Shown piece by piece: positions 1-64,000 of a stretch of DNA of 64,000 nucleotides. How positions within the stretch are numbered: the stretch's first letter is position 1; each line of letters begins with the position of its first letter. This stretch comes from Haloarcula sp. DT43 (GTDB lineage Archaea; Halobacteriota; Halobacteria; Halobacteriales; Haloarculaceae), in NCBI RefSeq assembly GCF_037078405.1, contig NZ_JAYMGZ010000001.1:62001-126000 (forward strand). Reading direction: 5' to 3'. The position numbers and the translations under genes are program-made. The notes under the pieces were generated by a model. It was not told the DNA's origin, made no database searches, and worked only from the letters and a program-made list of their open reading frames with translations.

Positions 1-555
1 CCCGGGAACAAGGCCGAGCGGGCGCGAATGGGCGAAATCGTCGCACCCGAGGAGCGCGTCCTCGACATGTTCGCCGGCATCGGCTACTTCACGCTCCCGA
101 TGGCCCGTGCCGGGGCCCGCGTCACCGCCGTCGAGCGCAACCCCACGGCGTTTCGCTATCTCGTCGAGAACGTCAGGCTCAACGGTGTCGACGAGCGGGT
201 CCACGCCTACCGCGCCGACTGCCGGGACGTTGTGCCGGGCTTCGCCGAGGAGGGGCGCGCCGACCGCGTGGTGATGGGCTACTACGAGGCTTCCGCGCCG
301 CGCGCAGCGGACAGTCGGGCTCCGCCCGACGCTTCGCACGAGTACCTCGACAGCGCGCTCGACGCGCTCGCGCCGGGCGGCGTCCTCCACATGCACGAGG
401 CCACGCCGGACGCGCTCGTGTTCGACCGCCCAATCGAGCGCCTGGAGACGGCCGCCGCCGAGGCCGACCGGGACATCGAGGTGCTCGACACCCGGCGCGT
501 CAAGGAGTACAGTGAGGGCGTCGCCCACGTCGTCGTCGACGCTCGGGTGGAGTAG
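1..555 (+). CDS. taw2: tRNA(Phe) wybutosine aminocarboxypropyltransferase Taw2, 5'-truncated
   Basis: The reading frame is open from base 1, so the gene begins before the window; about 184 C-terminal residues are present. It opens with PGNKAERARM, then the Rossmann SAM-binding motif DMFAGIGYFTLP and acidic motif AVERNP. Trm5-type methyltransferases carry an NLP motif at the active site; here the equivalent is RVVMGYYEAS followed by HEYLDSAL and GGVLHMHE, which is the Taw2 pattern. Taw2 transfers the aminocarboxypropyl group of SAM to 4-demethylwyosine at position 37 of tRNA(Phe). A 14-residue segment rich in A, P and R sits between EAS and HEY, where family members usually run straight through (see repeat at 289-335). 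Assignment is firm at family level and good for Taw2 over Trm5. Confidence 0.85.
   Translation, partial: PGNKAERARMGEIVAPEERVLDMFAGIGYFTLPMARAGARVTAVERNPTAFRYLVENVRLNGVDERVHAYRADCRDVVPGFAEEGRADRVVMGYYEASAPRAADSRAPPDASHEYLDSALDALAPGGVLHMHEATPDALVFDRPIERLETAAAEADRDIEVLDTRRVKEYSEGVAHVVVDARVE
289..335 (+). repeat. 42-bp in-frame segment in taw2 with hairpin, bounded by GCTTC direct repeats
   Basis: GCTTC at 289-293 recurs at 331-335, exactly 42 bp (14 codons) later. Between them is a perfect 7-bp stem with a 3-nt loop: GTCGGGC (314-320), TCC, GCCCGAC (324-330). The encoded peptide interrupts the otherwise canonical EAS-HEYLD junction of Taw2 without breaking the frame. It looks like a small palindromic insertion with a duplicated boundary, but an ordinary variable surface loop is possible. 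Stems of 7 bp are expected by chance several times in DNA this GC-rich. Confidence 0.4.
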
Positions 556-624
556 GGCGTCCGTAACGTGGAACGTCGGACGGGCGGTCGTAACGCCTAA
601 TTACGCCAGTGGTCAAGGGGAACC

Positions 625-714
625 ATGGATAGACAGCAGCTTATCGCCATCATTCTCGTCGGCCTGATGGTCGGGTCGTCGGTGGTCTACGGGTTAGCCT
701 TCGCCTTCTTCTAG
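625..714 (+). CDS. 29-residue single-span membrane peptide
   Basis: ATG at 625 opens a 29-codon frame ending TAG at 712-714. The peptide begins MDRQQL and then is one continuous hydrophobic segment (IAIILVGLMVG...) ending FAFF, so it would span the membrane once with almost no soluble part. It starts about 70 nt after taw2 on the same strand. Its stop codon overlaps the stop of the convergent helicase gene within the tetramer CTAG. Tiny one-span proteins of this form are common in haloarchaea, but I do not recognise a family; function unknown. Confidence 0.55.
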   Translation: MDRQQLIAIILVGLMVGSSVVYGLAFAFF

Positions 715-2438
715 TCCCACACGTCCGACAGCGGGTGGGTGCCGTCCCCGGACCGCGAGCGCGAGCGGTCGTGACGGCGTTTCGTCCCGGAACTGAGCGC
801 CGACAGCGCCCGGTCCGGCGAGAACCGCGGCAGGGCAGGCTGAGAGAGGCGGTCGACCTGGGCTCGGAACCAGTCGGGCATGTCGTGGTCGGCCCGCTCG
901 AAGAGGTCAAGGAGCGACGAGTCCGCGAGGTACGTCGCGCCGTAGTCGTCGGGCGCGCGGACGACGCGGCCACAGGCCTGGATGACCGTCCGCAGCGCGG
1001 TCCGGTAGTACCAGCCCCACTGGTCGTCTTCGAGCCGTCGGGCGACGCGGGAGTCGCGGGTGTTGGGGTACGGGGCCTTGCACAGCACCTGCCAGCGACA
1101 GAGGTCCCCCTCCAGGTCCAGGGCCTCCTCCATCTTCACCGAGAGGAACACGTCGGGGTTGTCGCTACGCTTCCAGGCCGCGAGCGCCCCGTCCCGACCC
1201 TCCTTGTCGTGTGTGCGGACGCGGGCACCGACGCCGAAGTCGTCCAGGAGTTCGTTCAGTCGCTCCTGAATGGCGTAGGAGTGGCAGTGGACCAGGCCCT
1301 TCTCGTCGGCGTGGCGGGCCATGATGCGCACGATGGTCCTGGCGATGTCGGGCAGCGTGTCGTCGCGGTGCTCGAAGGTCATCTTCCCCTGGGCCACGTC
1401 GTACAGCGGCCGGTTCTCGACGGGGAAGGTGTGGCCCACTTCGACGAGCGCGACGTTCTCGGGGTCGAGGCCGACGTTGGCACAGAACGCCTCCTTGTTG
1501 AGGATGGTCGCCGACAGCAGGGCGAAGCGGTTGCCCCGGTCCCAGACGGTGTGTTTGAGGTACCGCTCGGGGTTCATCGGCTTGATAGTCACCGGGGCGT
1601 TCTCGCCGTCGGACTGGTCGACGACCCAGGTGGTCGCGCTCTCGGTGTCCGTGTAGTCCTCGCGGAACCACCCGAGGTCCTGCCGGAGCGTGTTCAGCGA
1701 GTCGCGTTCGGCCACCTCGTCGCCGGTCAGTTCCGCCTGGTTCCGCAGTTCCTTCACGCGGCGCTCGGCGAGGTGTTCGACGCGCTCGGTGAACGCGACG
1801 GCCTCGTCTAACCCGTCGATGTCGGGCACGTCGACGTCGTTCCACATCGGGATGGTCTCGGGCGAGAGGTCGATGGTGGCGTACATCTCCGCCCACTCGC
1901 CCAGCCCGTGGGCCTCGTCGATGACCACCACGTCGCGCTTGCCGAACACGTCGCTGCCGGCGGTCTGCATGAAGTACGCCAGCGTCATCGCGGCGATGCG
2001 GCGGTTCGAGGCGATGGCGCGGTCGGAGAAGTACGGACAGCGGTGCTTGACCTGGCAGTCGAACTGCCGTTCGCGCACGCACGGGGCCTGGTTCACCGGC
2101 GTGTCCGTCTCGCCGGGGAGGATGCAGTCGTAGTTGTTCTTCCCGCGGATGACACAGAGGTCTTCGAGCAGGGCGTCCTCGGCCACGTCGTCCAGTTGCG
2201 AGACCTGCGGCGTCGTGTAGTAGGCGTCGACGACCTGCTCGGGGGCGGCCTCGCCGGCGGTCCGGGCACACCCGGCGATGGCACGGGCGAGCAGCGATTT
2301 GCCGCTGCCGGTCGGCGCGCGGACGAGCACCACGTCCTTGCCGCGCTCGAAGGCCGCACGGATGTCAGCCAGGGCCTGCTTCTGGTTGCCCCGGTAGGAC
2401 GGGGCCGGGAACTCGTCGGTAATCCGCGCGGGGTACAC
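711..2438 (-). CDS. XPD/Rad3-like ATP-dependent DNA helicase with Fe-S cluster
   Basis: GTG at 2438 is chosen because a TATA-like element (GTTTAGG on the minus strand, about 2464-2470) lies about 29 bp upstream, giving a leaderless 575-residue protein; the frame stays open further upstream but that part is arginine/proline-rich and not family-like. Walker A is APTGSGKS at residues 41-48 and the DEAH box is VVIDEAHG near 172-178. Four cysteines (about 105, 120, 128, 134) are spaced as in the XPD-family 4Fe-4S domain. C-terminal motifs include GRVVRAPDDYG, the helicase motif VI region. The family unwinds DNA 5'->3' in repair. Its stop shares CTAG with the small gene at 625-714. Family is firm; the exact role (XPD versus DinG-like) is open. 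Confidence 0.85.
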   Translation of the reverse strand: MYPARITDEFPAPSYRGNQKQALADIRAAFERGKDVVLVRAPTGSGKSLLARAIAGCARTAGEAAPEQVVDAYYTTPQVSQLDDVAEDALLEDLCVIRGKNNYDCILPGETDTPVNQAPCVRERQFDCQVKHRCPYFSDRAIASNRRIAAMTLAYFMQTAGSDVFGKRDVVVIDEAHGLGEWAEMYATIDLSPETIPMWNDVDVPDIDGLDEAVAFTERVEHLAERRVKELRNQAELTGDEVAERDSLNTLRQDLGWFREDYTDTESATTWVVDQSDGENAPVTIKPMNPERYLKHTVWDRGNRFALLSATILNKEAFCANVGLDPENVALVEVGHTFPVENRPLYDVAQGKMTFEHRDDTLPDIARTIVRIMARHADEKGLVHCHSYAIQERLNELLDDFGVGARVRTHDKEGRDGALAAWKRSDNPDVFLSVKMEEALDLEGDLCRWQVLCKAPYPNTRDSRVARRLEDDQWGWYYRTALRTVIQACGRVVRAPDDYGATYLADSSLLDLFERADHDMPDWFRAQVDRLSQPALPRFSPDRALSALSSGTKRRHDRSRSRSGDGTHPLSDVWD

Positions 2439-2566
2439 GCGAGAAGGCAACGGACGAGGCGGCCTAAACCTTTCCTGTCGCCAGGTGTGGGCGGCCACCG
2501 AACACGGAGGACCGGGGTGAGTCGTGTTCACACCCACACGGTCGTGGTACTGTAACTCTCGGAAGC

Positions 2567-2576
2567 CTTATACATA
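2567..2576 (+). promoter_or_regulatory. TATA-box promoter of the cold-shock gene
   Basis: The sequence CCTTATACAT ends about 25 bp before the CspA start codon at 2600, the usual TATA spacing for a near-leaderless haloarchaeal transcript. The following ATACATATACC and GTACGTATAT form an imperfect palindrome around the predicted transcription start. Confidence 0.55.
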
Positions 2577-2599
2577 TACCCCCTGTACGTATATTCGCA

Positions 2600-2794
2600 A
2601 TGGCAAACGGTAAGGTTGATTTCTTCAACGACACAGGCGGTTACGGTTTCATCTCGACTGACGACGCGGACGATGACGTGTTCTTCCACATGGAAGACGT
2701 CGGCGGTCCGGACCTCGAAGAAGGCGAGGAGATCGAATTCGACATCGAACAGGCCGACAAGGGCCCCCGCGCGACGAACGTCGTCCGCAACTAA
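2600..2794 (+). CDS. cspA: Cold-shock domain protein
   Basis: A 64-residue single cold-shock domain starting MANGKVDFFND. RNP1-like GYGFIST (residues 14-20) and RNP2-like VFFHMED (27-33) are the aromatic nucleic-acid-binding motifs of this OB-fold family; the acidic surface (DDADDD, EEGEE) is the halophilic version. It binds single-stranded RNA/DNA and acts as an RNA chaperone. The gene is monocistronic, with its own TATA box at about 2567-2576, and lies between the helicase and a convergent small operon. Confidence 0.93.
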   Translation: MANGKVDFFNDTGGYGFISTDDADDDVFFHMEDVGGPDLEEGEEIEFDIEQADKGPRATNVVRN

Positions 2795-2848
2795 GCAGAT
2801 TTCCGGTCGTCTCAGCGACCACATCTGACACTTGTTCTTATCCGGAAG

Positions 2849-3139
2849 TCACTCGACGAGCAGCGCGTACAGCACGGCACAGAGCCCTGCAACGGTCGCA
2901 AGTCCCCTGACCAGTAACACGATTCCAACCCCGGCGCCGGCCCAGTCGGCGGCGGCGACGGCGGCGTAGACGCCGGCGGTCAGCGCCCCGATACCGACGG
3001 CGAGCCACCGCATCCGCGGCGCGTCGTTGCGCCGGTAGCCACGGTAGGCCAGCGACGCGACGAACAGGCCGACGACGGCCGTCAGGACCCGCGAGAGTTC
3101 GGCGACGGCGTCCGGTGCGAGCAGGTCGAGGGGAGCCAT
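2849..3139 (-). CDS. Small membrane protein, paralogue of its upstream neighbour
   Basis: 96 residues with three predicted membrane spans (around 17-35, 48-68, 72-92) and a basic YRGYRRNDAPRM loop. ATG at 3139 shares its A with the TGA stop of the upstream gene (TGATG), so the two are translationally coupled. The YRGYRR loop recurs as VRGYRRGPGRTG in the neighbour, suggesting an old duplication. From memory these resemble the haloarchaeal DUF7521 family; no biochemical role is known to me. The pair follows a winged-helix regulator and may be a regulated membrane unit. Confidence 0.7.
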   Translation of the reverse strand: MAPLDLLAPDAVAELSRVLTAVVGLFVASLAYRGYRRNDAPRMRWLAVGIGALTAGVYAAVAAADWAGAGVGIVLLVRGLATVAGLCAVLYALLVE

Positions 3140-3468
3140 CACGACGACTCACCCCCGTAGACGGTCCACAGAATCGTTCCAAGCCCCAGCAGCTCGCAGG
3201 CGCTCACGAGGAGCGAGCGCCCGACGACGCCGACGCCGGTGGCCGTGGGGAGCGCGATGCGGAGGAGTTCCGGGACGGTCGTGAGCAGGAGGAGTCCAAC
3301 GGCGAGTGTCAGCATCCCCGTCCGGCCCGGTCCCCGACGGTAGCCGCGGACGAGGAGGACGGCGATGGCGGCCGAGAGCGCGACGGAGAGGACGGACAGC
3401 GCGACGACGGCTAGCGCGATTCCCGGGTCGGTCCCGCCGGTGCGTAGCTGCAGTAGCATCGCGAGCAT
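3139..3468 (-). CDS. Small membrane protein (DUF7521-like)
   Basis: 109 residues, three predicted membrane spans (about 20-42, 53-72, 78-100), with a basic VRGYRRGPGR loop between the first two. ATG at 3468 lies 1 nt after the stop of the winged-helix gene, and its own stop overlaps the next start, so all three genes form one operon. Short C-terminus ends YGGESS. Function unknown; the shared loop with the downstream protein suggests paralogues that may work as a hetero-oligomer. Confidence 0.7.
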   Translation of the reverse strand: MLAMLLQLRTGGTDPGIALAVVALSVLSVALSAAIAVLLVRGYRRGPGRTGMLTLAVGLLLLTTVPELLRIALPTATGVGVVGRSLLVSACELLGLGTILWTVYGGESS

Positions 3469-3469
3469 C

Positions 3470-3814
3470 TCAGGACAACCCCTCGAACAGGTCGGTGAAT
3501 CGGTCCGCCGGGTCCTGCGAGGACCGCGTGACCGTTACGTCGTACGTTCCGTCGGCGAACGTCACACTCACGTCTTCGACCGTCGCGACGTAGCGCTTGT
3601 AGTGGTGCCCGTCGGGGTCGACGGCCTGCTGTTCGGCGACGAGGTCGGCGGCCTCCAGTCGGTCGAGGCGGCGGTACGCCGTCGGGTCGGACATCTCGCA
3701 GGCGCTACAGAGTTCGGAGACGGACATCGGTCCGGTGGTGAGTTCGGCGATGATGGCTCGCGCATACTCGTCTTCGAGCAGCGCGAGCAACTCGTCGTCG
3801 CCGACCGCGTCCAT
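3470..3814 (-). CDS. ArsR-type winged-helix transcriptional regulator
   Basis: ATG at 3814 is preferred because an AT-rich TATA-like element (minus-strand TTTTTATTGG, about 3838-3848) stands about 27 bp upstream; this gives 114 residues. Residues 1-65 are a winged helix: LLALLEDEYARAIIAELTTGPMS, recognition-helix region CEMSDPTAYRRLDRLEAADLV, then a wing VDPDGHHYKRYVATVEDVSV. The C-terminal part is a beta-rich tail. It is the first gene of a three-gene operon with two small membrane proteins and probably controls that operon. Such one-domain regulators in haloarchaea usually respond to unknown signals; no metal-binding cysteine pair is evident, only CSAC near residue 38. Confidence 0.8.
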   Translation of the reverse strand: MDAVGDDELLALLEDEYARAIIAELTTGPMSVSELCSACEMSDPTAYRRLDRLEAADLVAEQQAVDPDGHHYKRYVATVEDVSVTFADGTYDVTVTRSSQDPADRFTDLFEGLS

Positions 3815-3915
3815 GCTCGCTTCCAACGAGCGAGGCCCAATAAAAACGGGCCACCGACTTCCGACGGAGAAGCGGTGACTGCGGGGACTTGTCGGCCCCG
3901 GTGGACCATCGACGT

Positions 3916-4890
3916 ATGCCACCGACGCAGCGGGACGGGCGAGCGACCCCGAGTGTCGTCGAGCGGGTCGTCTCTCGCGTCGTCTGGCCGGTCTGGAACA
4001 GCGCGGACAAGAGACTCAGAGCACCGCTCCGCGCGGTGCTTCCGGCGGCGCTGTCGTTTCTCGCACTCGCGGCGCTACAGAGCGTCGTTCGGGCCCGGTT
4101 CACCCACCCACTCCGAGAGACGGTCGAAGCGGCCGGAATCGGGGCGGTCCTCGTCGCCACCGCTCTCGGCGGGGCGTGGGTCCTCGACCGACGGCCCGTC
4201 CGCGAGTACGGCCTGTCGCTGGACCGCCGCTGGTGGCGCTCGTTCGCCGTCGGCGGTGCGATTGCGACCGTCATCAACGCCGGCGCGCTCGCCGTCGCTG
4301 TCGGTGCGGGCTGGGCCACGGTCGTCGGGATTGCGGAGGGGGCCGGTGACCTCCCGTTTCTCCCGGCGATGGGTGTCGTCTTCGCCTACGTCGCCCTCGC
4401 GTCGGCGTGGGAGGAGGTCGTCTTCCGCGGCGCGATGCTGAAGAACCTCGCCGAGGGGGCGGACGGACTCGTTCCGCAGTGGGCCGCAGTCACCCTGGCG
4501 GTCCTCGCGAGTTCGCTCGTCTTCGCCTTCCTGCACGGCGGGAAGGTCGACCACCCGAGCCAGTACGGCTACTACCTGCTCGCCGGACTGGTCCTGAGCG
4601 GCGCGTACGTGCTCACCGGCGACCTCGCCCTCCCGATCGGCTTTCACGTCTGGTACAACTTCACCCAGAGCGCGGTGTTCGGTCTCGGACACTCACAACA
4701 GACGCCCGAGTTGCTCGCCGTCGATATCGTCGGCCCTGCGCGCTGGGTCGGCGAAGAAGGGGTCGTCTACTCGCTGTTCGTCGTCCTCGGCGGCCTCCTG
4801 CTGCTGGCGTTCGTCCGCTGGCGCGACGGCCGCCTCGGAATCCACGAGCGCGTGACCCGGTGGTCCGAACGCGAGACGTGCGGTCGTTAG
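3916..4890 (+). CDS. CPBP family intramembrane protease homologue
   Basis: ATG at 3916 gives 324 residues; a TTG nine codons earlier is less likely. There are seven or more hydrophobic spans. The Abi/CPBP motifs are present: EE followed by R (AWEEVVFRG, E166/E167/R171), then FAFLHGG and GFHVWYNF, which supply the catalytic glutamates and histidines of the membrane-embedded protease fold (CAAX prenyl protease-like). Substrates in haloarchaea are unknown. It ends at TAG 4888-4890, overlapping the stop of the convergent small gene. Family assignment is secure. Confidence 0.85.
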   Translation: MPPTQRDGRATPSVVERVVSRVVWPVWNSADKRLRAPLRAVLPAALSFLALAALQSVVRARFTHPLRETVEAAGIGAVLVATALGGAWVLDRRPVREYGLSLDRRWWRSFAVGGAIATVINAGALAVAVGAGWATVVGIAEGAGDLPFLPAMGVVFAYVALASAWEEVVFRGAMLKNLAEGADGLVPQWAAVTLAVLASSLVFAFLHGGKVDHPSQYGYYLLAGLVLSGAYVLTGDLALPIGFHVWYNFTQSAVFGLGHSQQTPELLAVDIVGPARWVGEEGVVYSLFVVLGGLLLLAFVRWRDGRLGIHERVTRWSERETCGR

Positions 4891-5090
4891 AGGGCGGCCA
4901 CGTCCGCAGCCGTCACCTCGTGGTCGTCTGGCAACCGGTCGATGCAGTCGTAACAGAGGAAATGCTCCGTGCCGTCGCCGAGTTCGAGGACGATGCCCTC
5001 TGTCGGCCTGGACTCCTGGGACCAGATGTTCGCGATGCCGCCGGCTATCGAGACACTCGTATCGCACCCGTCGCAGGCTCTGGAGGCCAC
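4887..5090 (-). CDS. 67-residue CxxC zinc-ribbon-like protein
   Basis: Starts GTG at 5090 (MASRACDGCD). Two CxxC pairs, CDGC at residues 6-9 and CYDC near 46-49, suit one zinc ribbon, separated by about 35 residues including IVLELGDGTEHFL. The remainder is acidic. It resembles a short haloarchaeal family (DUF7561-type, from memory). A 7-bp inverted repeat lies immediately before its start codon. Function unknown; perhaps a nucleic-acid or protein-binding zinc ribbon. Confidence 0.65.
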   Translation of the reverse strand: MASRACDGCDTSVSIAGGIANIWSQESRPTEGIVLELGDGTEHFLCYDCIDRLPDDHEVTAADVAAL

Positions 5091-5113
5091 TACCCGGTGT
5101 TAGACGCCGGGTA
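5091..5113. promoter_or_regulatory. Inverted repeat TACCCGG-N9-CCGGGTA before the zinc-ribbon gene
   Basis: TACCCGG (5091-5097) and CCGGGTA (5107-5113) form a perfect 7-bp inverted repeat directly abutting the GTG start at 5090 (minus strand), in the 109-bp divergent region shared with the epimerase gene at 5200. It could be an operator or a 5'-end hairpin. A TATA-like ATACTTTTGG at about 5166-5175 serves the epimerase gene. Confidence 0.4.
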
Positions 5114-5199
5114 CACTTCAAGGTAGCTGGCCCCTTCGAACGGTTCGGTGCGGTTAACTCTCGACATACTTTTGGGGTCCGGAGGGCACCGTCCAGATA

Positions 5200-6186
5200 A
5201 TGCAAATACTGGTCACAGGGGGTGCCGGGTTCATCGGCGGTCACCTGGCACAGCGGTTCGCCGCCGACAGCCACGACGTGGTCGTGCTGGACAATCGCGA
5301 CCCGTTCTACGACCTGGACATCAAGCGCCACAACGTCGAAGCGGGACGAGCGGCCGCCCGGAACAGCGACGGGAGCTACGAGTTCGTGGAGGGCGACGTC
5401 CGCGACGCCGACCTGGTGACGGACCTCGTCGCCGACGCCGACTACGTCTACCACCAGGCGGCCCAGGCCGGGGTCCGCCCGAGCGTGCAGAACCCCCGCA
5501 AGTACGACGAGGTCAACGTCGACGGCACGCTGAACCTCCTCGACGCCTGCCGCGACGAGGGCATCGAGCGGTTCGTGATGGCCTCCTCCTCGTCGGTGTA
5601 CGGCAAGCCCCAGTACCTCCCGTACGACGAGCAGCACCCGACGACGCCCGTCTCGCCCTACGGCGCGTCGAAGCTCGCGGCCGAGCGCTACGCCTGCGCG
5701 TACAGCGAGGTGTACGACCTCCCGGCCGTCGCACTGCGCTACTTCACCGTCTACGGCCCGCGGATGCGGCCGAACATGGCCATCTCGAACTTCGTCTCGC
5801 GGTGTCACAACGGCGAGCCGCCGGTCATCTACGGCGACGGCACGCAGACGCGGGATTTCACCTACATCGAGGACGTCATCGACGCGAACATGACGCTACT
5901 GGACGAGGACGCCGCCGACGGCAAGGCCGTGAACATCGGCTCGACGGACAACATCGAAATCAAGACGCTCGCGACCGAGATTCGCGACCAGATAGACCCG
6001 GACCTCGATTTGGTCTACGAGGAGCGCCACGACGCCGACGCCGAGCACACCCACGCCGCGACCGACCGGGCCGAGGAACTGCTTGGCTACGACCCCGACC
6101 ACACCATCCGGGAGGGCGTCGCGAAGTTCATCGACTGGTACCGCGAGAACCGCGACTGGTACGAACCGCTCGTCCGCCAGTCCTGA
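5200..6186 (+). CDS. NAD-dependent nucleotide-sugar epimerase/dehydratase (extended SDR)
   Basis: 328 residues. N-terminal Rossmann motif TGGAGFIGGH (GxxGxxG), then DVVVLDNRDPFYD, the catalytic serine region MASSSSVYG and YxxxK as YGASK, followed by the substrate loop ALRYFTVYGPRMRPNMAISNF and DFTYIEDV. These match UDP-glucose/UDP-glucuronate 4-epimerase-type enzymes that make sugar nucleotides for glycan or S-layer N-glycosylation. Exact substrate cannot be read from the sequence. It is monocistronic with a TATA-like box near 5166. Full-length family protein. Confidence 0.85.
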   Translation: MQILVTGGAGFIGGHLAQRFAADSHDVVVLDNRDPFYDLDIKRHNVEAGRAAARNSDGSYEFVEGDVRDADLVTDLVADADYVYHQAAQAGVRPSVQNPRKYDEVNVDGTLNLLDACRDEGIERFVMASSSSVYGKPQYLPYDEQHPTTPVSPYGASKLAAERYACAYSEVYDLPAVALRYFTVYGPRMRPNMAISNFVSRCHNGEPPVIYGDGTQTRDFTYIEDVIDANMTLLDEDAADGKAVNIGSTDNIEIKTLATEIRDQIDPDLDLVYEERHDADAEHTHAATDRAEELLGYDPDHTIREGVAKFIDWYRENRDWYEPLVRQS

Positions 6187-6257
6187 GACGGACAGTCTGG
6201 CAGTGGGTCGGCAGGTCAGACGGCGGTTTTAACCCCATCCCGACCCGCAGGGTGGGT

Positions 6258-7196
6258 ATGCACGTGCTCGTGACCGGTGCGACGGGGTTCGTCGGGGGCC
6301 ACCTCGTCCCGGCGCTCCTCGCGGCCGGCCACAGCGTCCGGGTGCTCGTCCGCAACCCCGGCGAGTACGACGGGCCCGACGGCGTCGACGTCGCGACGGG
6401 CGACCTCCTCGAGGCGGGCAGTTTCGACGCCGCCCTCGACGGCGTCGACGCCGCGTACTACCTCGTTCACTCGATGCACGCTGGCAGTGACTACGCCGAG
6501 CGGGACCGCCGGGCCGCGCGGAACTTCCGGCGGGCGACCGACGAGGCCGGCGTCGACCGCGTGGTCTACCTCGGCGGCCTCGGGGAGGACGACGAGACCC
6601 TGTCGGAACACCTCCGGTCCCGGCGCGAGGTCGAGTACCTCCTCAAGGAGGGGGCGTACGACCTGACGACGTTCCGGGCGGCGGTCATCATCGGCGCGGA
6701 GAGCGCGAGCTTCCGGATGATTCGGGAGCTAGCGACGCGACTGCCGGTGATGGTGACGCCGCGGTGGGTGCGGACGGACTGTCACCCCATCGCTATCGAC
6801 GACGTCGTCGCGTACCTGGTCGGCGTACTCGACAGCCCCGAAACGGCCGGCGAGACCTACGAAATCGGGGGTCCAGAGGTGCTGACCTACGCGGAGATTC
6901 TGCGACGGACGGGGCGGCTGATGGGTGCCGGCGAGCCGAGAATCGTGCCGGTTCCGGTGTTGACGCCGAAACTGTCCGCGTACTGGGTCGCCCTGATGAC
7001 CGACGTGCCGACGAGCGTCGCCCGGCCGCTCATCCACGGGCTGAAGACGCCGGTGGTCGCCGACACCGCGGCGGCGCAGGCACAGTTCGGCGTCGAGCTG
7101 ACACCGTTCGCGGACGCGGTCAGGCTGGCGCTCGGCGACCCGGGGGGTCAGGAAGCGACGCGAGCGGCCGCAGCCACGGGTGGTGCGGGCAGATGA
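6258..7196 (+). CDS. NAD(P)-binding atypical SDR (NDUFA9-like)
   Basis: 312 residues beginning MHVLVTGATGFVGGHLVPAL, an atypical-SDR TGxxGxxG motif, followed by YYLVHSMHAGSDYAERD and RVVYLGGLG, which fit the complex-I NDUFA9/YwnB-type subfamily. These bind NAD(P)H but often lack the classical YxxxK catalysis; none is obvious here. A TATA-like GGTTTTAACC at about 6224-6233 is well placed for leaderless transcription. Its stop overlaps the start of the next gene (ATGA at 7193-7196), so the two are co-translated. The role is unproven; a quinone- or lipid-linked reductase is possible. Confidence 0.8.
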   Translation: MHVLVTGATGFVGGHLVPALLAAGHSVRVLVRNPGEYDGPDGVDVATGDLLEAGSFDAALDGVDAAYYLVHSMHAGSDYAERDRRAARNFRRATDEAGVDRVVYLGGLGEDDETLSEHLRSRREVEYLLKEGAYDLTTFRAAVIIGAESASFRMIRELATRLPVMVTPRWVRTDCHPIAIDDVVAYLVGVLDSPETAGETYEIGGPEVLTYAEILRRTGRLMGAGEPRIVPVPVLTPKLSAYWVALMTDVPTSVARPLIHGLKTPVVADTAAAQAQFGVELTPFADAVRLALGDPGGQEATRAAAATGGAGR

Positions 7197-7927
7197 GCGG
7201 GGACAGCGCCCGTCCCGAGTACGGCGAGACGTGGGTGTACGAGAGCATCATCGGCGCATTGCCGGGGATTCGGCTCCCGACGTGGGCGGCGATGGCCATT
7301 CAGTTGCTCGTCTTCGAGGTCGCCATCGTCGTCCTGTCGTGGTACTACGGGGTCTGGAGCGCCGCGGTCGCCGGGACGGTCGTCGTGTTCGTCGCCACCA
7401 TCGGGAGCGCCGAGATGCTCCGTATCAGCACGCTCATCCGCCGCATCGACGTGCCACCGACCTACCGCGCGCTGTTGTTCGCGTCCAACGTCGAGGTCGT
7501 GCTGTCCGTCCTGGCCTACGTCGCCTTGCTCACCCACCTGTTCGTGTTCGACCCGCAGGTGAGTTCGATGCCGCTGTTGAACCGGCTGTTCGGGTCGGAG
7601 CCGCCGGTGCTGGTCGTGTACCTGACGCTGCTCATCCTCTGGGACGTGAGCTACCGCATCGGCACTGGGTGGTGGGCCAGCGTCACGGGCCTGTGGCGGT
7701 CGGCGCGGTACCGGTTCGACCCCGAGACGGCGCGGGTGTTCATCCGGGCCGACCTGGAGATATGGGGCTTTGGCGTCCTCCAGCTCGTGCTCGTGCCGTT
7801 CGTGCTCGACCAGCCGGTGTTGCTCGCGGCGCTGGTCGGCCACGTCGTAGCCGTCACAGCCGTGACGGCCGTCTCTGTCGGGCTATTGCGCTACCGGTCG
7901 AGAACGGCCGGCGTCACTCGGAGTTGA
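7193..7927 (+). CDS. Multi-span membrane protein (DUF7530-like)
   Basis: 244 residues with about six hydrophobic segments (for example residues 33-75, 94-116, 143-158, 192-236) and a conserved-looking loop MLRISTLIRRIDVPPTYR. Start ATG overlaps the preceding stop (ATGA), indicating an operon with the NAD(P)-binding protein. The aromatic WYYGVW and charged intracellular loops look like a transporter-like or electron-carrier membrane subunit, but no motif proves it. From memory it matches an uncharacterised haloarchaeal family. Its last 14 bp overlap the convergent 57-residue gene. Confidence 0.7.
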   Translation: MSGDSARPEYGETWVYESIIGALPGIRLPTWAAMAIQLLVFEVAIVVLSWYYGVWSAAVAGTVVVFVATIGSAEMLRISTLIRRIDVPPTYRALLFASNVEVVLSVLAYVALLTHLFVFDPQVSSMPLLNRLFGSEPPVLVVYLTLLILWDVSYRIGTGWWASVTGLWRSARYRFDPETARVFIRADLEIWGFGVLQLVLVPFVLDQPVLLAALVGHVVAVTAVTAVSVGLLRYRSRTAGVTRS

Positions 7928-8087
7928 TCTGCTTGAACTGGTCGAGCAGTTCCTCTGTGGACTCCTCGCCGTCGTAGTCGACGCTTCCCTGGTAGGTACT
8001 CCGGTCGTCGTCTTCCGACAGGTCGACCTCGCTGTTCTTGCGCTCACGGCGTTCGTGTTCGTCGTCGTCGTACGCTCCCATCGACAT
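7914..8087 (-). CDS. 57-residue acidic protein (DUF5786-like)
   Basis: ATG at 8087 (or 8081) opens a 57-residue frame to TGA at 7914-7916. The sequence begins MSMGAYDDDEHERRERKNSE, continues with a DLSEDDDRSTYQGSVDYD segment and ends with an amphipathic stretch EELLDQFKQINSE. This MGxYD start with a C-terminal LLDQF helix is the pattern of the haloarchaeal DUF5786 family. No function is known. It converges on the membrane-protein gene, overlapping it by 14 bp. Confidence 0.7.
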   Translation of the reverse strand: MSMGAYDDDEHERRERKNSEVDLSEDDDRSTYQGSVDYDGEESTEELLDQFKQINSE

Positions 8088-8241
8088 AGGTTACCACGGT
8101 GGACCTTGGCTGTTAGTGACTATCAATGTAACGGTGGCCCCCGAAACACCGCTAAACGGGCAGAAGAGCGGTCGAAGAATCCACCTAGTCGGTTCTCGCC
8201 AGGGCGGAACGCCCAAGACCACTGACCGTCTACACAGCGCT

Positions 8242-9216
8242 GTGGCTGGTCCCTTACGCCTGCGACGGTCGAACGAGCGATGGAGCAAGAAGCGGGTCCG
8301 CAGCGACCTGCTGACGCCGCTGGAGAACACCTTCGGCGCGACGATGAACGGGCCGTGGTTCGCCCCGCCGGAGGGGTGGGCCGCGCGCCGGCTGGAGATG
8401 GACAACGGCGACCTCGCGCTGTTTTGCTGGAACGGCCAGCGCGCGTACTGGGTCGGGAACACCGAGACCCCGGAGACGCTGTGGCGGACGGAGAAGTACA
8501 CGTTCGACGAAGTCCCCGACGACATCAGCGAGTGGGTCCAGCGCGAACTGTTCGCCCAGCTAGAGGTGGAGGACCCCTGGCTGGCCGAGTACGAGACGTT
8601 GGCACGGTTTTTCCTGCCCGTGTTTCTCTCGAAGGACGGCCGGGAGTCGACCCGGACGTTCTTCCGTGACCACGCCGGCGGCTTCCCGGACGCCGACCGG
8701 GCGGACGCGCTGGCCTTCTACGACGACTTCCTGGCGACCGGCGCGCTTGACGACTACCGCTACACGATGGCGAGCAAACTCGGGACCAGCGAAGGGTTCG
8801 ACCTCTCGCGGATGCGGGCGACGATGGGCGAGTTCAACGTCGCCAAACTGCTCGTCGACGCGGGCAACGACATCAGGCCCGAGGTCGAACTCGACTCGGG
8901 CCACTCCGTCGACTTCCGAGTCGAGGACACGCTCGTCGAGGTCACCCGCCCGCGGCCGCCGTCCCGGCGACAGGTCGACACCGCCGTCGCCGCGGTGAAG
9001 GCCTCCGGCGACGCGAAGACCCGCGACCAGCTGGCGGCCCACCCGGGAGCCGTCCTCGTCGTCGACTGCAGTTCCTTCCCGGACGACGACTGGCGACGGG
9101 TGTACGGCGAACGGCCTGACGTGGGGTACTCGCCGACTGTCGTGTTCCGGGCCCGGCCGGACGGCGGCATGGAAGGGTACGCCTACGGCTCGGTTCCGTT
9201 CCCGCTCCCGTTTTGA
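8242..9216 (+). CDS. DUF5784 family protein with nuclease-like core
   Basis: GTG at 8242 is chosen as the start (VAGPLRLRRSNERW), giving 324 residues and preserving a conserved-looking basic N-terminus. The middle is acidic and aromatic. Residues 190-240 hold a pattern like the PD-(D/E)XK nuclease core: E197 in GEFNVAKLLVDAG, then D224 in SVDFRV and E233-V-T235 in LVEVTRPR, where the usual lysine is replaced. The family is haloarchaeal and uncharacterised as far as I know; the nuclease reading is inference. A gene for an AAA+ ATPase follows 72 bp downstream on the same strand with its own TATA box. Confidence 0.7.
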   Translation: MAGPLRLRRSNERWSKKRVRSDLLTPLENTFGATMNGPWFAPPEGWAARRLEMDNGDLALFCWNGQRAYWVGNTETPETLWRTEKYTFDEVPDDISEWVQRELFAQLEVEDPWLAEYETLARFFLPVFLSKDGRESTRTFFRDHAGGFPDADRADALAFYDDFLATGALDDYRYTMASKLGTSEGFDLSRMRATMGEFNVAKLLVDAGNDIRPEVELDSGHSVDFRVEDTLVEVTRPRPPSRRQVDTAVAAVKASGDAKTRDQLAAHPGAVLVVDCSSFPDDDWRRVYGERPDVGYSPTVVFRARPDGGMEGYAYGSVPFPLPF

Positions 9217-9288
9217 CCGCGTTATCTTCTCCGAAATCCGGGGCGTAACATATAACGCGCCTGACCGGCAAGGCTGAGAGAGATAGCC

Positions 9289-10344
9289 GTGGTGGACGAC
9301 ACAGAGCAATCAGGTGCCAGCGGCCCGGGACAGTCGGTCTCGGAGGTGATGGACCGGCTCGAATCGCTCCGGTCCGAGCAGGCGGACCGCGCCGAGAACG
9401 CCGCCGCCGGCGTGTTGCTGGACCAGCTCCAGGAGGTCGAACAGCGGCTGCTCGCCTTCGGCGAGGCGCTGGGCGGCACGGCCGACACCGTGACGGACCT
9501 CCCGTTCACCGAGGAGGCCGGGCTGGACCACATGCCCGAGCCGCTCTATGTCCGTCACGACACCGAGATGCTGAACCAGGTGACCTCGTGGCTGCTGCAG
9601 GACCAGCACATCGGGTTAGTGAGTCCCTACGGGACGGGCAAGACGGCGTTCCGCGAAATCGTCCTGCGGGACCTCTCGAAACACGAGGGGTTCGTCATCA
9701 CCCACCTGGACAACCCCCGGGAGACGACGCCACGGAAACTGTACCAGACGGTGCTGACCGCCGCATACGCGGCGGGGTACTCCATCGACCAGCGCAACTA
9801 CTCGCAGGTCCGGGACGGGATTCCGTGGGCGACCGCGGAGGCGAAAGACGCCGTCCACGAAATCGTCCGTCGCGTGCGCGAGGACGGCAAGACACTGTTG
9901 CTGGTCGTCGACGAAATCGAGGTGCTGGAGGCGGACCTGCTGTCGCCGCTGCAGGTGGCCGGCGACGCCGGCGTTCGCCTCTTTCTCACCGGGACGCCCG
10001 AGGGCAAGCGCCGCGTCGCGGAGATTCGCGGGACGCTGGACTCCCGACTGCGCTACTACGAGAACATCGACCCGTTCTCGCCGGACGACGTGGCCGAGTA
10101 CACCGCGCGCTCGCTGGCGTACTTCCGGGACGAACCCTACGAGGGCCAGGCCCCGGACCTGTTCACCCGGGCCGCAATCGAGGACGTCCACGAGCGGACG
10201 GCGGGCAACCCCCGGGAGGTCCGCATCGAGTGCCGCGAACTGTTCACCAGGGCGGCGTTCGTCTGGTACCGGACCGGACAGGACATCTCCCGCATCCAGA
10301 TTACGCCCGAGTTGCGCCACCGACGGTTCGGAATGGGTCGCTGA
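9289..10344 (+). CDS. AAA+ ATPase of Orc/Cdc6-like or TniB-like type with N-terminal coiled coil
   Basis: Start GTG at 9289 (or the adjacent GTG at 9292); TATA-like CATATAACG at about 9249-9257. The 351-residue protein has a heptad-like coiled coil at about 18-62 (VSEVMDRLESLRSEQADR...). The ATPase domain follows: Walker A SPYGTGKT (G115-T119), Walker B LLLVVDEIE (D208/E209), sensor-1 LFLTGTP, arginine-finger region DSRLRY and sensor-2 GNPREVR. This resembles the Orc/Cdc6, AAA_22 and TniB ATPases, but no DNA-binding winged helix follows. Likely a DNA- or nuclease-associated ATPase; partner unknown. Confidence 0.75.
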   Translation: MVDDTEQSGASGPGQSVSEVMDRLESLRSEQADRAENAAAGVLLDQLQEVEQRLLAFGEALGGTADTVTDLPFTEEAGLDHMPEPLYVRHDTEMLNQVTSWLLQDQHIGLVSPYGTGKTAFREIVLRDLSKHEGFVITHLDNPRETTPRKLYQTVLTAAYAAGYSIDQRNYSQVRDGIPWATAEAKDAVHEIVRRVREDGKTLLLVVDEIEVLEADLLSPLQVAGDAGVRLFLTGTPEGKRRVAEIRGTLDSRLRYYENIDPFSPDDVAEYTARSLAYFRDEPYEGQAPDLFTRAAIEDVHERTAGNPREVRIECRELFTRAAFVWYRTGQDISRIQITPELRHRRFGMGR

Positions 10345-10356
10345 ACGGCCCTGTGC

Positions 10357-10449
10357 CGGTATATAAACCACCCACGTGAACGTATCGCACACTGTCGAGT
10401 GTGCCGTGCAATAGGGCGATACGCCGGCCGGCACCGTAGCGTTTATATA
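10357..10449 (+). promoter_or_regulatory. Thermosome promoter region: two TATA boxes flanking nested palindromes
   Basis: A distal TATA box TATATAAA (10360-10367) and a proximal one GTTTATATAG (10441-10450) precede the thermosome ATG at 10476. Between them lie GCACACT (10387-10393)-GTCG-AGTGTGC (10398-10404), a perfect 7-bp hairpin, and the overlapping outer arms CGTATCGC (10381-10388) and GCGATACG (10416-10423). The outer repeat spans about 43 bp. Haloarchaeal chaperonin genes are strongly heat induced; this arrangement suggests tandem promoters with an operator or leader structure between them. Confidence 0.6.
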
Positions 10450-10475
10450 GAATCACATTCAATCATCGTTTGACT

Positions 10476-12173
10476 ATGGCTCAACAGCAGATGGGCAACC
10501 AGCCCATGATCGTACTTTCCGAGGAGTCCCAGCGGACATCCGGGAAAGACGCGCAGTCGATGAACATCACGGCCGGGACGGCCGTCGCCGAAGCCGTTCG
10601 GACCACTCTCGGTCCGAAGGGCATGGACAAGATGCTCGTCGACAACTCGGGCTCGGTCGTCGTCACGAACGACGGCGTCACCATCCTCGACGAGATGGAC
10701 ATCGAACACCCCGCCGCCAACATGATCGTCGAAGTCGCCCAGACCCAGGAGGACGAGGTGGGCGACGGCACGACCACGGCGGTCGTCATGGCCGGCGAAC
10801 TCCTCTCGAAGGCCGAGGAACTCCTCGACCAGGACATCCACGCCAGCATCCTGGCCCAGGGGTACCGCCAGGCCGCCGAGAAGGCCAAGGAGATTCTCGA
10901 AGACAACGCCATCGACGTCGACGCCGACGACACGGAGACCCTCGAGAAGGTCGCCGCGACCGCGATGACCGGCAAGGGCGCCGAATCCTCCAAGGACGTC
11001 CTCGCGGAACTCGTCGTCCGCGCCGCACAGTCCGTCGTCGACGACGACGGCAGCGTCGACACCGACAACATCCAGCTCGAGACCGTCGTCGGCGGCGCGA
11101 CCGACGAGTCCGAGCTCGTCGAGGGCGTCATCGTCGACAAGGAGCGCGTCCACGACAACATGCCCTTCGCCGTCGAGGACGCCGACGTCGCCCTGCTGGA
11201 CACGGCCATCGAGGTTCCGGAGACGGAGCTCGACACTGAGGTCAACGTCACCGACCCCGACCAGCTCCAGCAGTTCCTCGACCAGGAAGAGAAACAGCTC
11301 AAGGAGATGGTCGACAAGCTCAAAGCGGCCGGCGCTGACGTCGTCTTCTGCCAGAAGGGCATCGACGACATGGCCCAGCACTACCTCGCCCAGGAAGGCA
11401 TTCTCGCTGTGCGCCGCGCCAAGAAGTCCGACATCGAGGCGCTCTCGCGCTCGACCGGCGCGCGCATCATCTCCAACATCGACGACATCGAGGCCGACGA
11501 CCTCGGCTTCGCCGGCTCCGTCGCCCAAAAGGACATCGCCGGCGACGAGCGCATCTTCGTCGAGGACGTCGAGGACGCCCGCGCCGTCACGATGATTCTC
11601 CGCGGCGGCACCGAACACGTCGTCGACGAAGTCGAGCGCGCCATCGAGGACTCGCTCGGCGTCGTCGCCGCCACGCTGGAGGACGGCAAGGTCCTGCCCG
11701 GCGGCGGTGCCCCCGAGACCCAGCTCGCGCTCGGCCTGCGTGACTACGCCGACTCCGTCGGCGGGCGCGAACAGCTCGCCGTCGAGGCCTTCGCCGACGC
11801 CATCGACGTCATCCCGCGCACCCTCGCGGAGAACGCCGGTCTCGACCCGATTGACTCGCTGGTCGACCTCCGCAGCAAGCACGACGGTGGCGCGGTCACC
11901 TCCGGCCTCGACGCCTACACCGGTGAGGTCGTCGACATGGAAGAGGACGGCGTCGTCGAGCCGCTCCGTGTCAAGACCCAGGCAGTCGAGAGCGCGACCG
12001 AAGCGGCCGTCATGATTCTCCGCATCGACGACGTCATCGCCGCTGGCGACCTCAAGGGTGGCCAGGGCGACGACGACGAGGACGAAGGCGGCCCCGGCGG
12101 CCCCGGCGGCGCGCCCGGCGGTATGGGCGGCGGCATGGGCGGCATGGGCGGCGGCATGGGCGGCATGATGTAA
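10476..12173 (+). CDS. ths: Thermosome (group II chaperonin) subunit
   Basis: 565 residues. Begins [20 protein letters not shown], as in haloarchaeal CCT2-like subunits. ATP-binding and hydrolysis motifs are present: [27 protein letters not shown] and GGGAPE. The C-terminus is an acidic DDDEDE stretch followed by a run of GGM repeats ending GGMM, typical of halophilic thermosomes. It assembles into a double-ring folding chamber in the cytosol. The start is the ATG 26 bp after the proximal TATA box. Regulation is probably by heat shock through the palindrome-rich upstream region. Which paralogue (alpha or beta nomenclature) cannot be settled here. Confidence 0.95.
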
Positions 12174-12179
12174 ACCCAC

Positions 12180-12315
12180 TTTTTGCAACTCCTTCGGGCG
12201 CTTCGCGCCCTCTGTCGTGCAAAAACTTGGGGAAAATCGCAGCTCGTTCCTGTCGCACCGCTTCGCGGCGCGGTAGTCACTCGCTGCGATTGAACCGGCG
12301 CGCTTCGCGCGCCGG
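12180..12315. repeat. Three tandem hairpin structures behind the thermosome gene
   Basis: First: arms TTTTTGCA (12180-12187) and TGCAAAAA (12218-12225) enclosing GGGCGC-TTC-GCGCCC (12196-12210). Second: outer arms AATCGCAGC (12235-12243) and GCTGCGATT (12283-12291) enclosing CCGC-TTC-GCGG (12258-12268). Third: CCGGCGCGC-TTC-GCGCGCCGG (12295-12315), a perfect 9-bp stem. All three central hairpins have TTC loops. The first begins 6 nt after the stop codon with a T tract and may terminate or stabilise the chaperonin mRNA; the rest are unexplained. Confidence 0.6.
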
Positions 12316-12471
12316 ATGCTTACCCGTCGATTCGAGTGACAATCACCGCGGTTCTATATTTTCTATCTCCAGTCCGTGTTAGTGACGGCGCTGGGTCGGT
12401 TTTCGAGAGAGGTCCCGAAACACTTCGCCAGCGGACGCCACGGTCAAACCGACGCAGCGCCTTGTGCTGGT

Positions 12472-12696
12472 ATGGACCTGACACGGACCGAACGGCGGCT
12501 GCTGTGGACCGGAACGGCGCTGGCGGGCGTGCTCCACCTGCTCGTTCCGGGACTGTTGCTGTCGGTGGCGCGACTGGGCTATCGCTGGATACTGTCGGTG
12601 GCGTTCACGCCACAAGAGGGGTCCCATCGGCGGGTCAGGCTGCTCGGCGTCGGACTCCTCGCCGTCGCGGCGGCTCTCAGGCGGCTGTTCGACTAA
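12472..12696 (+). CDS. Small membrane protein of unknown function
   Basis: From ATG 12472 the protein has 74 residues with two hydrophobic segments (about 11-32 and 57-68) and a basic RRVRLLG stretch between them. A TATA-like TATATTTT at 12355-12362 would instead fit leaderless initiation at GTG 12382, giving a 104-residue protein with a polar N-terminal extension; the ATG form looks more natural. It converges on the LOG-like gene, separated by 3 bp. No family recognised. Confidence 0.5.
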   Translation: MDLTRTERRLLWTGTALAGVLHLLVPGLLLSVARLGYRWILSVAFTPQEGSHRRVRLLGVGLLAVAAALRRLFD

Positions 12697-12699
12697 CCG

Positions 12700-13158
12700 C
12701 TACTGCCCGGCAGACTCGACGTAGTCGACGGCATCGGCGGGCGTCTCGACGTGTTCGATATGCTCGCCCGTCTCGCCGTCGATCCGGTGCGTTCCAAGCC
12801 CGGCGACGGGCCGGCCCATATCGAGCGCGTGGCCGAGTTCCGACAGCGTCCCGGTGCCGCCGTCGACGGCGACGACGGCCGCGCCGTTCATGACGACGAG
12901 GACGTTGCGGGCGTTGCCCAGCCCCGTCGCTATCGCCGTCTCGACGTAGTCGTTCGCCGCCGCGGTGTGCTCGCCCGGCAGGATACCGACGGTGTGGCCC
13001 CCGGCCTCGCGTGCGCCACGGCAGGCCGCTTCCATGACGCCGGTGAGGCCGCCACAGACGACGTCGTGGCCCCGCTCGGCGAGCAGGGTTCCGACTTCGC
13101 GGGCTTGTCGGTACTGTGCGTCAGTGACCGTCGAACCGCCGATGACCGAGACACGCAT
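12700..13158 (-). CDS. TIGR00725-type LOG/SLOG family protein
   Basis: 152 residues starting MRVSVIGGSTVTD, a Rossmann-like fold. The nucleotide-binding motifs are GGLTGVMEAACRGAREAGG (residues about 37-55) and DGGTGTLSELGHAL, the counterpart of the PGGxGTxxE motif of LOG/YgdH enzymes. The SLOG superfamily binds or cleaves nucleotides such as NMPs or NAD-related ligands; the TIGR00725 group lacks experimental function as far as I know. It lies just downstream of phaC on the same strand but 38 bp away, so cotranscription is possible. Confidence 0.82.
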   Translation of the reverse strand: MRVSVIGGSTVTDAQYRQAREVGTLLAERGHDVVCGGLTGVMEAACRGAREAGGHTVGILPGEHTAAANDYVETAIATGLGNARNVLVVMNGAAVVAVDGGTGTLSELGHALDMGRPVAGLGTHRIDGETGEHIEHVETPADAVDYVESAGQ

Positions 13159-13196
13159 GGCTGGTCTTCAGCGGGAAAACGGAAAAGCGGCCCCGG

Positions 13197-14597
13197 TTAC
13201 AGCTGGTCGAGCCAGTCCTGGGCGCGGGACTCGCTGGTCTGTGCGATGTCGGCCAGTTCGGCGGCGTCGTACTCGGCGAGGTCGGCGACGGTCTCGATGC
13301 CGGCCTCGCGCAGGCGGTCGGCGTAGGTCGGACCGATACCGTCGACGGTCTCGACGTCGGTGTCTGTGGTCGCGTCGACGTCGCTCTCCTCGACGGCGTC
13401 GGATATCTCGGCCTGTTCGGAACCGGCCGCGTCGTCCGCTTCGGAGTCAGGCGACTCGACCTCGATGTCGACCCCGTCGGACTCGTTGCGGTCCTTGTAC
13501 CACTGGGCGACCTCGGGCCAGAGGTCGGCGTGAGTCGACGACGAGACGGAGAGACCGATGTGGCCCGTCGAGAACTCGATGGTGCGCGTGTCGTCGCTGG
13601 GGATGACCTCGTTGAACGGCTTGGAGGCCTCCGGCGGGATGAGGTGGTCGTACTCGCCCATGAGCTGGAGGACCGGCATGTCGATGTTGTTCAGGTCGAC
13701 GTGCTTGCCGTTCAGTTCCAGCTCGTTCTTGTAGAGCTTGTTGTCCTGGTAGACGTCCTCGAGGAACTGGACGTAGGTCTCGCCAGCCACGTCGATGCCG
13801 TCGCCGAGCCACTTCTCCATCCGGCCGAAGTTCTCGACGAAGCCCTCGTTTTCCATGTTCTCCGCGAACCGGATGTACTTCGTGACGTAGTTCTCGACGG
13901 GGTCCATCAGCGCGAAGCCGATGTCGAGCATGTCCGCGGGGACGTTGCCGAACGTCTCGGTCACGTCGCTTGGCTCGTAGTACTCGTCGGAGCCCCACTC
14001 TTCGAGGACGCCGCCGGTGTGGTCGAAACACAGCCCGGCGGCCATCAGCCCCAGGGTGTTGACCTTCTCCTTGTGGAGCGCGGTGTACATCACCGACATC
14101 GTGCCGCCCATGCAGTAACCGAGGATGTTGATGGCGTCCTGCCCGGAGCGCTCACGGACCACGTCGACGCAGTTGTCCATGTAGCGGTTGACGTAGTCGT
14201 CGAGCGTGAGGTGCTGGTCGAGCCGCGAGGGCTCGTTCCAGTCGATGAGGTACACGTCGTGGCCCGCCTCCAGCAGGCGGCGCACGACCGACCGCTCCTC
14301 CTGCAGGTCGAGGATGTACGGCCGGTTGATGAGCGCGTAGACGATGAGGATGGGCACGTCCTCTTTCTCCTCCTCCGGGACCTCGATACCGGCGGCCTCG
14401 GCGTCGTAGTGGAGGAGTTCGAGCTTGTTCTCCTCGTAGACGACCTCGCTGGGGGTCTGACCGACCTCGACGGACTCCATCAGCTCCAGGCGCTCGTCGG
14501 CTATCTGGCTGGTCTCGGCGGCGTCGGTCATGTTCTCCAGCGTCTTGCGCTGCCAGTTGAGCGCGGCCGCGAACGGATTGAAGGGGTTGCTGGACAT
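13197..14597 (-). CDS. phaC: Class III polyhydroxyalkanoate synthase catalytic subunit PhaC
   Basis: 466 residues, the haloarchaeal PhaC form. The alpha/beta-hydrolase core has the modified lipase box GYCMGG with nucleophile C162, D317 in GEYDHL and H346 in STGHIG, the expected catalytic triad. It polymerises (R)-3-hydroxyacyl-CoA into PHA at the granule surface together with PhaE. Residues about 375-415 are an acidic linker, and 416-466 ([20 protein letters not shown]) form a helix-hairpin-helix domain, an extension found on haloarchaeal PhaC and absent from bacterial class III enzymes. phaE ends 3 bp upstream; the operon runs phaR-phaP-phaE-phaC. Confidence 0.96.
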
Positions 14598-14600
14598 CTG

Positions 14601-15146
14601 TTAGTCTTCCAGGTGTTCGAGGACGCGGTCGAGCTTCTGTTCGACCGCGTGCTGGCGGCGCTCCAGTTCGATGAGCCGCTCGCCGATTTCGTCGACGTCG
14701 TCGCGGGTGGGGAAGCCGAGCTGTTCCAGCGTGTCCTGGCTTAGCTCGTCGGCCTCCTGTTGCATCTCCATCATCGACTCGACGAGCTGGCCGTTCGCGG
14801 CCGCGAACGCCGACGTGCCCATGACGTGTTTGAACGCCTCGTTGGCGGACTGCAGCCAGATGTCACGGAACTCGGCGGGGTCGACGTCCTCGCCCCGAGC
14901 GGCGTCGGTCGAGCGTTCGACCATCTGCTCGGCGGCGTCCATCCACTCCTCGTAGGCGCGGTTGTAGCCGTCCATCCCCTCGGCGAGTTCGTCCTGCTCC
15001 GGAATCGTGTCCTCGACGGCGTCAGCCCACGACTCCACGAAGGCCGCCTGGGCCTTCATGTTCTGCTCCATCGAGTCGGCGACCGCGTTGTTCATCTCCT
15101 CGACCATCTCCGTCCATTCGTCCTGAATGTCGTTTGTGTTACTCAT
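14601..15146 (-). CDS. phaE: PHA synthase subunit PhaE
   Basis: ATG at 15146 (MSNTNDIQDEW) gives 181 residues, short compared with bacterial PhaE but typical for haloarchaea. It is almost wholly helical and acidic: long amphipathic segments, WxxM and ERSTDAARG near the middle, then FPTRDDVDEIGERLIELERRQHAVEQKLDRVLEHL, the conserved C-terminal coiled coil that contacts PhaC. It is required for PhaC activity and granule association. Stop and phaC start are 3 bp apart, so translation is coupled. Confidence 0.93.
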   Translation of the reverse strand: MSNTNDIQDEWTEMVEEMNNAVADSMEQNMKAQAAFVESWADAVEDTIPEQDELAEGMDGYNRAYEEWMDAAEQMVERSTDAARGEDVDPAEFRDIWLQSANEAFKHVMGTSAFAAANGQLVESMMEMQQEADELSQDTLEQLGFPTRDDVDEIGERLIELERRQHAVEQKLDRVLEHLED

Positions 15147-15191
15147 GTTCGTACCTCGGCGGCGGGTGCACAAAAAAACCGGCTGTCGGTG

Positions 15192-15749
15192 TTACGCGTC
15201 CACGTCGACGGCGTCGGCGGCTTCGGCCTGCACTTCCTCGACCTGCTCCTGAATCTCTTCGACCTGCTCCTGGACCTCTTCGAGCTGTTCGCCGAACTGC
15301 TCGGCGGCCTCGACGGACTGGGCTTCGAGCTCTTCGTGGGCCTCGACGAGCATGTCGACCTGTTCGTTGACGGCCGTGACGTACTCGTCGGTCATCTCGT
15401 CGTAGGTGTCGACGCCGTCGGCGAGCTCCGACTCCATGCTGTCGAAGACCTCGGCGTGGTTCTCCAGCAGGAACTCGAACTGCTCGTCGACGGTCTCGCG
15501 GATCTGTTCGACGGTTTCGGTCATGCCGGGCACCGTCGACGCCATCGCGTCGAGGTAGCTGTGGAACGCGGTCTGTTGCAGTTCGACGCCGCGGCGCTGG
15601 GCCGACTCCTGTGTGTCCAGGCTGTCGATGACCGCGCTGTTGACGTTCTTCTGGAAGGAGACGCTCTGTTCGAGCGCCTTCTGGCTCTGTTCTATCGTGG
15701 CACGCTGCATCTCGAACGCCGTCGTGACGGGGGTTGTGTAGTCTACCAT
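15192..15749 (-). CDS. phaP: PHA granule-associated phasin PhaP
   Basis: 185 residues, all-helical. The N-terminal half begins MVDYTTPVTTAFEMQRATIEQSQ and has amphipathic helices that coat the granule; the C-terminal third is a run of glutamate/glutamine heptads (EQLEEVQEQVEEIQEQVEEV) predicted to form a strong coiled coil. In halophilic PHA producers PhaP is the major granule surface protein and controls granule size. The gene begins 7 bp after phaR, forming the phaRP unit upstream of phaEC. Confidence 0.92.
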   Translation of the reverse strand: MVDYTTPVTTAFEMQRATIEQSQKALEQSVSFQKNVNSAVIDSLDTQESAQRRGVELQQTAFHSYLDAMASTVPGMTETVEQIRETVDEQFEFLLENHAEVFDSMESELADGVDTYDEMTDEYVTAVNEQVDMLVEAHEELEAQSVEAAEQFGEQLEEVQEQVEEIQEQVEEVQAEAADAVDVDA

Positions 15750-15756
15750 TGTTGGA

Positions 15757-16053
15757 TTACTCGCTGTTGTTAGTGACCGGGAGGACGACGGTTTGAACGA
15801 TGTCGCCTTCCTCGATGCCGAGCGCTTCTCGCTCCGCGTCGGGGATGCTGATTCGACCGCCGCTCTGCACGCGGGTCTTGAACGTCGCCATCTGGCTCAT
15901 GGCACCGAGCTGATTCATATCGAAACTCGGCATGCCACCGTTGGCGAACATCTGCTTCATCAGCTGCTGCTGCTGTTCCATCGCGTTCTCGCTCGCCTGT
16001 TGCATCCCCTTGAACATCGGAGGCCACATCAGGCCATCATCCTCGTCGGCCAT
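15757..16053 (-). CDS. phaR: PHA regulator PhaR (AbrB/SpoVT-type)
   Basis: 98 residues. Residues 1-50 contain helical, Met/Gln-rich MQQASENAMEQQQQLMKQMF, a phasin-like granule-binding segment. Residues 55-92 are a swapped-hairpin AbrB DNA-binding domain (TRVQSGGRISIPDAEREALGIEEGDIV). PhaR of Haloferax mediterranei represses its own phaRP promoter and is titrated by granules (established knowledge). A TATA box on the minus strand (16082-16089) would give a 7-nt leader, and an AT-rich palindrome lies just upstream of it, fitting autoregulation. Confidence 0.9.
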   Translation of the reverse strand: MADEDDGLMWPPMFKGMQQASENAMEQQQQLMKQMFANGGMPSFDMNQLGAMSQMATFKTRVQSGGRISIPDAEREALGIEEGDIVQTVVLPVTNNSE

Positions 16054-16081
16054 CGGTCACCTACATGTACACTCCTCAACA

Positions 16082-16136
16082 GTATAAATCTTCCGCTGAA
16101 AACCATTGATTACCATTGAATGGTAGAGAGTGGTTT
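16082..16136 (-). promoter_or_regulatory. phaR promoter with nested inverted and direct repeats
   Basis: Minus-strand TATA box at 16082-16089. Upstream of it lies TACCATT-G-AATGGTA (16111-16125), a perfect 7-bp palindrome unusually AT-rich for this genome; ACCATTGA occurs twice (16102-16109, 16112-16119), and outer arms AAACCA (16100-16105) and TGGTTT (16131-16136) form a second inverted repeat around it. The position, about 20-50 bp upstream of the TATA box, is suitable for a PhaR or other regulator site. The divergent gene's TATA box is GTTTAATA at 16259-16266, with a weaker CCGTCT-N10-AGACGG repeat at 16202-16223. Confidence 0.6.
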
Positions 16137-16292
16137 CACCGGTCCAGCGGCGTCGAGGGGGACGTTCCGCCCTGCAGCGCCGATAACGACGAGCCGAAAA
16201 CCCGTCTGACGCCCGTTAGACGGCGTTTACCGACACCTGAGCCGAAACCAACACCAAGGTTTAATACGCCGACCAATAAAGTACCAGAACAG

Positions 16293-16898
16293 ATGAGTTC
16301 TGAATCGCCTCGGAACCCGCTGTTAGACACATGGACCGAGACATCGTCGCATGTGTTCAACAGCGTCGTCGCAGCTAACCGGGCCGCGTTCGCCGCCTTC
16401 GGCGTCCAGCAGGAGGACGAGAACGGCGTAACGCCCGCAGACCGTATCGAACCCGACGAAGACCTCCCGGAGTGGCACGTCTCGATATCCGAAGACCACC
16501 CGGACCGCTTCGGCGTCGGCGACCACGTCGATTTCACGAAGACGATATCGGAGAACGACGTCCGCCAGTTCGCCGCCGCGAGCGGCGACACGAACCCGCT
16601 CCACTTAGACGAGGAGTTCGCCGAACAGACCCGCTTTCGCGGACGCATCGCCCACGGGACGCTCGTCGGCAGCCTCATCAGCGCGGCGCTCGCGCGGCTG
16701 CCGGGGCTGACTATCTACCTCTCACAGGACCTGGAGTTCCACAACCCGGTCCGCATCGGCGACCGCCTCACCGCCGAGTGTGAGGTCGTCGAGGACCTCG
16801 GCGACGCACAGTACCGGCTGACTACGCGCGTCCTCGACGACGACGAAGTCGTCATCGACGGCGAAGCGGTCGTTCTCATCGACGACCTGCCGGAGTAG
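16293..16898 (+). CDS. phaJ: MaoC-family (R)-enoyl-CoA hydratase, PhaJ-like
   Basis: ATG at 16293 follows a TATA box (16259-16266), leaderless. 201 residues. A hot-dog hydratase domain occupies about 70-195: ASGDTNPLHLDEEFA carries the catalytic D99 and H104 of MaoC/PhaJ hydratases, and GRIAHGTLVGSL and EFHNPVRIGD follow. Such enzymes make (R)-3-hydroxyacyl-CoA for PHA synthesis. Residues 1-45 (NPLLDTWTETSSHVFNSVV) are an amphipathic helical extension like phasin or PhaC N-termini, possibly tethering it to granules (inference). Divergent from phaR across 239 bp of promoter DNA. Confidence 0.85.
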   Translation: MSSESPRNPLLDTWTETSSHVFNSVVAANRAAFAAFGVQQEDENGVTPADRIEPDEDLPEWHVSISEDHPDRFGVGDHVDFTKTISENDVRQFAAASGDTNPLHLDEEFAEQTRFRGRIAHGTLVGSLISAALARLPGLTIYLSQDLEFHNPVRIGDRLTAECEVVEDLGDAQYRLTTRVLDDDEVVIDGEAVVLIDDLPE

Positions 16899-16899
16899 C

Positions 16900-17742
16900 T
16901 CAACAGAACGCGCGGACGGCCCGGTTGAATCGCTCGGGGTGTTCCCGCGGCGGGCAGTGCCCGCAGTCGTCGAATATTTTCAGCGTGCTATCGGAAACCG
17001 TCCCGGCGGCCTGCTCGGACCACCGGCGGGGGAGCAGCGGGTCGACGGCCCCGTGAATCAGCATCGTCGGCACGTCGATTTCCTCTAAGCGGTCGGAGTA
17101 GTCGGTCCGGAAGCCACACCACTGGAACTCGCTTCGCTGCCAGCGTCGCATTGCCCGGACGGTTCCCCGGTCGACGGCGCGGTCGATGTCCTCGACCAGT
17201 TGCTGTGGCGGCTCGCCGGCACCCATGCTCCGGAGACTGTTCCGGATGGCCGGCCGGGACGACCCCACACCCTGCCAGAGCATGTTGCCGAGTATCGGCG
17301 TCTGCAGGACGCTGCTGGCCGCCGTCCGCCAGTAGGCGTCGGCCCCCAGCCCGTAGCTGTCGACCAACACCAGCCGCTCGACTGGGCCGCCGTCGAGCGC
17401 GTGGCCGAGCGCGATTGCGCCGCCCATCGAGAGGCCGGCCAGCGCAGGCTCCTCGATGCCGAGCGCGTCGATGAACTCGGCGAGGGTCTCCAGGTAGTAG
17501 TCGGTCGTGTACGGGCGGTCGGGTTTGTCGCTGTCGCCGTGACCGGGCAAATCGAGCGCGTAGACGGTCCGTTCCGGCGCGAGCGCGGGGAGCGCGTGTC
17601 GCCACGAGACGGTGGCGGCGTCCAGCCCGATGCCGTGGAGGAACACCAACGGCGGCCCCTCGCCGCCGGTCCGGTAGTGGATGGCAACGTCCTCGCCGTC
17701 GACGGACAGTTCGACGCGTTCGGACGTAATCCCTGTAGTCAT
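16900..17742 (-). CDS. Alpha/beta-fold hydrolase
   Basis: 280 residues, full-length alpha/beta hydrolase. Oxyanion strand LVFLHGIGLD, nucleophile elbow GLSMGG (serine near residue 105), acid in HGAVDPLLP (D near 232) and histidine in DDCGHCPPREHP. Esterase or dehydrolase-type, substrate unknown. It converges on the PhaJ-like gene with 1 bp between stops and lies in the neighbourhood of PHA and acyl metabolism, so an acyl-ester or PHA-related substrate is possible but unproven. Confidence 0.83.
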   Translation of the reverse strand: MTTGITSERVELSVDGEDVAIHYRTGGEGPPLVFLHGIGLDAATVSWRHALPALAPERTVYALDLPGHGDSDKPDRPYTTDYYLETLAEFIDALGIEEPALAGLSMGGAIALGHALDGGPVERLVLVDSYGLGADAYWRTAASSVLQTPILGNMLWQGVGSSRPAIRNSLRSMGAGEPPQQLVEDIDRAVDRGTVRAMRRWQRSEFQWCGFRTDYSDRLEEIDVPTMLIHGAVDPLLPRRWSEQAAGTVSDSTLKIFDDCGHCPPREHPERFNRAVRAFC

Positions 17743-17790
17743 CGGCGTTCGCTCGGGACTGGACGCGTATCAGCCTTTGTATCCGGTCGG

Positions 17791-19095
17791 TCACTCCGAC
17801 CGCTCGTACGCGCCGTCCCGCCGGAGCCGGGCCTGCTCGCGGACGACGGCCGGCGTCCGACACCGGCCCGGTTCGCCGGTGACCTGCGGGACGGTGCAGT
17901 TGTTACAGCTCTCACACAGCGCGTCCCCGCCGTCGAGCAGTCGCGCGCCGAGCCGTGGTTCGGCGTAGAACGGGCGAGCCATCCCGACGGCGTCAGCGGC
18001 CGGGGCGGCCCCGGCCGCGCCGAGAAACCGGTCGCAGTCGGCACGCGTCCGCAGCCCGCCCTCCAGCAGGACCGGCACGTCCACGCGCTCGCGGACCGCC
18101 CGGCAGAACGCGGCGTTCCAGCCCGGGTCGCGGCCGAACCGGCGGGCCTGCAGTCTGTTGAGCAGCCGAACGGCGCGCGCCCGGAGTCGGCCGCCGAAGA
18201 CCGCCGCGTAGTCGTCCTGCAGGTCGCTGGCCGCCCAGGCCCGGTCGGGGAACGCGCCGCGGACGATGCTCATGTCCCAGAACGGCGAGACTTCGACCGG
18301 AACGAGGCCGTCGTAGCCGATTTCCGCCGCCCGCTCGGCGATGGTCACGCCGTCCGCTCTGGAGAGGTGCCTTCGAACGAAACTCGGCGCAGCGGTCTCT
18401 GCTGGGACCTTCGTGACCAGCGGGACGTCACCGGCGTGGTCCCGGACGGCGTCGTGGACCGCTTCGAGGAAGCGGACGCCGTCGCCGAACTCGTCGTCCC
18501 GGCGGTTGTAGAACGGCGAGAGGAACTGCTGTACCAGGCTCATGTTCGCCGCCGAGAGGTGGATGCCGTCGTAGCCGGCGTCGACGGCGTAGCCGGCACA
18601 CCGCCCGAACTGCTCGGCCAGGTCCCACACCGCCGCGGTCGAGAGCACGTCCGGCCGGAGCGAAATCAGCCCGGCACGGTCGAGCGCCCGGAGCTGCCAA
18701 GGCGGGCGGCTGACGGCGAGCTGACGCTGGTCCGGGTGCTTTCGACGGTATTCGGCGTGCCAGGTCGCCATGCTCCGGAGGCCGCCGTGGGCCAGTTGGA
18801 GGAAGATTCGACCCCCGTGGTCGTGGACCGCGCCGGTGAGCCGGGCGAGCCGCTCGACGAAGGCCGGGTCGTGGACCCGCGTCATGTTCGGCGCGGCACA
18901 GCCGCCGCGGTCGGTGACGATGCTCGCGCCCTGAAAGAGGAGGCCGACGCCGGAGGCAGCCGTCGGCTCGAGTTCGTCGACGAGCGTGTCGACGGCCCCC
19001 TGGCCGTTGCCGGCACACTCCAGTACCGGTGCGCGGTACAGTCGGTTTGGGACGTCGACGCCGCCGATGGACAGCGGCGTCTCCAGCGCGGTCAC
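17791..19095 (-). CDS. NADH:flavin oxidoreductase (old yellow enzyme/2,4-dienoyl-CoA reductase-like)
   Basis: 434 residues. The FMN-binding TIM barrel shows PNRLYRAPVLE, GRIFLQLAHGG, HLSAANMSLVQQFLSPFYNRRDDEFG and LEGGLRTRADCDRFLGAAGADAVGMARP. C-terminal cysteines CESCNNC and RCRTP are in the position of the 4Fe-4S site of 2,4-dienoyl-CoA reductase-like enzymes, but the NAD(P)-binding domain of those larger fusions is missing. Start GTG at 19095 overlaps the upstream stop by 4 bp, so it is cotranscribed with the small DUF5789-like gene. Substrate unknown. Confidence 0.85.
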   Translation of the reverse strand: MTALETPLSIGGVDVPNRLYRAPVLECAGNGQGAVDTLVDELEPTAASGVGLLFQGASIVTDRGGCAAPNMTRVHDPAFVERLARLTGAVHDHGGRIFLQLAHGGLRSMATWHAEYRRKHPDQRQLAVSRPPWQLRALDRAGLISLRPDVLSTAAVWDLAEQFGRCAGYAVDAGYDGIHLSAANMSLVQQFLSPFYNRRDDEFGDGVRFLEAVHDAVRDHAGDVPLVTKVPAETAAPSFVRRHLSRADGVTIAERAAEIGYDGLVPVEVSPFWDMSIVRGAFPDRAWAASDLQDDYAAVFGGRLRARAVRLLNRLQARRFGRDPGWNAAFCRAVRERVDVPVLLEGGLRTRADCDRFLGAAGAAPAADAVGMARPFYAEPRLGARLLDGGDALCESCNNCTVPQVTGEPGRCRTPAVVREQARLRRDGAYERSE

Positions 19096-19376
19096 GACTG
19101 CTCGCGCTCGTCGAAGGTCGCCTCGACGCGGGCGCTGTCCCGCGGTGTCACAAGCTCTAGGGCCGCCCGGACCTCCGTCGGCGAGTCGAACTCGCCGTCG
19201 CTGCCCGCGAGCACGTCCGAGAGGTCCTCTGCGGGCGGGTCGGCGCTGCCGTACTCGTCTGCCAGTTCCTCCACGCGGACCGGGTACGCGGCCCCGCCGG
19301 TGGCGCGGTCGACCGTCGCCTCGACCCGGCGGGCGCGCTCGCTGGCCCGCTGCCGTGCCGTCCGCTGTGGGTCCAT
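19092..19376 (-). CDS. 94-residue protein, DUF5789-like
   Basis: ATG at 19376 (MDPQRTARQRASERARR). A basic N-terminal helix is followed by YPVRVEELADEYGSAD, LSDVLAGSDGEFDSPTEVRAALELV, which resembles the short haloarchaeal DUF5789 family (YPVxxEELxxEYG ... SPEEA). Role unknown. Translationally coupled to the flavin oxidoreductase by a 4-bp overlap; it may be a small regulator or chaperone of it. Confidence 0.6.
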   Translation of the reverse strand: MDPQRTARQRASERARRVEATVDRATGGAAYPVRVEELADEYGSADPPAEDLSDVLAGSDGEFDSPTEVRAALELVTPRDSARVEATFDEREQS

Positions 19377-19414
19377 GGGTGACGATAACACGGCCTGCGT
19401 CAAAAATACTGTCG

Positions 19415-19942
19415 CTACTTCTCGACCGGCAACAGCGCGACGCGCTCCCGGACGGCGTCGGGAAGGCCGCCGGCCGTCGCGGCGAGTTCGGCGTCGGTCA
19501 CGTCGAAGAACGACCGGACGCGCGCCTCGTCGTACTCGCCGAGCGTCGACGCGGGCGTGAGGTGGGCGCGGACCTCGTCGGCGGCTGCGTCGATGTCTTC
19601 CTGCCCACCGTCACCTACGTGGGAAATAGCCTCAGCAGGGTCGACGACCACGGCCACGACGGGACAGGCCCCTTCGCCGACGCCCATCGTCAGCGCGCGG
19701 TTTATCTGGCGGCGACCGGCCGCGTACAGCAGTATCTCGACGCCGAAGTCGTCGGCAATTCCGTCGCCTCGACCGTGGGCCCGCGTGGCGAGTTCGACAG
19801 CCAGTTCGAGGTGTTCGCGGTCCGCGACGTAGCGGGCGTCGAACGCCTGCACCGTGACGCCGTGGCGGCCACCGATTGCGCCGAGCGTCTCCACGAACGC
19901 GCCCACGTCGTCGATGGCGGCGGTGCCCTCGACGACCTCCAT
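19415..19942 (-). CDS. cgi121: KEOPS complex subunit Cgi121
   Basis: 175 residues starting [20 protein letters not shown], with QAFDARYVADREHLELAVELATRAH and YAAGRRQINRALTMGVGEG, the signature region of Cgi121, whose C-terminal residues bind the tRNA 3' end in KEOPS. KEOPS (Kae1-Bud32-Pcc1-Cgi121) makes threonylcarbamoyl-A37 in ANN-decoding tRNAs. ATG at 19942 shares its A with the hel308 stop, so it is expressed with that helicase, a pairing seen in other haloarchaea. Confidence 0.87.
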   Translation of the reverse strand: MEVVEGTAAIDDVGAFVETLGAIGGRHGVTVQAFDARYVADREHLELAVELATRAHGRGDGIADDFGVEILLYAAGRRQINRALTMGVGEGACPVVAVVVDPAEAISHVGDGGQEDIDAAADEVRAHLTPASTLGEYDEARVRSFFDVTDAELAATAGGLPDAVRERVALLPVEK

Positions 19943-22317
19943 CAGAAATCACCCAGGCTCGACTGGTCGTCGTCGGCCGTGGTGTCGCCGTTCGTATCCG
20001 TTTCGCCGTCGTCGAGGTCGACGGACACGTCCTGGGCTGGCTCGACGCCCTCCATCGACGGGTCCCGGTGGCCGGCGTTCTCCAGCACGTTCTCGGCCGT
20101 CTTCCGGCGGCCCCGGAGCGCCGCCAGCACGACCGACTTGTCGGCGTCCCGGAGTTCGGCGCGGTCGGTGATACCGGCCTGGAACAGCCGGCGAGCGCGC
20201 TTGCGGCCGACGCCGCGGACGCCGGCCAGGTCGACCAACTCCTCCCGGACGCCGTGTTCGACGCGGATGCGCGCCTCGCTGATGGCTCGCGCGGCGTCCA
20301 GGTCGACCTCGCTGGCCAGCGATTCGGCGGCCCCCAGCAGCCACTGGGCGGTCTCGACCTTCCCGCGGATGTCGCCCGGACCGACGCCGTACCGGTCCGT
20401 GATGGTCGCCTCGTCGATCTCCGTCGCCCAGTCCTCGAGCAGTCTGGCGGTCTTCAGCGCCGAGAGCCAGTCCTCGAAGCGCCCCTCCTCGTACTCCGAG
20501 GGCGTGGGACCGAGCAGCTCCGCTTCGCGCTCGAACAGCTCCATCTCGTAGTCCTCGCGGTCGCCCGAGCGGAGGTACAGCTGGTACATGTCCGGCGTGC
20601 GCGAGACGAGGTGGTACAGCCCCAGCGCGGGGATGTCGCCCGGGTCCGCGTCGCCCCCGTCGGCGTCCTCGGCGAGTTCGCTCGCCGTGGTGAAGCCGCT
20701 CTCGGCGGGCGTCGTCGCCCGGTCGCCGTCGGGTGACGACCGGCCGCCGCGTCGCTCCCAGTCTCGGAGGCCGTCGACGATTTCGGCGGCGCTCATCGGG
20801 TCCAGGTAGAGCCGCGAGACGGTGTGGCCCAGCGAGGTGGCATCCAGTTCCCCGTTCTCGATTTCGAGGAAGTCGTTGCGCTGGAGGTAGGTGAGCACGT
20901 CGTCGACGACCCGTTCGAGCTGGCCGCCCTCGTCGGTCTGGCTGGCGTACAGCGTCTGTTCGAGAAACTCCAGCAGCCCCGACCGAGAGCGGGCGAACCC
21001 GGAGGCGACGGTGGCGAGGATGTGAGTTCGCAGGGCCGGCTCGGCGGCCAGTTTCGACCGGACCGGCTCGGGGTCGGCCCAGACGTACCGCTCGAACAGT
21101 TCGTCCACTTCGTCGTGGCTGTTGGCGATGAGGACCGCCTCGCCGTAAGGGTCGAGCCCCGGCCGACCGGCCCGTCCCATCATCTGGTGGACTTCGAGCA
21201 CCGAGAGCGGGGCCATCCCGCCGGCCGAACCGTCGTAGCGCCGCCAGTCGCGGACGACGACGCGCCGCGAGGGCGTGTTGACGCCGGCGGCGAGCGTCGG
21301 CGTCGCGCAGACGACCTTCACCAGCCGGTCCCGGAAGGCCGCCTCGACGAGTTCGCGGTGACCCCGCGAGAGGCCGGCGTGGTGGAACGCCGCCCCGTCG
21401 GCGACGGCGTCCGCGAGGTCGTCGCTGGTCTCCGTGTCACTCACGTCGCGGATTTCCTCCGCGATGTCGGCCAGCTTGGTCCGCTCCTCGTCAGTAAGGT
21501 GGGGCCGGACGGTGTTTGCCAGCCGGCCTGCCGCCGCCTCGGCATTGCGACGGGAGTTGACGAACACCAGCGTCGACCCGTCGTCTTCCAGCGTGTCGCG
21601 GACGATGGCCGCGGTCGGCTTCTCGTTGTTCCGCACCGAGAGGCGCTGCTGGCTGCCGTCTTCGAGGTGTAGCGCCTGCCCGTAGTGGACCCCCTTCTGG
21701 AGGTCGATGGGCCGCCAGTCCGAATCGACGAGACCAGCGTCGAGCCACGTCGCCAGCGCCTCGGCGTTGCCGATGGTCGCCGACAGCGCCACCGTCTGCA
21801 GGTCGGGGTTGAGCCGGCGGAGCTTCGCCAGCGTCACCTCCAGCGTCGGCCCGCGCTCGCCGTCGTCGACGAGGTGGACCTCGTCGGTGACGACGCAGGT
21901 GAGGTCCTCTATCCAGGGGGCGTCGTTGCGCACGAGCGAGTCGACCTTCTCGCTGGTGGCGACGACGATGTCCTTGTCCGCGAGCCACCCGCCCTCGGAC
22001 TCGTAGTTGCCCGTCGAGACGCCGACGTCGAGGCCGTACTGCTCGAACTCCTCGAAGTCGGCCTGCTTCTCGCTGGCCAGCGCCCGCAGCGGAACGATGT
22101 ACAGCGCCTTGCCGCCGCGGGCGACCGACGAGAGCATCGCTAGCTCGGCGATGAGGGTCTTGCCGCTGGCCGTCGGAATCGACGCGACCAGGTTCTCCCC
22201 CTCGGTGACGCCGGCCTCGACGGCCTCGGCCTGGGGCGGATACAGCTCCTCGATGCCGTCGTCGCGAAGGTGGTCCGGGAGCCACTCGGGCACGCCCGGC
22301 AGGTCCGCAACGTCCAT
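19942..22317 (-). CDS. hel308: ATP-dependent DNA helicase Hel308
   Basis: 791 residues. Superfamily 2 motifs: Walker A PTASGKTL, the DEVH box ([11 protein letters not shown]), motif [14 protein letters not shown], and Hel308-specific C-terminal winged-helix and ratchet regions, ending with an HhH-like [20 protein letters not shown]. It unwinds lagging-strand forks and remodels stalled replication forks. A minus-strand TATA box (GTTTAAAT, 22343-22350) stands 27 bp from the ATG, so the transcript is leaderless and includes cgi121. Confidence 0.96.
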
Positions 22318-22415
22318 TACACCCCGATTGGGCCCTGCCGCGATTTAAACTGTCGCACTGCACCCGCGACGGCGGCGAGGGGAACGCCTTTGCCCGCGAG
22401 CGGCCAACACGGGGT

Positions 22416-22661
22416 ATGCGAATCGAGTACGACTACGACACCTGTATCGGGATGTTCCAGTGTGTCGCGGAGTGGGACGCCTTCGAGCGCGACGAGGACG
22501 CCGGCAAGGCCGTGCTGGCGGACAGCGAGGAACGCGAAGCGGACGTGTTCGTCCGGGACGTGCCCGACGACGCCGAACTGGACGCGAAGTTCGCCGCCCG
22601 GACCTGTCCGGTCGACGCCATCACCGTCTACGACGACGACGGCGAACAGCTCATTCCCTGA
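22416..22661 (+). CDS. Small ferredoxin, predicted 3Fe-4S type
   Basis: 81 residues. Cysteines C10, C16 and C64: the N-terminal motif is CIGMFQC, in which the usual middle cysteine of CxxCxxC is replaced by Met13, and the last ligand is in TCPVDAI. Loss of that cysteine is the hallmark of 3Fe-4S ferredoxins. Highly acidic insertion at 25-55 is the haloarchaeal style. The gene is alone on its strand and overlaps the convergent hot-dog gene by 11 bp. The redox partner is unknown. Confidence 0.82.
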   Translation: MRIEYDYDTCIGMFQCVAEWDAFERDEDAGKAVLADSEEREADVFVRDVPDDAELDAKFAARTCPVDAITVYDDDGEQLIP

Positions 22662-23079
22662 TTATTCCCTCGACGGTCGCTTCGAGGACGACGGTTCCGG
22701 CGGCCTGGTTCGTGTCTGCTGGACCACCGGCGTCGTCGCCGCGGTCGACGCGCCGGACAGTCACGTCGCCGACGATATCGACGCCGCCGTCCGGCCGCGG
22801 GTCGACGCTCGCCACCGTCAGTTCACAGACAAGCGGCTGGCCGGTGTACACCGGCCGCTGGAACCGCAGGTCCATCCGCGAGGCGAGCACTTCGAGGTCC
22901 CCGCCGATGCTGGTAAGCAGTGACGCGGTGAGCAACCCCTGGACCATCCGCCGCCCCGCCGCGTCGGGGTCGGTGTGGCGGGCCTGGTCGTCGCCGGAGA
23001 GGGCGGCGAACTGGTCGACGTCTTCGGGGCGGAACGTCCGCGTCTCGGTGAACGTCTCGCCGGCTTCGACGGGAGGCAT
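22651..23079 (-). CDS. MaoC-like hot-dog acyl-CoA dehydratase
   Basis: ATG at 23079 (MPPVEAGETFTETRTF), 142 residues. A single hot-dog domain with the MaoC-like segment FAALSGDDQARHTDPDAAGRRMVQGLLTASLL; the catalytic D and H are retained but the usual N-P before H is Q-A-R. RFQRPVYTGQPL matches the family's second motif. Probably a (R)-hydratase or dehydratase of acyl-CoA; might also feed PHA monomer supply. Converges on the ferredoxin gene. Confidence 0.78.
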   Translation of the reverse strand: MPPVEAGETFTETRTFRPEDVDQFAALSGDDQARHTDPDAAGRRMVQGLLTASLLTSIGGDLEVLASRMDLRFQRPVYTGQPLVCELTVASVDPRPDGGVDIVGDVTVRRVDRGDDAGGPADTNQAAGTVVLEATVEGIIRE

Positions 23080-23160
23080 GTGCAGGGCTGGGGCGCTCCG
23101 TGGCAAAAAACCACGGCCGTCCCGAAACCCACAGGGGGCTGGGCCATCGAGATCAGGGCG

Positions 23161-24630
23161 ATGTCGAACGGTGGACCCCTGCGCCGTCTGCTGACCGCGT
23201 TTCCCGCGATGCTCGCCAGCGCGGGACTCGTCGACCGGAAGAAGGCGACCGCCGCGACCGACCTCGCCGCGCCGGTGATGGTCACCGGCGGCCTCCGCAT
23301 CCTGCTTCGGCTCGCCGACTTCCTGATGGTCGGCCTGGCGCTCGGCGACGCGGCCATCGCCGGCCTCGAACTCGGCTTCCAGTACTACTTCGTCGGGTTC
23401 GGGCTCTCGCTGGCCGTCTCCTCGGGGACGATTAGCGTCGTCTCGCGGCTCCAGGGAGCCGACCAGCCCGAGCGGGCGAACCTCGCCGTCAAGCAGTCGC
23501 TGTGGCTCGCGCTGCTCGTCTCTCTACCGCTGTCGGCGCTGTGCTGGCGCTATCCGGAGCTGCTGGTGGGCGTGCTCACCGACGACGCGGCGACCATCCG
23601 CTTCGGCGCGACGTATCTCGCCATCGTGATGCTGTCGCTGGCCCCGCGGTTCTGGAGCATGGTCGCCGCCCGCGCGCTGGCCGGCAGCGCGGACACGAAG
23701 ACGCCGATGTACGTCCGCCTGCTCACGCTGCCGACGAACGTGGCGCTCAACGCCGTCCTCATCTTCGGCGTCGGCCCGTTTCCCGAACTCGGCATCGCCG
23801 GCGCGGCGTGGGGCACGGCCGTTGCCAACACGCTCGCGGCAGTGATATTCCTCGGCCTGCTGCTGTCGGGGCGGTACGTCGTCACGCTCCGGCCCGGCGG
23901 CCCGCAGTTCAGCGCCGACCTCGTGCGCGAAATCGTCCGCGTCGCCCTCCCGCTGACCGGGATGCGCCTGCTCCAGACGTTCGCCCGCTTCCCGTTCCTG
24001 TTCATCCTCGGCGTGCTGGGGACGCCGACGCTCGCGGCCTACGCCATCGGCCGCCGCGTGATGCTGCTGGCGCTGATGCCGGCGTGGGGGTACGCGACCG
24101 CCGCGTCGACGCTGGTCGGGCAGTCCCTGGGGGCCGGCGACGAGAGCGAGGCGACGGCCTACGGCTGGCAGACGCTCCGGGTGGCGCTGGCCGTCCAGCT
24201 CGTCGCGGCGCTCCTGCTGATGGCCTTCGCTCGCCCCATCGTCGCCCTGTTCGGGACCGCCTACCCCGACCTGGCGGCGGCGTTCGTCCGCGTGTTCGGC
24301 CTGCTCGTCGCCGGTTTCTCGATTTCGCGGACGATGCGGGGGAGCCTGCGGGGGGCTGGCGACACCCGCTGGCCGCTGTACGGGACGGTACTAGGTGGCT
24401 ACTGCTACCGGCTCCCCGTCGCCGCCCTCGCCCTGCCGTCGTCGTTCGTCGTGACGGTGCCGGTCGTCGGTATCACCGTCTCGCCGGGGCTCGGCCTCGG
24501 GCTTCCGGCGGTGTTCGCCGCGCTCGTGGGCGACTTCTACCTGAAGGCCGCGGTCAACGCGGGCCGGTTCTGGTCCGGTGGGTGGCGTGACGTGGCCAGG
24601 CAGGCGGGCGTGGGTGGGGCCGACGACTGA
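23161..24630 (+). CDS. MATE-family multidrug/toxin efflux transporter
   Basis: ATG at 23161 gives 489 residues with about 12 membrane spans. Two MATE repeats are recognisable: PVMVTGGLRILLRLADFLMVGLALG..., ALAGSADTKTPMYV and RGSLRGAGDTRWPLYG, whose GADTK/GDT motifs are diagnostic. Exports organic cations driven by sodium or protons. It starts 80 bp from the divergent hot-dog gene. Substrate unknown. Confidence 0.9.
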   Translation: MSNGGPLRRLLTAFPAMLASAGLVDRKKATAATDLAAPVMVTGGLRILLRLADFLMVGLALGDAAIAGLELGFQYYFVGFGLSLAVSSGTISVVSRLQGADQPERANLAVKQSLWLALLVSLPLSALCWRYPELLVGVLTDDAATIRFGATYLAIVMLSLAPRFWSMVAARALAGSADTKTPMYVRLLTLPTNVALNAVLIFGVGPFPELGIAGAAWGTAVANTLAAVIFLGLLLSGRYVVTLRPGGPQFSADLVREIVRVALPLTGMRLLQTFARFPFLFILGVLGTPTLAAYAIGRRVMLLALMPAWGYATAASTLVGQSLGAGDESEATAYGWQTLRVALAVQLVAALLLMAFARPIVALFGTAYPDLAAAFVRVFGLLVAGFSISRTMRGSLRGAGDTRWPLYGTVLGGYCYRLPVAALALPSSFVVTVPVVGITVSPGLGLGLPAVFAALVGDFYLKAAVNAGRFWSGGWRDVARQAGVGGADD

Positions 24631-24793
24631 CGCCGGCCGTGCCGCTCGCGGGGTTCCTGTCGACCGCGTCACCCGCCCTGCCGGTCCCAGTCGGTGCCCG
24701 TCGAGACGCGTTCGCGGCGCAGACCCGGTGGACGGTGCGGACCACCAAAATCGTTTCTCAAGTTTTAATGTCCGGCCCGGGATACCCATTGGC

Positions 24794-24889
24794 ATGAGCA
24801 AGGCCACGAAAATCGTCCTCGGTACCATCGGCGTGTCAGCACTGCTGTCAATCGGCATCGTCATCAACCTCGTCCTGTTCTCGGCGTAG
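24794..24889 (+). CDS. 31-residue single-span membrane peptide
   Basis: ATG 24794, TAG 24887-24889. Sequence MSKATKIVLGTIGVSALLSIGIVINLVLFSA has a positively charged tip then one 24-residue hydrophobic span. The stop is followed immediately by the ATG of the next gene. A TATA-like AGTTTTAATG at about 24760-24769 implies leaderless transcription of the pair. Unknown function; conserved coupling to the downstream soluble protein would suggest a partner or leader peptide. Confidence 0.65.
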   Translation: MSKATKIVLGTIGVSALLSIGIVINLVLFSA

Positions 24890-25675
24890 ATGTTCACCGA
24901 GCGTTCACTGTCCGGCGAACTGCCGGCAGTACGTGAGGCCTACGCCCCGGAGACGCTCGTACTGAACTGCGACCGCGACTTCGAGACGCTGGACCCGGCC
25001 GTCGCCGAGGAACTCCTGCTGGTGACCGACGGGCTCGACCAGATTTCCTACGACGGCGCGTGGCTGCCGACCACGGCCCCGGAAGTGTTACAGCAGTACA
25101 TCGGCGGCGACCTGACCATCGGGATGCCGGGCGACGGCGGCGTCGCCTGGACGCGCCAGACGGAGCCCCCCTGCGTGTTCGTCAAGCCGCGACTGGAGAC
25201 CTCGCCGGACGCTTTCGTCTCGTTTCTCGTCGCCGAGGCGCTGGTCGAGGTCGGCCTCGACGAGCCCGAACACTTCCTCGGCTTCTTCCGCGAGCAGTAC
25301 CCGGCGTTCGTGACTGCCACCGAGGGCCACCTCGACGCCAACGCCCGGTACCAGCTCGCGGCGGCCCTCTACACCGCGTATCTCGGCCTCCAGACCCGTC
25401 CGGCGTTCGCCGGCTGGGCCGACGACTTCCCGGACCTGCACGCGGCGTGGGACGACGCCGGGAAGCGCCTCCAGCCCCGGCTCGACGACCTCCCGAGCGA
25501 AATCGCGCAGGGCCGGACGGAGTTCGCCGCGGCCGCCGAACTCGCCTGCAGCGGCGTCAAACACGGGCTCGACCTGCCCGCACCGTTCGCCGCGCTCGAC
25601 ACCGACGCCTACCTCGACCACGGCGCGGACTACGCCGTCCAGTGGGCCGAGACGACCTTCGAGAAGATGGAGTGA
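24890..25675 (+). CDS. Uncharacterised haloarchaeal protein (DUF7089-like)
   Basis: 261 residues, soluble and acidic: MFTERSLSGELPAVREAY at the start, central IGMPGDGGVAWTRQTEPPCVFVKPRLETSPDAF, and a C-terminal helical part with YQLAAALYTAYLGLQTRPAFAGW. It begins directly after the stop of the 31-residue membrane peptide (no gap), indicating strict translational coupling. From memory this is a haloarchaea-only domain family; I cannot assign a function. No catalytic motif stands out; only two cysteines. Confidence 0.7.
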   Translation: MFTERSLSGELPAVREAYAPETLVLNCDRDFETLDPAVAEELLLVTDGLDQISYDGAWLPTTAPEVLQQYIGGDLTIGMPGDGGVAWTRQTEPPCVFVKPRLETSPDAFVSFLVAEALVEVGLDEPEHFLGFFREQYPAFVTATEGHLDANARYQLAAALYTAYLGLQTRPAFAGWADDFPDLHAAWDDAGKRLQPRLDDLPSEIAQGRTEFAAAAELACSGVKHGLDLPAPFAALDTDAYLDHGADYAVQWAETTFEKME

Positions 25676-25702
25676 GCGCTGAATACGTTTTGATACGCTG
25701 TA

Positions 25703-26830
25703 TTACAGCCGCTCCAGCACCGCGTCGGCGTCGTAGTTGAGCGTCAGCTCCCGCGAGCGGCCCCGGCCCTCGACGTCGGTGTACTCGGCGTCGATGATGT
25801 CCAGTTGGTCGAGCTTGTTGATTATCTCGGAGTAGCGGGTGTAGCCCAGGTCCGTCTGCGCGGAGAAGGCGTCGTAGATGTCGCCGGCCTGCTGGCCGTC
25901 GTGGGCGGCGATAACCTCGACGAGCGCGGTCTCGGAGTCGGACAGCTCCCGCAGCCGCCTGGAGAGGTGGACGTACTTGGACTTGTCGTAGGCTGCCTCC
26001 ACGTCCTCAGTCTCGACCGAACGGGAGGCCCGCATCTCGGCGTTCATCCCGGCCCGGCGCAGGAGGTCGATGCCGACCCGGAGGTCTCCGCCCTGCTCTT
26101 CGGTCAGTTCGGCGACGCGGTCGAGCACCGTGGGACCGACGATGCCCTCGTTGAACCCCCGGTCGACGCGCTCGCCGAGGATGTCCGCGATTTCGGCCTG
26201 GCCGTAGGTGTTGAAGTACACTTCCTCGGGGCGGAACACGGACTGGACGCGGGTGTCGAGCGCGTCGATGACGTCCAGGTCGAGGTCCGAGGAGACGCAG
26301 ATGACGCCGATTTTCGCGCCGGAGTGGGCCTCGTGGGCGCGCAACAGCGAGTACAGCGTGTCGCTGGCCTCGCTCTCGTAGAACAGGTAGTTCACGTCGT
26401 CCAGGGCGACGACGAGCACCTCGTCTTCCTCGACCAGTTTGTCGGTAATCTGGGAGAACAGCTTCTTGAAGGAGATGCCCGAGGACGGCGGCTCGTAGTC
26501 GAATATCTCGGCGAACAGCCGCGAGAAGACGGCGTAGCGCGTCGAGTCCATCTGGCAGTTCACCCGGACGGTTTTCACGTCCGTCTGGGCGGTGAGTTCG
26601 TCGAACAGAATCTGGACGGCGGTGGTCTTCCCCGTCCCCGGCGGCCCGCGGGCGATGACGTTGAGCGGGCGCGATCCCCGGACGGCCGGCCGGAGCGCGT
26701 ATTTCAGCGTCTCCATCTGCGTGTCCCGGTGTTTGAACGTCTCCGGGAGCCAGTCGATTTCGAAGACGTGTTCGTCCCGAAAGACGGACTCGTCCCAGCC
26801 GAGCATCCGGTCCTCGGGGTCGTCGCTCAT
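25703..26830 (-). CDS. Orc1/Cdc6 family replication initiator-like protein
   Basis: ATG at 26830 is favoured over upstream GTGs because a TATA-like GGTTAAGT (26855-26862, minus strand) sits 25-32 bp away. 375 residues. AAA+ ATPase: Walker A GPPGTGKTT, Walker B VVALDDVNYL, sensor-1 VICVSSDLD, arginine-finger region LDTRVQSVF, sensor-2 GDLRVGIDLLRRAG; then a C-terminal winged helix (DIYDAFSAQTDLGYTRYSEIINKLDQLDII) for origin DNA binding. Haloarchaea carry several Orc paralogues, some without an adjacent origin; no origin repeats are seen here. Downstream of mutS-like gene on the same strand. Confidence 0.93.
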   Translation of the reverse strand: MSDDPEDRMLGWDESVFRDEHVFEIDWLPETFKHRDTQMETLKYALRPAVRGSRPLNVIARGPPGTGKTTAVQILFDELTAQTDVKTVRVNCQMDSTRYAVFSRLFAEIFDYEPPSSGISFKKLFSQITDKLVEEDEVLVVALDDVNYLFYESEASDTLYSLLRAHEAHSGAKIGVICVSSDLDLDVIDALDTRVQSVFRPEEVYFNTYGQAEIADILGERVDRGFNEGIVGPTVLDRVAELTEEQGGDLRVGIDLLRRAGMNAEMRASRSVETEDVEAAYDKSKYVHLSRRLRELSDSETALVEVIAAHDGQQAGDIYDAFSAQTDLGYTRYSEIINKLDQLDIIDAEYTDVEGRGRSRELTLNYDADAVLERL

Positions 26831-26854
26831 CACTTTCACCGAGCTTCGCGGCGC

Positions 26855-26888
26855 ACTTAACCATTTGCCACAGGTTCACTGGCAGTGA
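26855..26888 (-). promoter_or_regulatory. orc promoter with TCACTG-G-CAGTGA palindrome
   Basis: Minus-strand TATA-like GGTTAAGT at 26855-26862, and 14 bp upstream of it a perfect 13-bp palindrome TCACTG (26876-26881), G, CAGTGA (26883-26888). The palindrome lies 7 bp past the mutS-like stop codon. It could be an operator for the orc gene or a hairpin ending the upstream transcript. Confidence 0.5.
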
Positions 26889-26895
26889 CAGGTCG

Positions 26896-28890
26896 CTACT
26901 CGAACTTCGAGAGCAGGTCGCCGTAGAAGCCGTCGTCGCCGTCGTCGGCGAGCTTCTCGACGATGAGTTCCGGGGTCGACCGGGCGAGTTTGCCCTTGAC
27001 CGGCGAGCGGTTCACCCGGAGTTCGCCGTCGACCAGCCCCTCGGCCTCGATGCCGTCGATGGCGAGGTCGGACTCGGCCGCGTCGCGGATGTCCTCGGCG
27101 AGGTGCGAGACGAAGACGGCCGTCGCCTCCCGCTCGCTCAGCGATTCGAGGATGCCGGCGACGATGGTGGCCGCCGCGCCGGGCTCCGTGATGGATTCGA
27201 GTTCGTCGACCAGCACCATCACCGGCCGGTCGGCGCTCACGTCAGTCACGAGGCCGCCGAACTCCCGGAGCGTCGCCTCGAACGCGCCGGCGTCCAGCGT
27301 CCCCTGGGTCTTTGCGTGGTAGTGCAGTTCCGCGACACGACCGACGCGGGCCGACTCGGCCGGGACGGGCAGACCCATGTGCGCGAGCGTCGTCACCAGC
27401 GCGACGAGGTCCAGCGTCGAGGTCTTCCCGCCGCTGTTGACCCCGGAGAGGACGGTCACGCCGTCGACGGCGTAGTCCACCGGCTCGACGGCCTCGAAGG
27501 GGACGTCCAGCAGCGGCGAGCGCCCGCCCTCGATGGCGATTCCCTCGGCGTCGGTCAGCGCCGGCATCGTGCAGTCGAAGTCCGCGGCGAAGCGGGCCAC
27601 CGCGAGCTCCACGTCGAGTTCCAGCGCCGCGTCCACGAGCGTCTCAGCGTCCGCCCGCATCTCGGCGAGGTCGTCGGCGAGACCCCGCTTCCGGCGGGTG
27701 GCGCGCCGGTCGCGCGCGGCGGTCAGTTCCTCGCGGAGGCGGGCGACGACGTCCTCGCTGTGTTCGACCGGGTAGGCCGGCTCGTCGGGGAACGCCCGGC
27801 GCGCCGTCGCCTCCATGTCCCGGAGTGCCAGCGCGTCCACGAGGTGGTCGCGGGCCTTCTCGACGGCCGCGGCGTACTCGTCGGCGAGCTCGCGCTGGAG
27901 CAGCGAATCGACGCCCGCGCCCCGCTCGACCAGCGACAGCAGGTCCGTCCCCTCGATGGTCACATCCTGCTCCTCGATGGCCTCCCGGAGATGATCGTTG
28001 GCGACGCTCTCCGCCGTGGAGACCGCCGCGTCGAGGTCGTCGACCGCGGTCGCGAGGCGGTCCAGTTCGTCGTCGCCGCGGACGCTCCCGTCGTCGTCGA
28101 GCTGGTCGAGCGCCGACAGCAGCGTCGCCAGGTCACATGGCGCGTCGAGGCCGGCGACGCGGTGGACCTCGGCGGCGGCCCGTATCCGGTCGCGGTTGCG
28201 GGCGAAGAAGGTGAGCACGCGTTCGGGCACGACGGATTCAGGCTCTTCGAGCGCGTCCGGCTCCACCCGTACGTCGCCCTCGATGTCGACGCCGGCGAAG
28301 GCCTCGTCCAAGGCGACGACCGTCGAGTACGAGCGGGCCAGCTCGGCCAGCTGGCGGGCGTCGTCGACGACCTCGACGCTGACCTCGGGGATGGCCGCCT
28401 GCGCGTCGGCGTACCGTTCGGCGTCGCGGGTCGCCAGACACCGGTCCCGGACCCGGACGTCGCCGGGTTCGGCGAGCGGTTCGACGGCCGAGAGGGCGTC
28501 GAGCACCGCCGGGTCGGGGTCACGCTCCATGGCCGCCTCGGCGAAGGTCCGGACTTCCTCGATGCGGCTGCGGACGCCGCTTGGGTATATCGTCGCCAGT
28601 CGCTTCGCGGCGTAGTCGGTCACCGTCCGGTCGGTCAGCAGGGCCAGCGCGTCCTCGTGGATTTCCCGGGCGCGTTTGGTCGCGGCGAACCCGCCGGGGT
28701 CGTCGTGTTCGGCCCGTATCGCGCCGCGGGCGATGCGGGCGGCCCGGCCCTCGCTGATGCCCGGTGCGCGTGCGAGCGACGCCACGTCGCCGTCCCGGAG
28801 CGCCGCCTCCGGGTCGTCCAGTTCCCGGAGCGCCGCGGCTGTCTTCGCCCCGACGCCCGGAACCGATTCGAGCTCCATCTGCCCGCTCAT
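26896..28890 (-). CDS. MutS-family ATPase with N-terminal helix-hairpin-helix
   Basis: ATG at 28890 (MSGQMELESVPGVGAKTAAALREL) gives 664 residues. Residues 5-60 are HhH motifs (VPGVGAKTAAALREL, APGISEGRAARIARG). A long helical middle includes the MutS core/lever. The ATPase has Walker A LSGVNSGGKTSTLD and Walker B VMVLVDELESITEPGAAATIV, with C-terminal VFVSHLAEDI. Lacking mismatch-binding domain I, it is of the MutS2/MutS5-like archaeal group, likely handling recombination junctions. The gene lies upstream of orc on the same strand. Confidence 0.87.
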   Translation of the reverse strand: MSGQMELESVPGVGAKTAAALRELDDPEAALRDGDVASLARAPGISEGRAARIARGAIRAEHDDPGGFAATKRAREIHEDALALLTDRTVTDYAAKRLATIYPSGVRSRIEEVRTFAEAAMERDPDPAVLDALSAVEPLAEPGDVRVRDRCLATRDAERYADAQAAIPEVSVEVVDDARQLAELARSYSTVVALDEAFAGVDIEGDVRVEPDALEEPESVVPERVLTFFARNRDRIRAAAEVHRVAGLDAPCDLATLLSALDQLDDDGSVRGDDELDRLATAVDDLDAAVSTAESVANDHLREAIEEQDVTIEGTDLLSLVERGAGVDSLLQRELADEYAAAVEKARDHLVDALALRDMEATARRAFPDEPAYPVEHSEDVVARLREELTAARDRRATRRKRGLADDLAEMRADAETLVDAALELDVELAVARFAADFDCTMPALTDAEGIAIEGGRSPLLDVPFEAVEPVDYAVDGVTVLSGVNSGGKTSTLDLVALVTTLAHMGLPVPAESARVGRVAELHYHAKTQGTLDAGAFEATLREFGGLVTDVSADRPVMVLVDELESITEPGAAATIVAGILESLSEREATAVFVSHLAEDIRDAAESDLAIDGIEAEGLVDGELRVNRSPVKGKLARSTPELIVEKLADDGDDGFYGDLLSKFE

Positions 28891-29002
28891 TCGACGCCAG
28901 CGAGAAAAAACCCGTCGCCAGCGGCGGCGGTGACGGCCCGCGGTCGCGCCGGCCGACGCCAAACGCGAAGGCGTTTTTGCGCTCCACCGAGAAGAGAGGT
29001 CC

Positions 29003-29881
29003 ATGTCTGCTGTCTCGGAGAAGCTAGCGGCCGCCCGCGAAGACCTCGAATCGCGAGACGGCGTGCTCATCGCCTTCTCCGGTGGCGTGGATTCGAGCGT
29101 CGTGGCCGCGCTGGCCCACGACGCCCTCGGCGACGACGCCATCGCCTGTACCGCCAAGTCGGAGACGCTCCCCGCCGCGGAACTGGAGGACGCCACCCGC
29201 GTGGCCGAGGAAATCGGCATCCGCCACGAAATCGTGGAGTTCTCCGAACTCGACAGCGAGGAGTTCATCGAGAACGACGACATGCGGTGTTACCACTGCC
29301 GGTCGATGCGTCTCGGTGCGATGTACGACCGCGCCCGCGAACTCGGCATCGACGTTGTCTGTGACGGGACCAACGCCTCCGACGTGGGCGAGGGCCACCG
29401 GCCCGGCCTGCGCGCCGTCGAGGAACTGGACGCCTACTCGCCGCTCCTGGAACACGACATCGACAAGGAGGAGGTCCGTGACATCGCCCGCGAGTACGAC
29501 CTCTCGGTCGCCGACAAGCCCTCGATGGCCTGCCTCTCCTCGCGCATCCCGACCGGGCTCGAAGTGACCGAAGAGCGTCTCTCCCGCGTCGAGAAGGCCG
29601 AGCGGCTCCTTCGGACGTGGGGCTTCGAGCAGTTCCGGGTGCGCGACCACGACGGCCTCGCCCGCATCGAGGTCGGCGAGAAGGAACTCGAAACCGCGCT
29701 CGACCCGGACTTCGTCCGCACCGCCCGCGACCACATCGAGGACTGTGGCTTCGACCACGTGACGCTCGACCTCCACGGGTACGAGACCGGGAGCGTGAGT
29801 CCCGAAACCGAAGACGAGGGACAGTCAGAAGAGGACGTGGTCAGTAACGTCTTCGACGCCGACTACCCCTCGGTCGACTGA
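29003..29881 (+). CDS. larE: LarE-type ATP-dependent sulfur transferase
   Basis: 292 residues. PP-loop ATP pyrophosphatase motif AFSGGVDSS (residues 24-32), CTAKSETLP and DGTNASDVGEGHRPGLRAV follow the LarE pattern. LarE adenylates and thiolates the nickel-pincer nucleotide precursor of lactate racemase. Cysteines C96 and C99 (RCYHC) and C177 (MACLSSR) are all present; this three-Cys arrangement is known to hold a 4Fe-4S cluster that donates sulfide catalytically in some LarE. No larA, larB or larC gene is nearby in the window. TATA box not obvious; start follows the divergent mutS-like gene by 112 bp. Confidence 0.9.
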   Translation: MSAVSEKLAAAREDLESRDGVLIAFSGGVDSSVVAALAHDALGDDAIACTAKSETLPAAELEDATRVAEEIGIRHEIVEFSELDSEEFIENDDMRCYHCRSMRLGAMYDRARELGIDVVCDGTNASDVGEGHRPGLRAVEELDAYSPLLEHDIDKEEVRDIAREYDLSVADKPSMACLSSRIPTGLEVTEERLSRVEKAERLLRTWGFEQFRVRDHDGLARIEVGEKELETALDPDFVRTARDHIEDCGFDHVTLDLHGYETGSVSPETEDEGQSEEDVVSNVFDADYPSVD

Positions 29882-29890
29882 GCGCCCCGG

Positions 29891-30517
29891 TCAGTCCAGC
29901 AGGGCGCGCCAGCCGGTCAGTTCCTCGCCGACCAGTTCCGGACCGTCGTCCAGCCGAATCTCGTTGACAGCGCAGTTGTCCTGCGAACGTTTGGCCAGCG
30001 CCGCGTCCGGGTCGCGGTCGGTGAGCTTCGCCAGCAGGACCTTGATGACGCCGCCGTGGGTGACCACCAGCGTCGTCTCGCCGGCGTCGGTAGCCGCAAT
30101 CGCCCGCTCCCACGTCGACTCGACCCGCTCGCGGAAGGTCGGGACGCCCTCGCCGCCCTCCGGGGCCGCGTCGAGCGAGATGACGCTCGCGTCCCTGTCG
30201 TGGTCGGGATACTCCGCGAGCAGCTCCTCGGCGTACAGGCCCTGCACGATGCCGAAACCGCGCTCGCGCCAGCCGTCGTCGAACGCGGGGTCGGGCAGGC
30301 CGCCGTAGCCGTCGTCGGCCGCGGCGGCCGTCTGACGGGTGCGCCGGAGGTCCGAGGCGAGGACGCGGTCCACGTCGTAGCGGTCGTCGAGCCACGCGCC
30401 GAGCGCCGTGGCCTGCTCCTGGCCCCGGTCGGTCAGCCGGCTCGGGGCCCACCCCTGGATGCGCCCATCGCGGTTCCAGGTGGTCTCCCCGTGCCGGGCG
30501 ACGAGCAGGGTCCCCAC
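29891..30517 (-). CDS. Histidine phosphatase family protein
   Basis: 208 residues. RHG motif ARHGETTWNRDGRIQGW near the N-terminus supplies the phosphorylated histidine; second His in VVTHGGVIK and glutamate in WRERGFGIVQG. Broad phosphatase/phosphoglycerate-mutase-like fold; substrate unknown. Converges on larE 9 bp away; its ATG at 30517 follows the tatC stop by 1 bp, so it is probably the second gene of a tatC operon. Confidence 0.87.
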   Translation of the reverse strand: MGTLLVARHGETTWNRDGRIQGWAPSRLTDRGQEQATALGAWLDDRYDVDRVLASDLRRTRQTAAAADDGYGGLPDPAFDDGWRERGFGIVQGLYAEELLAEYPDHDRDASVISLDAAPEGGEGVPTFRERVESTWERAIAATDAGETTLVVTHGGVIKVLLAKLTDRDPDAALAKRSQDNCAVNEIRLDDGPELVGEELTGWRALLD

Positions 30518-30518
30518 G

Positions 30519-32117
30519 TTACGCCTCCGCGGCCCGCCGCCGCATGACGACGATGCCGACCTCGTAGAGTGCGATGAGCGCGGCGGCGACGGCGACGGCG
30601 GCCGTCCGGCCGAGGCTGAACTGGTTCACCAGGCGGAACAGCGTCGGGTCGGGGCTGCCGAGGTAGCCGACGACGATGGCGACGCCCCACACCGGCAGGC
30701 GGACCCGCCGGAAGCCACGCCAGAGCCGCACGGAGCCGTAGTAGTTCTTGTTGAGGTACGCCAGCGCCTCGAACAGGGCTATCATGCCGCCGCCGACCAG
30801 CATCGGCGTCGCGTTCCCGAGGCCGACGGCCGCCAGCGTCTCGGTGACGGCGGCGGGCAGTTGCTCGTAGTAGCCGGTCGGGACCGGCGCGGGGCTGAGG
30901 ACGTAGCCGGCGAGGGCGAACGCCAGCCACGCGACCGGCCGGCGGGCCGCGAGGTCGTCGGCCGTCGGTATCGGCGACGTGCTGCCGGTCCACCGCAGGA
31001 GCAGCAGGGTCCCCTCGAACAGGCCTATCATCGTCACGGCGACCATGAGCGGGGCCATCCCGGTCGGGTCGGGGCTGAACAGGAACGCCACGGCGGCGAA
31101 CCCGCCCCAGAAGTACAGCCGCCGGTCCTGGAGCCACTGGCGGGTCGTCACGCCCATCATCACCGCGAGCATCACGAACAGCGGAATCTGGAAGATGAGC
31201 GCGAACAGCCCGAGCATCAGGATGATGAGGTTGAACGTCTCGCTCAGGCCGAAGGCGAGGTCGGCCGCGCGGTCGGAGTACGTGATGAAGTAGTCGAACA
31301 TCGCCCGCAGGACGGCGAAGTACGCGAAGCCGACGCCGACGGCCGCGAGCACGAGGCTGGTCGGGACCGCCGCGAGGTAGTAGCGCCGCTCGCGGGGGTA
31401 CAGCCCCGGCCGCATGAACAGGTACGTCTGGTAGACGAACACCGGCAAGGCGACGATAAAGCCGACCAGCGACGACACTTTCAGCCGCGCCAGAATGAGC
31501 GCGAGCGGGTTGTACACGTTCGGACAGTCCGCCCCCTGGACGACGCTGCCCTCGGCGTTGGTCGCGACCTGCCCACAGGCTTCGGCTGGTCCGTCGAGGA
31601 ACGAGTACCACAGGAAGTTGATGAGTTCGTCGGAGTACGGCAGGGCGATGACGGCGACGACGGCCATCACGCCGACGACGACGAACAGCCGCATCGCCAT
31701 CTCCTCGACGTGGTCGGCAAGGGGCATCTCCTCGTCGTCGGGTGCGCCCTCGTGAAGCACCTCGTCGTCCGGGTCGTAGGTGGGCGAGGGTGGGTCGCCG
31801 GTCGTCGGTCCGGCACCGGCCGGCGACGGCGTCGACTTGCCCCAGTCGGTCGGCACGTCCGCCGGAACGGCGGCGACGACCTCCGACGCGTCCCGGTCGA
31901 ACAGCCCGGCGGTGGAGTCGGCCGGGGCGGCGTGGGAGTCGACGGTGTCCTCGTCACCCCCGGCCGGGGCGGGGGCGGGGCCCGTAACGTCCGTCTCTCG
32001 GCCGGCGTCAGCCTCGGCCACGGGGTCGGTTGGCGGGGAGTCGTCGGCCCCGTCGTCGGACGGTAGCGGCGGCTCTTCGGACCTGCGCCGCTCGTCGTCA
32101 GCGTCACCGTCCTCCAT
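30519..32117 (-). CDS. tatC1: Twin-arginine translocase TatC (TatCo)
   Basis: 532 residues. The first 130 are an acidic, proline-rich cytoplasmic tail, then HVEEMAMRLFVVVGVMAVV begins the TatC domain (first span and the conserved H/L-E-E before it), with FMRPGLYPRERRYY and the usual spans to about residue 340. Additional hydrophobic segments follow (to 530), as in haloarchaeal TatCo which are longer than bacterial TatC. TatC recognises twin-arginine signal peptides; Tat is the main secretion route in halophiles. A minus-strand TATA element (about 32143-32153) drives it, divergent from the second tatC. Confidence 0.93.
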   Translation of the reverse strand: MEDGDADDERRRSEEPPLPSDDGADDSPPTDPVAEADAGRETDVTGPAPAPAGGDEDTVDSHAAPADSTAGLFDRDASEVVAAVPADVPTDWGKSTPSPAGAGPTTGDPPSPTYDPDDEVLHEGAPDDEEMPLADHVEEMAMRLFVVVGVMAVVAVIALPYSDELINFLWYSFLDGPAEACGQVATNAEGSVVQGADCPNVYNPLALILARLKVSSLVGFIVALPVFVYQTYLFMRPGLYPRERRYYLAAVPTSLVLAAVGVGFAYFAVLRAMFDYFITYSDRAADLAFGLSETFNLIILMLGLFALIFQIPLFVMLAVMMGVTTRQWLQDRRLYFWGGFAAVAFLFSPDPTGMAPLMVAVTMIGLFEGTLLLLRWTGSTSPIPTADDLAARRPVAWLAFALAGYVLSPAPVPTGYYEQLPAAVTETLAAVGLGNATPMLVGGGMIALFEALAYLNKNYYGSVRLWRGFRRVRLPVWGVAIVVGYLGSPDPTLFRLVNQFSLGRTAAVAVAAALIALYEVGIVVMRRRAAEA

Positions 32118-32221
32118 CTGTCCCCGGCTTAGACGGTGGGTGTTGTAAACTTTCTTTTCGAGCAGTGGCTGTCACCGGGATGAATAAATTGATAACGCCC
32201 ACTGGGCTAGGCACAGAGAAG

Positions 32222-34405
32222 ATGGCGAGTGCTATCGACGAGGACACCGTCCAGACAGTCCAGAGCGGGCGCGCCACGCTCGGCGCGATGCTCCGCTCGG
32301 CGCAGGTGCACCTCCAGAAGGTGTTCATCGTCTTCGTCATCGGGATGATCGGCACGATAATGGCGCTGCAGTACGGCGTCTGGGACACGCTGCGGGCCGA
32401 CCTCCTGTACTCGCAGATGGACCTCACGACCCGGGAGGCCACGAGCATCGTCGCGGTCACGCCATTTGACGTCATCCTCCTGCAGGTCAAAATCGGGGCC
32501 GTCATCGGGATTCTCATGTCGCTGCCGCTGCTAATCTACTTCGGCCGCGACGGGCTTCGCCAGCGGGGCTGGTGGCCGGCCGAACACATCCCGGCCTGGA
32601 AGGGCGCTGTCTTCGTCACGATAAGCCTGAGCCTGTTTTTCGGCGGCATCGCCTACGCCTACGAACTGTTCTTCCCGCTGATGTTCAATTTCCTCGCCGG
32701 GGACGCGTTCAACGCCGGCTTCACCCCGCAGTACTCCATCGTCAAGTGGTTCCAGTTCGTCTTCCTGCTGGCCGTCTCCTTCGGGCTCGCCGCCCAGTTG
32801 CCGCTCGTGATGACGGTGCTGTCCTACACCGAAATCGTCCCCTACGAGACGTTCCGGGACAAGTGGCGCTACGCGGTGATGGCGATATTCGCCTTCGGCG
32901 CGCTGTTCTCGCCGCCGGACCCCTTCACCCAGATTATGTGGGCCGCGCCGCTGTGTGGCCTCTACGGCATCAGCCTCGCGCTGGCGAAACTCGCGATGCT
33001 GGTCCGGCGCTCCGGCGACTTGGTCAGCACCCGGGCGGTCGCCCGCGAGCACTGGAACACGGTGCTGGGCGGCGCGGTGCTGGGCGGCGGCCTGATATAC
33101 TACGTCCTGGCGACGCCGGCGTTCCAGTACGTCCAGCGGTTCGCCGAGGTGTTCCCCTCCGACCGCCTCACCGGCGACATCCAGCCCCCGACGCTGTTCG
33201 GGCTCCCCGTCGAGAGCACGGCCGTGCTCATCGCCGCCGTGTTCGGCGTCGTCGGTGCCGTCGTCGTCCTCTACTACCACGTCCTGACAGCGCTCTCCGA
33301 CCGGGCCGGCCCCGGACAGGTCGGTGACCCGACGGCCATCGACATCGGGGAACTCAACGCCTCGGCCGTCGAGGTTGCCCCGCCGGAAGTGTTCGAGGAG
33401 ATGGCCGAACACGAGGCGCTGTCACACGCCGACACCGCCCTGGCGAACGACGACGAGGAGAAGGCACAGGCGGTACTCAACCGCTGGGACATGGTCCACG
33501 AGGACGACCAGGACGGCGACGACGCGGACCCGACCGCCGACGGGGACGAAGAGGAGGCGGGCGTGTTCACCTCGACGACCGCCGGCATGGTCGACGCCTT
33601 CACCGAGGACGAGACCACGGAGGACGAAATCGGCGGCTACTACTACGACATCCAGTTCATCCTCAGCGCGCTGGCCTCCAAGGCGTTCGTGATTCTCGGC
33701 ATCTTCGGCGCGGTGCTGGCCGCCGCGTTCCTGTTCCTCTACCAGGGCGGCATCGGCCGCATCCAGCGGACGTTCGTCAGCCGGCTCCCGCCGGAGATGG
33801 CCGCCGACGTGAGCATCGTCACGCTCCACCCCGTCGAGCACCTGGTGTTCATCGTCAAGTTCTCGACGATACTCGGGGCCGTCTCAATCATCCCCGTGGT
33901 GCTGTACTTCGCGTGGCCGGCGATGCGCGAACGGGGGCTCGTCATCGGCAATCGCAACATCCTGGGCATCTGGGGCGGGACGCTGTTCGCCGCGCTCATC
34001 GGCGGGAGCCTGCTCGGGTTCCTCTACGTGGCCCCGATGACCATCTCCTGGATAGCTTACGACCAGCTGAACTCGAACATGGTCATCGCCTACCGCGTGA
34101 GCAAGTTCGGCTGGCTCGTGTTCTTCCTCACCATCGGCATCGGCCTGCTTGCGGAGATTCCGGTGACGATGTTCCTGTTCCACAAGGGCGGTATCATCCC
34201 GTTCCACCTGATGTACGAGCGCTGGCGCGAGGTCGTCATCGCCATCGTCGCCCTCTCGGCGATTCTCTCGCCCAGCGGCATCTTCACGATGTTCCTCGTC
34301 GGCATCCCGACAGCGCTTTCCTACATGCTCGGTCTGGGCATCCTCTGGGTGTACACGCTGGGCGGCCGGCGGACGGCGAACCGCCGCAGCGAGCCGGCCG
34401 ACTGA
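32222..34405 (+). CDS. tatC2: Duplicated TatC (TatCt), two TatC domains in one chain
   Basis: ATG at 32222 is chosen over the in-frame ATG at 32180, since a TATA-like AATAAATTGATA occupies about 32182-32193. 727 residues. Domain 1 (HLQKVFIVFVIGMIGTI to about 390) and domain 2 (FILSALASKAFVILGIFG onward) are joined by an acidic linker DGDDADPTADGDEEE near 425-455. Such 14-span TatCt occurs only in haloarchaea (established knowledge) and is essential for Tat export together with TatCo, here its divergent neighbour. Confidence 0.93.
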   Translation: MASAIDEDTVQTVQSGRATLGAMLRSAQVHLQKVFIVFVIGMIGTIMALQYGVWDTLRADLLYSQMDLTTREATSIVAVTPFDVILLQVKIGAVIGILMSLPLLIYFGRDGLRQRGWWPAEHIPAWKGAVFVTISLSLFFGGIAYAYELFFPLMFNFLAGDAFNAGFTPQYSIVKWFQFVFLLAVSFGLAAQLPLVMTVLSYTEIVPYETFRDKWRYAVMAIFAFGALFSPPDPFTQIMWAAPLCGLYGISLALAKLAMLVRRSGDLVSTRAVAREHWNTVLGGAVLGGGLIYYVLATPAFQYVQRFAEVFPSDRLTGDIQPPTLFGLPVESTAVLIAAVFGVVGAVVVLYYHVLTALSDRAGPGQVGDPTAIDIGELNASAVEVAPPEVFEEMAEHEALSHADTALANDDEEKAQAVLNRWDMVHEDDQDGDDADPTADGDEEEAGVFTSTTAGMVDAFTEDETTEDEIGGYYYDIQFILSALASKAFVILGIFGAVLAAAFLFLYQGGIGRIQRTFVSRLPPEMAADVSIVTLHPVEHLVFIVKFSTILGAVSIIPVVLYFAWPAMRERGLVIGNRNILGIWGGTLFAALIGGSLLGFLYVAPMTISWIAYDQLNSNMVIAYRVSKFGWLVFFLTIGIGLLAEIPVTMFLFHKGGIIPFHLMYERWREVVIAIVALSAILSPSGIFTMFLVGIPTALSYMLGLGILWVYTLGGRRTANRRSEPAD

Positions 34406-34463
34406 ACGGAGCGGGGCGCGGCAGACGAATATTCTTATACGACGCCCGGAGTAGGCTACGGAT

Positions 34464-34640
34464 ATGCCCAAGATAAGCGTCGAAGTGCCGGCCGAGCTGC
34501 TGAACGACCTCGACGAGCACGTCGGCGAGGACGGGAAGTTCGTCAACCGGAGCGAAGCCATCCGCGCGTCGGTGCGGAAGACGCTGGACATCCTCGACGA
34601 CATCGACGAGCGGCAAGGTCGCCTCAACGATGAACAGTGA
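34464..34640 (+). CDS. 58-residue ribbon-helix-helix DNA-binding protein
   Basis: ATG 34464, TGA 34638-34640. MPKISVEVPAELLNDLDEHVG forms the beta-strand and first helix, and FVNRSEAIRASVRKTLDIL the second helix of a CopG/RHH dimer. A TATA box CTTATAC at 34434-34440 gives a leaderless transcript. The reading frame overlaps the following transporter gene by 11 bp, so the two form an operon; a role as autoregulator of the transporter is plausible. Similar small RHH proteins are abundant in haloarchaea. Confidence 0.83.
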   Translation: MPKISVEVPAELLNDLDEHVGEDGKFVNRSEAIRASVRKTLDILDDIDERQGRLNDEQ

Positions 34641-35328
34641 GCGGTCAGAGGCGGTACGAGTCGGGCTCGTCGCGCTGTTCGTGACGGCGCTTGTCACCTC
34701 GCAAGTGACCGCCTCGAAACTGCTGGCGTTCTCGCTGCCGGTCTCGCTCCCGCTTGCCGGGTCGACGCTCGTTTTGCCCGGGGCGGCGCTGGCGTACGCG
34801 CTGACGTTCTTCGCCTCCGACTGCTACGCCGAACTGTACGGCCGGCGGGCCGCGACGGTCGTCGTCAACGTCGGTTTCGGGATGAACTTCGTCCTGCTGG
34901 CGCTGGTCTGGAGCACGATTCTCGCCCCCGGGCTCCCGCAGGCGGCCCAGCCGGTCGACCTCGCGGCCTTCCGGAACGTCCTCGGGGCCAGCACGGCCAT
35001 TGTCGTCGCCAGCCTGTCGGCCTACGTCGTCAGCCAGAACTGGGACGTGTTCGTGTTCCACTGGCTCCGCGAGCGGACCGACGGCGAGAAGCTCTGGCTG
35101 CGCAACGTCGGGTCGACGGCCTCCAGCCAGCTCATCGATACGGTCATCTTCGTCGGCGTCGGCTTCGTCCTGTTTCAGGGCGTCCCGCCGGCCGAGGCGC
35201 TGGCGCTCATCGTCGGCCAGTACCTGCTGAAGCTCGCCATCGCGGTCCTCGACACGCCCTTTGTCTACGCCGTCGTCGGCTTCGCGCGGCGGAACGGCCA
35301 CGCGCCGGCCGCGCCCGCCACCGAGTGA
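34630..35328 (+). CDS. Queuosine-precursor transporter family (VUT/YhhQ-type)
   Basis: 232 residues, six hydrophobic spans. Start MNSERSEAVRVGLVALFVTALVTSQVTASKLL with the conserved SxVTASK motif and FFASDCYAELYGRRAA loop (the family's conserved E-x-YG-RR) are diagnostic of the YhhQ/VUT queuosine precursor transporter family. In archaea it likely takes up preQ0/preQ1-type deazapurines used for archaeosine in tRNA; this is inference. Translationally coupled to the RHH regulator. Confidence 0.85.
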   Translation: MNSERSEAVRVGLVALFVTALVTSQVTASKLLAFSLPVSLPLAGSTLVLPGAALAYALTFFASDCYAELYGRRAATVVVNVGFGMNFVLLALVWSTILAPGLPQAAQPVDLAAFRNVLGASTAIVVASLSAYVVSQNWDVFVFHWLRERTDGEKLWLRNVGSTASSQLIDTVIFVGVGFVLFQGVPPAEALALIVGQYLLKLAIAVLDTPFVYAVVGFARRNGHAPAAPATE

Positions 35329-35329
35329 C

Positions 35330-36121
35330 TCACTCGACCGGCTCGGCGAAGGCGTAGCGGGGCTTCACGTCGTCGACCCGCACGTCGACCGTCTCGCCCT
35401 CCTCGACGCCGCTGACGAAGACGGTGAAGTTCTCGACTTTGGCGATGCCGTCGCCCTCCTCGCCGATGTCCTCGATGGTGACCTCGACGACGTCGCCCTC
35501 CCGGACCGGCCCGGTCAGGCGGTGTTTGGCCACCAGGTACAGCTCCGAGGAGGAGTCCCGCGAGGCGTCGGGACGGACTTCGCGGACGTACTCGAACTCC
35601 GGTTCGATGTCTTCGATGAGGGCCGCGAGGTCCTGGCCGTCGAACACCTTGGCACAGAAGTCCCCGCCGGCGTCCAGCAGGTCCGTCGCCACCTCGAAGG
35701 CCTGCCGGACGAGGTGAACCGACCGGGCGTGGTCGAGGTCGTACTGGCCCGTCATGTTCGGGGCCATGTCGGAGAGGACCACGTCGACCGGGCCGCCCTC
35801 GCCGTCGCTCTCGCCGACTATCTCGCGGATTTCGGCTTTCGTGCTGTCCTCGGTCATGTCGCCGCGGACGTACTCGACGGTCGGCTCGGGGTCGTCGAGG
35901 TCGTCGATGGTCTGGCGGTCGACGCCGACGAGCGTCCCGCGCTCGCCGATGCGCTCGGCCGCGACCTGCATCCAGCCGCCCGGGGCGGCCCCGAGGTCGA
36001 CGACGGTCCGCCCCTCGCCGAGCAGCCCGGCCGTGTCGTCCAGTTGCTGGAGCTTGTACGCCGACCGGGCGCGGTAGCCCTCCTGTTTCGCCCTGTTGTA
36101 GTAGTCGTCTTTCCCCGACAT
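35330..36121 (-). CDS. rlmE: 23S rRNA uridine-2'-O-methyltransferase RlmE with TRAM domain
   Basis: ATG at 36121 (MSGKDDYYNRAKQEGYRARSAYKLQQL) gives 263 residues. The RrmJ-type K-D-K-E tetrad is visible: K in SAYKLQ, D in LSDMAPNMTG, K in CAKVFDG and E in SELYLVAK. SAM motif VDLGAAPGGW. Residues about 200-263 form a TRAM domain (VREGDVVEVTIEDIGEEGDGIAKVENFTVFVSG), an archaeal extension not found in E. coli RlmE. It methylates the ribose of U2552 (E. coli numbering). Converges on the transporter gene with 1 bp between. Confidence 0.93.
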   Translation of the reverse strand: MSGKDDYYNRAKQEGYRARSAYKLQQLDDTAGLLGEGRTVVDLGAAPGGWMQVAAERIGERGTLVGVDRQTIDDLDDPEPTVEYVRGDMTEDSTKAEIREIVGESDGEGGPVDVVLSDMAPNMTGQYDLDHARSVHLVRQAFEVATDLLDAGGDFCAKVFDGQDLAALIEDIEPEFEYVREVRPDASRDSSSELYLVAKHRLTGPVREGDVVEVTIEDIGEEGDGIAKVENFTVFVSGVEEGETVDVRVDDVKPRYAFAEPVE

Positions 36122-36258
36122 GGTTACCTCGCACCGCGGTCTCGAACGCCGAAACACGGCGAAATCGCAGTCATAGTCGTCCGAAGGCGGTCAGCGCTGA
36201 AATGGGTGCCGACTCGGGGTTCCCGGCCGAGCCATGGCACGTCTTTTACCACCGACCC

Positions 36259-36331
36259 GAACACGTTCAGTGCCGTTCTTACCGAGTAAAAACGCGTCTC
36301 AGCGGCTGAGACTGTGCGGTTCGGTTATACA
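36259..36331 (+). promoter_or_regulatory. nirK promoter region with two palindromes and two TATA-like elements
   Basis: CGAACACGTTCA (36259-36270) is a GAAC-N2-GTTC palindrome recalling the CGAAC...GTTCG-type element reported for the anaerobic regulator NarO of haloarchaea. GTCTCAGC-G-GCTGAGAC (36297-36313) is a perfect 17-bp palindrome. AT-rich boxes GTAAAAAC (36287-36294) and GGTTATAC (36323-36330) are alternative TATA elements; the second would start transcription around 36353, about 19 nt before the nirK ATG at 36372. With that promoter both palindromes lie upstream where activators or repressors would bind. Confidence 0.5.
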
Positions 36332-36371
36332 TCGCAGGTTCCCAGTCCCACCTGTAGGAAGTGACCCCCCG

Positions 36372-37457
36372 ATGTCAACTATTCCGACGGCGACGCGGAG
36401 GCGGGTGTTAGAGGCCCTGGGCGTCGGTACGGCTTCGCTTGCGGGCTGTGCCAGCGCACCGGGTGCACGAGAGCAACCGACCGAGGCGAAGACGACCCCA
36501 CAGGAGCCAGCCATGAACGCCGCACAGCAGACCGACGTCGACCGTATCGCCGCGGACCCGACCGACATCCCGGACCCAATCGACCGCTCACAGCCCAGGA
36601 CGGTGTCGGTGGAGATGACCACCAAAGAGCAGGTCGCGGAAATCGAGCCGGGCGTCACCTACACGTACATGACCTTCGACGGGCAGATTCCGGGACCGAT
36701 GGTCCGGGTCCGTCGGGGCGACACCGTCGAACTCACCATCACGAACGAGGCGGGCAACTCGATGCCCCACAACATCGACCTCCACGCCGTCCGCGGTCCC
36801 GGCGGCGGTGCGGAGGCGTCGATGGTCACCCCCGGCCAGACCAAGACCTTCCGGTTCAAGGCGACCTACCCCGGCGCGTTCATCTACCACTGTGCGGTCC
36901 CGAACCTCGACATGCACATCTCCTCGGGGATGTTCGGGATGATACTGGTCGAGCCCAAAGAGGGGCTGCCCGCGGTGGACCACGAGTTCTACTTCGGCCA
37001 GCACGAGCTGTACACCACCGGCGAGGCCGGCGAGGAGGGCCACCACGACTTCGACATGGACGCGATGGCGGCCGAGGACCCGACCTACGTGCTGATGAAC
37101 GGCGAGAAGTACGCCATCACGCCGGACCGATACGGCGCGCCGAGCATCTCGGTCGGCGACACCGCCCGCGTGTACTTCGTGGCCGGCGGCCCGAACCTCG
37201 ATTCCAGTTTCCACCCCATCGGGTCCGTCTGGGACGAGGTCTGGCAGCAGGGCTCTATCGCCGGGCCGCCGAACAAGTTCGTCCAGACCACGCCGGTCAA
37301 GCCGGGGTCCTGTGCCATCGCGACCCTGCACGCGGAGGTGCCCGGCCCCATCAAACTGGTCGACCACGCGCTCTCCCGGGTCGCCCGCAAGGGCATGATG
37401 GCCGTCATCAACCGCGAAGGGGCGGCGAACCCCGACGTGTTCGAACCGGAGGCCTGA
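36372..37457 (+). CDS. nirK: Copper-containing nitrite reductase NirK
   Basis: 361 residues. N-terminus [10 protein letters not shown]...SLAGC26 is a Tat lipoprotein signal: twin-Arg then lipobox, so the enzyme is exported folded and membrane anchored. Type 1 copper ligands are H133, C174, H182 and M187; type 2 ligands H138, H173 and H332; catalytic D136 and H281 are present, so the enzyme should be active. It reduces nitrite to NO outside the membrane during denitrification, with halocyanin-type electron donors. Monocistronic; no narGH, norB or nosZ lies in the window. Upstream palindromes suggest oxygen/nitrate control. Confidence 0.95.
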
Positions 37458-37608
37458 CCGCGCCGCCGGAGTCCGAGCGGCATTGCCGGGGTTCGACGGG
37501 TCGGTAGCCGGACCCGCTCTACACTCGGCGACGCCGCCCGCAGTCCCTCGCGCGCACGCGGTTTCAATGAGGGACTTTTTAATGGATGGGGGCATAGTCC
37601 GGTTCAAG

Positions 37609-38352
37609 ATGTTCAACGCCATCGTGAGCGCAGACACGCTCCAGGCGACTCTCGACTCTGTGAGCGTGCTGGTGGACGAGTGCAAGATCCACCTCGAAGA
37701 AGACGGGCTGGAAATCCGGGCAGTCGACCCGGCGAACGTTGGGATGGTCGACCTGCGGCTCGACGCGGCGGCGTTCGAGTCCTACGAGACCGACGGCGGG
37801 CTCATCGGCGTCAATCTCTCCCGGCTCGAGGACATCGCCGGCATGGCCGACGCCGGCCAGCTCGTCCACCTGGACCTGGACGAGGAGACACGGAAGCTCC
37901 ACATCTCTATCGACGGCCTCGAATACACGCTCGCGCTCATCGACCCCGACTCCATCCGCCAGGAGCCGGACCTCCCGGACTTGGACCTCTCGGCGAACAT
38001 CGTCATCGAGGGGAAAGACATCAACCGGTCGGTCACGGCCGCGGACATGGTCAGCGACCACATCGCGCTGGGCGTCGACGCCACCGAGGAACTGTTCTAC
38101 GTCGACGCAGAGGGCGACACCGACGACGTGCACCTCGAACTCACCCGCGAGGACCTCATCGACCTCACGCCCGGGGACGCCCACTCGCTGTTCTCGCTCG
38201 ACTACCTGAAGAACATGAACAAGGCCATCCCGAAGGACGCCGAGGTAGAGATGGAACTGGGCGAGGAGTTCCCCGTCAAGATGCACTTCAGTTTCGCCGA
38301 GGGACAGGGGCGAGTCACCTACATGCTCGCGCCGCGCATCCAGAGCGAGTAG
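37609..38352 (+). CDS. pcn: Sliding clamp PCNA
   Basis: 247 residues, [29 protein letters not shown]... with [16 protein letters not shown]-type beta strands and acidic loops; two repeated PCNA folds. C-terminus TYMLAPRIQ is the conserved end carrying the interdomain loop/PIP-binding groove region. Homotrimeric ring tethering DNA polymerases and other replication factors. A TATA-like ACTTTTTAATGG at about 37574-37585 precedes the ATG by about 27 bp. Followed 6 bp later by the alpha/beta hydrolase gene. Confidence 0.95.
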
Positions 38353-38358
38353 CCGCCC

Positions 38359-39255
38359 ATGCGGTCCCCGCCGCAGGTCCCGGCAGCCGACTGGCGGCCG
38401 GCCGACACCGAGACGGAGACGCTCTCCCGCCAGGACGACCGCCGTCTGGCCTACGCCACCTACGGCGACCCCGACGGCTATCCGGTGCTGTTCTGTCACG
38501 GCACGCCCGGCTCACACGTCGTCGCGCGCCTGCTCGCCGCGCCGGCCCGTGACCGGGGTGTCCGGCTCATCGCTCCCGACAGACCGGGCATCGGGGACTC
38601 GACCGACGCGCCCGTCGGACTCGGCGACTGGCCCGACGACGCCGCGGCCCTGCTGTCGCATCTCGACGTCGAGTCCGCGGGCACGGTCGGCTTCTCCGGT
38701 GGCGGCCCGTTCGCGCTGGCCTGCCACCGCCTGCCCGAAATCGAGCGCGTCGCGCTCGTCGGCTCCAGCGGCCCGCCCGACGTCGGTTCGACCGGCCGCG
38801 TCCAGCAGTTCGTCGGGGCGCTGTCACGCCACGCACCGTGGGCGCTCGGGCGGCTCTTTCGCCTCCAGCGGTGGGTCGCCGTCCGCCGGGACCCGTCCTA
38901 CGCCGTCGGGTTCGTCGCCGGCGAGACGCCCGAGACGGACGCGCTGAGCGCCGACGAGGTGGCCCGCGTCGTCCGGGCGGACATGCTGACCGCGATGGCG
39001 CGCGGACCGAGCGCCGTCGTCCGCGAGCAGCGCTGCCTCTCTCGTCCGTGGCCGTTCGCCCTCGGAGACGTCGGCGTCCCGGTGACGGTGTTCCAGGGGC
39101 AGGCCGACGCCAACGTCGACCCGTCGACGGGGAACGCCCTCGCGCGGCGGCTTCCCCGGGCCTCGCTTGAACCCGTCGACGCCGACCACCTCGGCACGCT
39201 GACGGCCGCCGGCGACGACGCGCTGGCCGCCGTACGGCGTCGCACGCGCGTCTGA
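38359..39255 (+). CDS. Alpha/beta-fold hydrolase
   Basis: 298 residues. Oxyanion strand VLFCHGTPGSH, nucleophile elbow VGFSGGGPFALA, acid in FQGQADANVDPS and His in DADHLGTL. Family of esterases, epoxide hydrolases and haloperoxidases. The gene begins 6 bp after pcn and is probably cotranscribed with it, a neighbourhood seen in haloarchaea but without proven link. Substrate unknown. Confidence 0.83.
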   Translation: MRSPPQVPAADWRPADTETETLSRQDDRRLAYATYGDPDGYPVLFCHGTPGSHVVARLLAAPARDRGVRLIAPDRPGIGDSTDAPVGLGDWPDDAAALLSHLDVESAGTVGFSGGGPFALACHRLPEIERVALVGSSGPPDVGSTGRVQQFVGALSRHAPWALGRLFRLQRWVAVRRDPSYAVGFVAGETPETDALSADEVARVVRADMLTAMARGPSAVVREQRCLSRPWPFALGDVGVPVTVFQGQADANVDPSTGNALARRLPRASLEPVDADHLGTLTAAGDDALAAVRRRTRV

Positions 39256-39291
39256 CGTACCGTTTTGTGGGTCGGGCGCCAACGGGCCGGT

Positions 39292-39903
39292 ATGGAAAAC
39301 CTCGGGGACGCGTACGGGAACCGGCGCTGGGAGGGGCGCGACCCCCGCCGCGTCGTCGCCGGTGCGACCCTGGGGTTCGTCGGTGCGCTGGCGGTCGTCG
39401 TGGCGATACTCCTCGTGACGACCCCGCTGTCGGCCGTCGTCGGCGCGACGGCGCCCCACGCCGCCGAGAAACTCGGCGGGACGCTGGGCGGATTGGGCAT
39501 CCCCGCGATGTTCCTGAGCGTCGTCGCCGTGCTCCCGTCGAGCCGACGTGAACAGGTCGGCGTCGCCGTTGGCGCGGTCCTCTGTCTCGTCGGCATCGTC
39601 CTGTTCCAGGTGGCCTACCCCTACAACTGGACGGTCGGGGGGCAGACGCTGGCGTTCGAGACGACGATGGCGTACTTCGTCGGGTCCAGCGTGGCGTTCT
39701 GGTTCGTCTTCACCGCGATGGCGAGCTTCCGCCGCCGCAACGACCCGCACGGCACCGTCAAACTGGAGATTGCCCACAAGGGCGAGACCAAGACCGTGCA
39801 GGTGTCGCCACAGGAGTACAGACGCTACACGGAGGCGGTCCGGGGCGACGGCGGCACGACCGACGAGGTCATCCGAGAACTGGAGTCACGCATCGAAGAG
39901 TGA
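39292..39903 (+). CDS. Membrane protein of unknown function (DUF7139-like)
   Basis: ATG 39292, 203 residues. Four hydrophobic segments (about 23-50, 63-84, 89-107, 128-149), then a soluble C-terminus with KLEIAHKGETKTVQVSPQEYRRYTEAVRGDGG and DEVIRELESRIEE. The gene starts 36 bp after the hydrolase gene. It resembles a haloarchaeal permease-like family (DUF7139, recalled, unverified). No transport motif seen. Confidence 0.7.
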   Translation: MENLGDAYGNRRWEGRDPRRVVAGATLGFVGALAVVVAILLVTTPLSAVVGATAPHAAEKLGGTLGGLGIPAMFLSVVAVLPSSRREQVGVAVGAVLCLVGIVLFQVAYPYNWTVGGQTLAFETTMAYFVGSSVAFWFVFTAMASFRRRNDPHGTVKLEIAHKGETKTVQVSPQEYRRYTEAVRGDGGTTDEVIRELESRIEE

Positions 39904-39912
39904 AGGGAAACC

Positions 39913-40761
39913 CTACTCGGCGGCGGTCTCGTTGCCGGGCCGGTCCGACGCCGGCGGGTCGCGGTCTGTCCCCTCGGCGTCGGTCGCCTCACCGTCGGTC
40001 GCTTCGTCATCGTCGGCCTCCGCATCGTCGCCACCGACCTCCTCGACGTCAACGTCCTTCCCGGCGACCCCGCTCTCCGAGATGACCGGCAGAAGGTTGT
40101 AACCGCCGTTGCCCTTCTTGACGACGTTGATGTCGAAGACGAACTCGACGGATTCGCCGGCCACCACCTCGAAGGGCTTGGTTATCTGGAGCTTCCCGCT
40201 GGGAATCTTCACGTCGACTGACTCGCCGTCGACGACGCCGTCGACGGAGTCGGCGTACAGTTCGATTTTGCTGTACCGGCCCGCTTCGAGTTCCCCGTCG
40301 AGGACGCCGATGGCCCTGTCACCGACCACGTCGGTGAGGTCGACCGTCGCGCCGTCGAGGTCGTGGACGACGAAGCCGCCGTCGTCCTCGTCGTCTTCTT
40401 CGGTCTCGTCCTCGGCGTCGTCATCATCCGCCGTCTCGGTAGCGTCGGCCGTCCCCGCCTCAGTCGATTCGGCGGTGGCCGTTTCCGTCTCCTCGGCCTC
40501 GCTGTCGTCCGTTGTTTCGCTCGCACGGAAGATGCGGGCCCGCGAGAACGACACGTCCAGGGAGTCGAAGTCGCCGATGGCCGCGGGTTGGTCGCTGATG
40601 AGGAGCCGGAACCCCCCGACAGCGCCGCCGTCGGCCGTCGTCGCATCGCTGTCGGTGGTCCCGTCACCGTCGGACCCGCCGGAGTCGGGGGACCCGGAAC
40701 AGCCGGCGAGGAGGCCGACGCCGACGCCAGCGCCCGCCGCGATGAAGCGTCGGCGTCTCAT
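39913..40761 (-). CDS. DUF4382 Tat lipoprotein
   Basis: ATG at 40761 (MRRRRFIAAGAGVGVGLLAGC): twin-arginine signal with lipobox cysteine C21, so exported and lipid-anchored. After a threonine/aspartate-rich linker, residues about 50-75 and 140-230 have the DUF4382 pattern (VGGFRLLISDQPAAIGDFDSLDVSFSRARI... GRYSKIELYADSVDGVVDGE), an immunoglobulin-like surface domain. A poly-acidic stretch at 85-135 splits the domain. It is divergent from hjc across about 190 bp. Function unknown; 282 residues. Confidence 0.87.
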   Translation of the reverse strand: MRRRRFIAAGAGVGVGLLAGCSGSPDSGGSDGDGTTDSDATTADGGAVGGFRLLISDQPAAIGDFDSLDVSFSRARIFRASETTDDSEAEETETATAESTEAGTADATETADDDDAEDETEEDDEDDGGFVVHDLDGATVDLTDVVGDRAIGVLDGELEAGRYSKIELYADSVDGVVDGESVDVKIPSGKLQITKPFEVVAGESVEFVFDINVVKKGNGGYNLLPVISESGVAGKDVDVEEVGGDDAEADDDEATDGEATDAEGTDRDPPASDRPGNETAAE

Positions 40762-40888
40762 CGGTGGCGCTCCCCGTGTCGTGTCGCTGTCGGTACGGTC
40801 GCTGCTGTCGTGAGCGAAATCATGCCGTCGGTCGGGAGGGCACTGGCGGGTATATGCCCCGCGATAGGTCAAACGATGTACGCGTCTT

Positions 40889-40929
40889 TGAACGGAATGA
40901 ACGGTCTGTCCGTATCTGAACGGTTTTAC
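40889..40929 (+). promoter_or_regulatory. Three TGAACGG direct repeats abutting the hjc TATA box
   Basis: TGAACGG occurs at 40889-40895, 40898-40904 and 40917-40923; starts are 9 and 19 bp apart, close to helical phasing, and the last runs into the TATA-like TTTTACC (40924-40930). The hjc ATG is at 40953. This suggests an activator array in the 191-bp divergent region between DUF4382 and hjc, with another TATA-like GGTATATGC for the minus-strand gene near 40846-40856. Confidence 0.45.
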
Positions 40930-40952
40930 CCCCGTCGCTCCACGCTCTGATA

Positions 40953-41471
40953 ATGGCAAACTCGAACGCGAAGGGCGACCGCCGCGAGCGCGAACTGGTC
41001 AACGCACTCGACGAGGCGGGGTTCGCGGTGATGCGCGCGCCGGCGAGCGGCAGCGCGACCGAGCGGGAGCTACCGGACGTGCTCTCGGGCGACGGCGAGA
41101 CGTTCTACGCAATCGAGGCGAAGTCCAGCGCCGGCGACCCCATCTATCTCACCGGCGAGGAGGTCGAGGCGCTGCTCTTCTTCGCGCGGAACTTCGGCGC
41201 GAAGCCCCGCATCGCCGTCCGGTTCGACCGCGAGGACTGGTACTTCTTCCACCCGGCGGACCTCCACACGACCGACGGCGGCAACTACCGCGTCAAGAAG
41301 GAGAAAGCCCTCTCGGAGGGGACGGACTTCGAGGAGTTCGTGGGCCACTCCGAGAAGGTCACGCTCGACGCGGTGGCCGACGACGGCCCCGACCAGAGCG
41401 TGCTGGACGTGCTGTCGGCCTTCGAGCGGGGCGACCTCTCGAAGGAGGACGCCGCGGCGATGCTGGAGTGA
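40953..41471 (+). CDS. hjc: Holliday junction resolvase Hjc
   Basis: 172 residues, longer than typical Hjc (about 140) because of an acidic C-terminal tail ending [21 protein letters not shown]. The nuclease active site matches the archaeal enzymes: E12, D42 in LPDVLSGD and E55-x-K57 in YAIEAKSS. It cleaves four-way junctions in recombination. Upstream are TGAACGG repeats. Downstream gene converges 5 bp away. Confidence 0.93.
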
Positions 41472-41476
41472 GCCGA

Positions 41477-42115
41477 CTACGGGCCGACGAGTTCGGCGTC
41501 CTCGGCGCGGCGGAGCCGCGACAGCGGGAAGGCGTACTCCCGCGGGTCGGTCTCGCTGACGGCCGCGGAGAGGTACGTCGCCAACACGACGATGTCGTCG
41601 TCGGGGTAGCCGTCGTTGGTGTCGTAGTCGGCGACCGTCTGGCCGGTCGCCTCGACGGTCCAGTCGTCGGCCAGCGTGTCGGTGACGGCCGTCACCACGA
41701 GTCTGTCGCCCGTCTCGCGGTCCCGAACGATATCGCCGGTTTCCAGTCGGCACTGGCCACAGAGGTGAGGCGTCGGTGCGTCCGGCCCGACGAAGGTGAC
41801 GGTGCCACAGGCGTCACAGGTCGCCCGGTCCTTTCCGGGCGGCGCGACCCGCCGTGCAGTGATTTCGATGGCGACGCGCCGGAGGTGCTTGCAGTGCTCG
41901 CCGCGGATGCGGTTGTCGGGACAGGCACAGGACTGCTGTGTGATGTCGACGAGGTACGTGCTGTCGCTTTCGGTCGTCACGGCGTACGTGCCGTCCGCGC
42001 GCGGGCGAACGGCCATGCGCTCGGTCCAGGCGCGGGCGGCCCGGTCCGGGAGTGAACGGAGGTCCGGTGCAAGTGCGGTACTCTGCCGGTCGGCTGCTGG
42101 CTCGATGAGCGTCAT
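41477..42115 (-). CDS. SWIM zinc-finger protein
   Basis: 212 residues. Residues about 65-85 contain the SWIM pattern CxCx(n)CxH: CACPDNRIRGEHCKH. A second zinc site is CDACG...CGQC (residues about 103-127), a ribbon. The C-terminal part (DTNDGYPDDDIVVLATYLSAAV) is acidic. SWIM proteins bind DNA or assist recombination in other lineages (Shu-complex-like), but no role is known for this family. A TATA-like element (minus CCGAAAATACAGC, about 42128-42140) suggests leaderless transcription. Converges with hjc, possibly meaningful for recombination. Confidence 0.83.
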   Translation of the reverse strand: MTLIEPAADRQSTALAPDLRSLPDRAARAWTERMAVRPRADGTYAVTTESDSTYLVDITQQSCACPDNRIRGEHCKHLRRVAIEITARRVAPPGKDRATCDACGTVTFVGPDAPTPHLCGQCRLETGDIVRDRETGDRLVVTAVTDTLADDWTVEATGQTVADYDTNDGYPDDDIVVLATYLSAAVSETDPREYAFPLSRLRRAEDAELVGP

Positions 42116-42244
42116 AGGTGCGGACGCGGCTGTATTTTCGGGTGCGTCCAGTCGAAACGTAGGTGCTACACGGCCCTAAATTGCTCGGCCGCCGGGCTCC
42201 GGCGCTTCGATACCCTTTTTGCCGGCCCTGTGAAACCGCAGGAC

Positions 42245-42454
42245 ATGGATATCGAGCGGGAGACGCTCCTGCAAATCGTCATCTCGGCGGTCGCCGTCGT
42301 GCTGTTCGTCAGCGCAGCTGTTACCGTCTCACAGTCGTACCTGAGCGGGTCGAGCCTGTCAGCCACCGGCGGGTACGCCCTCATCGGGGTCATCGGCCTG
42401 TTCGTCGTGTTCATGACCGCTGCCGGTCTCTGGCTCGAACGCCAGCAGTTCTAG
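42245..42454 (+). CDS. Small membrane protein, unknown
   Basis: ATG 42245, 69 residues, two hydrophobic spans (about 9-28 and 43-62), starting MDIERETLLQIVISAVAVVLF, ending WLERQQF. A GTG fifteen bases upstream is also in frame. A T-rich ACCCTTTTTG box at about 42212-42221 precedes it. It converges on priL with 4 bp of overlap. No family recognised. Confidence 0.6.
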   Translation: MDIERETLLQIVISAVAVVLFVSAAVTVSQSYLSGSSLSATGGYALIGVIGLFVVFMTAAGLWLERQQF

Positions 42455-43527
42455 GCGTCGGCCTCTTCGTCGCCCTCGTCCTCGCGCCAATCGACCAGTT
42501 CCTCCTCGTCGGTGTCGTCTAGCTTCTGCTCGTAGTAGCCCATCGGATGGGCAATCGTCTCACAGAGGTCGTCCTTGTTGACGCAGTCGCCGTAGGACTG
42601 CATGGTCGAACACGCCGGCGTCGAGTATTCCGTCGGGCTGGTCTCGCCACGGATGTGGTCGACCTGGTAGCGGGTCGCTTCCTCGCCGAAGCCGGGGTTG
42701 ACCTGGAACAGGTCGACGATTTCGTCCGTCGTCATGCCGATGCCGGTCAGGAACGCGGCGATGGCAAAGCGGGAGTGGTGTTCCAGGTGCTCGCCCTTCT
42801 GGACCTGGTCGAGCAGGGACTTCATGCAGGGCGGGAACAGCTCCGGCACGACGGTGTCGATTTCGCGGGTGAGTTCCAGGTCCGAGAGGACTTCCTCCAG
42901 GCGGTCGACCTCCTCGGTCAGTTCGTCCGCGATGGCGTCGGGGACGTCGAACGGCAGGCCGTCGGCGACGCGGTGGCGGATGGCCTGCTTCAGCAGGACG
43001 TGCAACTCCTCGGCGGTGACCCGGACCTGCCCGTCGGCCAGCGGCCGGTTGACCAGCCGCCAGGAGTCCCCCCGCTGGTCGGCCGCCAGGTCGAGATACG
43101 CGCCGACCTCGACGCGGTAGCCGTCGCCGGCGTCCCGGACGGCGCTCGCGAGGTCGAACTCCGCGAGCAGTTCCTCGCGGTCCAGCGTCTCCCGCTGGGT
43201 GGATTTCAGCTCCGTCGTCGTGGCGAACTCCTCGGTGAACCGCTCGTAGGCCGCCTCGGCCTCCGCCTGCGCGTACTTGCGGGTACAGATGTGGACGTCG
43301 ACGAGCGAGACCAGCACGCGGGCGACGGGGTACGACAGCAGTTCGACGCGTGTCCGCCGGTGTGGCTCGCCGACGCTGCCGTCCGTGATGGCCGACTCGA
43401 CTCGCTCCAGCGCGCGCGCCGTGACCGCCTCGTCCGTGGCGACGACCTCGCCGAGGTCCACCGCCGCGGCTTCGACGGCCTCGCGTGACCGCGCCAGGAA
43501 CGGATAGCGTGCGTGGAGCGGTTCCAT
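42451..43527 (-). CDS. priL: DNA primase large subunit PriL
   Basis: ATG at 43527 (MEPLHARYPFLARSREAV) gives 358 residues, with a minus-strand TATA element (about 43549-43559) upstream. The C-terminal Fe-S domain has the four conserved cysteines: PPCMKS, PACSTMQSYGDC and DDLCE. Archaeal PriL modulates primer initiation and length with PriS; priS is not in the window. Acidic tail ends DWREDEGDEEADA. Convergent with the small membrane gene. Confidence 0.93.
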   Translation of the reverse strand: MEPLHARYPFLARSREAVEAAAVDLGEVVATDEAVTARALERVESAITDGSVGEPHRRTRVELLSYPVARVLVSLVDVHICTRKYAQAEAEAAYERFTEEFATTTELKSTQRETLDREELLAEFDLASAVRDAGDGYRVEVGAYLDLAADQRGDSWRLVNRPLADGQVRVTAEELHVLLKQAIRHRVADGLPFDVPDAIADELTEEVDRLEEVLSDLELTREIDTVVPELFPPCMKSLLDQVQKGEHLEHHSRFAIAAFLTGIGMTTDEIVDLFQVNPGFGEEATRYQVDHIRGETSPTEYSTPACSTMQSYGDCVNKDDLCETIAHPMGYYEQKLDDTDEEELVDWREDEGDEEADA

Positions 43528-43790
43528 TGCCACCACCTTTCGGACGGGAGCGAATAAAATTGCCGTCACCGAACGGGCCGGCGCGTGCGCCGCTCGCGGC
43601 CACTCCCGACCCGACCGCACCGCCGTCGGGACCCAGGAGAGTCAGGGGCCCTATACACGTAGCGTCGCCGGGCCATCGCCCCAATACAGCTAGCGGACAA
43701 GCCGATACCCCTGACGCCGTTCTATCGACGTGTGGTAAGGACGAGAGGGGACAACCGCCCCTCGACGGGTAACTGCCCACACAGGCACAC

Positions 43791-43943
43791 ATGACGCACA
43801 AACACGACACCGACTCACGGTCCGGTATCCGAGCGACGTTCGAAGAGTACGACGTTGGCGAGAGCACGGTCGCCCACATCGGCGACCCCGAGAACCGGTC
43901 GGCGTGGATTCAGTCGACGGTGTCCGTCGACGTACGGCGATAG
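43791..43943 (+). CDS. 50-residue protein (DUF7331-like)
   Basis: ATG 43791, TAG 43941. Sequence: MTHKHDTDSRSGIRATFEEYDVGESTVAHIGDPENRSAWIQSTVSVDVRR in outline, with EEYDVGES and DPENRSAWIQS as likely conserved motifs; it matches, from memory, the short haloarchaeal DUF7331 family. Upstream leader carries a GAGGGG...CCCCTC hairpin (43745-43763) and a TATA-like CCTATACAC at about 43649-43657, implying a long leader. Function unknown. Confidence 0.55.
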   Translation: MTHKHDTDSRSGIRATFEEYDVGESTVAHIGDPENRSAWIQSTVSVDVRR

Positions 43944-44055
43944 CTCACCGACACTACGGAGTTCCGGCGCGCCGTTTCGGCTCTTCTTGACGCTCCGTGG
44001 CCGCGTTTTCGCACTCGACAGGAGTTCCCGCCCTTCGGTCACCGCTCGACTGATA

Positions 44056-44082
44056 AGTGGTCTTCGCTGCGCTCAGACCACT
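44056..44082 (-). terminator. Hairpin after the SAH hydrolase gene
   Basis: AGTGGTCT (44056-44063) and AGACCACT (44075-44082) form a perfect 8-bp stem with an 11-nt loop beginning 1 nt past the ahcY stop codon (44083-44085, minus strand). Position and form suggest an mRNA 3'-end hairpin or terminator. Confidence 0.5.
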
Positions 44083-45360
44083 CTACGTCCCATGCTGCCA
44101 GGAATCCATATACTCGGCCTGCGTGTCGGTCAGCGCGTCGAATTCGACGCCCTCGGCGTCCAGTTTGATTTCGGCGACCTCCTTGTCCAGTTCGTCCGGG
44201 ACGGCGTGGACGCCGGCGTCGTAGTCGTCGCCGTTCTCGACCAGTTCGCGGACGCAGACGGCCTGCACGCCGAAGCTCTGGTCCATGACCTCGACGGGGT
44301 GGCCCAGCGCGACGGGGGTAGCGAGGTTGACCAGACGGCCCTCCGCCAGCACGTTCAGTCGGCGGCCGTCGGCCAGCTCGTAGGTCCGGACGCCGTCGCG
44401 GGACTCGTAGGTGTCGGCGGCGAGGTCCGACAGCGCGTCGAGGTCGACCTCCACGTCGAAGTGGCCGGCGTTAGCCAGCAGGACGCCGTCCTGCATGGCC
44501 TCGAAGTGCTCCTCGACGACCACGTCGCGGTTGCCCGTCGTCGTGATGAACACGTCGCCCTCGGCGGCGGCCTCGGCCATCGGCTTCACGTCGTAGCCCT
44601 CCATGTGGGCTTCGAGCGCGCGGCGGGGCTCGACCTCCGTGACGACCACGTCGGCGTTCTGGCCGGCAGCCTTCTTCGCGACACCCTTGCCGCAGTAGCC
44701 GTAGCCGGCGACGACGACGGTCTTGCCGGCCCACGAGAGGTTCGTCGTCATGGCGATGGAGGCCAGCGAGGACTCGCCGGTGCCGTGGACGTTGTCGAAC
44801 AGGCGCTTCATCGGCGTGTCGTTGACGGCGAACACCGGGTACTTCAGTTCGCCGTCCTCGTCCATGGCGCGCAGGCGGTGGACGCCGGTGGTGGTCTCCT
44901 CGGCCCCGCCGACGATGGTGTCGATGAGCTCGGGGTAGTCCTCGTGGATGGCCGCCACGAGGTCCATGCCGTCGTCGACGGTGATGGTCGGCTCGTGGTC
45001 GATGACCGCCTCGATGGCGTCGTAGTACGCCTCGTCGTCGACGCCCCGCTCGGCGTAGGAGGTGACGCCGTCGACGGCGTCCAGCGCGGCGCTCACGTCG
45101 TCGTGCGTCGAGAGGGGGTTACAGCCGGTGATTGCGACCTCCGCGCCGCCGGCGGCGAGGATTTCGGCCAGGACGGCGGTCTTCGCTTCGACGTGCATCG
45201 CCATGCCGATGCGCTCGCCGGCGAAGGGCTGGTCGGCCTCGAACTGCTCGCGGAGCGCGCCGCAGATGGGCATGTGCTGAATGGCCCAGTCCATCTTCTT
45301 GCGGCCGGACTCACGAGCCTCGTCGAGGTCGTCAAGTCGCTCTGAAATAGGCGTCGTCAT
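44083..45360 (-). CDS. ahcY: Adenosylhomocysteinase
   Basis: 425 residues. Substrate-binding HVEAKTAVLAEIL, ITGCNPLSTHDDV and NAGHFDVEVDL, and NAD-binding VAGYGYCGKGVAKKA (GxGxxG). Hydrolyses SAH to adenosine and homocysteine, keeping SAM-dependent methylation going. The C-terminal lysine-tyrosine signature of animal enzymes is replaced by the shorter archaeal end EYMDSWQHGT. A minus-strand TATA box (GTTTTAGG, about 45385-45392) gives a leaderless start. A related deaminase gene is 1.3 kb upstream. Confidence 0.95.
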   Translation of the reverse strand: MTTPISERLDDLDEARESGRKKMDWAIQHMPICGALREQFEADQPFAGERIGMAMHVEAKTAVLAEILAAGGAEVAITGCNPLSTHDDVSAALDAVDGVTSYAERGVDDEAYYDAIEAVIDHEPTITVDDGMDLVAAIHEDYPELIDTIVGGAEETTTGVHRLRAMDEDGELKYPVFAVNDTPMKRLFDNVHGTGESSLASIAMTTNLSWAGKTVVVAGYGYCGKGVAKKAAGQNADVVVTEVEPRRALEAHMEGYDVKPMAEAAAEGDVFITTTGNRDVVVEEHFEAMQDGVLLANAGHFDVEVDLDALSDLAADTYESRDGVRTYELADGRRLNVLAEGRLVNLATPVALGHPVEVMDQSFGVQAVCVRELVENGDDYDAGVHAVPDELDKEVAEIKLDAEGVEFDALTDTQAEYMDSWQHGT

Positions 45361-45404
45361 GCCACGACAGACGGAGAGAGTTCCTAAAACGCTACCGAAG
45401 CCGC

Positions 45405-46481
45405 TCAGTTGCCGCGATCGGCGGGCGGACCGGCGTCGTCCGGTCGGCCGCGGTCGCTGTCGTCATCGTCGTTATCGTCGTTGTCGCTGTCGTCATCGTC
45501 GTTATCGCCGTCGTCCTCTGACTCCTCGGCGTCGCTGTCCGCGTCGTCCTCAGCGCCCTCTTCGTCGCCGGATTCGTCGTCTTCGTCCGCCGATTCCGTG
45601 TCTTCGCTGTCGTCCTCGGAGTCCACGTCTTCGCCGTCGTCCCCATCTTCGGTCTCGTCCTCGTGGTCCTCGTCTTCAGTCTCGGTCTCGTCCTCGTCGT
45701 CGTTACCGCGGTCCTCCGGCGGGCCAGCGTGGTCCGGGGGGCCACGGCGGTCGTCCTCGTCCGTTTCGTTGTCGTCTTCGGTCTCGTCCTCGTCGTCATC
45801 GCGGTCATCGGGCGGTCCAGCGTTCTCGGGCGGGCCGCGGCGGTCGTCGTCCTCGGTTTCGTTCTCGTCGTCCTCACCGAAGATGTCGACCGGCGGTCCC
45901 TGTCGGTCGCTGGGGTGCGTTTCGTTCTCGCTCTCGTTCGCACCCGTGACGTGGGCGGGCGGGCCGTCGTGGTCCGGCGCGTTGCCGGGGTTGTTCGCCG
46001 TCACGAAGCTGGCGACGGCGGGACCGATGCCGCCGGTCCGGTTCTCGTCGCTCAGCAGGTCGTTGACGTAGGCCGACACCCGGAGACCGAAGGTGTCGAA
46101 CTCGGTGACGTTCGCGGTGACGGTCAGGTCCGCCGTCGTCGTCGCGGTGTGGTTGGCCGCCGTCGCCGTCACCTCAACTGTGACGTTCTGCTCGGGCGCG
46201 GGCAACCCGACCGTGCCGTCACCGTCGGTCGTGTAGTTCCCCGTCCCGGCGTAGGAGGCGTTGTCGACCGTCTCGACGGCGACCGAGGCGTTCTCGACGC
46301 CCGTCTCGTTCGCCGTGACCGATACCGTCGCCGTGCCGTCGTCGGCCTGTGTGACGCCGACCGCGAGCGCGTTGCCCGCGTCGGTGTTCCCGGCCGAGTC
46401 CGCCCCGGCGGCCAGTCCCGGCCCGGCGGCCAGCATGACCAGTCCGGCAGCGGCGTACAGTGCGAAGAGCTTGGTGCGCAT
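45405..46481 (-). CDS. Secreted, highly acidic repeat-containing protein
   Basis: ATG at 46481 is preferred, with a minus TATA-like TTTATC about 30 bp upstream (46510-46515), giving 358 residues. Residues 1-25 form a signal peptide (KLFALYAAAGLVMLAAGPGLAAG). Residues 40-130 look like a beta-sandwich with many NxT/S sequons (for example N58, N64, N74, N82, N99, N110, N124), so it is probably N-glycosylated. The C-terminal half is an extreme acidic low-complexity tail with three copies of an RRGPPxxAGPPxDR-like unit (214-227, 245-258, 343-357). No catalytic domain; perhaps a surface or calcium-binding protein. Confidence 0.83.
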   Translation of the reverse strand: MRTKLFALYAAAGLVMLAAGPGLAAGADSAGNTDAGNALAVGVTQADDGTATVSVTANETGVENASVAVETVDNASYAGTGNYTTDGDGTVGLPAPEQNVTVEVTATAANHTATTTADLTVTANVTEFDTFGLRVSAYVNDLLSDENRTGGIGPAVASFVTANNPGNAPDHDGPPAHVTGANESENETHPSDRQGPPVDIFGEDDENETEDDDRRGPPENAGPPDDRDDDEDETEDDNETDEDDRRGPPDHAGPPEDRGNDDEDETETEDEDHEDETEDGDDGEDVDSEDDSEDTESADEDDESGDEEGAEDDADSDAEESEDDGDNDDDDSDNDDNDDDDSDRGRPDDAGPPADRGN

Positions 46482-46631
46482 CGTGCCAGAGAGGTGCGCC
46501 GAGAGGGCGATAAACACCCCCTCCCGTTCAACTCGTTCACCACGTTCGCGGTCGCGTCGAGACCGTCCGAGAACCGGCGATATCGTTTATGCGCTGTTTT
46601 CGTCGTTTAGTTACCACTTCAGTTCGATTGG

Positions 46632-47930
46632 TTAAGAGGCCGCCCGTTCGACCAGCGCGGCGGCGTGTTCGCTCGCCCGCTCCCGCACCGCCGCCTCGTC
46701 GAACACCTCGACGGTCCGGTCGCGCATGAGCACCGCGCCGTCACAGACCGTGTGGCGCACGTCGCTGCCGCGGACGGCGTAGGCCAGGTGCGAGACGAGG
46801 TCGTGGACCGGGGTCAGGTGCGGCGCGTCGAGGTCGATTACGGCGAGGTCGGCGTTCGCGCCGGCCTCGATGCGCCCGCTGTCGAAGCCGAGCAGGTCCG
46901 CGCCGTTCGCCGTCGCCATCTCGACGACCGTGCCCGCGTCGACCGCGCTGGCGTCGTCGGCCGCCAGTTTGCCCAGCATCGCCGCGTCGCGCATCTCGTC
47001 GAACATGTCGAGGTCGTTGTTCGAGGCCGCGCCGTCGGTCCCGATGCCGACGGTGACGCCGGCGTCGAGCAGGTCCTGGACGGGGGCCATCCCGCTGGCG
47101 AGTTTCATGTTCGAGGCCGGGCAGTGGGCGACGCCGGTGCCCGTCTCGGCCAGCAGGTCGATTTCGCTCTCGTCGACGTGGACGCCGTGGGCGACGTAGG
47201 TGTCCCCGTCCAGCAGGCCGACGTCGTCGGCGTAGGCGAGGGGGCGCACGCCGTGCTCGTCGACGATTGGCGTCACCTCGTCGCGTGTCTCGTTGGCGTG
47301 GAAGTGTATCGAGAGTCCGTCGTCGAGGGCCTGCGGGACGAACTCCCGGAGGAAGTCCTCGCCGACGGTCGTCAGCGAGTGGGGCTGGAACGTCGTCCGA
47401 ATCCGGCCGTCGGCCGCGCCGTCGAGTTCTCGGGCCACGTCGAGGCTCTCCCGCAGGTCGGCCCGCGCGCCCTCGTCGTCCTTGCCGACCGTGACTGCTG
47501 TGAACCCGAGCACCGCCCGCATCCCGGCCTGGTCGACGGCATCGGCGATTTCCCCGACCTCGAAGTACATGTCCGAGAGACTGGTCGTCCCCGAGCGAAT
47601 CATCTCGACCAGCCCGAGTTCCGCGCCGGCGCGGATGTCCTCGGGCGTCAGTTCGGCCTCGACGGGCCAGACGTCTTCCTGAAGCCACGCGCCGAGAGGC
47701 TTGTCGTCGGCGAGGCCCCGCAGCATCGTCATGGCGACGTGGGTGTGGGCGTTGACCAGGCCAGGGATGACCAGCCCGTTCTCGGCGTCGAGTTCGTCGT
47801 CGCCGGAGAGCGCGCCCGGCTCGTCGACCGCCACGATGTCGCCGCTGTCCCGCGATACCAGTACGTCCGCCCGCTCGACAGTCAGGTCCGGGCGGAGGAC
47901 CTGCCCGCCGGTGACGAGGAGTTCACTCAT
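46632..47930 (-). CDS. Amidohydrolase: SAH/5'-deoxyadenosine/MTA deaminase type
   Basis: ATG at 47930 (MSELLVTGGQVLRPDLTVERAD) gives 432 residues. Zinc-site motifs: NAHTHVAM, HFHANETRDEV, VAHGVHV and GTDGAASNNDLDMF, as in the SAH/MTA/5'-deoxyadenosine deaminase branch of the amidohydrolases, which convert the adenine product to the inosine form. With ahcY nearby, a role in recycling SAM-cycle nucleosides is likely; the precise substrate is unproven. Divergent from an MFS gene. Confidence 0.87.
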   Translation of the reverse strand: MSELLVTGGQVLRPDLTVERADVLVSRDSGDIVAVDEPGALSGDDELDAENGLVIPGLVNAHTHVAMTMLRGLADDKPLGAWLQEDVWPVEAELTPEDIRAGAELGLVEMIRSGTTSLSDMYFEVGEIADAVDQAGMRAVLGFTAVTVGKDDEGARADLRESLDVARELDGAADGRIRTTFQPHSLTTVGEDFLREFVPQALDDGLSIHFHANETRDEVTPIVDEHGVRPLAYADDVGLLDGDTYVAHGVHVDESEIDLLAETGTGVAHCPASNMKLASGMAPVQDLLDAGVTVGIGTDGAASNNDLDMFDEMRDAAMLGKLAADDASAVDAGTVVEMATANGADLLGFDSGRIEAGANADLAVIDLDAPHLTPVHDLVSHLAYAVRGSDVRHTVCDGAVLMRDRTVEVFDEAAVRERASEHAAALVERAAS

Positions 47931-48078
47931 GGCCGTGGCTTCGCAACCGCGGGTCTTAGTTCGCCGGGTCGACGGCGTCGCAGTGCGGTGTGTTGGCACG
48001 CGCTGGGTCGGCCGACCGCCGAAGCGGTGCCTGTTCCGCAGGGGTCTTTCCGCTCCAGCGCGTCCGAGAGGCCAAAGC

Positions 48079-49284
48079 ATGGCGACGGCAGAGCGCATCC
48101 GGCAGCGGGTCACCGCCCTGCGACACGAGAGCCCGGGCCGCATGCTGCTCGCCGTCGCCGCCGGCTGGTTCCTCGTGCTCGGGATGCGCTTCGTCGTCCC
48201 GGCGATTCTGCCGACGATACGCGAGGAGTTCGTCATCTCCAACGCCCAGGCCGGGCTCGCGGTCACGGTGCTGTGGCTCACCTACGCGGCGATGCAGTTC
48301 CCCGCCGGGGCGCTCATCGACCGGGTCGGCGAGCGAACGCTGCTGGTGGCCGCGGCGCTGCTGTCCGGCGTCGGGCTGCTTGGCTACTTCTTCGCGCCGG
48401 TGTTCTCGCTGTTTCTGGTCGCCACGGGCGCGTTCGGGCTCGGGACGGGGCTGTACGGCCCGACCCGCGGGACCGTCCTCTCGCGGACGTTCGACGCCCG
48501 CGAGGGGACCGCCTTCGGCGTCGTGATGGCCGCCGGCTCCCTCGGGGCGGCCGCCCTGCCGGCGGTCGCCGCGTTCGTCGCCACCCGCTACGGCTGGCGT
48601 GCGGCCCTCGCCAGCGTCGCCCCGCTGTTCATAGTCGTGGCGGGCGCGCTCTGGCTGTCGGTCTCGGACCGCCCGGCCGTCGATAGCGAGCGGAGCCTCC
48701 GACGGGACCTCCGGACGGTCGTCGCGGGCTTTCGCAACCGGGCACTCGTGCTGTCGGTCTCCGGCGAGACGCTCATGCTGTTCGTCTTCCAGGCCGTGAC
48801 GGCGTTCCTGACGACGTATCTGGTCGCGGTCCGGGGCCTCTCACAGGGGACCGCCGGGGCGCTCCTCTCGGTGCTGTTCGTCGGCGGCGCGCTCTCACAG
48901 ACGGTCACCGGGCGGCTCGCCGACCGGTACGGGACGCCGGTCGTGCTGACCGGGGTCGCGCTCGTCAGCACCGTCCCGCTCGCGCTCGTGCCGTCCGTGG
49001 AGGGCGTGGCCCCGCTGGCCGTCGTCGCCGCCGCTATCGGGGTTCGGATGAGCGCCGGGCCGCTCGCCAACGCCTACATCGTCGATACGCTGCCGGACGC
49101 CGCCGAGGGGACCGGCTGGGGCCTGCTCCGGACCGCCTTCTTCGCGGTCAGTTCGCTCGGCTCGACGGCGGTTGGCCTGCTCGCCGACCGCGGCCTGTTC
49201 GCCCTCGCGTTCTACGGGCTCGCCGGGCTGACGCTCCTGGCCGCGGGCGTCTTCCTCACCCTGCCGCGCCGGGGCCGGGTGTGA
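48079..49284 (+). CDS. MFS transporter
   Basis: ATG 48079; 401 residues with twelve spans. The MFS motif between spans 2 and 3 is visible as IDRVGERTLL and, in the second half, GRLADRYGTPVVL. The protein starts MATAERIRQRVTALRHESPG and ends with a basic RRGRV tail. Substrate unknown. It starts 148 bp from the divergent deaminase gene, so a nucleoside-related substrate is a guess only. Confidence 0.87.
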   Translation: MATAERIRQRVTALRHESPGRMLLAVAAGWFLVLGMRFVVPAILPTIREEFVISNAQAGLAVTVLWLTYAAMQFPAGALIDRVGERTLLVAAALLSGVGLLGYFFAPVFSLFLVATGAFGLGTGLYGPTRGTVLSRTFDAREGTAFGVVMAAGSLGAAALPAVAAFVATRYGWRAALASVAPLFIVVAGALWLSVSDRPAVDSERSLRRDLRTVVAGFRNRALVLSVSGETLMLFVFQAVTAFLTTYLVAVRGLSQGTAGALLSVLFVGGALSQTVTGRLADRYGTPVVLTGVALVSTVPLALVPSVEGVAPLAVVAAAIGVRMSAGPLANAYIVDTLPDAAEGTGWGLLRTAFFAVSSLGSTAVGLLADRGLFALAFYGLAGLTLLAAGVFLTLPRRGRV

Positions 49285-49341
49285 CAGGTCCCGCCGGCCG
49301 CGAGGGGAAAGACAGTTGCCCCGCGGCCTGCCAGTAGGCGT

Positions 49342-50190
49342 ATGCGCATCGCCGTCCCCAACAAGGGCCGCCTGCACGAACCAAGCGAGGAACTGCTCGA
49401 ACGGGCCGGCCTCCACGTCGTCGACGGGGCCGACCGTCAGCTACACGCCGACACCGTCGACCCGGACGTGACCGTGCTGTACGCCCGCGCCGCCGACATC
49501 CCCGAGTACGTCGCGGACGGCGCTGCCGACGTGGGCATCACCGGCCTCGACCAGGTCCGCGAATCCGACGCCGACGAACTCGTCGAACTCCGGGACCTCG
49601 ATTTCGGCCGCTGTCGCCTCGTCCTCGCCGCCCCGGAGGACAGCGACGTCGAGACGGTCTACGACTTCGAAGGGGGCCGCATCGCCACGGAGTTCCCGAC
49701 CATCACCCGCCGGTACTTCGACCGCGTCGACGTCGACGTCGACGTAACGGAGGTGTCCGGCGCGACGGAACTCACGCCCCACGTCGACATCGCCGACGGC
49801 ATCGTCGACATTACCTCGACCGGGACGACGCTCCGGATGAACCGCCTCGAAGTCGTCGACGAGGTGCTCGAAAGTTCCGTACGCCTGTTCGCTCGCGCGG
49901 ACACAGCTGACGACGAGAAGGTCCAGCAGGTCGACACCGCGCTCGGCTCCGTCCTCGCCGCCGAAGACAAGCGCTATCTGATGATGAACGCCCCCGAAGA
50001 CGCCCTCGATGACGTGAAAGGCGTGCTCCCGGGGATGGGCGGCCCCACCGTGATGGACATCGCCGGCTCCGACCAGCTCGCCGTCCACGCCGTCGTCGAG
50101 GAGCGGGCGGTCTTCGAGACCATCAGTTCGCTCAAGGACGTGGGCGCGAGCGACATCCTCGTGACCGAAATCGAGCGGCTGGTGGAATAG
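49342..50190 (+). CDS. hisG: ATP phosphoribosyltransferase, long form
   Basis: 282 residues, which fits the long HisG with a C-terminal ACT-like regulatory domain (about 210-282: [30 protein letters not shown]). Active-site motifs: [20 protein letters not shown] and [13 protein letters not shown]. First step of histidine biosynthesis; the long form is feedback regulated by histidine without HisZ. The gene is alone; the rest of the his genes are elsewhere. The following DNA is hairpin-rich. Confidence 0.95.
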
Positions 50191-50194
50191 TACC

Positions 50195-50322
50195 TTTTTG
50201 TGGCGGGGGTATCCTCGCGCCGACGGTGCTGCGGGCACCCCCGCCACAAAAATCTACGCTAAAAAGGCTCCAAGTCGCGGCCTGGGGCCGCGACTCGGAG
50301 TGAAACCGCGCCGGAGGCGCGG
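50195..50322. repeat. Three tandem inverted repeats behind hisG
   Basis: First: TTTTTGTGGCGGGGGT (50195-50210) and its perfect complement ACCCCCGCCACAAAAA (50237-50252), a 16-bp stem with a 26-nt loop, starting 4 nt after the hisG stop with a T5 tract. Second: AGTCGCGGCC-TGG-GGCCGCGACT (50273-50295), a perfect 10-bp stem. Third: CCGCGCC-GGA-GGCGCGG (50306-50322). The 15-16 bp stem and the 10-bp stem are well beyond chance. It may be a terminator, an RNA-stabilising element, or the remnant of a small inverted-repeat mobile element. Confidence 0.7.
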
Positions 50323-50404
50323 TATGCTAGCCGCGTCCGGCCCGCGCCGCAAACGGCCGAGAGCGTCTGGCAGTCATCCTCTCACTTCGCCTCTGTTCCG
50401 GGGT

Positions 50405-50794
50405 TCAGAAGAACCCGAAGATGTTGTTCAACGCGAACCCGAGCACCGCCGCGAACGCCAGGTGCAGCGCAACGAGCGGGGCCGTCGAGCGGGTCGACAG
50501 CCGGTAGGAGAGGCTGATGGCGATGCCGTCGGCCACGAGGGTGAGCAACAGGACGACCGCGACGCCGAGGTCGGCCGAGACGACGCCGGATTCGACGCCC
50601 CAGCGCTGGAGAATCAGCGAGACGACCGCCGGGACGAGGGCGGCCTTGGCGGCGAGCTGGCTCGGCACGTCGCCGATGAAGAACGTCGCGGCCAGGTGGA
50701 GGGTGACGGCGTAGAACAGCCAGGTGACGAGGACGGTCACGACGACCGCGAGGAGACCGCCGCCGGTCAGGCTGGAGAACCCGGACTGGAGCAT
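50405..50794 (-). CDS. Membrane protein of unknown function (DUF7473-like)
   Basis: ATG 50794 (MLQSGFSSLTGGGLLAVVV), 129 residues, four predicted spans (about 12-35, 50-65, 76-92, 104-122). Ends LAFAAVLGFALNNIFGFF. From memory it matches a haloarchaea-only family. Divergent from the Trm-G10 gene with 60 bp between starts; no function can be read from the sequence. Confidence 0.65.
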   Translation of the reverse strand: MLQSGFSSLTGGGLLAVVVTVLVTWLFYAVTLHLAATFFIGDVPSQLAAKAALVPAVVSLILQRWGVESGVVSADLGVAVVLLLTLVADGIAISLSYRLSTRSTAPLVALHLAFAAVLGFALNNIFGFF

Positions 50795-50854
50795 ACCCGA
50801 GGTTCGGCGGCCGGTCGCTTGTGCGTTTTGTTCCCGGGCGCGACCGGCACGCTC

Positions 50855-51913
50855 ATGCACGCTCGCCCACACCGCTCGGGCGTGTACGTCCTCGAACTCG
50901 GCGGGCAGGACGACGCGTTCGCGCGGCGGGAGGCCGCAAGCGCCGCGAGCGCCGTCGACGTGCTCGCCCCCGGGCTGGCGACGGCACGGGGCATCAGCGG
51001 CCGCGTCCGCCACCTCGCGTTCACCCACCGGGCCTGTGACCTGGTCGGCACCACCGACCCCGACGTCGAGAGCGCCGCCGCGTTGCTGTCGGCCGCGACC
51101 GTCGACCGCGAGGGGAGCGTCGCCGTGCGGGCGGTCGACGTGCGGGCGAGCACCGGCGTCGACACCCAGCAAGCCGAGCGGACGCTGGGCGGCGTCCTGA
51201 CCGACCGCGGCTTCGCCGTCGACCTCGACGACCCAGACCACGTCCTCTACGCCTACTTCTCGGACCCCACTGGCGACGAGGAGGGCGGGACCGGCGAGGC
51301 CTGCTGTGCGCTGGGCTGGCTCGCCGCCGAGAGCGTCCGGGACTTCGGGGAGCGCCAGCCCACCGACCGCCCGTTCTTCCAGCCCGGCAGTATGGACCCG
51401 CTCGAAGCCCGCGCGCTGGTCAACGTCGCCGGGGCCGGCCCGGACGCCACGGTCCTGGACCCGATGTGTGGCACCGGCGGGCTCCTGCTGGAGGCGGGGC
51501 TGGTCGGGGCCGACGTGGTCGGCGGCGACGCGCAGGCGAAGATGGTCCGCGGGACGCGCGAGAACCTCGCGTACGCGCTCGACGGCGACGGCCATCCCGA
51601 CAGAGACGCCTATCCCGAGGCGGGCGAGTGGGGGCTGGTCCGCTCCGACGCGTCCGCGCTGCCGGTGGCCGACGACGCCGCCGACGCCGTCGTGTTCGAT
51701 GCGCCCTACGGCCGACAGTCCCGCATCGAGGGCGAACTGGCCCCCCTCGTCGCCGGTGCGCTCGGCGAAGCCGCCCGCGTCGCTGCGCGGTGCGTGCTGG
51801 TCGCGGACCGCGACTGGCGAGACACCGCGACGGACGCGGGCTGGACCGTCACCGACTACTTCCGACGGCGGGTCCACCGTTCGCTAGTCAGGCACGTTCA
51901 CGTCCTTGAGTGA
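50855..51913 (+). CDS. tRNA (guanine10-N2)-dimethyltransferase Trm-G10-like
   Basis: ATG 50855; 352 residues. N-terminal about 150 residues are THUMP-like tRNA binding; C-terminal Rossmann methyltransferase: LDPMCGTGGLLLEAG and GDAQAKMVRGTRENL bind SAM, and the catalytic D-P-P-Y-type motif appears as FDAPYGRQ. TIGR01177/Trm-G10 proteins methylate N2 of G10 in tRNA. The middle residue of the DPPY motif is Ala here, still close to the family. Follows the membrane-protein gene divergently. Confidence 0.88.
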   Translation: MHARPHRSGVYVLELGGQDDAFARREAASAASAVDVLAPGLATARGISGRVRHLAFTHRACDLVGTTDPDVESAAALLSAATVDREGSVAVRAVDVRASTGVDTQQAERTLGGVLTDRGFAVDLDDPDHVLYAYFSDPTGDEEGGTGEACCALGWLAAESVRDFGERQPTDRPFFQPGSMDPLEARALVNVAGAGPDATVLDPMCGTGGLLLEAGLVGADVVGGDAQAKMVRGTRENLAYALDGDGHPDRDAYPEAGEWGLVRSDASALPVADDAADAVVFDAPYGRQSRIEGELAPLVAGALGEAARVAARCVLVADRDWRDTATDAGWTVTDYFRRRVHRSLVRHVHVLE

Positions 51914-52002
51914 ACGTACGTCCAGTTTCTCTGGACAGCCGTTGTGCTTCGTCGCGGTATGAGCAAGGTTTATCCCACGACGAGTGCCAAGTAGTACCAA
52001 GC

Positions 52003-52158
52003 ATGCCGACGTGGTCAGACCCAGCCCCCTGTGACGACGACGAACAGCTGTTCGAATGTCCGGACTGCGGAAAACGGCTGTGTAGCGAGCGCTCGACGGT
52101 CAGCTGCGACCGCTGTGAGACGGCGATGCAGAACCTCAGCGTGCCGCGACCGGAGTAA
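52003..52158 (+). CDS. 51-residue rubrerythrin-like zinc ribbon
   Basis: ATG 52003, stop 52156-52158. CPDCGKRLC and CDRCETAM form two CxxC knuckles, the rubredoxin/zinc-ribbon pattern (FECPDCG ... VSCDRCE). Short rubrerythrin-like domains without the diiron part are common in haloarchaea. TATA-like GGTTTATCCC at about 51967-51976 fits leaderless transcription. Converges with the dephospho-CoA kinase gene, stops adjoining. Confidence 0.72.
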   Translation: MPTWSDPAPCDDDEQLFECPDCGKRLCSERSTVSCDRCETAMQNLSVPRPE

Positions 52159-52695
52159 CTATTCCAGAAGCGCCATCGCTCGCTCGGTGTCGCCGTCCAT
52201 CCGCTCCAGCAGGTCCCGGGCCCGCTCCCGGGCCGTGTCGTCGCAGTGGACCAGCACCATTCCCTCGTCCGGCTGGCCGTAGACGACGCTCGCCCCGGCC
52301 GGCGCGGCGAGGACGACGGGCAGCGTGGCGAGGTCCTCCTCGCCGTCGACGTCGACGAGCGTCGTCCCCTCGCTGTCGAGGCCGTCACGGAGCGCGCCGA
52401 GCAGCGCGGCGGTGAGCGTCGCGGCCGGGTTCGCCACGGCGAGTTCCCGGTCGAAGCCGTCGATTGCCGCCGTCACGTCCGCGTCGACGGCCGAGCGCTT
52501 GGTCCGTTCGTCGACCAGCGCGAGGTCCGGCACGCGGCCGGCCTCGACGAGGTGGTAGGTGACCATGTCGCCGACGGCGATAATCGGGTCCGCGGCGTCG
52601 GCCAGCAGCGCCGCTGTGTCGGTGTAGATGCGTCCGAGCGGCTCTTTCAGGTCCGTTCGCAGGCCGCTCGGGAGTTCGAGAACGACGTCGGACAC
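52159..52695 (-). CDS. GTP-dependent dephospho-CoA kinase (DUF359)
   Basis: 178 residues. MSDVVLELPSGLRTDLKEPLGRIY, VGDMVTYHLVEAGRVPDLALVDERTKRS, NPAATLTAALLGAL and DGEEDLATLPVVLAAPAGASVVYGQPDEGMV follow the DUF359 family identified as archaeal GTP-dependent dephospho-CoA kinases, the last step of CoA synthesis. It ends the aIF2-gamma/rpoE/spt4 operon, 1 bp after spt4, a conserved archaeal arrangement. Confidence 0.9.
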   Translation of the reverse strand: MSDVVLELPSGLRTDLKEPLGRIYTDTAALLADAADPIIAVGDMVTYHLVEAGRVPDLALVDERTKRSAVDADVTAAIDGFDRELAVANPAATLTAALLGALRDGLDSEGTTLVDVDGEEDLATLPVVLAAPAGASVVYGQPDEGMVLVHCDDTARERARDLLERMDGDTERAMALLE

Positions 52696-52696
52696 G

Positions 52697-52894
52697 TTAG
52701 CGGACTTTCAGCGCGTACTTGCCCGGCTCGGTCACTTCCATCTCGGCGGCGATGTCGGAGCGGTCCGGGTGCGCGATGACGACGTAGCCGGCCCAGTCCT
52801 CCGTCAGCGCGGTGCCGCCACAGGCCTCACACTGGCTCTCTATCTCCGCGCTCTGGACGCGGTGGCAGTCGCGGCAGACGAGTCGGTCCGCCAT
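52697..52894 (-). CDS. spt4: Transcription elongation factor Spt4 (RpoE2)
   Basis: 65 residues. Zinc knuckles CRDC (about 7-10) and CEAC (about 22-25), then EDWAGYVVIAHPDRSDIAAEMEVTEPGKYALKV, typical of archaeal Spt4. It pairs with Spt5 to enhance RNA polymerase processivity. Its start overlaps the rpoE1 stop by 1 base. Confidence 0.94.
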   Translation of the reverse strand: MADRLVCRDCHRVQSAEIESQCEACGGTALTEDWAGYVVIAHPDRSDIAAEMEVTEPGKYALKVR

Positions 52895-53472
52895 CAGCTA
52901 TCACCGGCTTCCGCCGTGCCCTCGCGGCGCTCGCGCTCCTCCTGGAGCCAGCCGTGCTTGCCCAGCCCGACCTGCTTGGCCGTGAGGCCGATTTTGGAGT
53001 CGCGCGGGTTGCGCTCGTCGATGCTCTTGGTGACGATGCGGGCCCGGACGGCGTCGCCGACGGTGAGCGTCCGGTTGGACTCTCGGGAGGCCAGTTGCTG
53101 GTTCTCCTCGTCGTAGGCGAGGTACTCGTCGGATATCTGGGAGACGTGCAGCAGGCCGTCGACCGGCCCGATGCCGATGAAGGCCCCGAAGTTGACGACC
53201 TCGACGACCTCGCCGTCGACCACTTCCTGCATCTGCGGGTCGAAGGTTAGCGCGTCGAACTCGGCCTCGTAGTAGACGCCGGGCTTGTTCGGCAGCACGG
53301 CTCCGGTGCCGATGTCGTGGACCTCGATGACGGAGACGACGCTGCCGACGTCCTCGTCCATCCGACCTTCGAGCTTCTCTTGCAGGAGCCGTTTGACCAG
53401 CCCCGGACTGACCTCCGCCAGAAAGCGTGGCGGGACTTCGACCGTATCGCGTAGGCGTACCCGTTTATACAT
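52894..53472 (-). CDS. rpoE1: RNA polymerase subunit E' (Rpo7)
   Basis: 192 residues. Begins MYKRVRLRDTVEVPPRFLAEV and has the tip-domain and S1-domain segments (GEVVEVVNFGAFIGIGPVDGLLHVSQISDEY) of archaeal Rpo7/RpoE1, which forms the stalk with Rpo4. Extra acidic C-terminus ERREGTAEAGDS. It belongs to the same operon as spt4 (TG-A overlap downstream) and follows the PIN gene by 3 bp. Confidence 0.94.
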   Translation of the reverse strand: MYKRVRLRDTVEVPPRFLAEVSPGLVKRLLQEKLEGRMDEDVGSVVSVIEVHDIGTGAVLPNKPGVYYEAEFDALTFDPQMQEVVDGEVVEVVNFGAFIGIGPVDGLLHVSQISDEYLAYDEENQQLASRESNRTLTVGDAVRARIVTKSIDERNPRDSKIGLTAKQVGLGKHGWLQEERERREGTAEAGDS

Positions 53473-53475
53473 GTG

Positions 53476-53850
53476 TTATGGTTGAGTGATACCCAGTTTG
53501 TTCCGGCCCCTTAAACTAATTACTGGAACGCCCGCGTCCAGCAGGCGTCGTTTGAGGGGGGTGTCGTTCGTGACCGCGTGTGTCGCGTCGTCACCTCGCG
53601 CGAGTTCGAGGACGGCGTCGTCGGCGTAGTCGGCCGTCGTCTCCCGGACCGTACACCGGTCCAGCAGGTCCTGGCCGACCGAGGCGGCCGTCGCTTCCGC
53701 GCCGGCCCCGTCGGCCAGTTTCGCCAGTTCCTCGCGGACGGCCGCCGGCACGACGTACTCCGCCGTCCCGACGACCCTGTCGAGTTCCTCGAACAGCCGG
53801 ACGTTGCATTCGACCGGCATCATCAGGGCGTTCGTGTCCAGCACGAGCAT
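53476..53850 (-). CDS. Fcf1/Utp24-like PIN-domain nuclease
   Basis: ATG 53850, 124 residues. LVLDTNALMMPVECNV, EYVVPAAVREELAKLADG and VTNDTPLKRRLLDAGVPVISLRGRNKLG give the PIN acidic residues and Fcf1-like C-terminus. In archaea Fcf1/UTP24-like PIN proteins, conserved between aIF2-gamma and RpoE genes, are thought to act in rRNA processing. Start shares its A with the aIF2-gamma stop. Confidence 0.85.
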   Translation of the reverse strand: MLVLDTNALMMPVECNVRLFEELDRVVGTAEYVVPAAVREELAKLADGAGAEATAASVGQDLLDRCTVRETTADYADDAVLELARGDDATHAVTNDTPLKRRLLDAGVPVISLRGRNKLGITQP

Positions 53851-55079
53851 CACCGCAGCGTGCCGACGCCGATGAGCCGCCACCGCGCGCCGACGCGGCG
53901 GTTGATGGCGATTTTCGAGCCCGAGGCCGCACAGACCGGGCGCTTGAGTGCGACCTCACACTCGTCGTCCCGGGCGCTCGTGACGGAGCCGACCGTGGTC
54001 GCCGTCCCGATGGTCAGCATGAGCGGTTCGCCGGTCGATATCTCCTCGACCTCGCCGCCGTCGTCGCCGACGATGCGTTCGAGCAGGTCCACGTCCATCG
54101 TGAACGTCTCGTGGGTCGGCGGCAGGCTGCCGGGCGGGCCGGCGACCTGGCCGGCCAGCGCGTCGCCTTTCGTTATCGACGGGTCGAGCCCCGTGCCGAC
54201 GCCGAGCAGGCCGCCCGGCGTCACCGTGTCGACGAAGTCGCCGCCCGACTGCAGCGAGCGGACCGTCGTCGTCACGGGCTGCCACTCCGTCTTGCCGCCC
54301 TCCTCGACCTCGCGGCCGGGGCGGAGCTCGATTTCGTCGTCGACTTCGAGTTGCCCACTGACGAGCGAGCCCCCGAGCACGCCGCCCATCAGGTCCTCCC
54401 AGGTCGTGCCCGGGCGGTTGATGTCGAACGAGCGCGCGACCATCATGCGGGCGTCCTCGTCGGGGTCCCGCTCCGGCGTCGGAATCTCGGACTGGATGGC
54501 CTCGATGAGCAGGTCGATGTTGGCCTCCTGGCCCGCGCTGATGGGGACGACCGGCGCGTCCTCGGCGACGGTGCCCTCGACGAACTCCTGTATCTGCTCG
54601 TAGTTCTGTATCGCCCGCTCCTCGTCGACGAGGTCGACCTTGTTCTGGGCGATGACGATGTTGTCGATGCCGATGATGTCGAGCGCGGAGAGGTGCTCCT
54701 CTGTCTGGGCCTGCGGGACAGGCTCGGTCGCCGAGATGACCAGGACCGCGCCGTCCATGATGGCCGCGCCGGACAGCATCGTCGCCATGAGCGTCTCGTG
54801 ACCCGGAGCGTCCACGAACGACACCGTCCGGAGGTGGTCGGTGTCGACGTCGTGGTCGTCGCAGTGCTCGTCGACAGTGAAGGCCTCCGGCTCCTCGGCC
54901 TCCGGACAGCGACGGAACGTCGCGTCGGCGTAGCCGAGTCGGATAGAGATACCGCGTTTCATCTCCTCGGAGTGCTGGTCGGTCCATTCGCCGGACAGCG
55001 CCTGTACGAGCGTCGTCTTTCCGTGGTCGACGTGCCCGACGAGTCCGATGTTCACCTCCGGTTGTTTGTTCGATGTCAT
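53850..55079 (-). CDS. eif2g: Translation initiation factor aIF2 subunit gamma
   Basis: 409 residues. G1 [10 protein letters not shown]2 [12 protein letters not shown]3 VDAPGHE, G4 NKVDLVD: a translational GTPase. Between G2 and G3 archaeal aIF2-gamma has a zinc knuckle with four Cys; here [12 protein letters not shown]...DEHC leaves only two, so the knuckle is degenerate. Domains 2-3 are beta barrels. It delivers initiator Met-tRNA to the ribosome. A minus TATA box (GTTTATCAG, about 55114-55122) heads the operon. Confidence 0.95.
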
Positions 55080-55279
55080 TTCGGGAGTAATCTTGGTGGA
55101 GTTTCGCCGCGTGCAACTGATAAACCTACTGTTTGCGCCCCGCCGAACCCGGTTCAGTCGCCGCTTCGGTCCCTGACGGCGGCGACGACGGGGCGATGCT
55201 CGGCGTTCCTGCCGCCGTCCACCGACGGAGCGGTGCGACGGGCGCGGGGCTTTTGCCCGTCCCGGCCCTGTCTGTGGCC

Positions 55280-56230
55280 GTGCGGGAGTTCGACTTCGAA
55301 CTGGCGCTGTGTGCCCACCTCGAACGCGAGGGCCGCCTGGTGAGCCGCCAGCTCGGCGGGGCCGTCCACGGCCGGCGCGTCCTCGACACCGTCGTCGTCG
55401 AGCCGGGTCCCGAGTTCGAGGAACGGGCGGCCGTCACCCCCGAGCGGCTCCCGACGGCGGCCATCGAGAGCGACGTGGGCCCCGGCCGGGCCCGCTACTG
55501 GAAGGACGCCTTCGACTGTCACCCCGACCGCGCCGAACGGGCGGTCGAACTGGCCATCGAGCGGGGCTTCTTCGAGCGCGAGCGCCGGGGCGGCCGGACC
55601 TACGTCCGCCAGACGGCGCGGTACCCCGACTGGTTCGACGGCATCGTCGCCATCGAGAACAAGCCGGACCTGGGCCGGCCCGGCGACCTCGAAACACAGC
55701 TCCGGACCGACGTGTCGCTGGCGCTCGCGGACCGCGTCGTCCTGGCGACGGCCTCCTACGTCACCGGCGCGCACCTCAACCGGATTCCCGAGGCAGTCGG
55801 CGTCTGGCGGTTCGACCCCGACAGCGGGACGGTCGACGTCCGCCGGGAGGCGACGCCGCTTGCGACCGACGACGCCGGCGTCGAACTGCTGGAGACGGGG
55901 CCGACCAGAACGGACGTACGGGTGGTCAGCGCCGCGGAGAAAGCTCGCGCCCGTCGGGCGCTCGCCGAGCGGGCCTACGGGAAGGGGTGGCGGAGCTTCG
56001 ACTACCCGGCGTGTGCCCGCTGTTCGCCCGACGGCGACGGGGTCCCGTACTGTCAGTGGAAGGACCGCGCCGTCCGCGAGAGCGACGAGTGCGGCCCGGA
56101 CTGCGGGGGCTACGAGATGGCCGACCCGCCGGCCGTCGACGGCGAGGCACTCCGGGCCGAGCGGACGCCCTGGCGGGCGGACCCCGACGGGCGCAAGCGT
56201 CGCCAGTCCGGGCTGGACCGCTTCGGCTGA
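55280..56230 (+). CDS. DUF5787 family protein
   Basis: GTG 55280 ([17 protein letters not shown]) gives 316 residues. Haloarchaeal DUF5787: [32 protein letters not shown] and [15 protein letters not shown] suggest a PD-(D/E)XK-like core ([10 protein letters not shown] with D, E and K). C-terminus with CARCSPDG...CQWKD...[10 protein letters not shown] has four to six cysteines for an Fe-S or zinc site, like the cysteine-bearing tail of Cas4-type or Dna2-type nucleases. Function is unproven. Confidence 0.75.
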
Positions 56231-56237
56231 CCGCCCG

Positions 56238-56531
56238 CTACCGGTCGCCGTCGGTCGAGGGGTCGTCGGCCGGGACGCCGCCGTCACCGGACGCCCGGCG
56301 GGCGTGCTGTTCGTAGTTCTCCTCGGTCACCGCCGGGGCCTCGGTCGCGACCTGTGCCGCGTGTCCCGTCCTGGCCCGGTAGTTCGCCGCGGCCGCGATT
56401 GCGACACAGGCCACCAGCCCCGCCACGAGCACCCAGTCGACGCTGCCGACGACGGCCTGCTGGGCGACGGTCCCCAGGACGCCGCCGGCCAGCGACAGCC
56501 CGCCGACCTCCGCGATGCCACGCCTGTCCAT
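56238..56531 (-). CDS. Small membrane protein
   Basis: 97 residues, two hydrophobic spans (about 11-28 and 32-49) and a soluble acidic C-terminus from residue 50. Starts MDRRGIAEVGGLSLAGGV. Lies between the DUF5787 gene and the MBL gene and is not recognised as a known family. Confidence 0.55.
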   Translation of the reverse strand: MDRRGIAEVGGLSLAGGVLGTVAQQAVVGSVDWVLVAGLVACVAIAAAANYRARTGHAAQVATEAPAVTEENYEQHARRASGDGGVPADDPSTDGDR

Positions 56532-56573
56532 ACGGCGGGGACGGCCCGTATTGCCTATAAGATACCGGCGGTT

Positions 56574-57455
56574 TCAGGGCGTGAGCGTGAACCGCTCGCC
56601 GTCGAGCCCGATGTCGTCGGCGAAGGCCCGGTCCGCCGGGACGTAGTGGGCGGTGTGGACGATGCGGTAGTCCTCGGCCTCGATGTCGGCAGCGAAGTCC
56701 CGCGCGCCGGCAAGCGTCATGTGTTTCGTGCCGAAGGTCCGCGGGACGCCGTCCTCGTCGCGGTGAGCGCCGCCCTTCGGGTGGTACTCGCAGGCCTCCG
56801 GGTGGACGATGCCCTCGACGAGCGCGAGGTCGGCACCGGTCAACAGGTCGCGGGACCGGTCGGGCACGTCGTAGCAGGTATCCCCGGATATCGACAGCAC
56901 CGCGCCGGTCTGTGGCTCCTCGATACGGAGGCCGTAACACAGCAGCGGCGGGTGCGTGACCGGGACGAGCGTCACCTCGAAGCCCGCGACGGCGAACGGC
57001 TCGAACGGCGTCTGTGCGTGGACCGACACCGTATCGAGGTAGTCGTAGCGGCTCCGGACGCCCTCGGCGACGCTCTCGTCGGTCACCGGGTCCGTCTCGT
57101 CGGCGGCGTGGACCGGCAGATGGTCGAACAGGCGGTAGGCGTTGCCGAGGCCGTCGAGGTGGTCGAAGTGGACGTGCGTGACGATGGCCGCGTCCGGCAG
57201 CGGGACCGACTCGCGGAGGAACTGGTGGCGGAAGTCCGGACTCAGGTCTATCAGCAGCGACTCGCCCGTCGCGTCGTTTCGAAGCGCCACGGAGAAGCGC
57301 GACCGCTCGACGCCCCCCGTCGGGTCGATGCCGCGCTCGCGGACGCGGGCCCTGAGTTCCTCGTCGGGGTCGCGCGCCCGTTCGCAGGTGTCACAGTCGC
57401 ACCCGACCGTCGGCGTCCCCGTCGTGTCGCCGGTCCCAAGCAGCGTGACCTCCAT
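56574..57455 (-). CDS. Metallo-beta-lactamase-fold hydrolase, PhnP-like
   Basis: ATG 57455 (MEVTLLGTGDTTGTPTVGC), 293 residues. The GTPxVGCDCDTC start with cysteine-rich knuckle is like PhnP, a phosphoribosyl cyclic phosphodiesterase with an extra zinc site. HxHxDH is HVHFDHLDGLG; SGDTCYDVP and TKHMTLAGA follow. No phn genes nearby, so the natural substrate is unknown. Confidence 0.85.
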   Translation of the reverse strand: MEVTLLGTGDTTGTPTVGCDCDTCERARDPDEELRARVRERGIDPTGGVERSRFSVALRNDATGESLLIDLSPDFRHQFLRESVPLPDAAIVTHVHFDHLDGLGNAYRLFDHLPVHAADETDPVTDESVAEGVRSRYDYLDTVSVHAQTPFEPFAVAGFEVTLVPVTHPPLLCYGLRIEEPQTGAVLSISGDTCYDVPDRSRDLLTGADLALVEGIVHPEACEYHPKGGAHRDEDGVPRTFGTKHMTLAGARDFAADIEAEDYRIVHTAHYVPADRAFADDIGLDGERFTLTP

Positions 57456-57499
57456 CACCTACGGGTCAGAGGGCGACCCGCGTAAGCCCCTCGCTTTCG

Positions 57500-57775
57500 T
57501 TACTCCTCGTCGGCGAGCGTCGCGGGGTCGAGCCCCTGTCGCTCTAGCGTCGCCGAGAGCAGGGACCGGGCGCGCTCGTCGGAGAGGTCGTCGAACAGGC
57601 ATTCGAAGAACCCCTCGAGCAGTTCCGGCCGGATACGCAGGTCGACGTACTCGACCCGCTTCTCGGCGATGACCACGTCTACGTCCCACTCGCCCTCCTC
57701 CGGGTCGGTCATGCGAACGTCGACCCACGCCTCGGCGGCGTCGTCCGTCTCGGTAAACACGTCGTCGGCTGCCAT
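57500..57775 (-). CDS. 91-residue protein of unknown function
   Basis: Starts MAADDVFTETDDAAEAWVDVRMTD. A beta-strand-like middle (WDVDVVIAEKRVEYVDLRIRPEL) and a helical tail (LFDDLSDERARSLLSATLER). No motif recognised; the neighbouring MBL gene is 44 bp downstream on the same strand. Confidence 0.6.
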   Translation of the reverse strand: MAADDVFTETDDAAEAWVDVRMTDPEEGEWDVDVVIAEKRVEYVDLRIRPELLEGFFECLFDDLSDERARSLLSATLERQGLDPATLADEE

Positions 57776-57851
57776 GGCTACCGAATGGTTTCCGTAGTGA
57801 TAAGTAAATCGCCGCTACCGGCGGCCCCGGGGGGCGTCCGAACCGGGCGCG

Positions 57852-59195
57852 TCAGTGGTCGTGGTCGTGACCGCCGTCGCCGTCACCGGAGAAGCCGCCG
57901 CTCCCGGCGACCAGCGCGTCGGCGTCGCCGTCCATCATGTCCATGTTCTTGAGGTTGTCACGCTCCTCGAAGTCGATGATGGCGTCTTCGAGGTCCTGCT
58001 GGGTGAGCGTGGTCCGCTCCTCGGTCAGGGCGTTGAGGACCGCCTCGCGGAGCACGAGCCGGAGGTCGCTCCCGGTCAGCCCCTCGGTCAGCTCCGCCAG
58101 CGTCTCGGGGTCGAAGTCGTCGATGTCCATCTGCTGGGTGACGATGCGGAGGATGTCCGCGCGCATCCCGTGGTCGGGCTTGGGGAAGTTGACGATTTCG
58201 TCGAAGCGCCGCCAGGCGGCGGCGTCGAGCTGGTCGGGGTGGTTCGTCGCGCCGATGAGCAACACCTCGTCCTGGATGAGCGATATCTCGTCGATGCTCT
58301 TGAGCAGGGTGTTGACGGCGCGCTTGATGGCGGCGTGTTCGTCCGAAGAGCGGGTCTTGGCGACGAAGTCGAACTCGTCCATGAAGAGGATACACGGCGA
58401 GAGCCGCTTTGCGACCTCGAACACCTTCTCGACGTTCTTGGCCGTCTCGCCGAGGTACTGGCTGGTAATCATCGACAGTTTCACCTCGACAAAGGGGAGG
58501 TCGAGGTCGTGGGCCAGCGCGCGGGCGACGCTCGTCTTGCCGGTCCCCGGCGGGCCGACGAAGAGGAGCTTCCCTATCTCCCGCAGGCCGATGCGGGCGA
58601 GGTAGTCGCGGTGTTCGATGGCCTTGACTATCTTCTGAATCTCGTCTTCCTGGTCGGTGGTCAACACCAGGTCGTCCAGCGTCATCTCCACCTCCTCGGG
58701 GGCGCGCACGTCCACGAGGTCGAGCATCTCCTCGTCGTCCTCGTCGTCGGTGTCGAACGCCTCCTCCAGTTTGGCGTCGATGAACGCGCGGTCGGCCCGT
58801 GACGGGCGGTTCTGGCTGCGGGCGCGCTCGTAGTCGGCCCCCTCGACCTGGTCCTCGTAGGCCCTCGTCAGAACCGGGTTGTCTTCGAGGGCCGCGGCGT
58901 CGACCCGTTCGAGGAACCACTCCTCGGCGAGGTCGCGGTCGGTCAGGGAGATGCTGCCCGAGAAGTCGTCGCGGTCGGTGAACATCAGGCCGGAGATGGC
59001 CGCCCAGGGCCGTTCGACGCCGGTGGCCTCGCTCGCGGTCGTGTTAGTGACCGACAGAGGGCGCTCTATCTCGCCGTCGCTCCAGAACACGGACCGGTAC
59101 GTGGCAGGCAGGTCGTCGGGCTCGAAGTCCCGCCGCTCGCTGTAGATAGTGGCCGTCAGCAGAAACTCGACGACATCCAGTTCCGGATTGCTCAT
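57852..59195 (-). CDS. CDC48/FtsH-like AAA ATPase with His-rich tail
   Basis: ATG 59195 (MSNPELDVVEFLLTATIYSERRDF) gives 447 residues. Residues 1-165 are an uncharacterised acidic N-domain with no membrane span. The AAA module: Walker A GPPGTGKTS (214-222), Walker B CILFMDEFD (268-276), GATNHPDQLDAAAWRRFDEIVNF (SRH with Arg finger), then the small lid. No metalloprotease HEXXH follows, so it is not FtsH. The C-terminus ends GGHDHDH, a metal-binding-like His tail. Probably an unfoldase for a specific substrate. Divergent from the YegP-repeat membrane gene with 91 bp between starts. Confidence 0.87.
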   Translation of the reverse strand: MSNPELDVVEFLLTATIYSERRDFEPDDLPATYRSVFWSDGEIERPLSVTNTTASEATGVERPWAAISGLMFTDRDDFSGSISLTDRDLAEEWFLERVDAAALEDNPVLTRAYEDQVEGADYERARSQNRPSRADRAFIDAKLEEAFDTDDEDDEEMLDLVDVRAPEEVEMTLDDLVLTTDQEDEIQKIVKAIEHRDYLARIGLREIGKLLFVGPPGTGKTSVARALAHDLDLPFVEVKLSMITSQYLGETAKNVEKVFEVAKRLSPCILFMDEFDFVAKTRSSDEHAAIKRAVNTLLKSIDEISLIQDEVLLIGATNHPDQLDAAAWRRFDEIVNFPKPDHGMRADILRIVTQQMDIDDFDPETLAELTEGLTGSDLRLVLREAVLNALTEERTTLTQQDLEDAIIDFEERDNLKNMDMMDGDADALVAGSGGFSGDGDGGHDHDH

Positions 59196-59215
59196 TCCCA
59201 CTGATGTTACCACGC

Positions 59216-59275
59216 GACCGGTATAAGTCACTCGAAGCCCCGGTGGCCGACACCAAGATAATATACCCGCCCTGT
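59216..59275. promoter_or_regulatory. Divergent leaderless promoters, AAA ATPase and YegP-repeat gene
   Basis: Minus-strand TATA ACTTATACC (about 59219-59228) lies about 24-33 bp before the ATPase ATG at 59195, and plus-strand GATAATATACC (59263-59273) lies 14-24 bp before the GTG start at 59287. Both genes start within one 91-bp region, so a regulator bound between them could coordinate them. Confidence 0.55.
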
Positions 59276-59286
59276 GTAGCCACTAC

Positions 59287-60894
59287 GTGGCAACTGAAAA
59301 CGTATTAATCTCGGTGTATCGGAACCGCATCGGCGACCCGACGACCGACGACGAAGTGTACGGCTACTGGCTGTTCGTCGTCGGAATCGTGCTGGGTATC
59401 GTCGGCTTACTGCTGTTTTACCTGTCGGCCTCGCGGAGCACACCCCGGCAGTTCGGCTATCTCCTCGGTGCAATCGGGCTCATCTCGCTGTTTGCGGGCC
59501 CGACCATCAGATTGCCGCTGACACGACGGGGCCTGATACTCACGTACCTCGGTGCCGTGGTCGGGCTGGTCGCAATCGTGTGGTTCACCACATTCTACCC
59601 GTCGAACTGGACCGGCCCCGAAGGGAACCCCGCGGTGACGCTGTACATCGTTGGGCTGGCACTGATGGCGGTCGGGGCGGTCGTCTCGCCGCTGCTGACC
59701 GGCCGCCAGGAGGCCTACGACGAGGCCATACGGACGGCACAGGAGGCGACGGAATCGGCCGAGCGAGCATCCCAGGAGGCCGAGCAGGCCTCGCAGGACG
59801 CACGACAGCAGTCCGAGGTGGCCGAACGAGCGACTCGCGAGCGCGACACGCTGGCCGAGCAACTGGTGACCAGCGAGGCCGCCCGCGAGGAACTGGCGAC
59901 CGTCACCGACGCGACCGAGGCGGAACTGGCCGCGGCACAGGCGACTATCGCGGCCGCGATGGACAGCAAGGCGACGTTCGAACTGTACGCTGACGCCGCC
60001 GGGAAGTACCGCTGGCGACTGCGCCACCGGAACTCGAACGTCATCGCCGACAGCGCGCAGGGCTACTCCTCGCGTCAGAAGGCGATGCAGGGGCTTCGGA
60101 GCGTACAATCGAACGCCGCGGGCGGGGCCGTCGTCTTCTTCGAGGACGCGACCGAGGACGACGACGCCGAGGACGTGCCGGTCGTACCGGCCCCCGAGAG
60201 CGACGCCGCGTTCGAACTGTTCGAGGACTCGGCCGGGGAGTTCCGCTGGCGCTTGCGCCACGACAACGGCAACATCCTCGCCGACTCCGGCGAGGGCTAC
60301 GCCTCGAAGTCGAACGTCCGCCGGGCGCTGAAGAGCGTCCGCGCGTACGTCCCCGGTGCGGCCTACCTCGACATCGACCCCGTGGCCTACGAGGTGTACG
60401 CCGACGCCGCCGGGGAGTTCCGCTGGCGCTTGCTCCACCGCAACGGCAACGTCCTCGCCGACTCCGGCGAGGGGTACAGCAGCCGGTCGAACGCCCGGCG
60501 GGCGGCCCGTCGCGTCGGTGAACTCGCGCCGGAGTCGGCAGTCGACGACGGCTTCGAGGTGTACGAGGACGCGGGCGAGGAGTGGCGCTGGCGACTGCGA
60601 GCGGGGAACGGCGAACTCGTCGCCGACTCCGGCGAGGGCTACGCGAACCGGTCGAAGGCGATGGACGCCGTCGAGCGGGTCCAGTCCTACGCCGCCGACG
60701 CCGACCTGCTGGCAATCGGGAGCGCGGCCTTCGAGGTGTACGAGGACAGGGGCGAGGAGTGGCGCTGGCGGCTGCGCCACCGCAACGGCGAAATCATCGC
60801 CGACTCCGGTGAAGGCTACGCCGAGCGCAACAAGGCCGTCGCCGCAATCGAGCGGGTCAAGCGCCACGCGCCCGGGGCGACACAGACGGAGTAG
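59287..60894 (+). CDS. Membrane protein with five YegP/DUF1508 repeats
   Basis: GTG 59287, TATA about 20 bp upstream; 535 residues. Four membrane spans (about 26-48, 54-74, 82-102, 116-138), a predicted coiled coil 140-228 (AQEATESAERASQEAEQASQDARQQ... in parts), then five YegP modules of about 50 residues from 229, 307, 366, 421 and 480. Each has FExYxDxxGEWRWRLRHxNGxIIADSGEGY and a following helix. Single or double YegP domains (HVO_2922 type) are common small halophilic proteins; a five-fold array on a membrane anchor is unusual. Function of the domain is unknown. Confidence 0.85.
   Translation: MATENVLISVYRNRIGDPTTDDEVYGYWLFVVGIVLGIVGLLLFYLSASRSTPRQFGYLLGAIGLISLFAGPTIRLPLTRRGLILTYLGAVVGLVAIVWFTTFYPSNWTGPEGNPAVTLYIVGLALMAVGAVVSPLLTGRQEAYDEAIRTAQEATESAERASQEAEQASQDARQQSEVAERATRERDTLAEQLVTSEAAREELATVTDATEAELAAAQATIAAAMDSKATFELYADAAGKYRWRLRHRNSNVIADSAQGYSSRQKAMQGLRSVQSNAAGGAVVFFEDATEDDDAEDVPVVPAPESDAAFELFEDSAGEFRWRLRHDNGNILADSGEGYASKSNVRRALKSVRAYVPGAAYLDIDPVAYEVYADAAGEFRWRLLHRNGNVLADSGEGYSSRSNARRAARRVGELAPESAVDDGFEVYEDAGEEWRWRLRAGNGELVADSGEGYANRSKAMDAVERVQSYAADADLLAIGSAAFEVYEDRGEEWRWRLRHRNGEIIADSGEGYAERNKAVAAIERVKRHAPGATQTE
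59971..60894 (+). repeat. Five tandem YegP (DUF1508) domain repeats
   Basis: Repeats begin near 59971, 60205, 60382, 60547 and 60724. The core pattern is F-E-x-Y-x-D-x2-G-x2-RWRLRH-x-NG-x-IADSGEGY-x2-R. Copies 2-5 keep ADSGEGY exactly; copy 1 has ADSAQGY. Copies are diverged in DNA, so the array is an old duplication rather than recent. Confidence 0.85.
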
Positions 60895-60982
60895 CGTCGC
60901 CGGAGCGGCCCTCGGGCCAGGATACCCGGGCAGAGAGAATAGCCGAATTAATTAAGCACGTTTCCGTCGAAGTTGTACTCAT

Positions 60983-61453
60983 ATGACAATTGAGACGCTC
61001 GAAGCGGCCGGACTCACGCACATGGACGACGACAACATCGGGGCGTTCCTGTCGAACCAGCGGGTCGGCGTGCTCGGGCTACCGACCGAGAGCGGCCCGT
61101 ACATGATTCCCCTGTCGTTCGGGTACGACGGCGACAGCGCGCTGTATTTCACGTTCGTCGGCGGGTCGACGAGCCGCAAGCAGCAGTTGACCGAGGCGGC
61201 AGAGGACGCGGCGGTGCTCGTGTACAAGGTCGAATCGATGTTCCACTGGGAGAGCGTCCTGTTGCAGGGGAGTATCGAGGCCGTCCCCGAGTCCGAGTGG
61301 GACGACCTCGCGGCGGTGCTGGATACGGCGTGGCGGCCGGAGCTGTTCGAGAACGCAATCGCCGAGGGCGACATCGCGGTCTACCGGTTCGACATCGCCG
61401 AGCGGGAGGGGCTCAGACACGCCGGCCTGCCGCCGGGGTTCGAGCCGCAGTGA
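60983..61453 (+). CDS. Pyridoxamine 5'-phosphate oxidase-like flavin-binding protein
   Basis: 156 residues. MTIETLEAAGLTHMDDDNIGAFLSNQRVGVLGLP, YMIPLSFGYDG and LYFTFVGGSTSRKQQLTEAAEDAAVLVYK follow the split-barrel PNPOx-like FMN-binding fold. These proteins bind FMN or F420 or heme. TATA GAATTAATTAAG (about 60943-60954) gives near-leaderless transcription. Preceded by a small GGCCC-TC-GGGCC hairpin (60907-60918) that may end the YegP gene. Confidence 0.83.
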   Translation: MTIETLEAAGLTHMDDDNIGAFLSNQRVGVLGLPTESGPYMIPLSFGYDGDSALYFTFVGGSTSRKQQLTEAAEDAAVLVYKVESMFHWESVLLQGSIEAVPESEWDDLAAVLDTAWRPELFENAIAEGDIAVYRFDIAEREGLRHAGLPPGFEPQ

Positions 61454-61536
61454 ACCAGCGACCGTCGGCCGACAACGGTTCCCCCGCTGTGGAGAGTTTG
61501 TGAGCTTTTAACACAGGCCGAGACGTTCCGTCGTCC

Positions 61537-62670
61537 ATGCCAACACCTGTTATCGTGGACGCAGTCAGAACGCCCCAGGGAAAGGAAGACGGCGCGCTCG
61601 CCGGCGTCCGGAGCGAGGACCTCTCCGTGCCGCTGGTCAATCAGTTGCTCGCGTCGACCGGCGTCGAGGCCGACGAGGTCGACGACCTGCTGTGGGGGTG
61701 TGCCCAGCAGCGCGGGGAACAGGGCAACAACATGGCCCGGGTCATCGCTCTGCTGTCTGACCTCGGCGAGAGCGTCCCGGCCGCGACTATCAACCGGTGG
61801 TGTGCGTCCTCCGCCGAGGCGCTGATGCGGGCGGCCGACGCTATCGCGGCCGGCCAGCGCGACGTACTCATCGCGGGCGGCGTCGAGTCGATGTCCCGCG
61901 TGCAGATGGGCGAGAACACCCACAACGTCCACCCCCGGCTGTCCGAACACTACAACGTCGGCGAACTCCAGATGGGAATGACCGCCGAGAAGGTCGCCGA
62001 AGAGATGGAGGTCGCCCGGCGGGAACAGGACGAGTACGCGCTCCGGAGCCACCGGCGCGCCGCCGACGCGACGGAGTCGGGCCGGTTCGACGACGAACTC
62101 GTCCCCATCGACACCGGGGACGGGCGGCTCGAAGCGGACGAGGGCATCCGCCCGGACACCACGCTCGAACAGCTGTCCGAACTCCCGACGGTGTTCAAAT
62201 CCGAGGGGACGGTCACGCCCGGCAACGCCTCGCAGGTCTCCGACGGGGCGGCGGGGCTGCTGGTCACGTCGCGCGAGTTCGCGGAGGAGCGCGACCTCGA
62301 CATCCTGGCCGAGGTCGGCGCCCACGAGGTCGCCGGCGTCGACCCGACCGTGATGGGCATCGGCCCGGTGCCAGCCGTCCGCAAGCTCGCCGAGCGCCCC
62401 GACCGCGAGACGGACGACTACGACCTCGTGGAGCTCAACGAGGCCTTCGCCTCGCAGTGTCTGTACTGCCAGCGCGAACTGGGCTTCGACGACGACAGCT
62501 ACAACGTCAACGGGGGCGCAATCGCCATCGGCCACCCGCTCGGGGCCTCCGGCGCGCGCCTCCCGGTGACGCTGGTCCACGAGATGAACCGCCGCGGCGC
62601 GGAGCTCGGGCTGGCGACCGAGTGTGTCGGCTTCGGCCAGGGCGCAGCCATCGAGTTCCGGCTCCCCTGA
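61537..62670 (+). CDS. Thiolase (acetyl-CoA C-acyltransferase) family enzyme
   Basis: 377 residues. Nucleophile Cys89 in [12 protein letters not shown] (the usual NRLCGSG is degenerate), [15 protein letters not shown], then [27 protein letters not shown] and [13 protein letters not shown] with the second catalytic Cys. Haloarchaeal biosynthetic or degradative thiolase; perhaps feeds PHA or beta-oxidation. Starts 83 bp after the flavin-binding gene. Confidence 0.88.
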
Positions 62671-62736
62671 CTGGGCGCTGACGGGACGTCGAACGTCGTG
62701 ACAACAGTCGGTTGCGGACGTCGCGCGGCGGGGTCG

Positions 62737-63204
62737 CTAGTCGGCGGCCACGTCGCCGGCCGCCGTCGCCTCGGCGGGGCTCGTCAGCGAGTGGACGTAG
62801 TCGTCGAGGTCGAGCGCGAAGGTGGCGTCAGTCGAGAGGTCGACCCACGAGAACTCGAACTCCGCGCCGCGCTCCTCGCCGGTGCCGGTGACGGTGTGGA
62901 CCCAGTGGTCCCGCGACTCGTGGACGGGGAGGTGGTAGAACGACCGGACGTACCGCTTCGGCGGGGACTGGCGGCGCGTCCAGACGTCGGTGGCGATGTG
63001 TTGCAGGCGCTCGAAGGAGGCCAGGCCGCTCTCCTCGACGGCCTCGCGCTGGACGGCGACCCGCGGTTCCTCGCCCGGTTCGACGGTGCCTTTCGGAATC
63101 TGCAGTCCGTCGTGGCCCGGTCCCTCGAACACCAGGAGCTCCGACCCGTTCCTGGTGATGTAGGCGCAGGCCTTCTTCACGTACGTCGCCCGCTGTGGTT
63201 GCAT
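62737..63204 (-). CDS. NUDIX hydrolase
   Basis: ATG 63204 ([20 protein letters not shown]) with a minus TATA-like ACTATATG about 25 bp upstream; 155 residues. Nudix box [23 protein letters not shown] matches GX5EX7REUXEEXGU. C-terminal acidic tail [16 protein letters not shown]. Nucleotide-diphosphate substrate unknown. Divergent from the DUF47 gene over 207 bp. Confidence 0.9.
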
Positions 63205-63250
63205 GCCATCCGGTAGCGACGGTGGACATATAGTAGTACCCACATATCTG

Positions 63251-63267
63251 CCTAAAACCATATTAGG
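63251..63267. promoter_or_regulatory. CCTAA-N7-TTAGG inverted repeat between nudix and DUF47 genes
   Basis: CCTAA (63251-63255) and TTAGG (63263-63267), AT-rich for this genome, in the divergent region between the nudix and DUF47 genes. Too far from either start to be a core promoter; may be a regulator site. Confidence 0.35.
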
Positions 63268-63348
63268 TCATCGGGGGAGGCAAAGGTGATACCCGGCCGC
63301 AGCGTCCGGCCGGCCGGCGACGTGTCAGCGAAAACGGTCAAGTAACGC

Positions 63349-63366
63349 TACCGAAGCGGTATATAG
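63349..63366 (+). promoter_or_regulatory. Palindrome-TATA promoter of the DUF47 gene
   Basis: TACCG-AAG-CGGTA (63349-63361) is a perfect palindrome whose right arm runs into the TATA box GGTATATAG (63358-63366); the ATG is at 63412, so the leader is about 20 nt. A protein bound to the palindrome would block TBP/TFB, an arrangement expected of a repressor site. Confidence 0.5.
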
Positions 63367-63411
63367 CCCACATAGCAGCGTTTTCCAGCTGGTTTTCGCT
63401 TGGGTACACTG

Positions 63412-64000
63412 ATGGGAACTGGAACGGCGGAGCACACGGCCGACGTGGCAGACAGGGCGGCGGCGTACCTCACCGCGGTCGAGGACTGCCTCGTCGCGCT
63501 GCCACAGGCGCTTGCGGTGTACGGCGACGCCCAGTTTGCGGACGCGGCCGCCGAACTCGGGCGACAGGAATCGGTCTGTGACGACCACCGGCGGCGGCTC
63601 TGCGGGGCGGTCGGCCGGGCTCGGCCGGAGTTCACCGCGCTGTACCTCAGGGGCGCGGAGCTCACGGAGCTGTTCACGATGGTGGACGCGGTCCCGGACG
63701 CCGCGGAGACGTTCGTCCGGGACCTCGACGCGATGTCGCCGTCGCTGACCGAGCCGACACTGGAGCGGCTGGCGGACGTCGCCGCGCTCGCGTGTGCGGC
63801 CACCGCACTGCTGACGGAAGCCACCGAGGCGTACGTCCGGGCGCTCGTGACCGACGACGACGCGCCGGCGATTGCCGACGCGGTCGACCGAATCACCGAC
63901 CTGGAGTCACAGTGCGACCAGCATCGGGACGAACTCGTCGCCCGGGCGTTCGAACGCCAGTCGACGGCCGACGCCCTCGTGGTCCGCGAACTCGTCCGGT
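63412..64000 (+). CDS. DUF47/PhoU-like family protein, 3'-truncated
   Basis: ATG 63412 and the frame is open to the window end (196 codons visible). Helical PhoU-like domain: MGTGTAEHTADVADRAAAYLTAVEDCLVALPQ..., then repeated segments such as LYLRGAELTELFTMVDAV and ITDLESQCDQHRDELVARAFERQ, with the QC/E-x-H-rich three-helix character of the DUF47 family. Such proteins usually precede or follow a Pit phosphate transporter in archaea; that gene would lie beyond the window. Operator-like palindrome at the promoter. Confidence 0.8.
   Translation, partial: MGTGTAEHTADVADRAAAYLTAVEDCLVALPQALAVYGDAQFADAAAELGRQESVCDDHRRRLCGAVGRARPEFTALYLRGAELTELFTMVDAVPDAAETFVRDLDAMSPSLTEPTLERLADVAALACAATALLTEATEAYVRALVTDDDAPAIADAVDRITDLESQCDQHRDELVARAFERQSTADALVVRELVR

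Follow-up and report, generated by a model that had tools for sequence, protein, structure and literature searches.

A haloarchaeal membrane protein with a conserved array of five YegP modules has no general linkage to its neighbouring AAA ATPase

In the 64,000-nucleotide stretch of Haloarcula sp. DT43 DNA analysed here (the window), a gene for a membrane protein carrying five YegP (DUF1508) modules, YegP5, lies head to head with a gene for an AAA ATPase, with 91 bp between them. This raises the question of whether the two proteins work as a pair or whether YegP5 has a role of its own. The initial annotation, which gave the spacing of the divergent starts correctly, suggested coordinated expression and a membrane scaffold with an unfoldase partner. 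We find that the anchored five-module architecture stands and that a scaffold role is plausible, but the partnership with the ATPase does not hold up across the Halobacteria. The unusual feature of YegP5 is the array itself.

The YegP5 frame opens at 59287 (Table 1); the start assigned to it earlier, 59216, falls inside the intergenic gap. Its N-terminal part matches DUF7139 (PF23600) at 97 bits against a Pfam gathering score of 30, and the protein is classified by sequence as a member of this family. Four membrane helices are predicted, since hydropathy (spans 29-47, 56-74, 82-100, and 119-137) and AlphaFold2 (helices 21-46, 52-75, 80-103, and 115-137) agree; the initial annotation also counted four, leaving the domain unnamed. 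The AlphaFold2 model has a mean pLDDT of 79.7 and a pTM of only 0.39, and C-terminal to the long helix it consists of five beta3-alpha modules. The long helix is reduced or missing in some relatives (f7/f10) and gapped in two aligned loci (L084 and L090).

Table 1. Features of the YegP5 locus in the window, with one example of the 13-module class from another locus
Feature	Coordinates	Strand	Remarks
MBL-fold hydrolase	56574..57458	-	Pfam; usual same-strand neighbour of the AAA gene in the class
AAA ATPase	57852..59195	-	447 aa from ATG; helical N-domain (1-160), one AAA domain + AAA_lid_3, His/Asp tail
AAA promoter, BRE/TATA-like	59221..59237	-	TTCGAGTGACTTATAC on the - strand
YegP5 TATA-like box	59258..59265	+	~22 nt before GTG, leaderless-type spacing; AATATA-like, kept in Haloarcula alignment
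YegP5 gene	59287..60894	+	GTG start, 535 aa; DUF7139 membrane domain, long helix, five DUF1508 modules
DUF7139 four-helix membrane domain	59302..59709	+	aa 6-141; Pfam PF23600, TM-like segments, AF2 helices
Single long helix, putative coiled coil	59707..59961	+	aa 141-225 (85 residues); AF2
YegP module M1	59971..60120	+	aa 229-278; Pfam, AF2; basic, net charge ~+4 across genera
M1-M2 linker, acidic, disordered	60121..60198	+	aa 279-304; disordered over 278-301 in AF2, pLDDT ~34; 9 acidic, 0 basic residues
YegP module M2	60199..60369	+	aa 305-361; Pfam, AF2
YegP module M3	60382..60534	+	aa 366-416; AF2; 59 residues after M2
YegP module M4	60550..60705	+	aa 422-473; AF2; acidic, net charge ~-4 across genera
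YegP module M5	60724..60888	+	aa 480-534; AF2; 59 residues after M4
Pyridoxamine-5'-phosphate-oxidase-like gene	60983..61453	+	Pfam; travels with YegP5 in Haloarcula/Halomicroarcula
Thiolase-like gene	61537..62670	+	named by inspection; divergent from AAA in many genomes that lack YegP5 at this site
13-module DUF7139 protein, example	L146:2375-5266	-	among L144-L180

Pfam finds five DUF1508 (PF07411) stretches, the number first reported, with a score of 269 bits (E 1.1e-81) for the whole protein. Taken singly, the modules score 56.7-66.4 bits (cut-off 22), which assigns all five to the family at the sequence level. The score for the HVO_2922 family (NF041908) is 369.9 bits, above the curated cut-off of 90; this model has 54 positions and YegP5 is ten times longer, so the name suits the module and not the protein. 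In the predicted structure the modules adopt the beta3-alpha(-beta) YegP fold, with Foldseek matches to 2k8e (TMt 0.82), 2k49, and HVO_2922 itself (6q2z, TMt 0.87), the NMR structure of which has reportedly been published. M1 carries RWRLRHRN and, as described earlier, ADSAQGY; the statement that each module keeps RWRLRH holds except for M3 (RWRLLH) and M4 (RWRLRA). In module sequence and fold, YegP5 thus resembles YegP/UPF0339 and HVO_2922 (DUF1508; PDB 2k8e, 2k49, 3bid, 2k7i, and 6q2z), but these known structures are of small proteins that have one or two modules and no membrane anchor, whereas YegP5 has five position-specific modules and a four-TM anchor. Matches of the model to RT-connection and membrane-protein folds were weak (Z 5-8) and were judged uninformative. 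The genome of the window encodes two further DUF1508 proteins without DUF7139, one with two modules (C1:1099135-1099494) and one with a single module (C8:44136-44279).

YegP5 and the ATPase were searched for in 194 Halobacteria genomes. A five-module-type orthologue of YegP5 was detected in 68 of them (P0001 search; rows counted and checked by module counts), and 62 of these 68 have exactly five modules. The exceptions have four modules (G161), three (G024), a broken frame (G055), or a gene divided after M3 into two ORFs of three and two modules (G017, G061, and G098; loci L085, L086, and L088, genus g19). Given these relatives, five modules do not appear from the sequences to be absolutely required. 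The spacing of M2 and M3 is 59 residues in all 50 distinct five-module arrays; M4 and M5 lie 59 residues apart in 46 of them and 58 in the remaining four, while M1-M2 (75-137) and M3-M4 (50-85) vary. Five modules and the 59-residue M2-M3 spacing recur in each of another 21 genome loci (21/21), a few of which come from the same strains. In 70 of 80 cases among 16 genus representatives (some genera possibly counted twice, under code and name), a module is most similar to the module at its own position in another genus, which implies that the five had diverged by the time of a common ancestor and have escaped homogenisation since. The sequences thus indicate an old array with an early origin. The mean net charge in these representatives is +4.2 for M1 and -4.4 for M4. 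Five-copy YegP proteins are therefore common, and they are still uncharacterised.

YegP5 shares its N-terminal four-TM domain with the other DUF7139 proteins of Halobacteria (PF23600). For DUF7139, most of the best-scoring matches come from frames ~300 aa long, too short for a five-module array behind the membrane domain, and DUF7139 thus occurs also without a long array. Weaker matches led to a second class of about 935-1046 aa, in which DUF7139 is followed by 13 DUF1508 modules. Relatives of the 13-module protein P0003 are present in 51 of the 194 genomes (a few of the weaker second hits being paralogues), and each of the ~32 distinct genomes examined gave a count of 13. Several genomes, among them G050, G079, G089, G136, and G138, have both classes. 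The 13-module proteins have the same domain order as YegP5, a fixed module number and positional module identity (102/130), but their modules are strongly acidic, the RHRN motif is lost and the helix before module 1 is short or absent. YegP5 may be viewed as belonging to one of two haloarchaeal classes of YegP array that are anchored in the membrane and fixed in size. It is conceivable, if doubtful, that these are counted arrays, with exactly 5 and 13 position-specific modules, odd numbers held across families, and that the number itself matters, for example in a ruler or a fixed-stoichiometry membrane platform. If true, they would give the uncharacterised DUF1508 domain its first functional setting. 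A 12-module DUF1508 protein (L102:4115-7186, minus strand) with one strongly hydrophobic segment and no DUF7139 match represents a further paralogue class.

In the YegP fold class, two modules assemble with a swapped C-terminal strand, either as a dimer or in tandem. A simple rule for YegP5, M1 alone followed by M2-M3 and M4-M5 as units, is suggested by the constant register and, in genus g19, by genes interrupted between M3 and M4. Against this rule, the best superposition of a tandem YegP on the model (pTM 0.39) lands on M3-M4 (Z 16.0, rmsd 2.5, 113 aligned), which does not coincide with the register-locked pairs, and the 13-module arrays commonly show a spacing of ~59 residues as well.

For the neighbouring ATPase, a relative is found at E <= 1e-40 in all 194 genomes, nearly always as a single match, with 66-100% identity among the matches listed. 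It lacks a protease domain (Pfam) and ends in GGHDHDH, both as first described, and practically every one of 30 aligned orthologues has a His/Asp-rich tail. The earlier label CDC48-like does not fit: the protein has one AAA domain, not two, and scores 152.9 bits against a cut-off of 802.65 for the CDC48 family (TIGR01243). The best NCBIfam match, an IteA/IetA-type antiphage ATPase, reaches 199.2 bits (cut-off 510), PAN 169.8 bits (cut-off 500), and the FtsH score is also under its cut-off (curated cut-offs of the compared families: 510, 500, 600, and 802). The best fold match is PAN (3h4m; Z 22.6, rmsd 2.6, 254 aligned). The N-domain is predicted to be compact and mostly helical (pLDDT mostly 80-95 over residues 1-130), and in its fold search VIA matches were confined almost entirely to residues 135-424. 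The ATPase thus has the AAA domain in common with proteasome-activating nucleotidase, FtsH, Cdc48, and IetA, but differs from them in its sub-cut-off scores, single AAA domain, own helical N-domain, and His/Asp tail. A gene for an MBL-fold hydrolase usually follows on the same strand, sometimes less than 50 bp away. The ATPase fits no known family, and the hydrolase is a possible operon partner.

The gap between YegP5 and this ATPase, proposed earlier as a co-expressed membrane scaffold and unfoldase pair, contains two TATA-like boxes ~30 bp apart. Each gene has its own box, so the gap is predicted from sequence to hold two back-to-back promoters. A TTCGA-n-CTTAT/CTTAA element is found ~30 nt before the ATG of the AAA gene in most of 30 Halobacteria loci, whatever the upstream gene. 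A promoter shared by the two genes was therefore rejected, and the coordinated expression proposed earlier finds no support in elements that are separate and, for the ATPase, independent of the upstream gene. The pair is nonetheless kept in places. The 91-bp head-to-head arrangement is conserved in Haloarcula, Halomicroarcula, and G138 (13 of the 68 YegP5 genomes: 12 of Haloarcula, genus g1, plus G138), and YegP5 lies within 5 kb of the AAA gene in three more genomes from two further lineages, convergent at ~0.9 kb in G136 and ~3 kb away, past the thiolase, in G017 and G061. Three lineages with both genes within 5 kb compare with ~0.1 expected by chance, by rough arithmetic on a pattern noticed post hoc. 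However, these near-linkages vary in orientation and intervening genes, the two genes are apart or on different contigs in 52 of the 68 genomes (some of them draft assemblies), and 126 of the 194 genomes have the ATPase without YegP5. In the Haloarcula genome G055 (L089), the YegP5 frame is broken and most of the array gone, next to an intact AAA gene (98% identity), the pyridoxamine-oxidase-like gene and the thiolase. Haloarcula marina carries a five-module copy, 69% identical over its full length and named 'DUF1508 domain-containing protein' in RefSeq, on plasmid NZ_CP100409.1, and no AAA gene lies within 6 kb of it. The divergent pair is thus ruled out as a conserved unit, and we regard the proposed partnership as very improbable. 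In most genomes that carry either gene the two are not neighbours, the outcome that the initial annotation had named as refuting its proposal. Across the loci examined, the ATPase gene typically sits beside an MBL-fold hydrolase gene on its own strand, with a thiolase head to head on the other side in many genomes. Between AAA and thiolase, Haloarcula and Halomicroarcula have YegP5 and the pyridoxamine-oxidase-like gene, and G138 has YegP5 alone; in the YegP5 tree the linked proteins of these three form one clade. YegP5 was probably inserted between AAA and thiolase, the adjacency being a lineage-specific insertion. The survey of YegP5 neighbourhoods, with gene calls from a simple composition score, gave no consistent alternative neighbour across lineages in the loci examined, where clusters are genus-level or shared by a few lineages. 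With the ATPase lead removed, other candidates should be considered as partners of the near-universal AAA protein, the adjoining MBL-fold hydrolase being one example.

We favour, at about even chances, a reading of YegP5 as a membrane-tethered cytoplasmic scaffold with a role independent of the ATPase. Scaffold is the default here because the literature searched gave no function for any DUF1508 protein, passing mentions only; a search on DUF7139 returned nothing. The DUF7139 four-helix domain would anchor the protein, with both ends placed in the cytoplasm by the positive-inside rule (the N-terminus and the TM2-TM3 loop are R-rich, and the TM3-TM4 loop has no basic residue). The long helix may keep the five non-interchangeable modules at a distance from the membrane, where they could offer a multivalent, non-enzymatic binding surface to cytoplasmic clients, perhaps as an oligomer. 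Basic M1 would be set apart by the flexible acidic linker, with M2-M3 and M4-M5 in rigid 59-residue register, and the gene would act independently of the AAA ATPase. An opposite topology, with the modules outside and acting at the cell surface, would suit a membrane protein with an acidic linker and acidic modules, but seems improbable to us, as the charge distribution favours N-in/C-in and the small proteins YegP and HVO_2922 are not known to carry export signals. It is also unlikely, if slightly less so, that M1 with its RWRLRHRN motif tethers a polyanion (nucleic acid or an anionic polymer), which would make YegP5 a membrane-nucleoid or membrane-RNA linker. The positive charge of M1 across the genus representatives, within an acidic proteome, is consistent with this, as is the perchlorate induction of HVO_2922, which is listed with recombination genes (PMC12175516). 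However, the other YegP5 modules are neutral or acidic and those of the 13-module class strongly acidic, and the DNA-repair label of HVO_2922 comes without a supporting assay in the passage concerned (PMC12175516).

DUF1508 is widespread, with structures solved and no function found, and the 5- and 13-module arrays provide concrete proteins for its study in genetically tractable haloarchaea. The modules also show a weak likeness to baseplate proteins of contractile injection systems (Algo12, PDB 7aeb/9wsz; 7b5h chain AD), both in sequence (E 0.003) and in fold (Foldseek E 6e-4).
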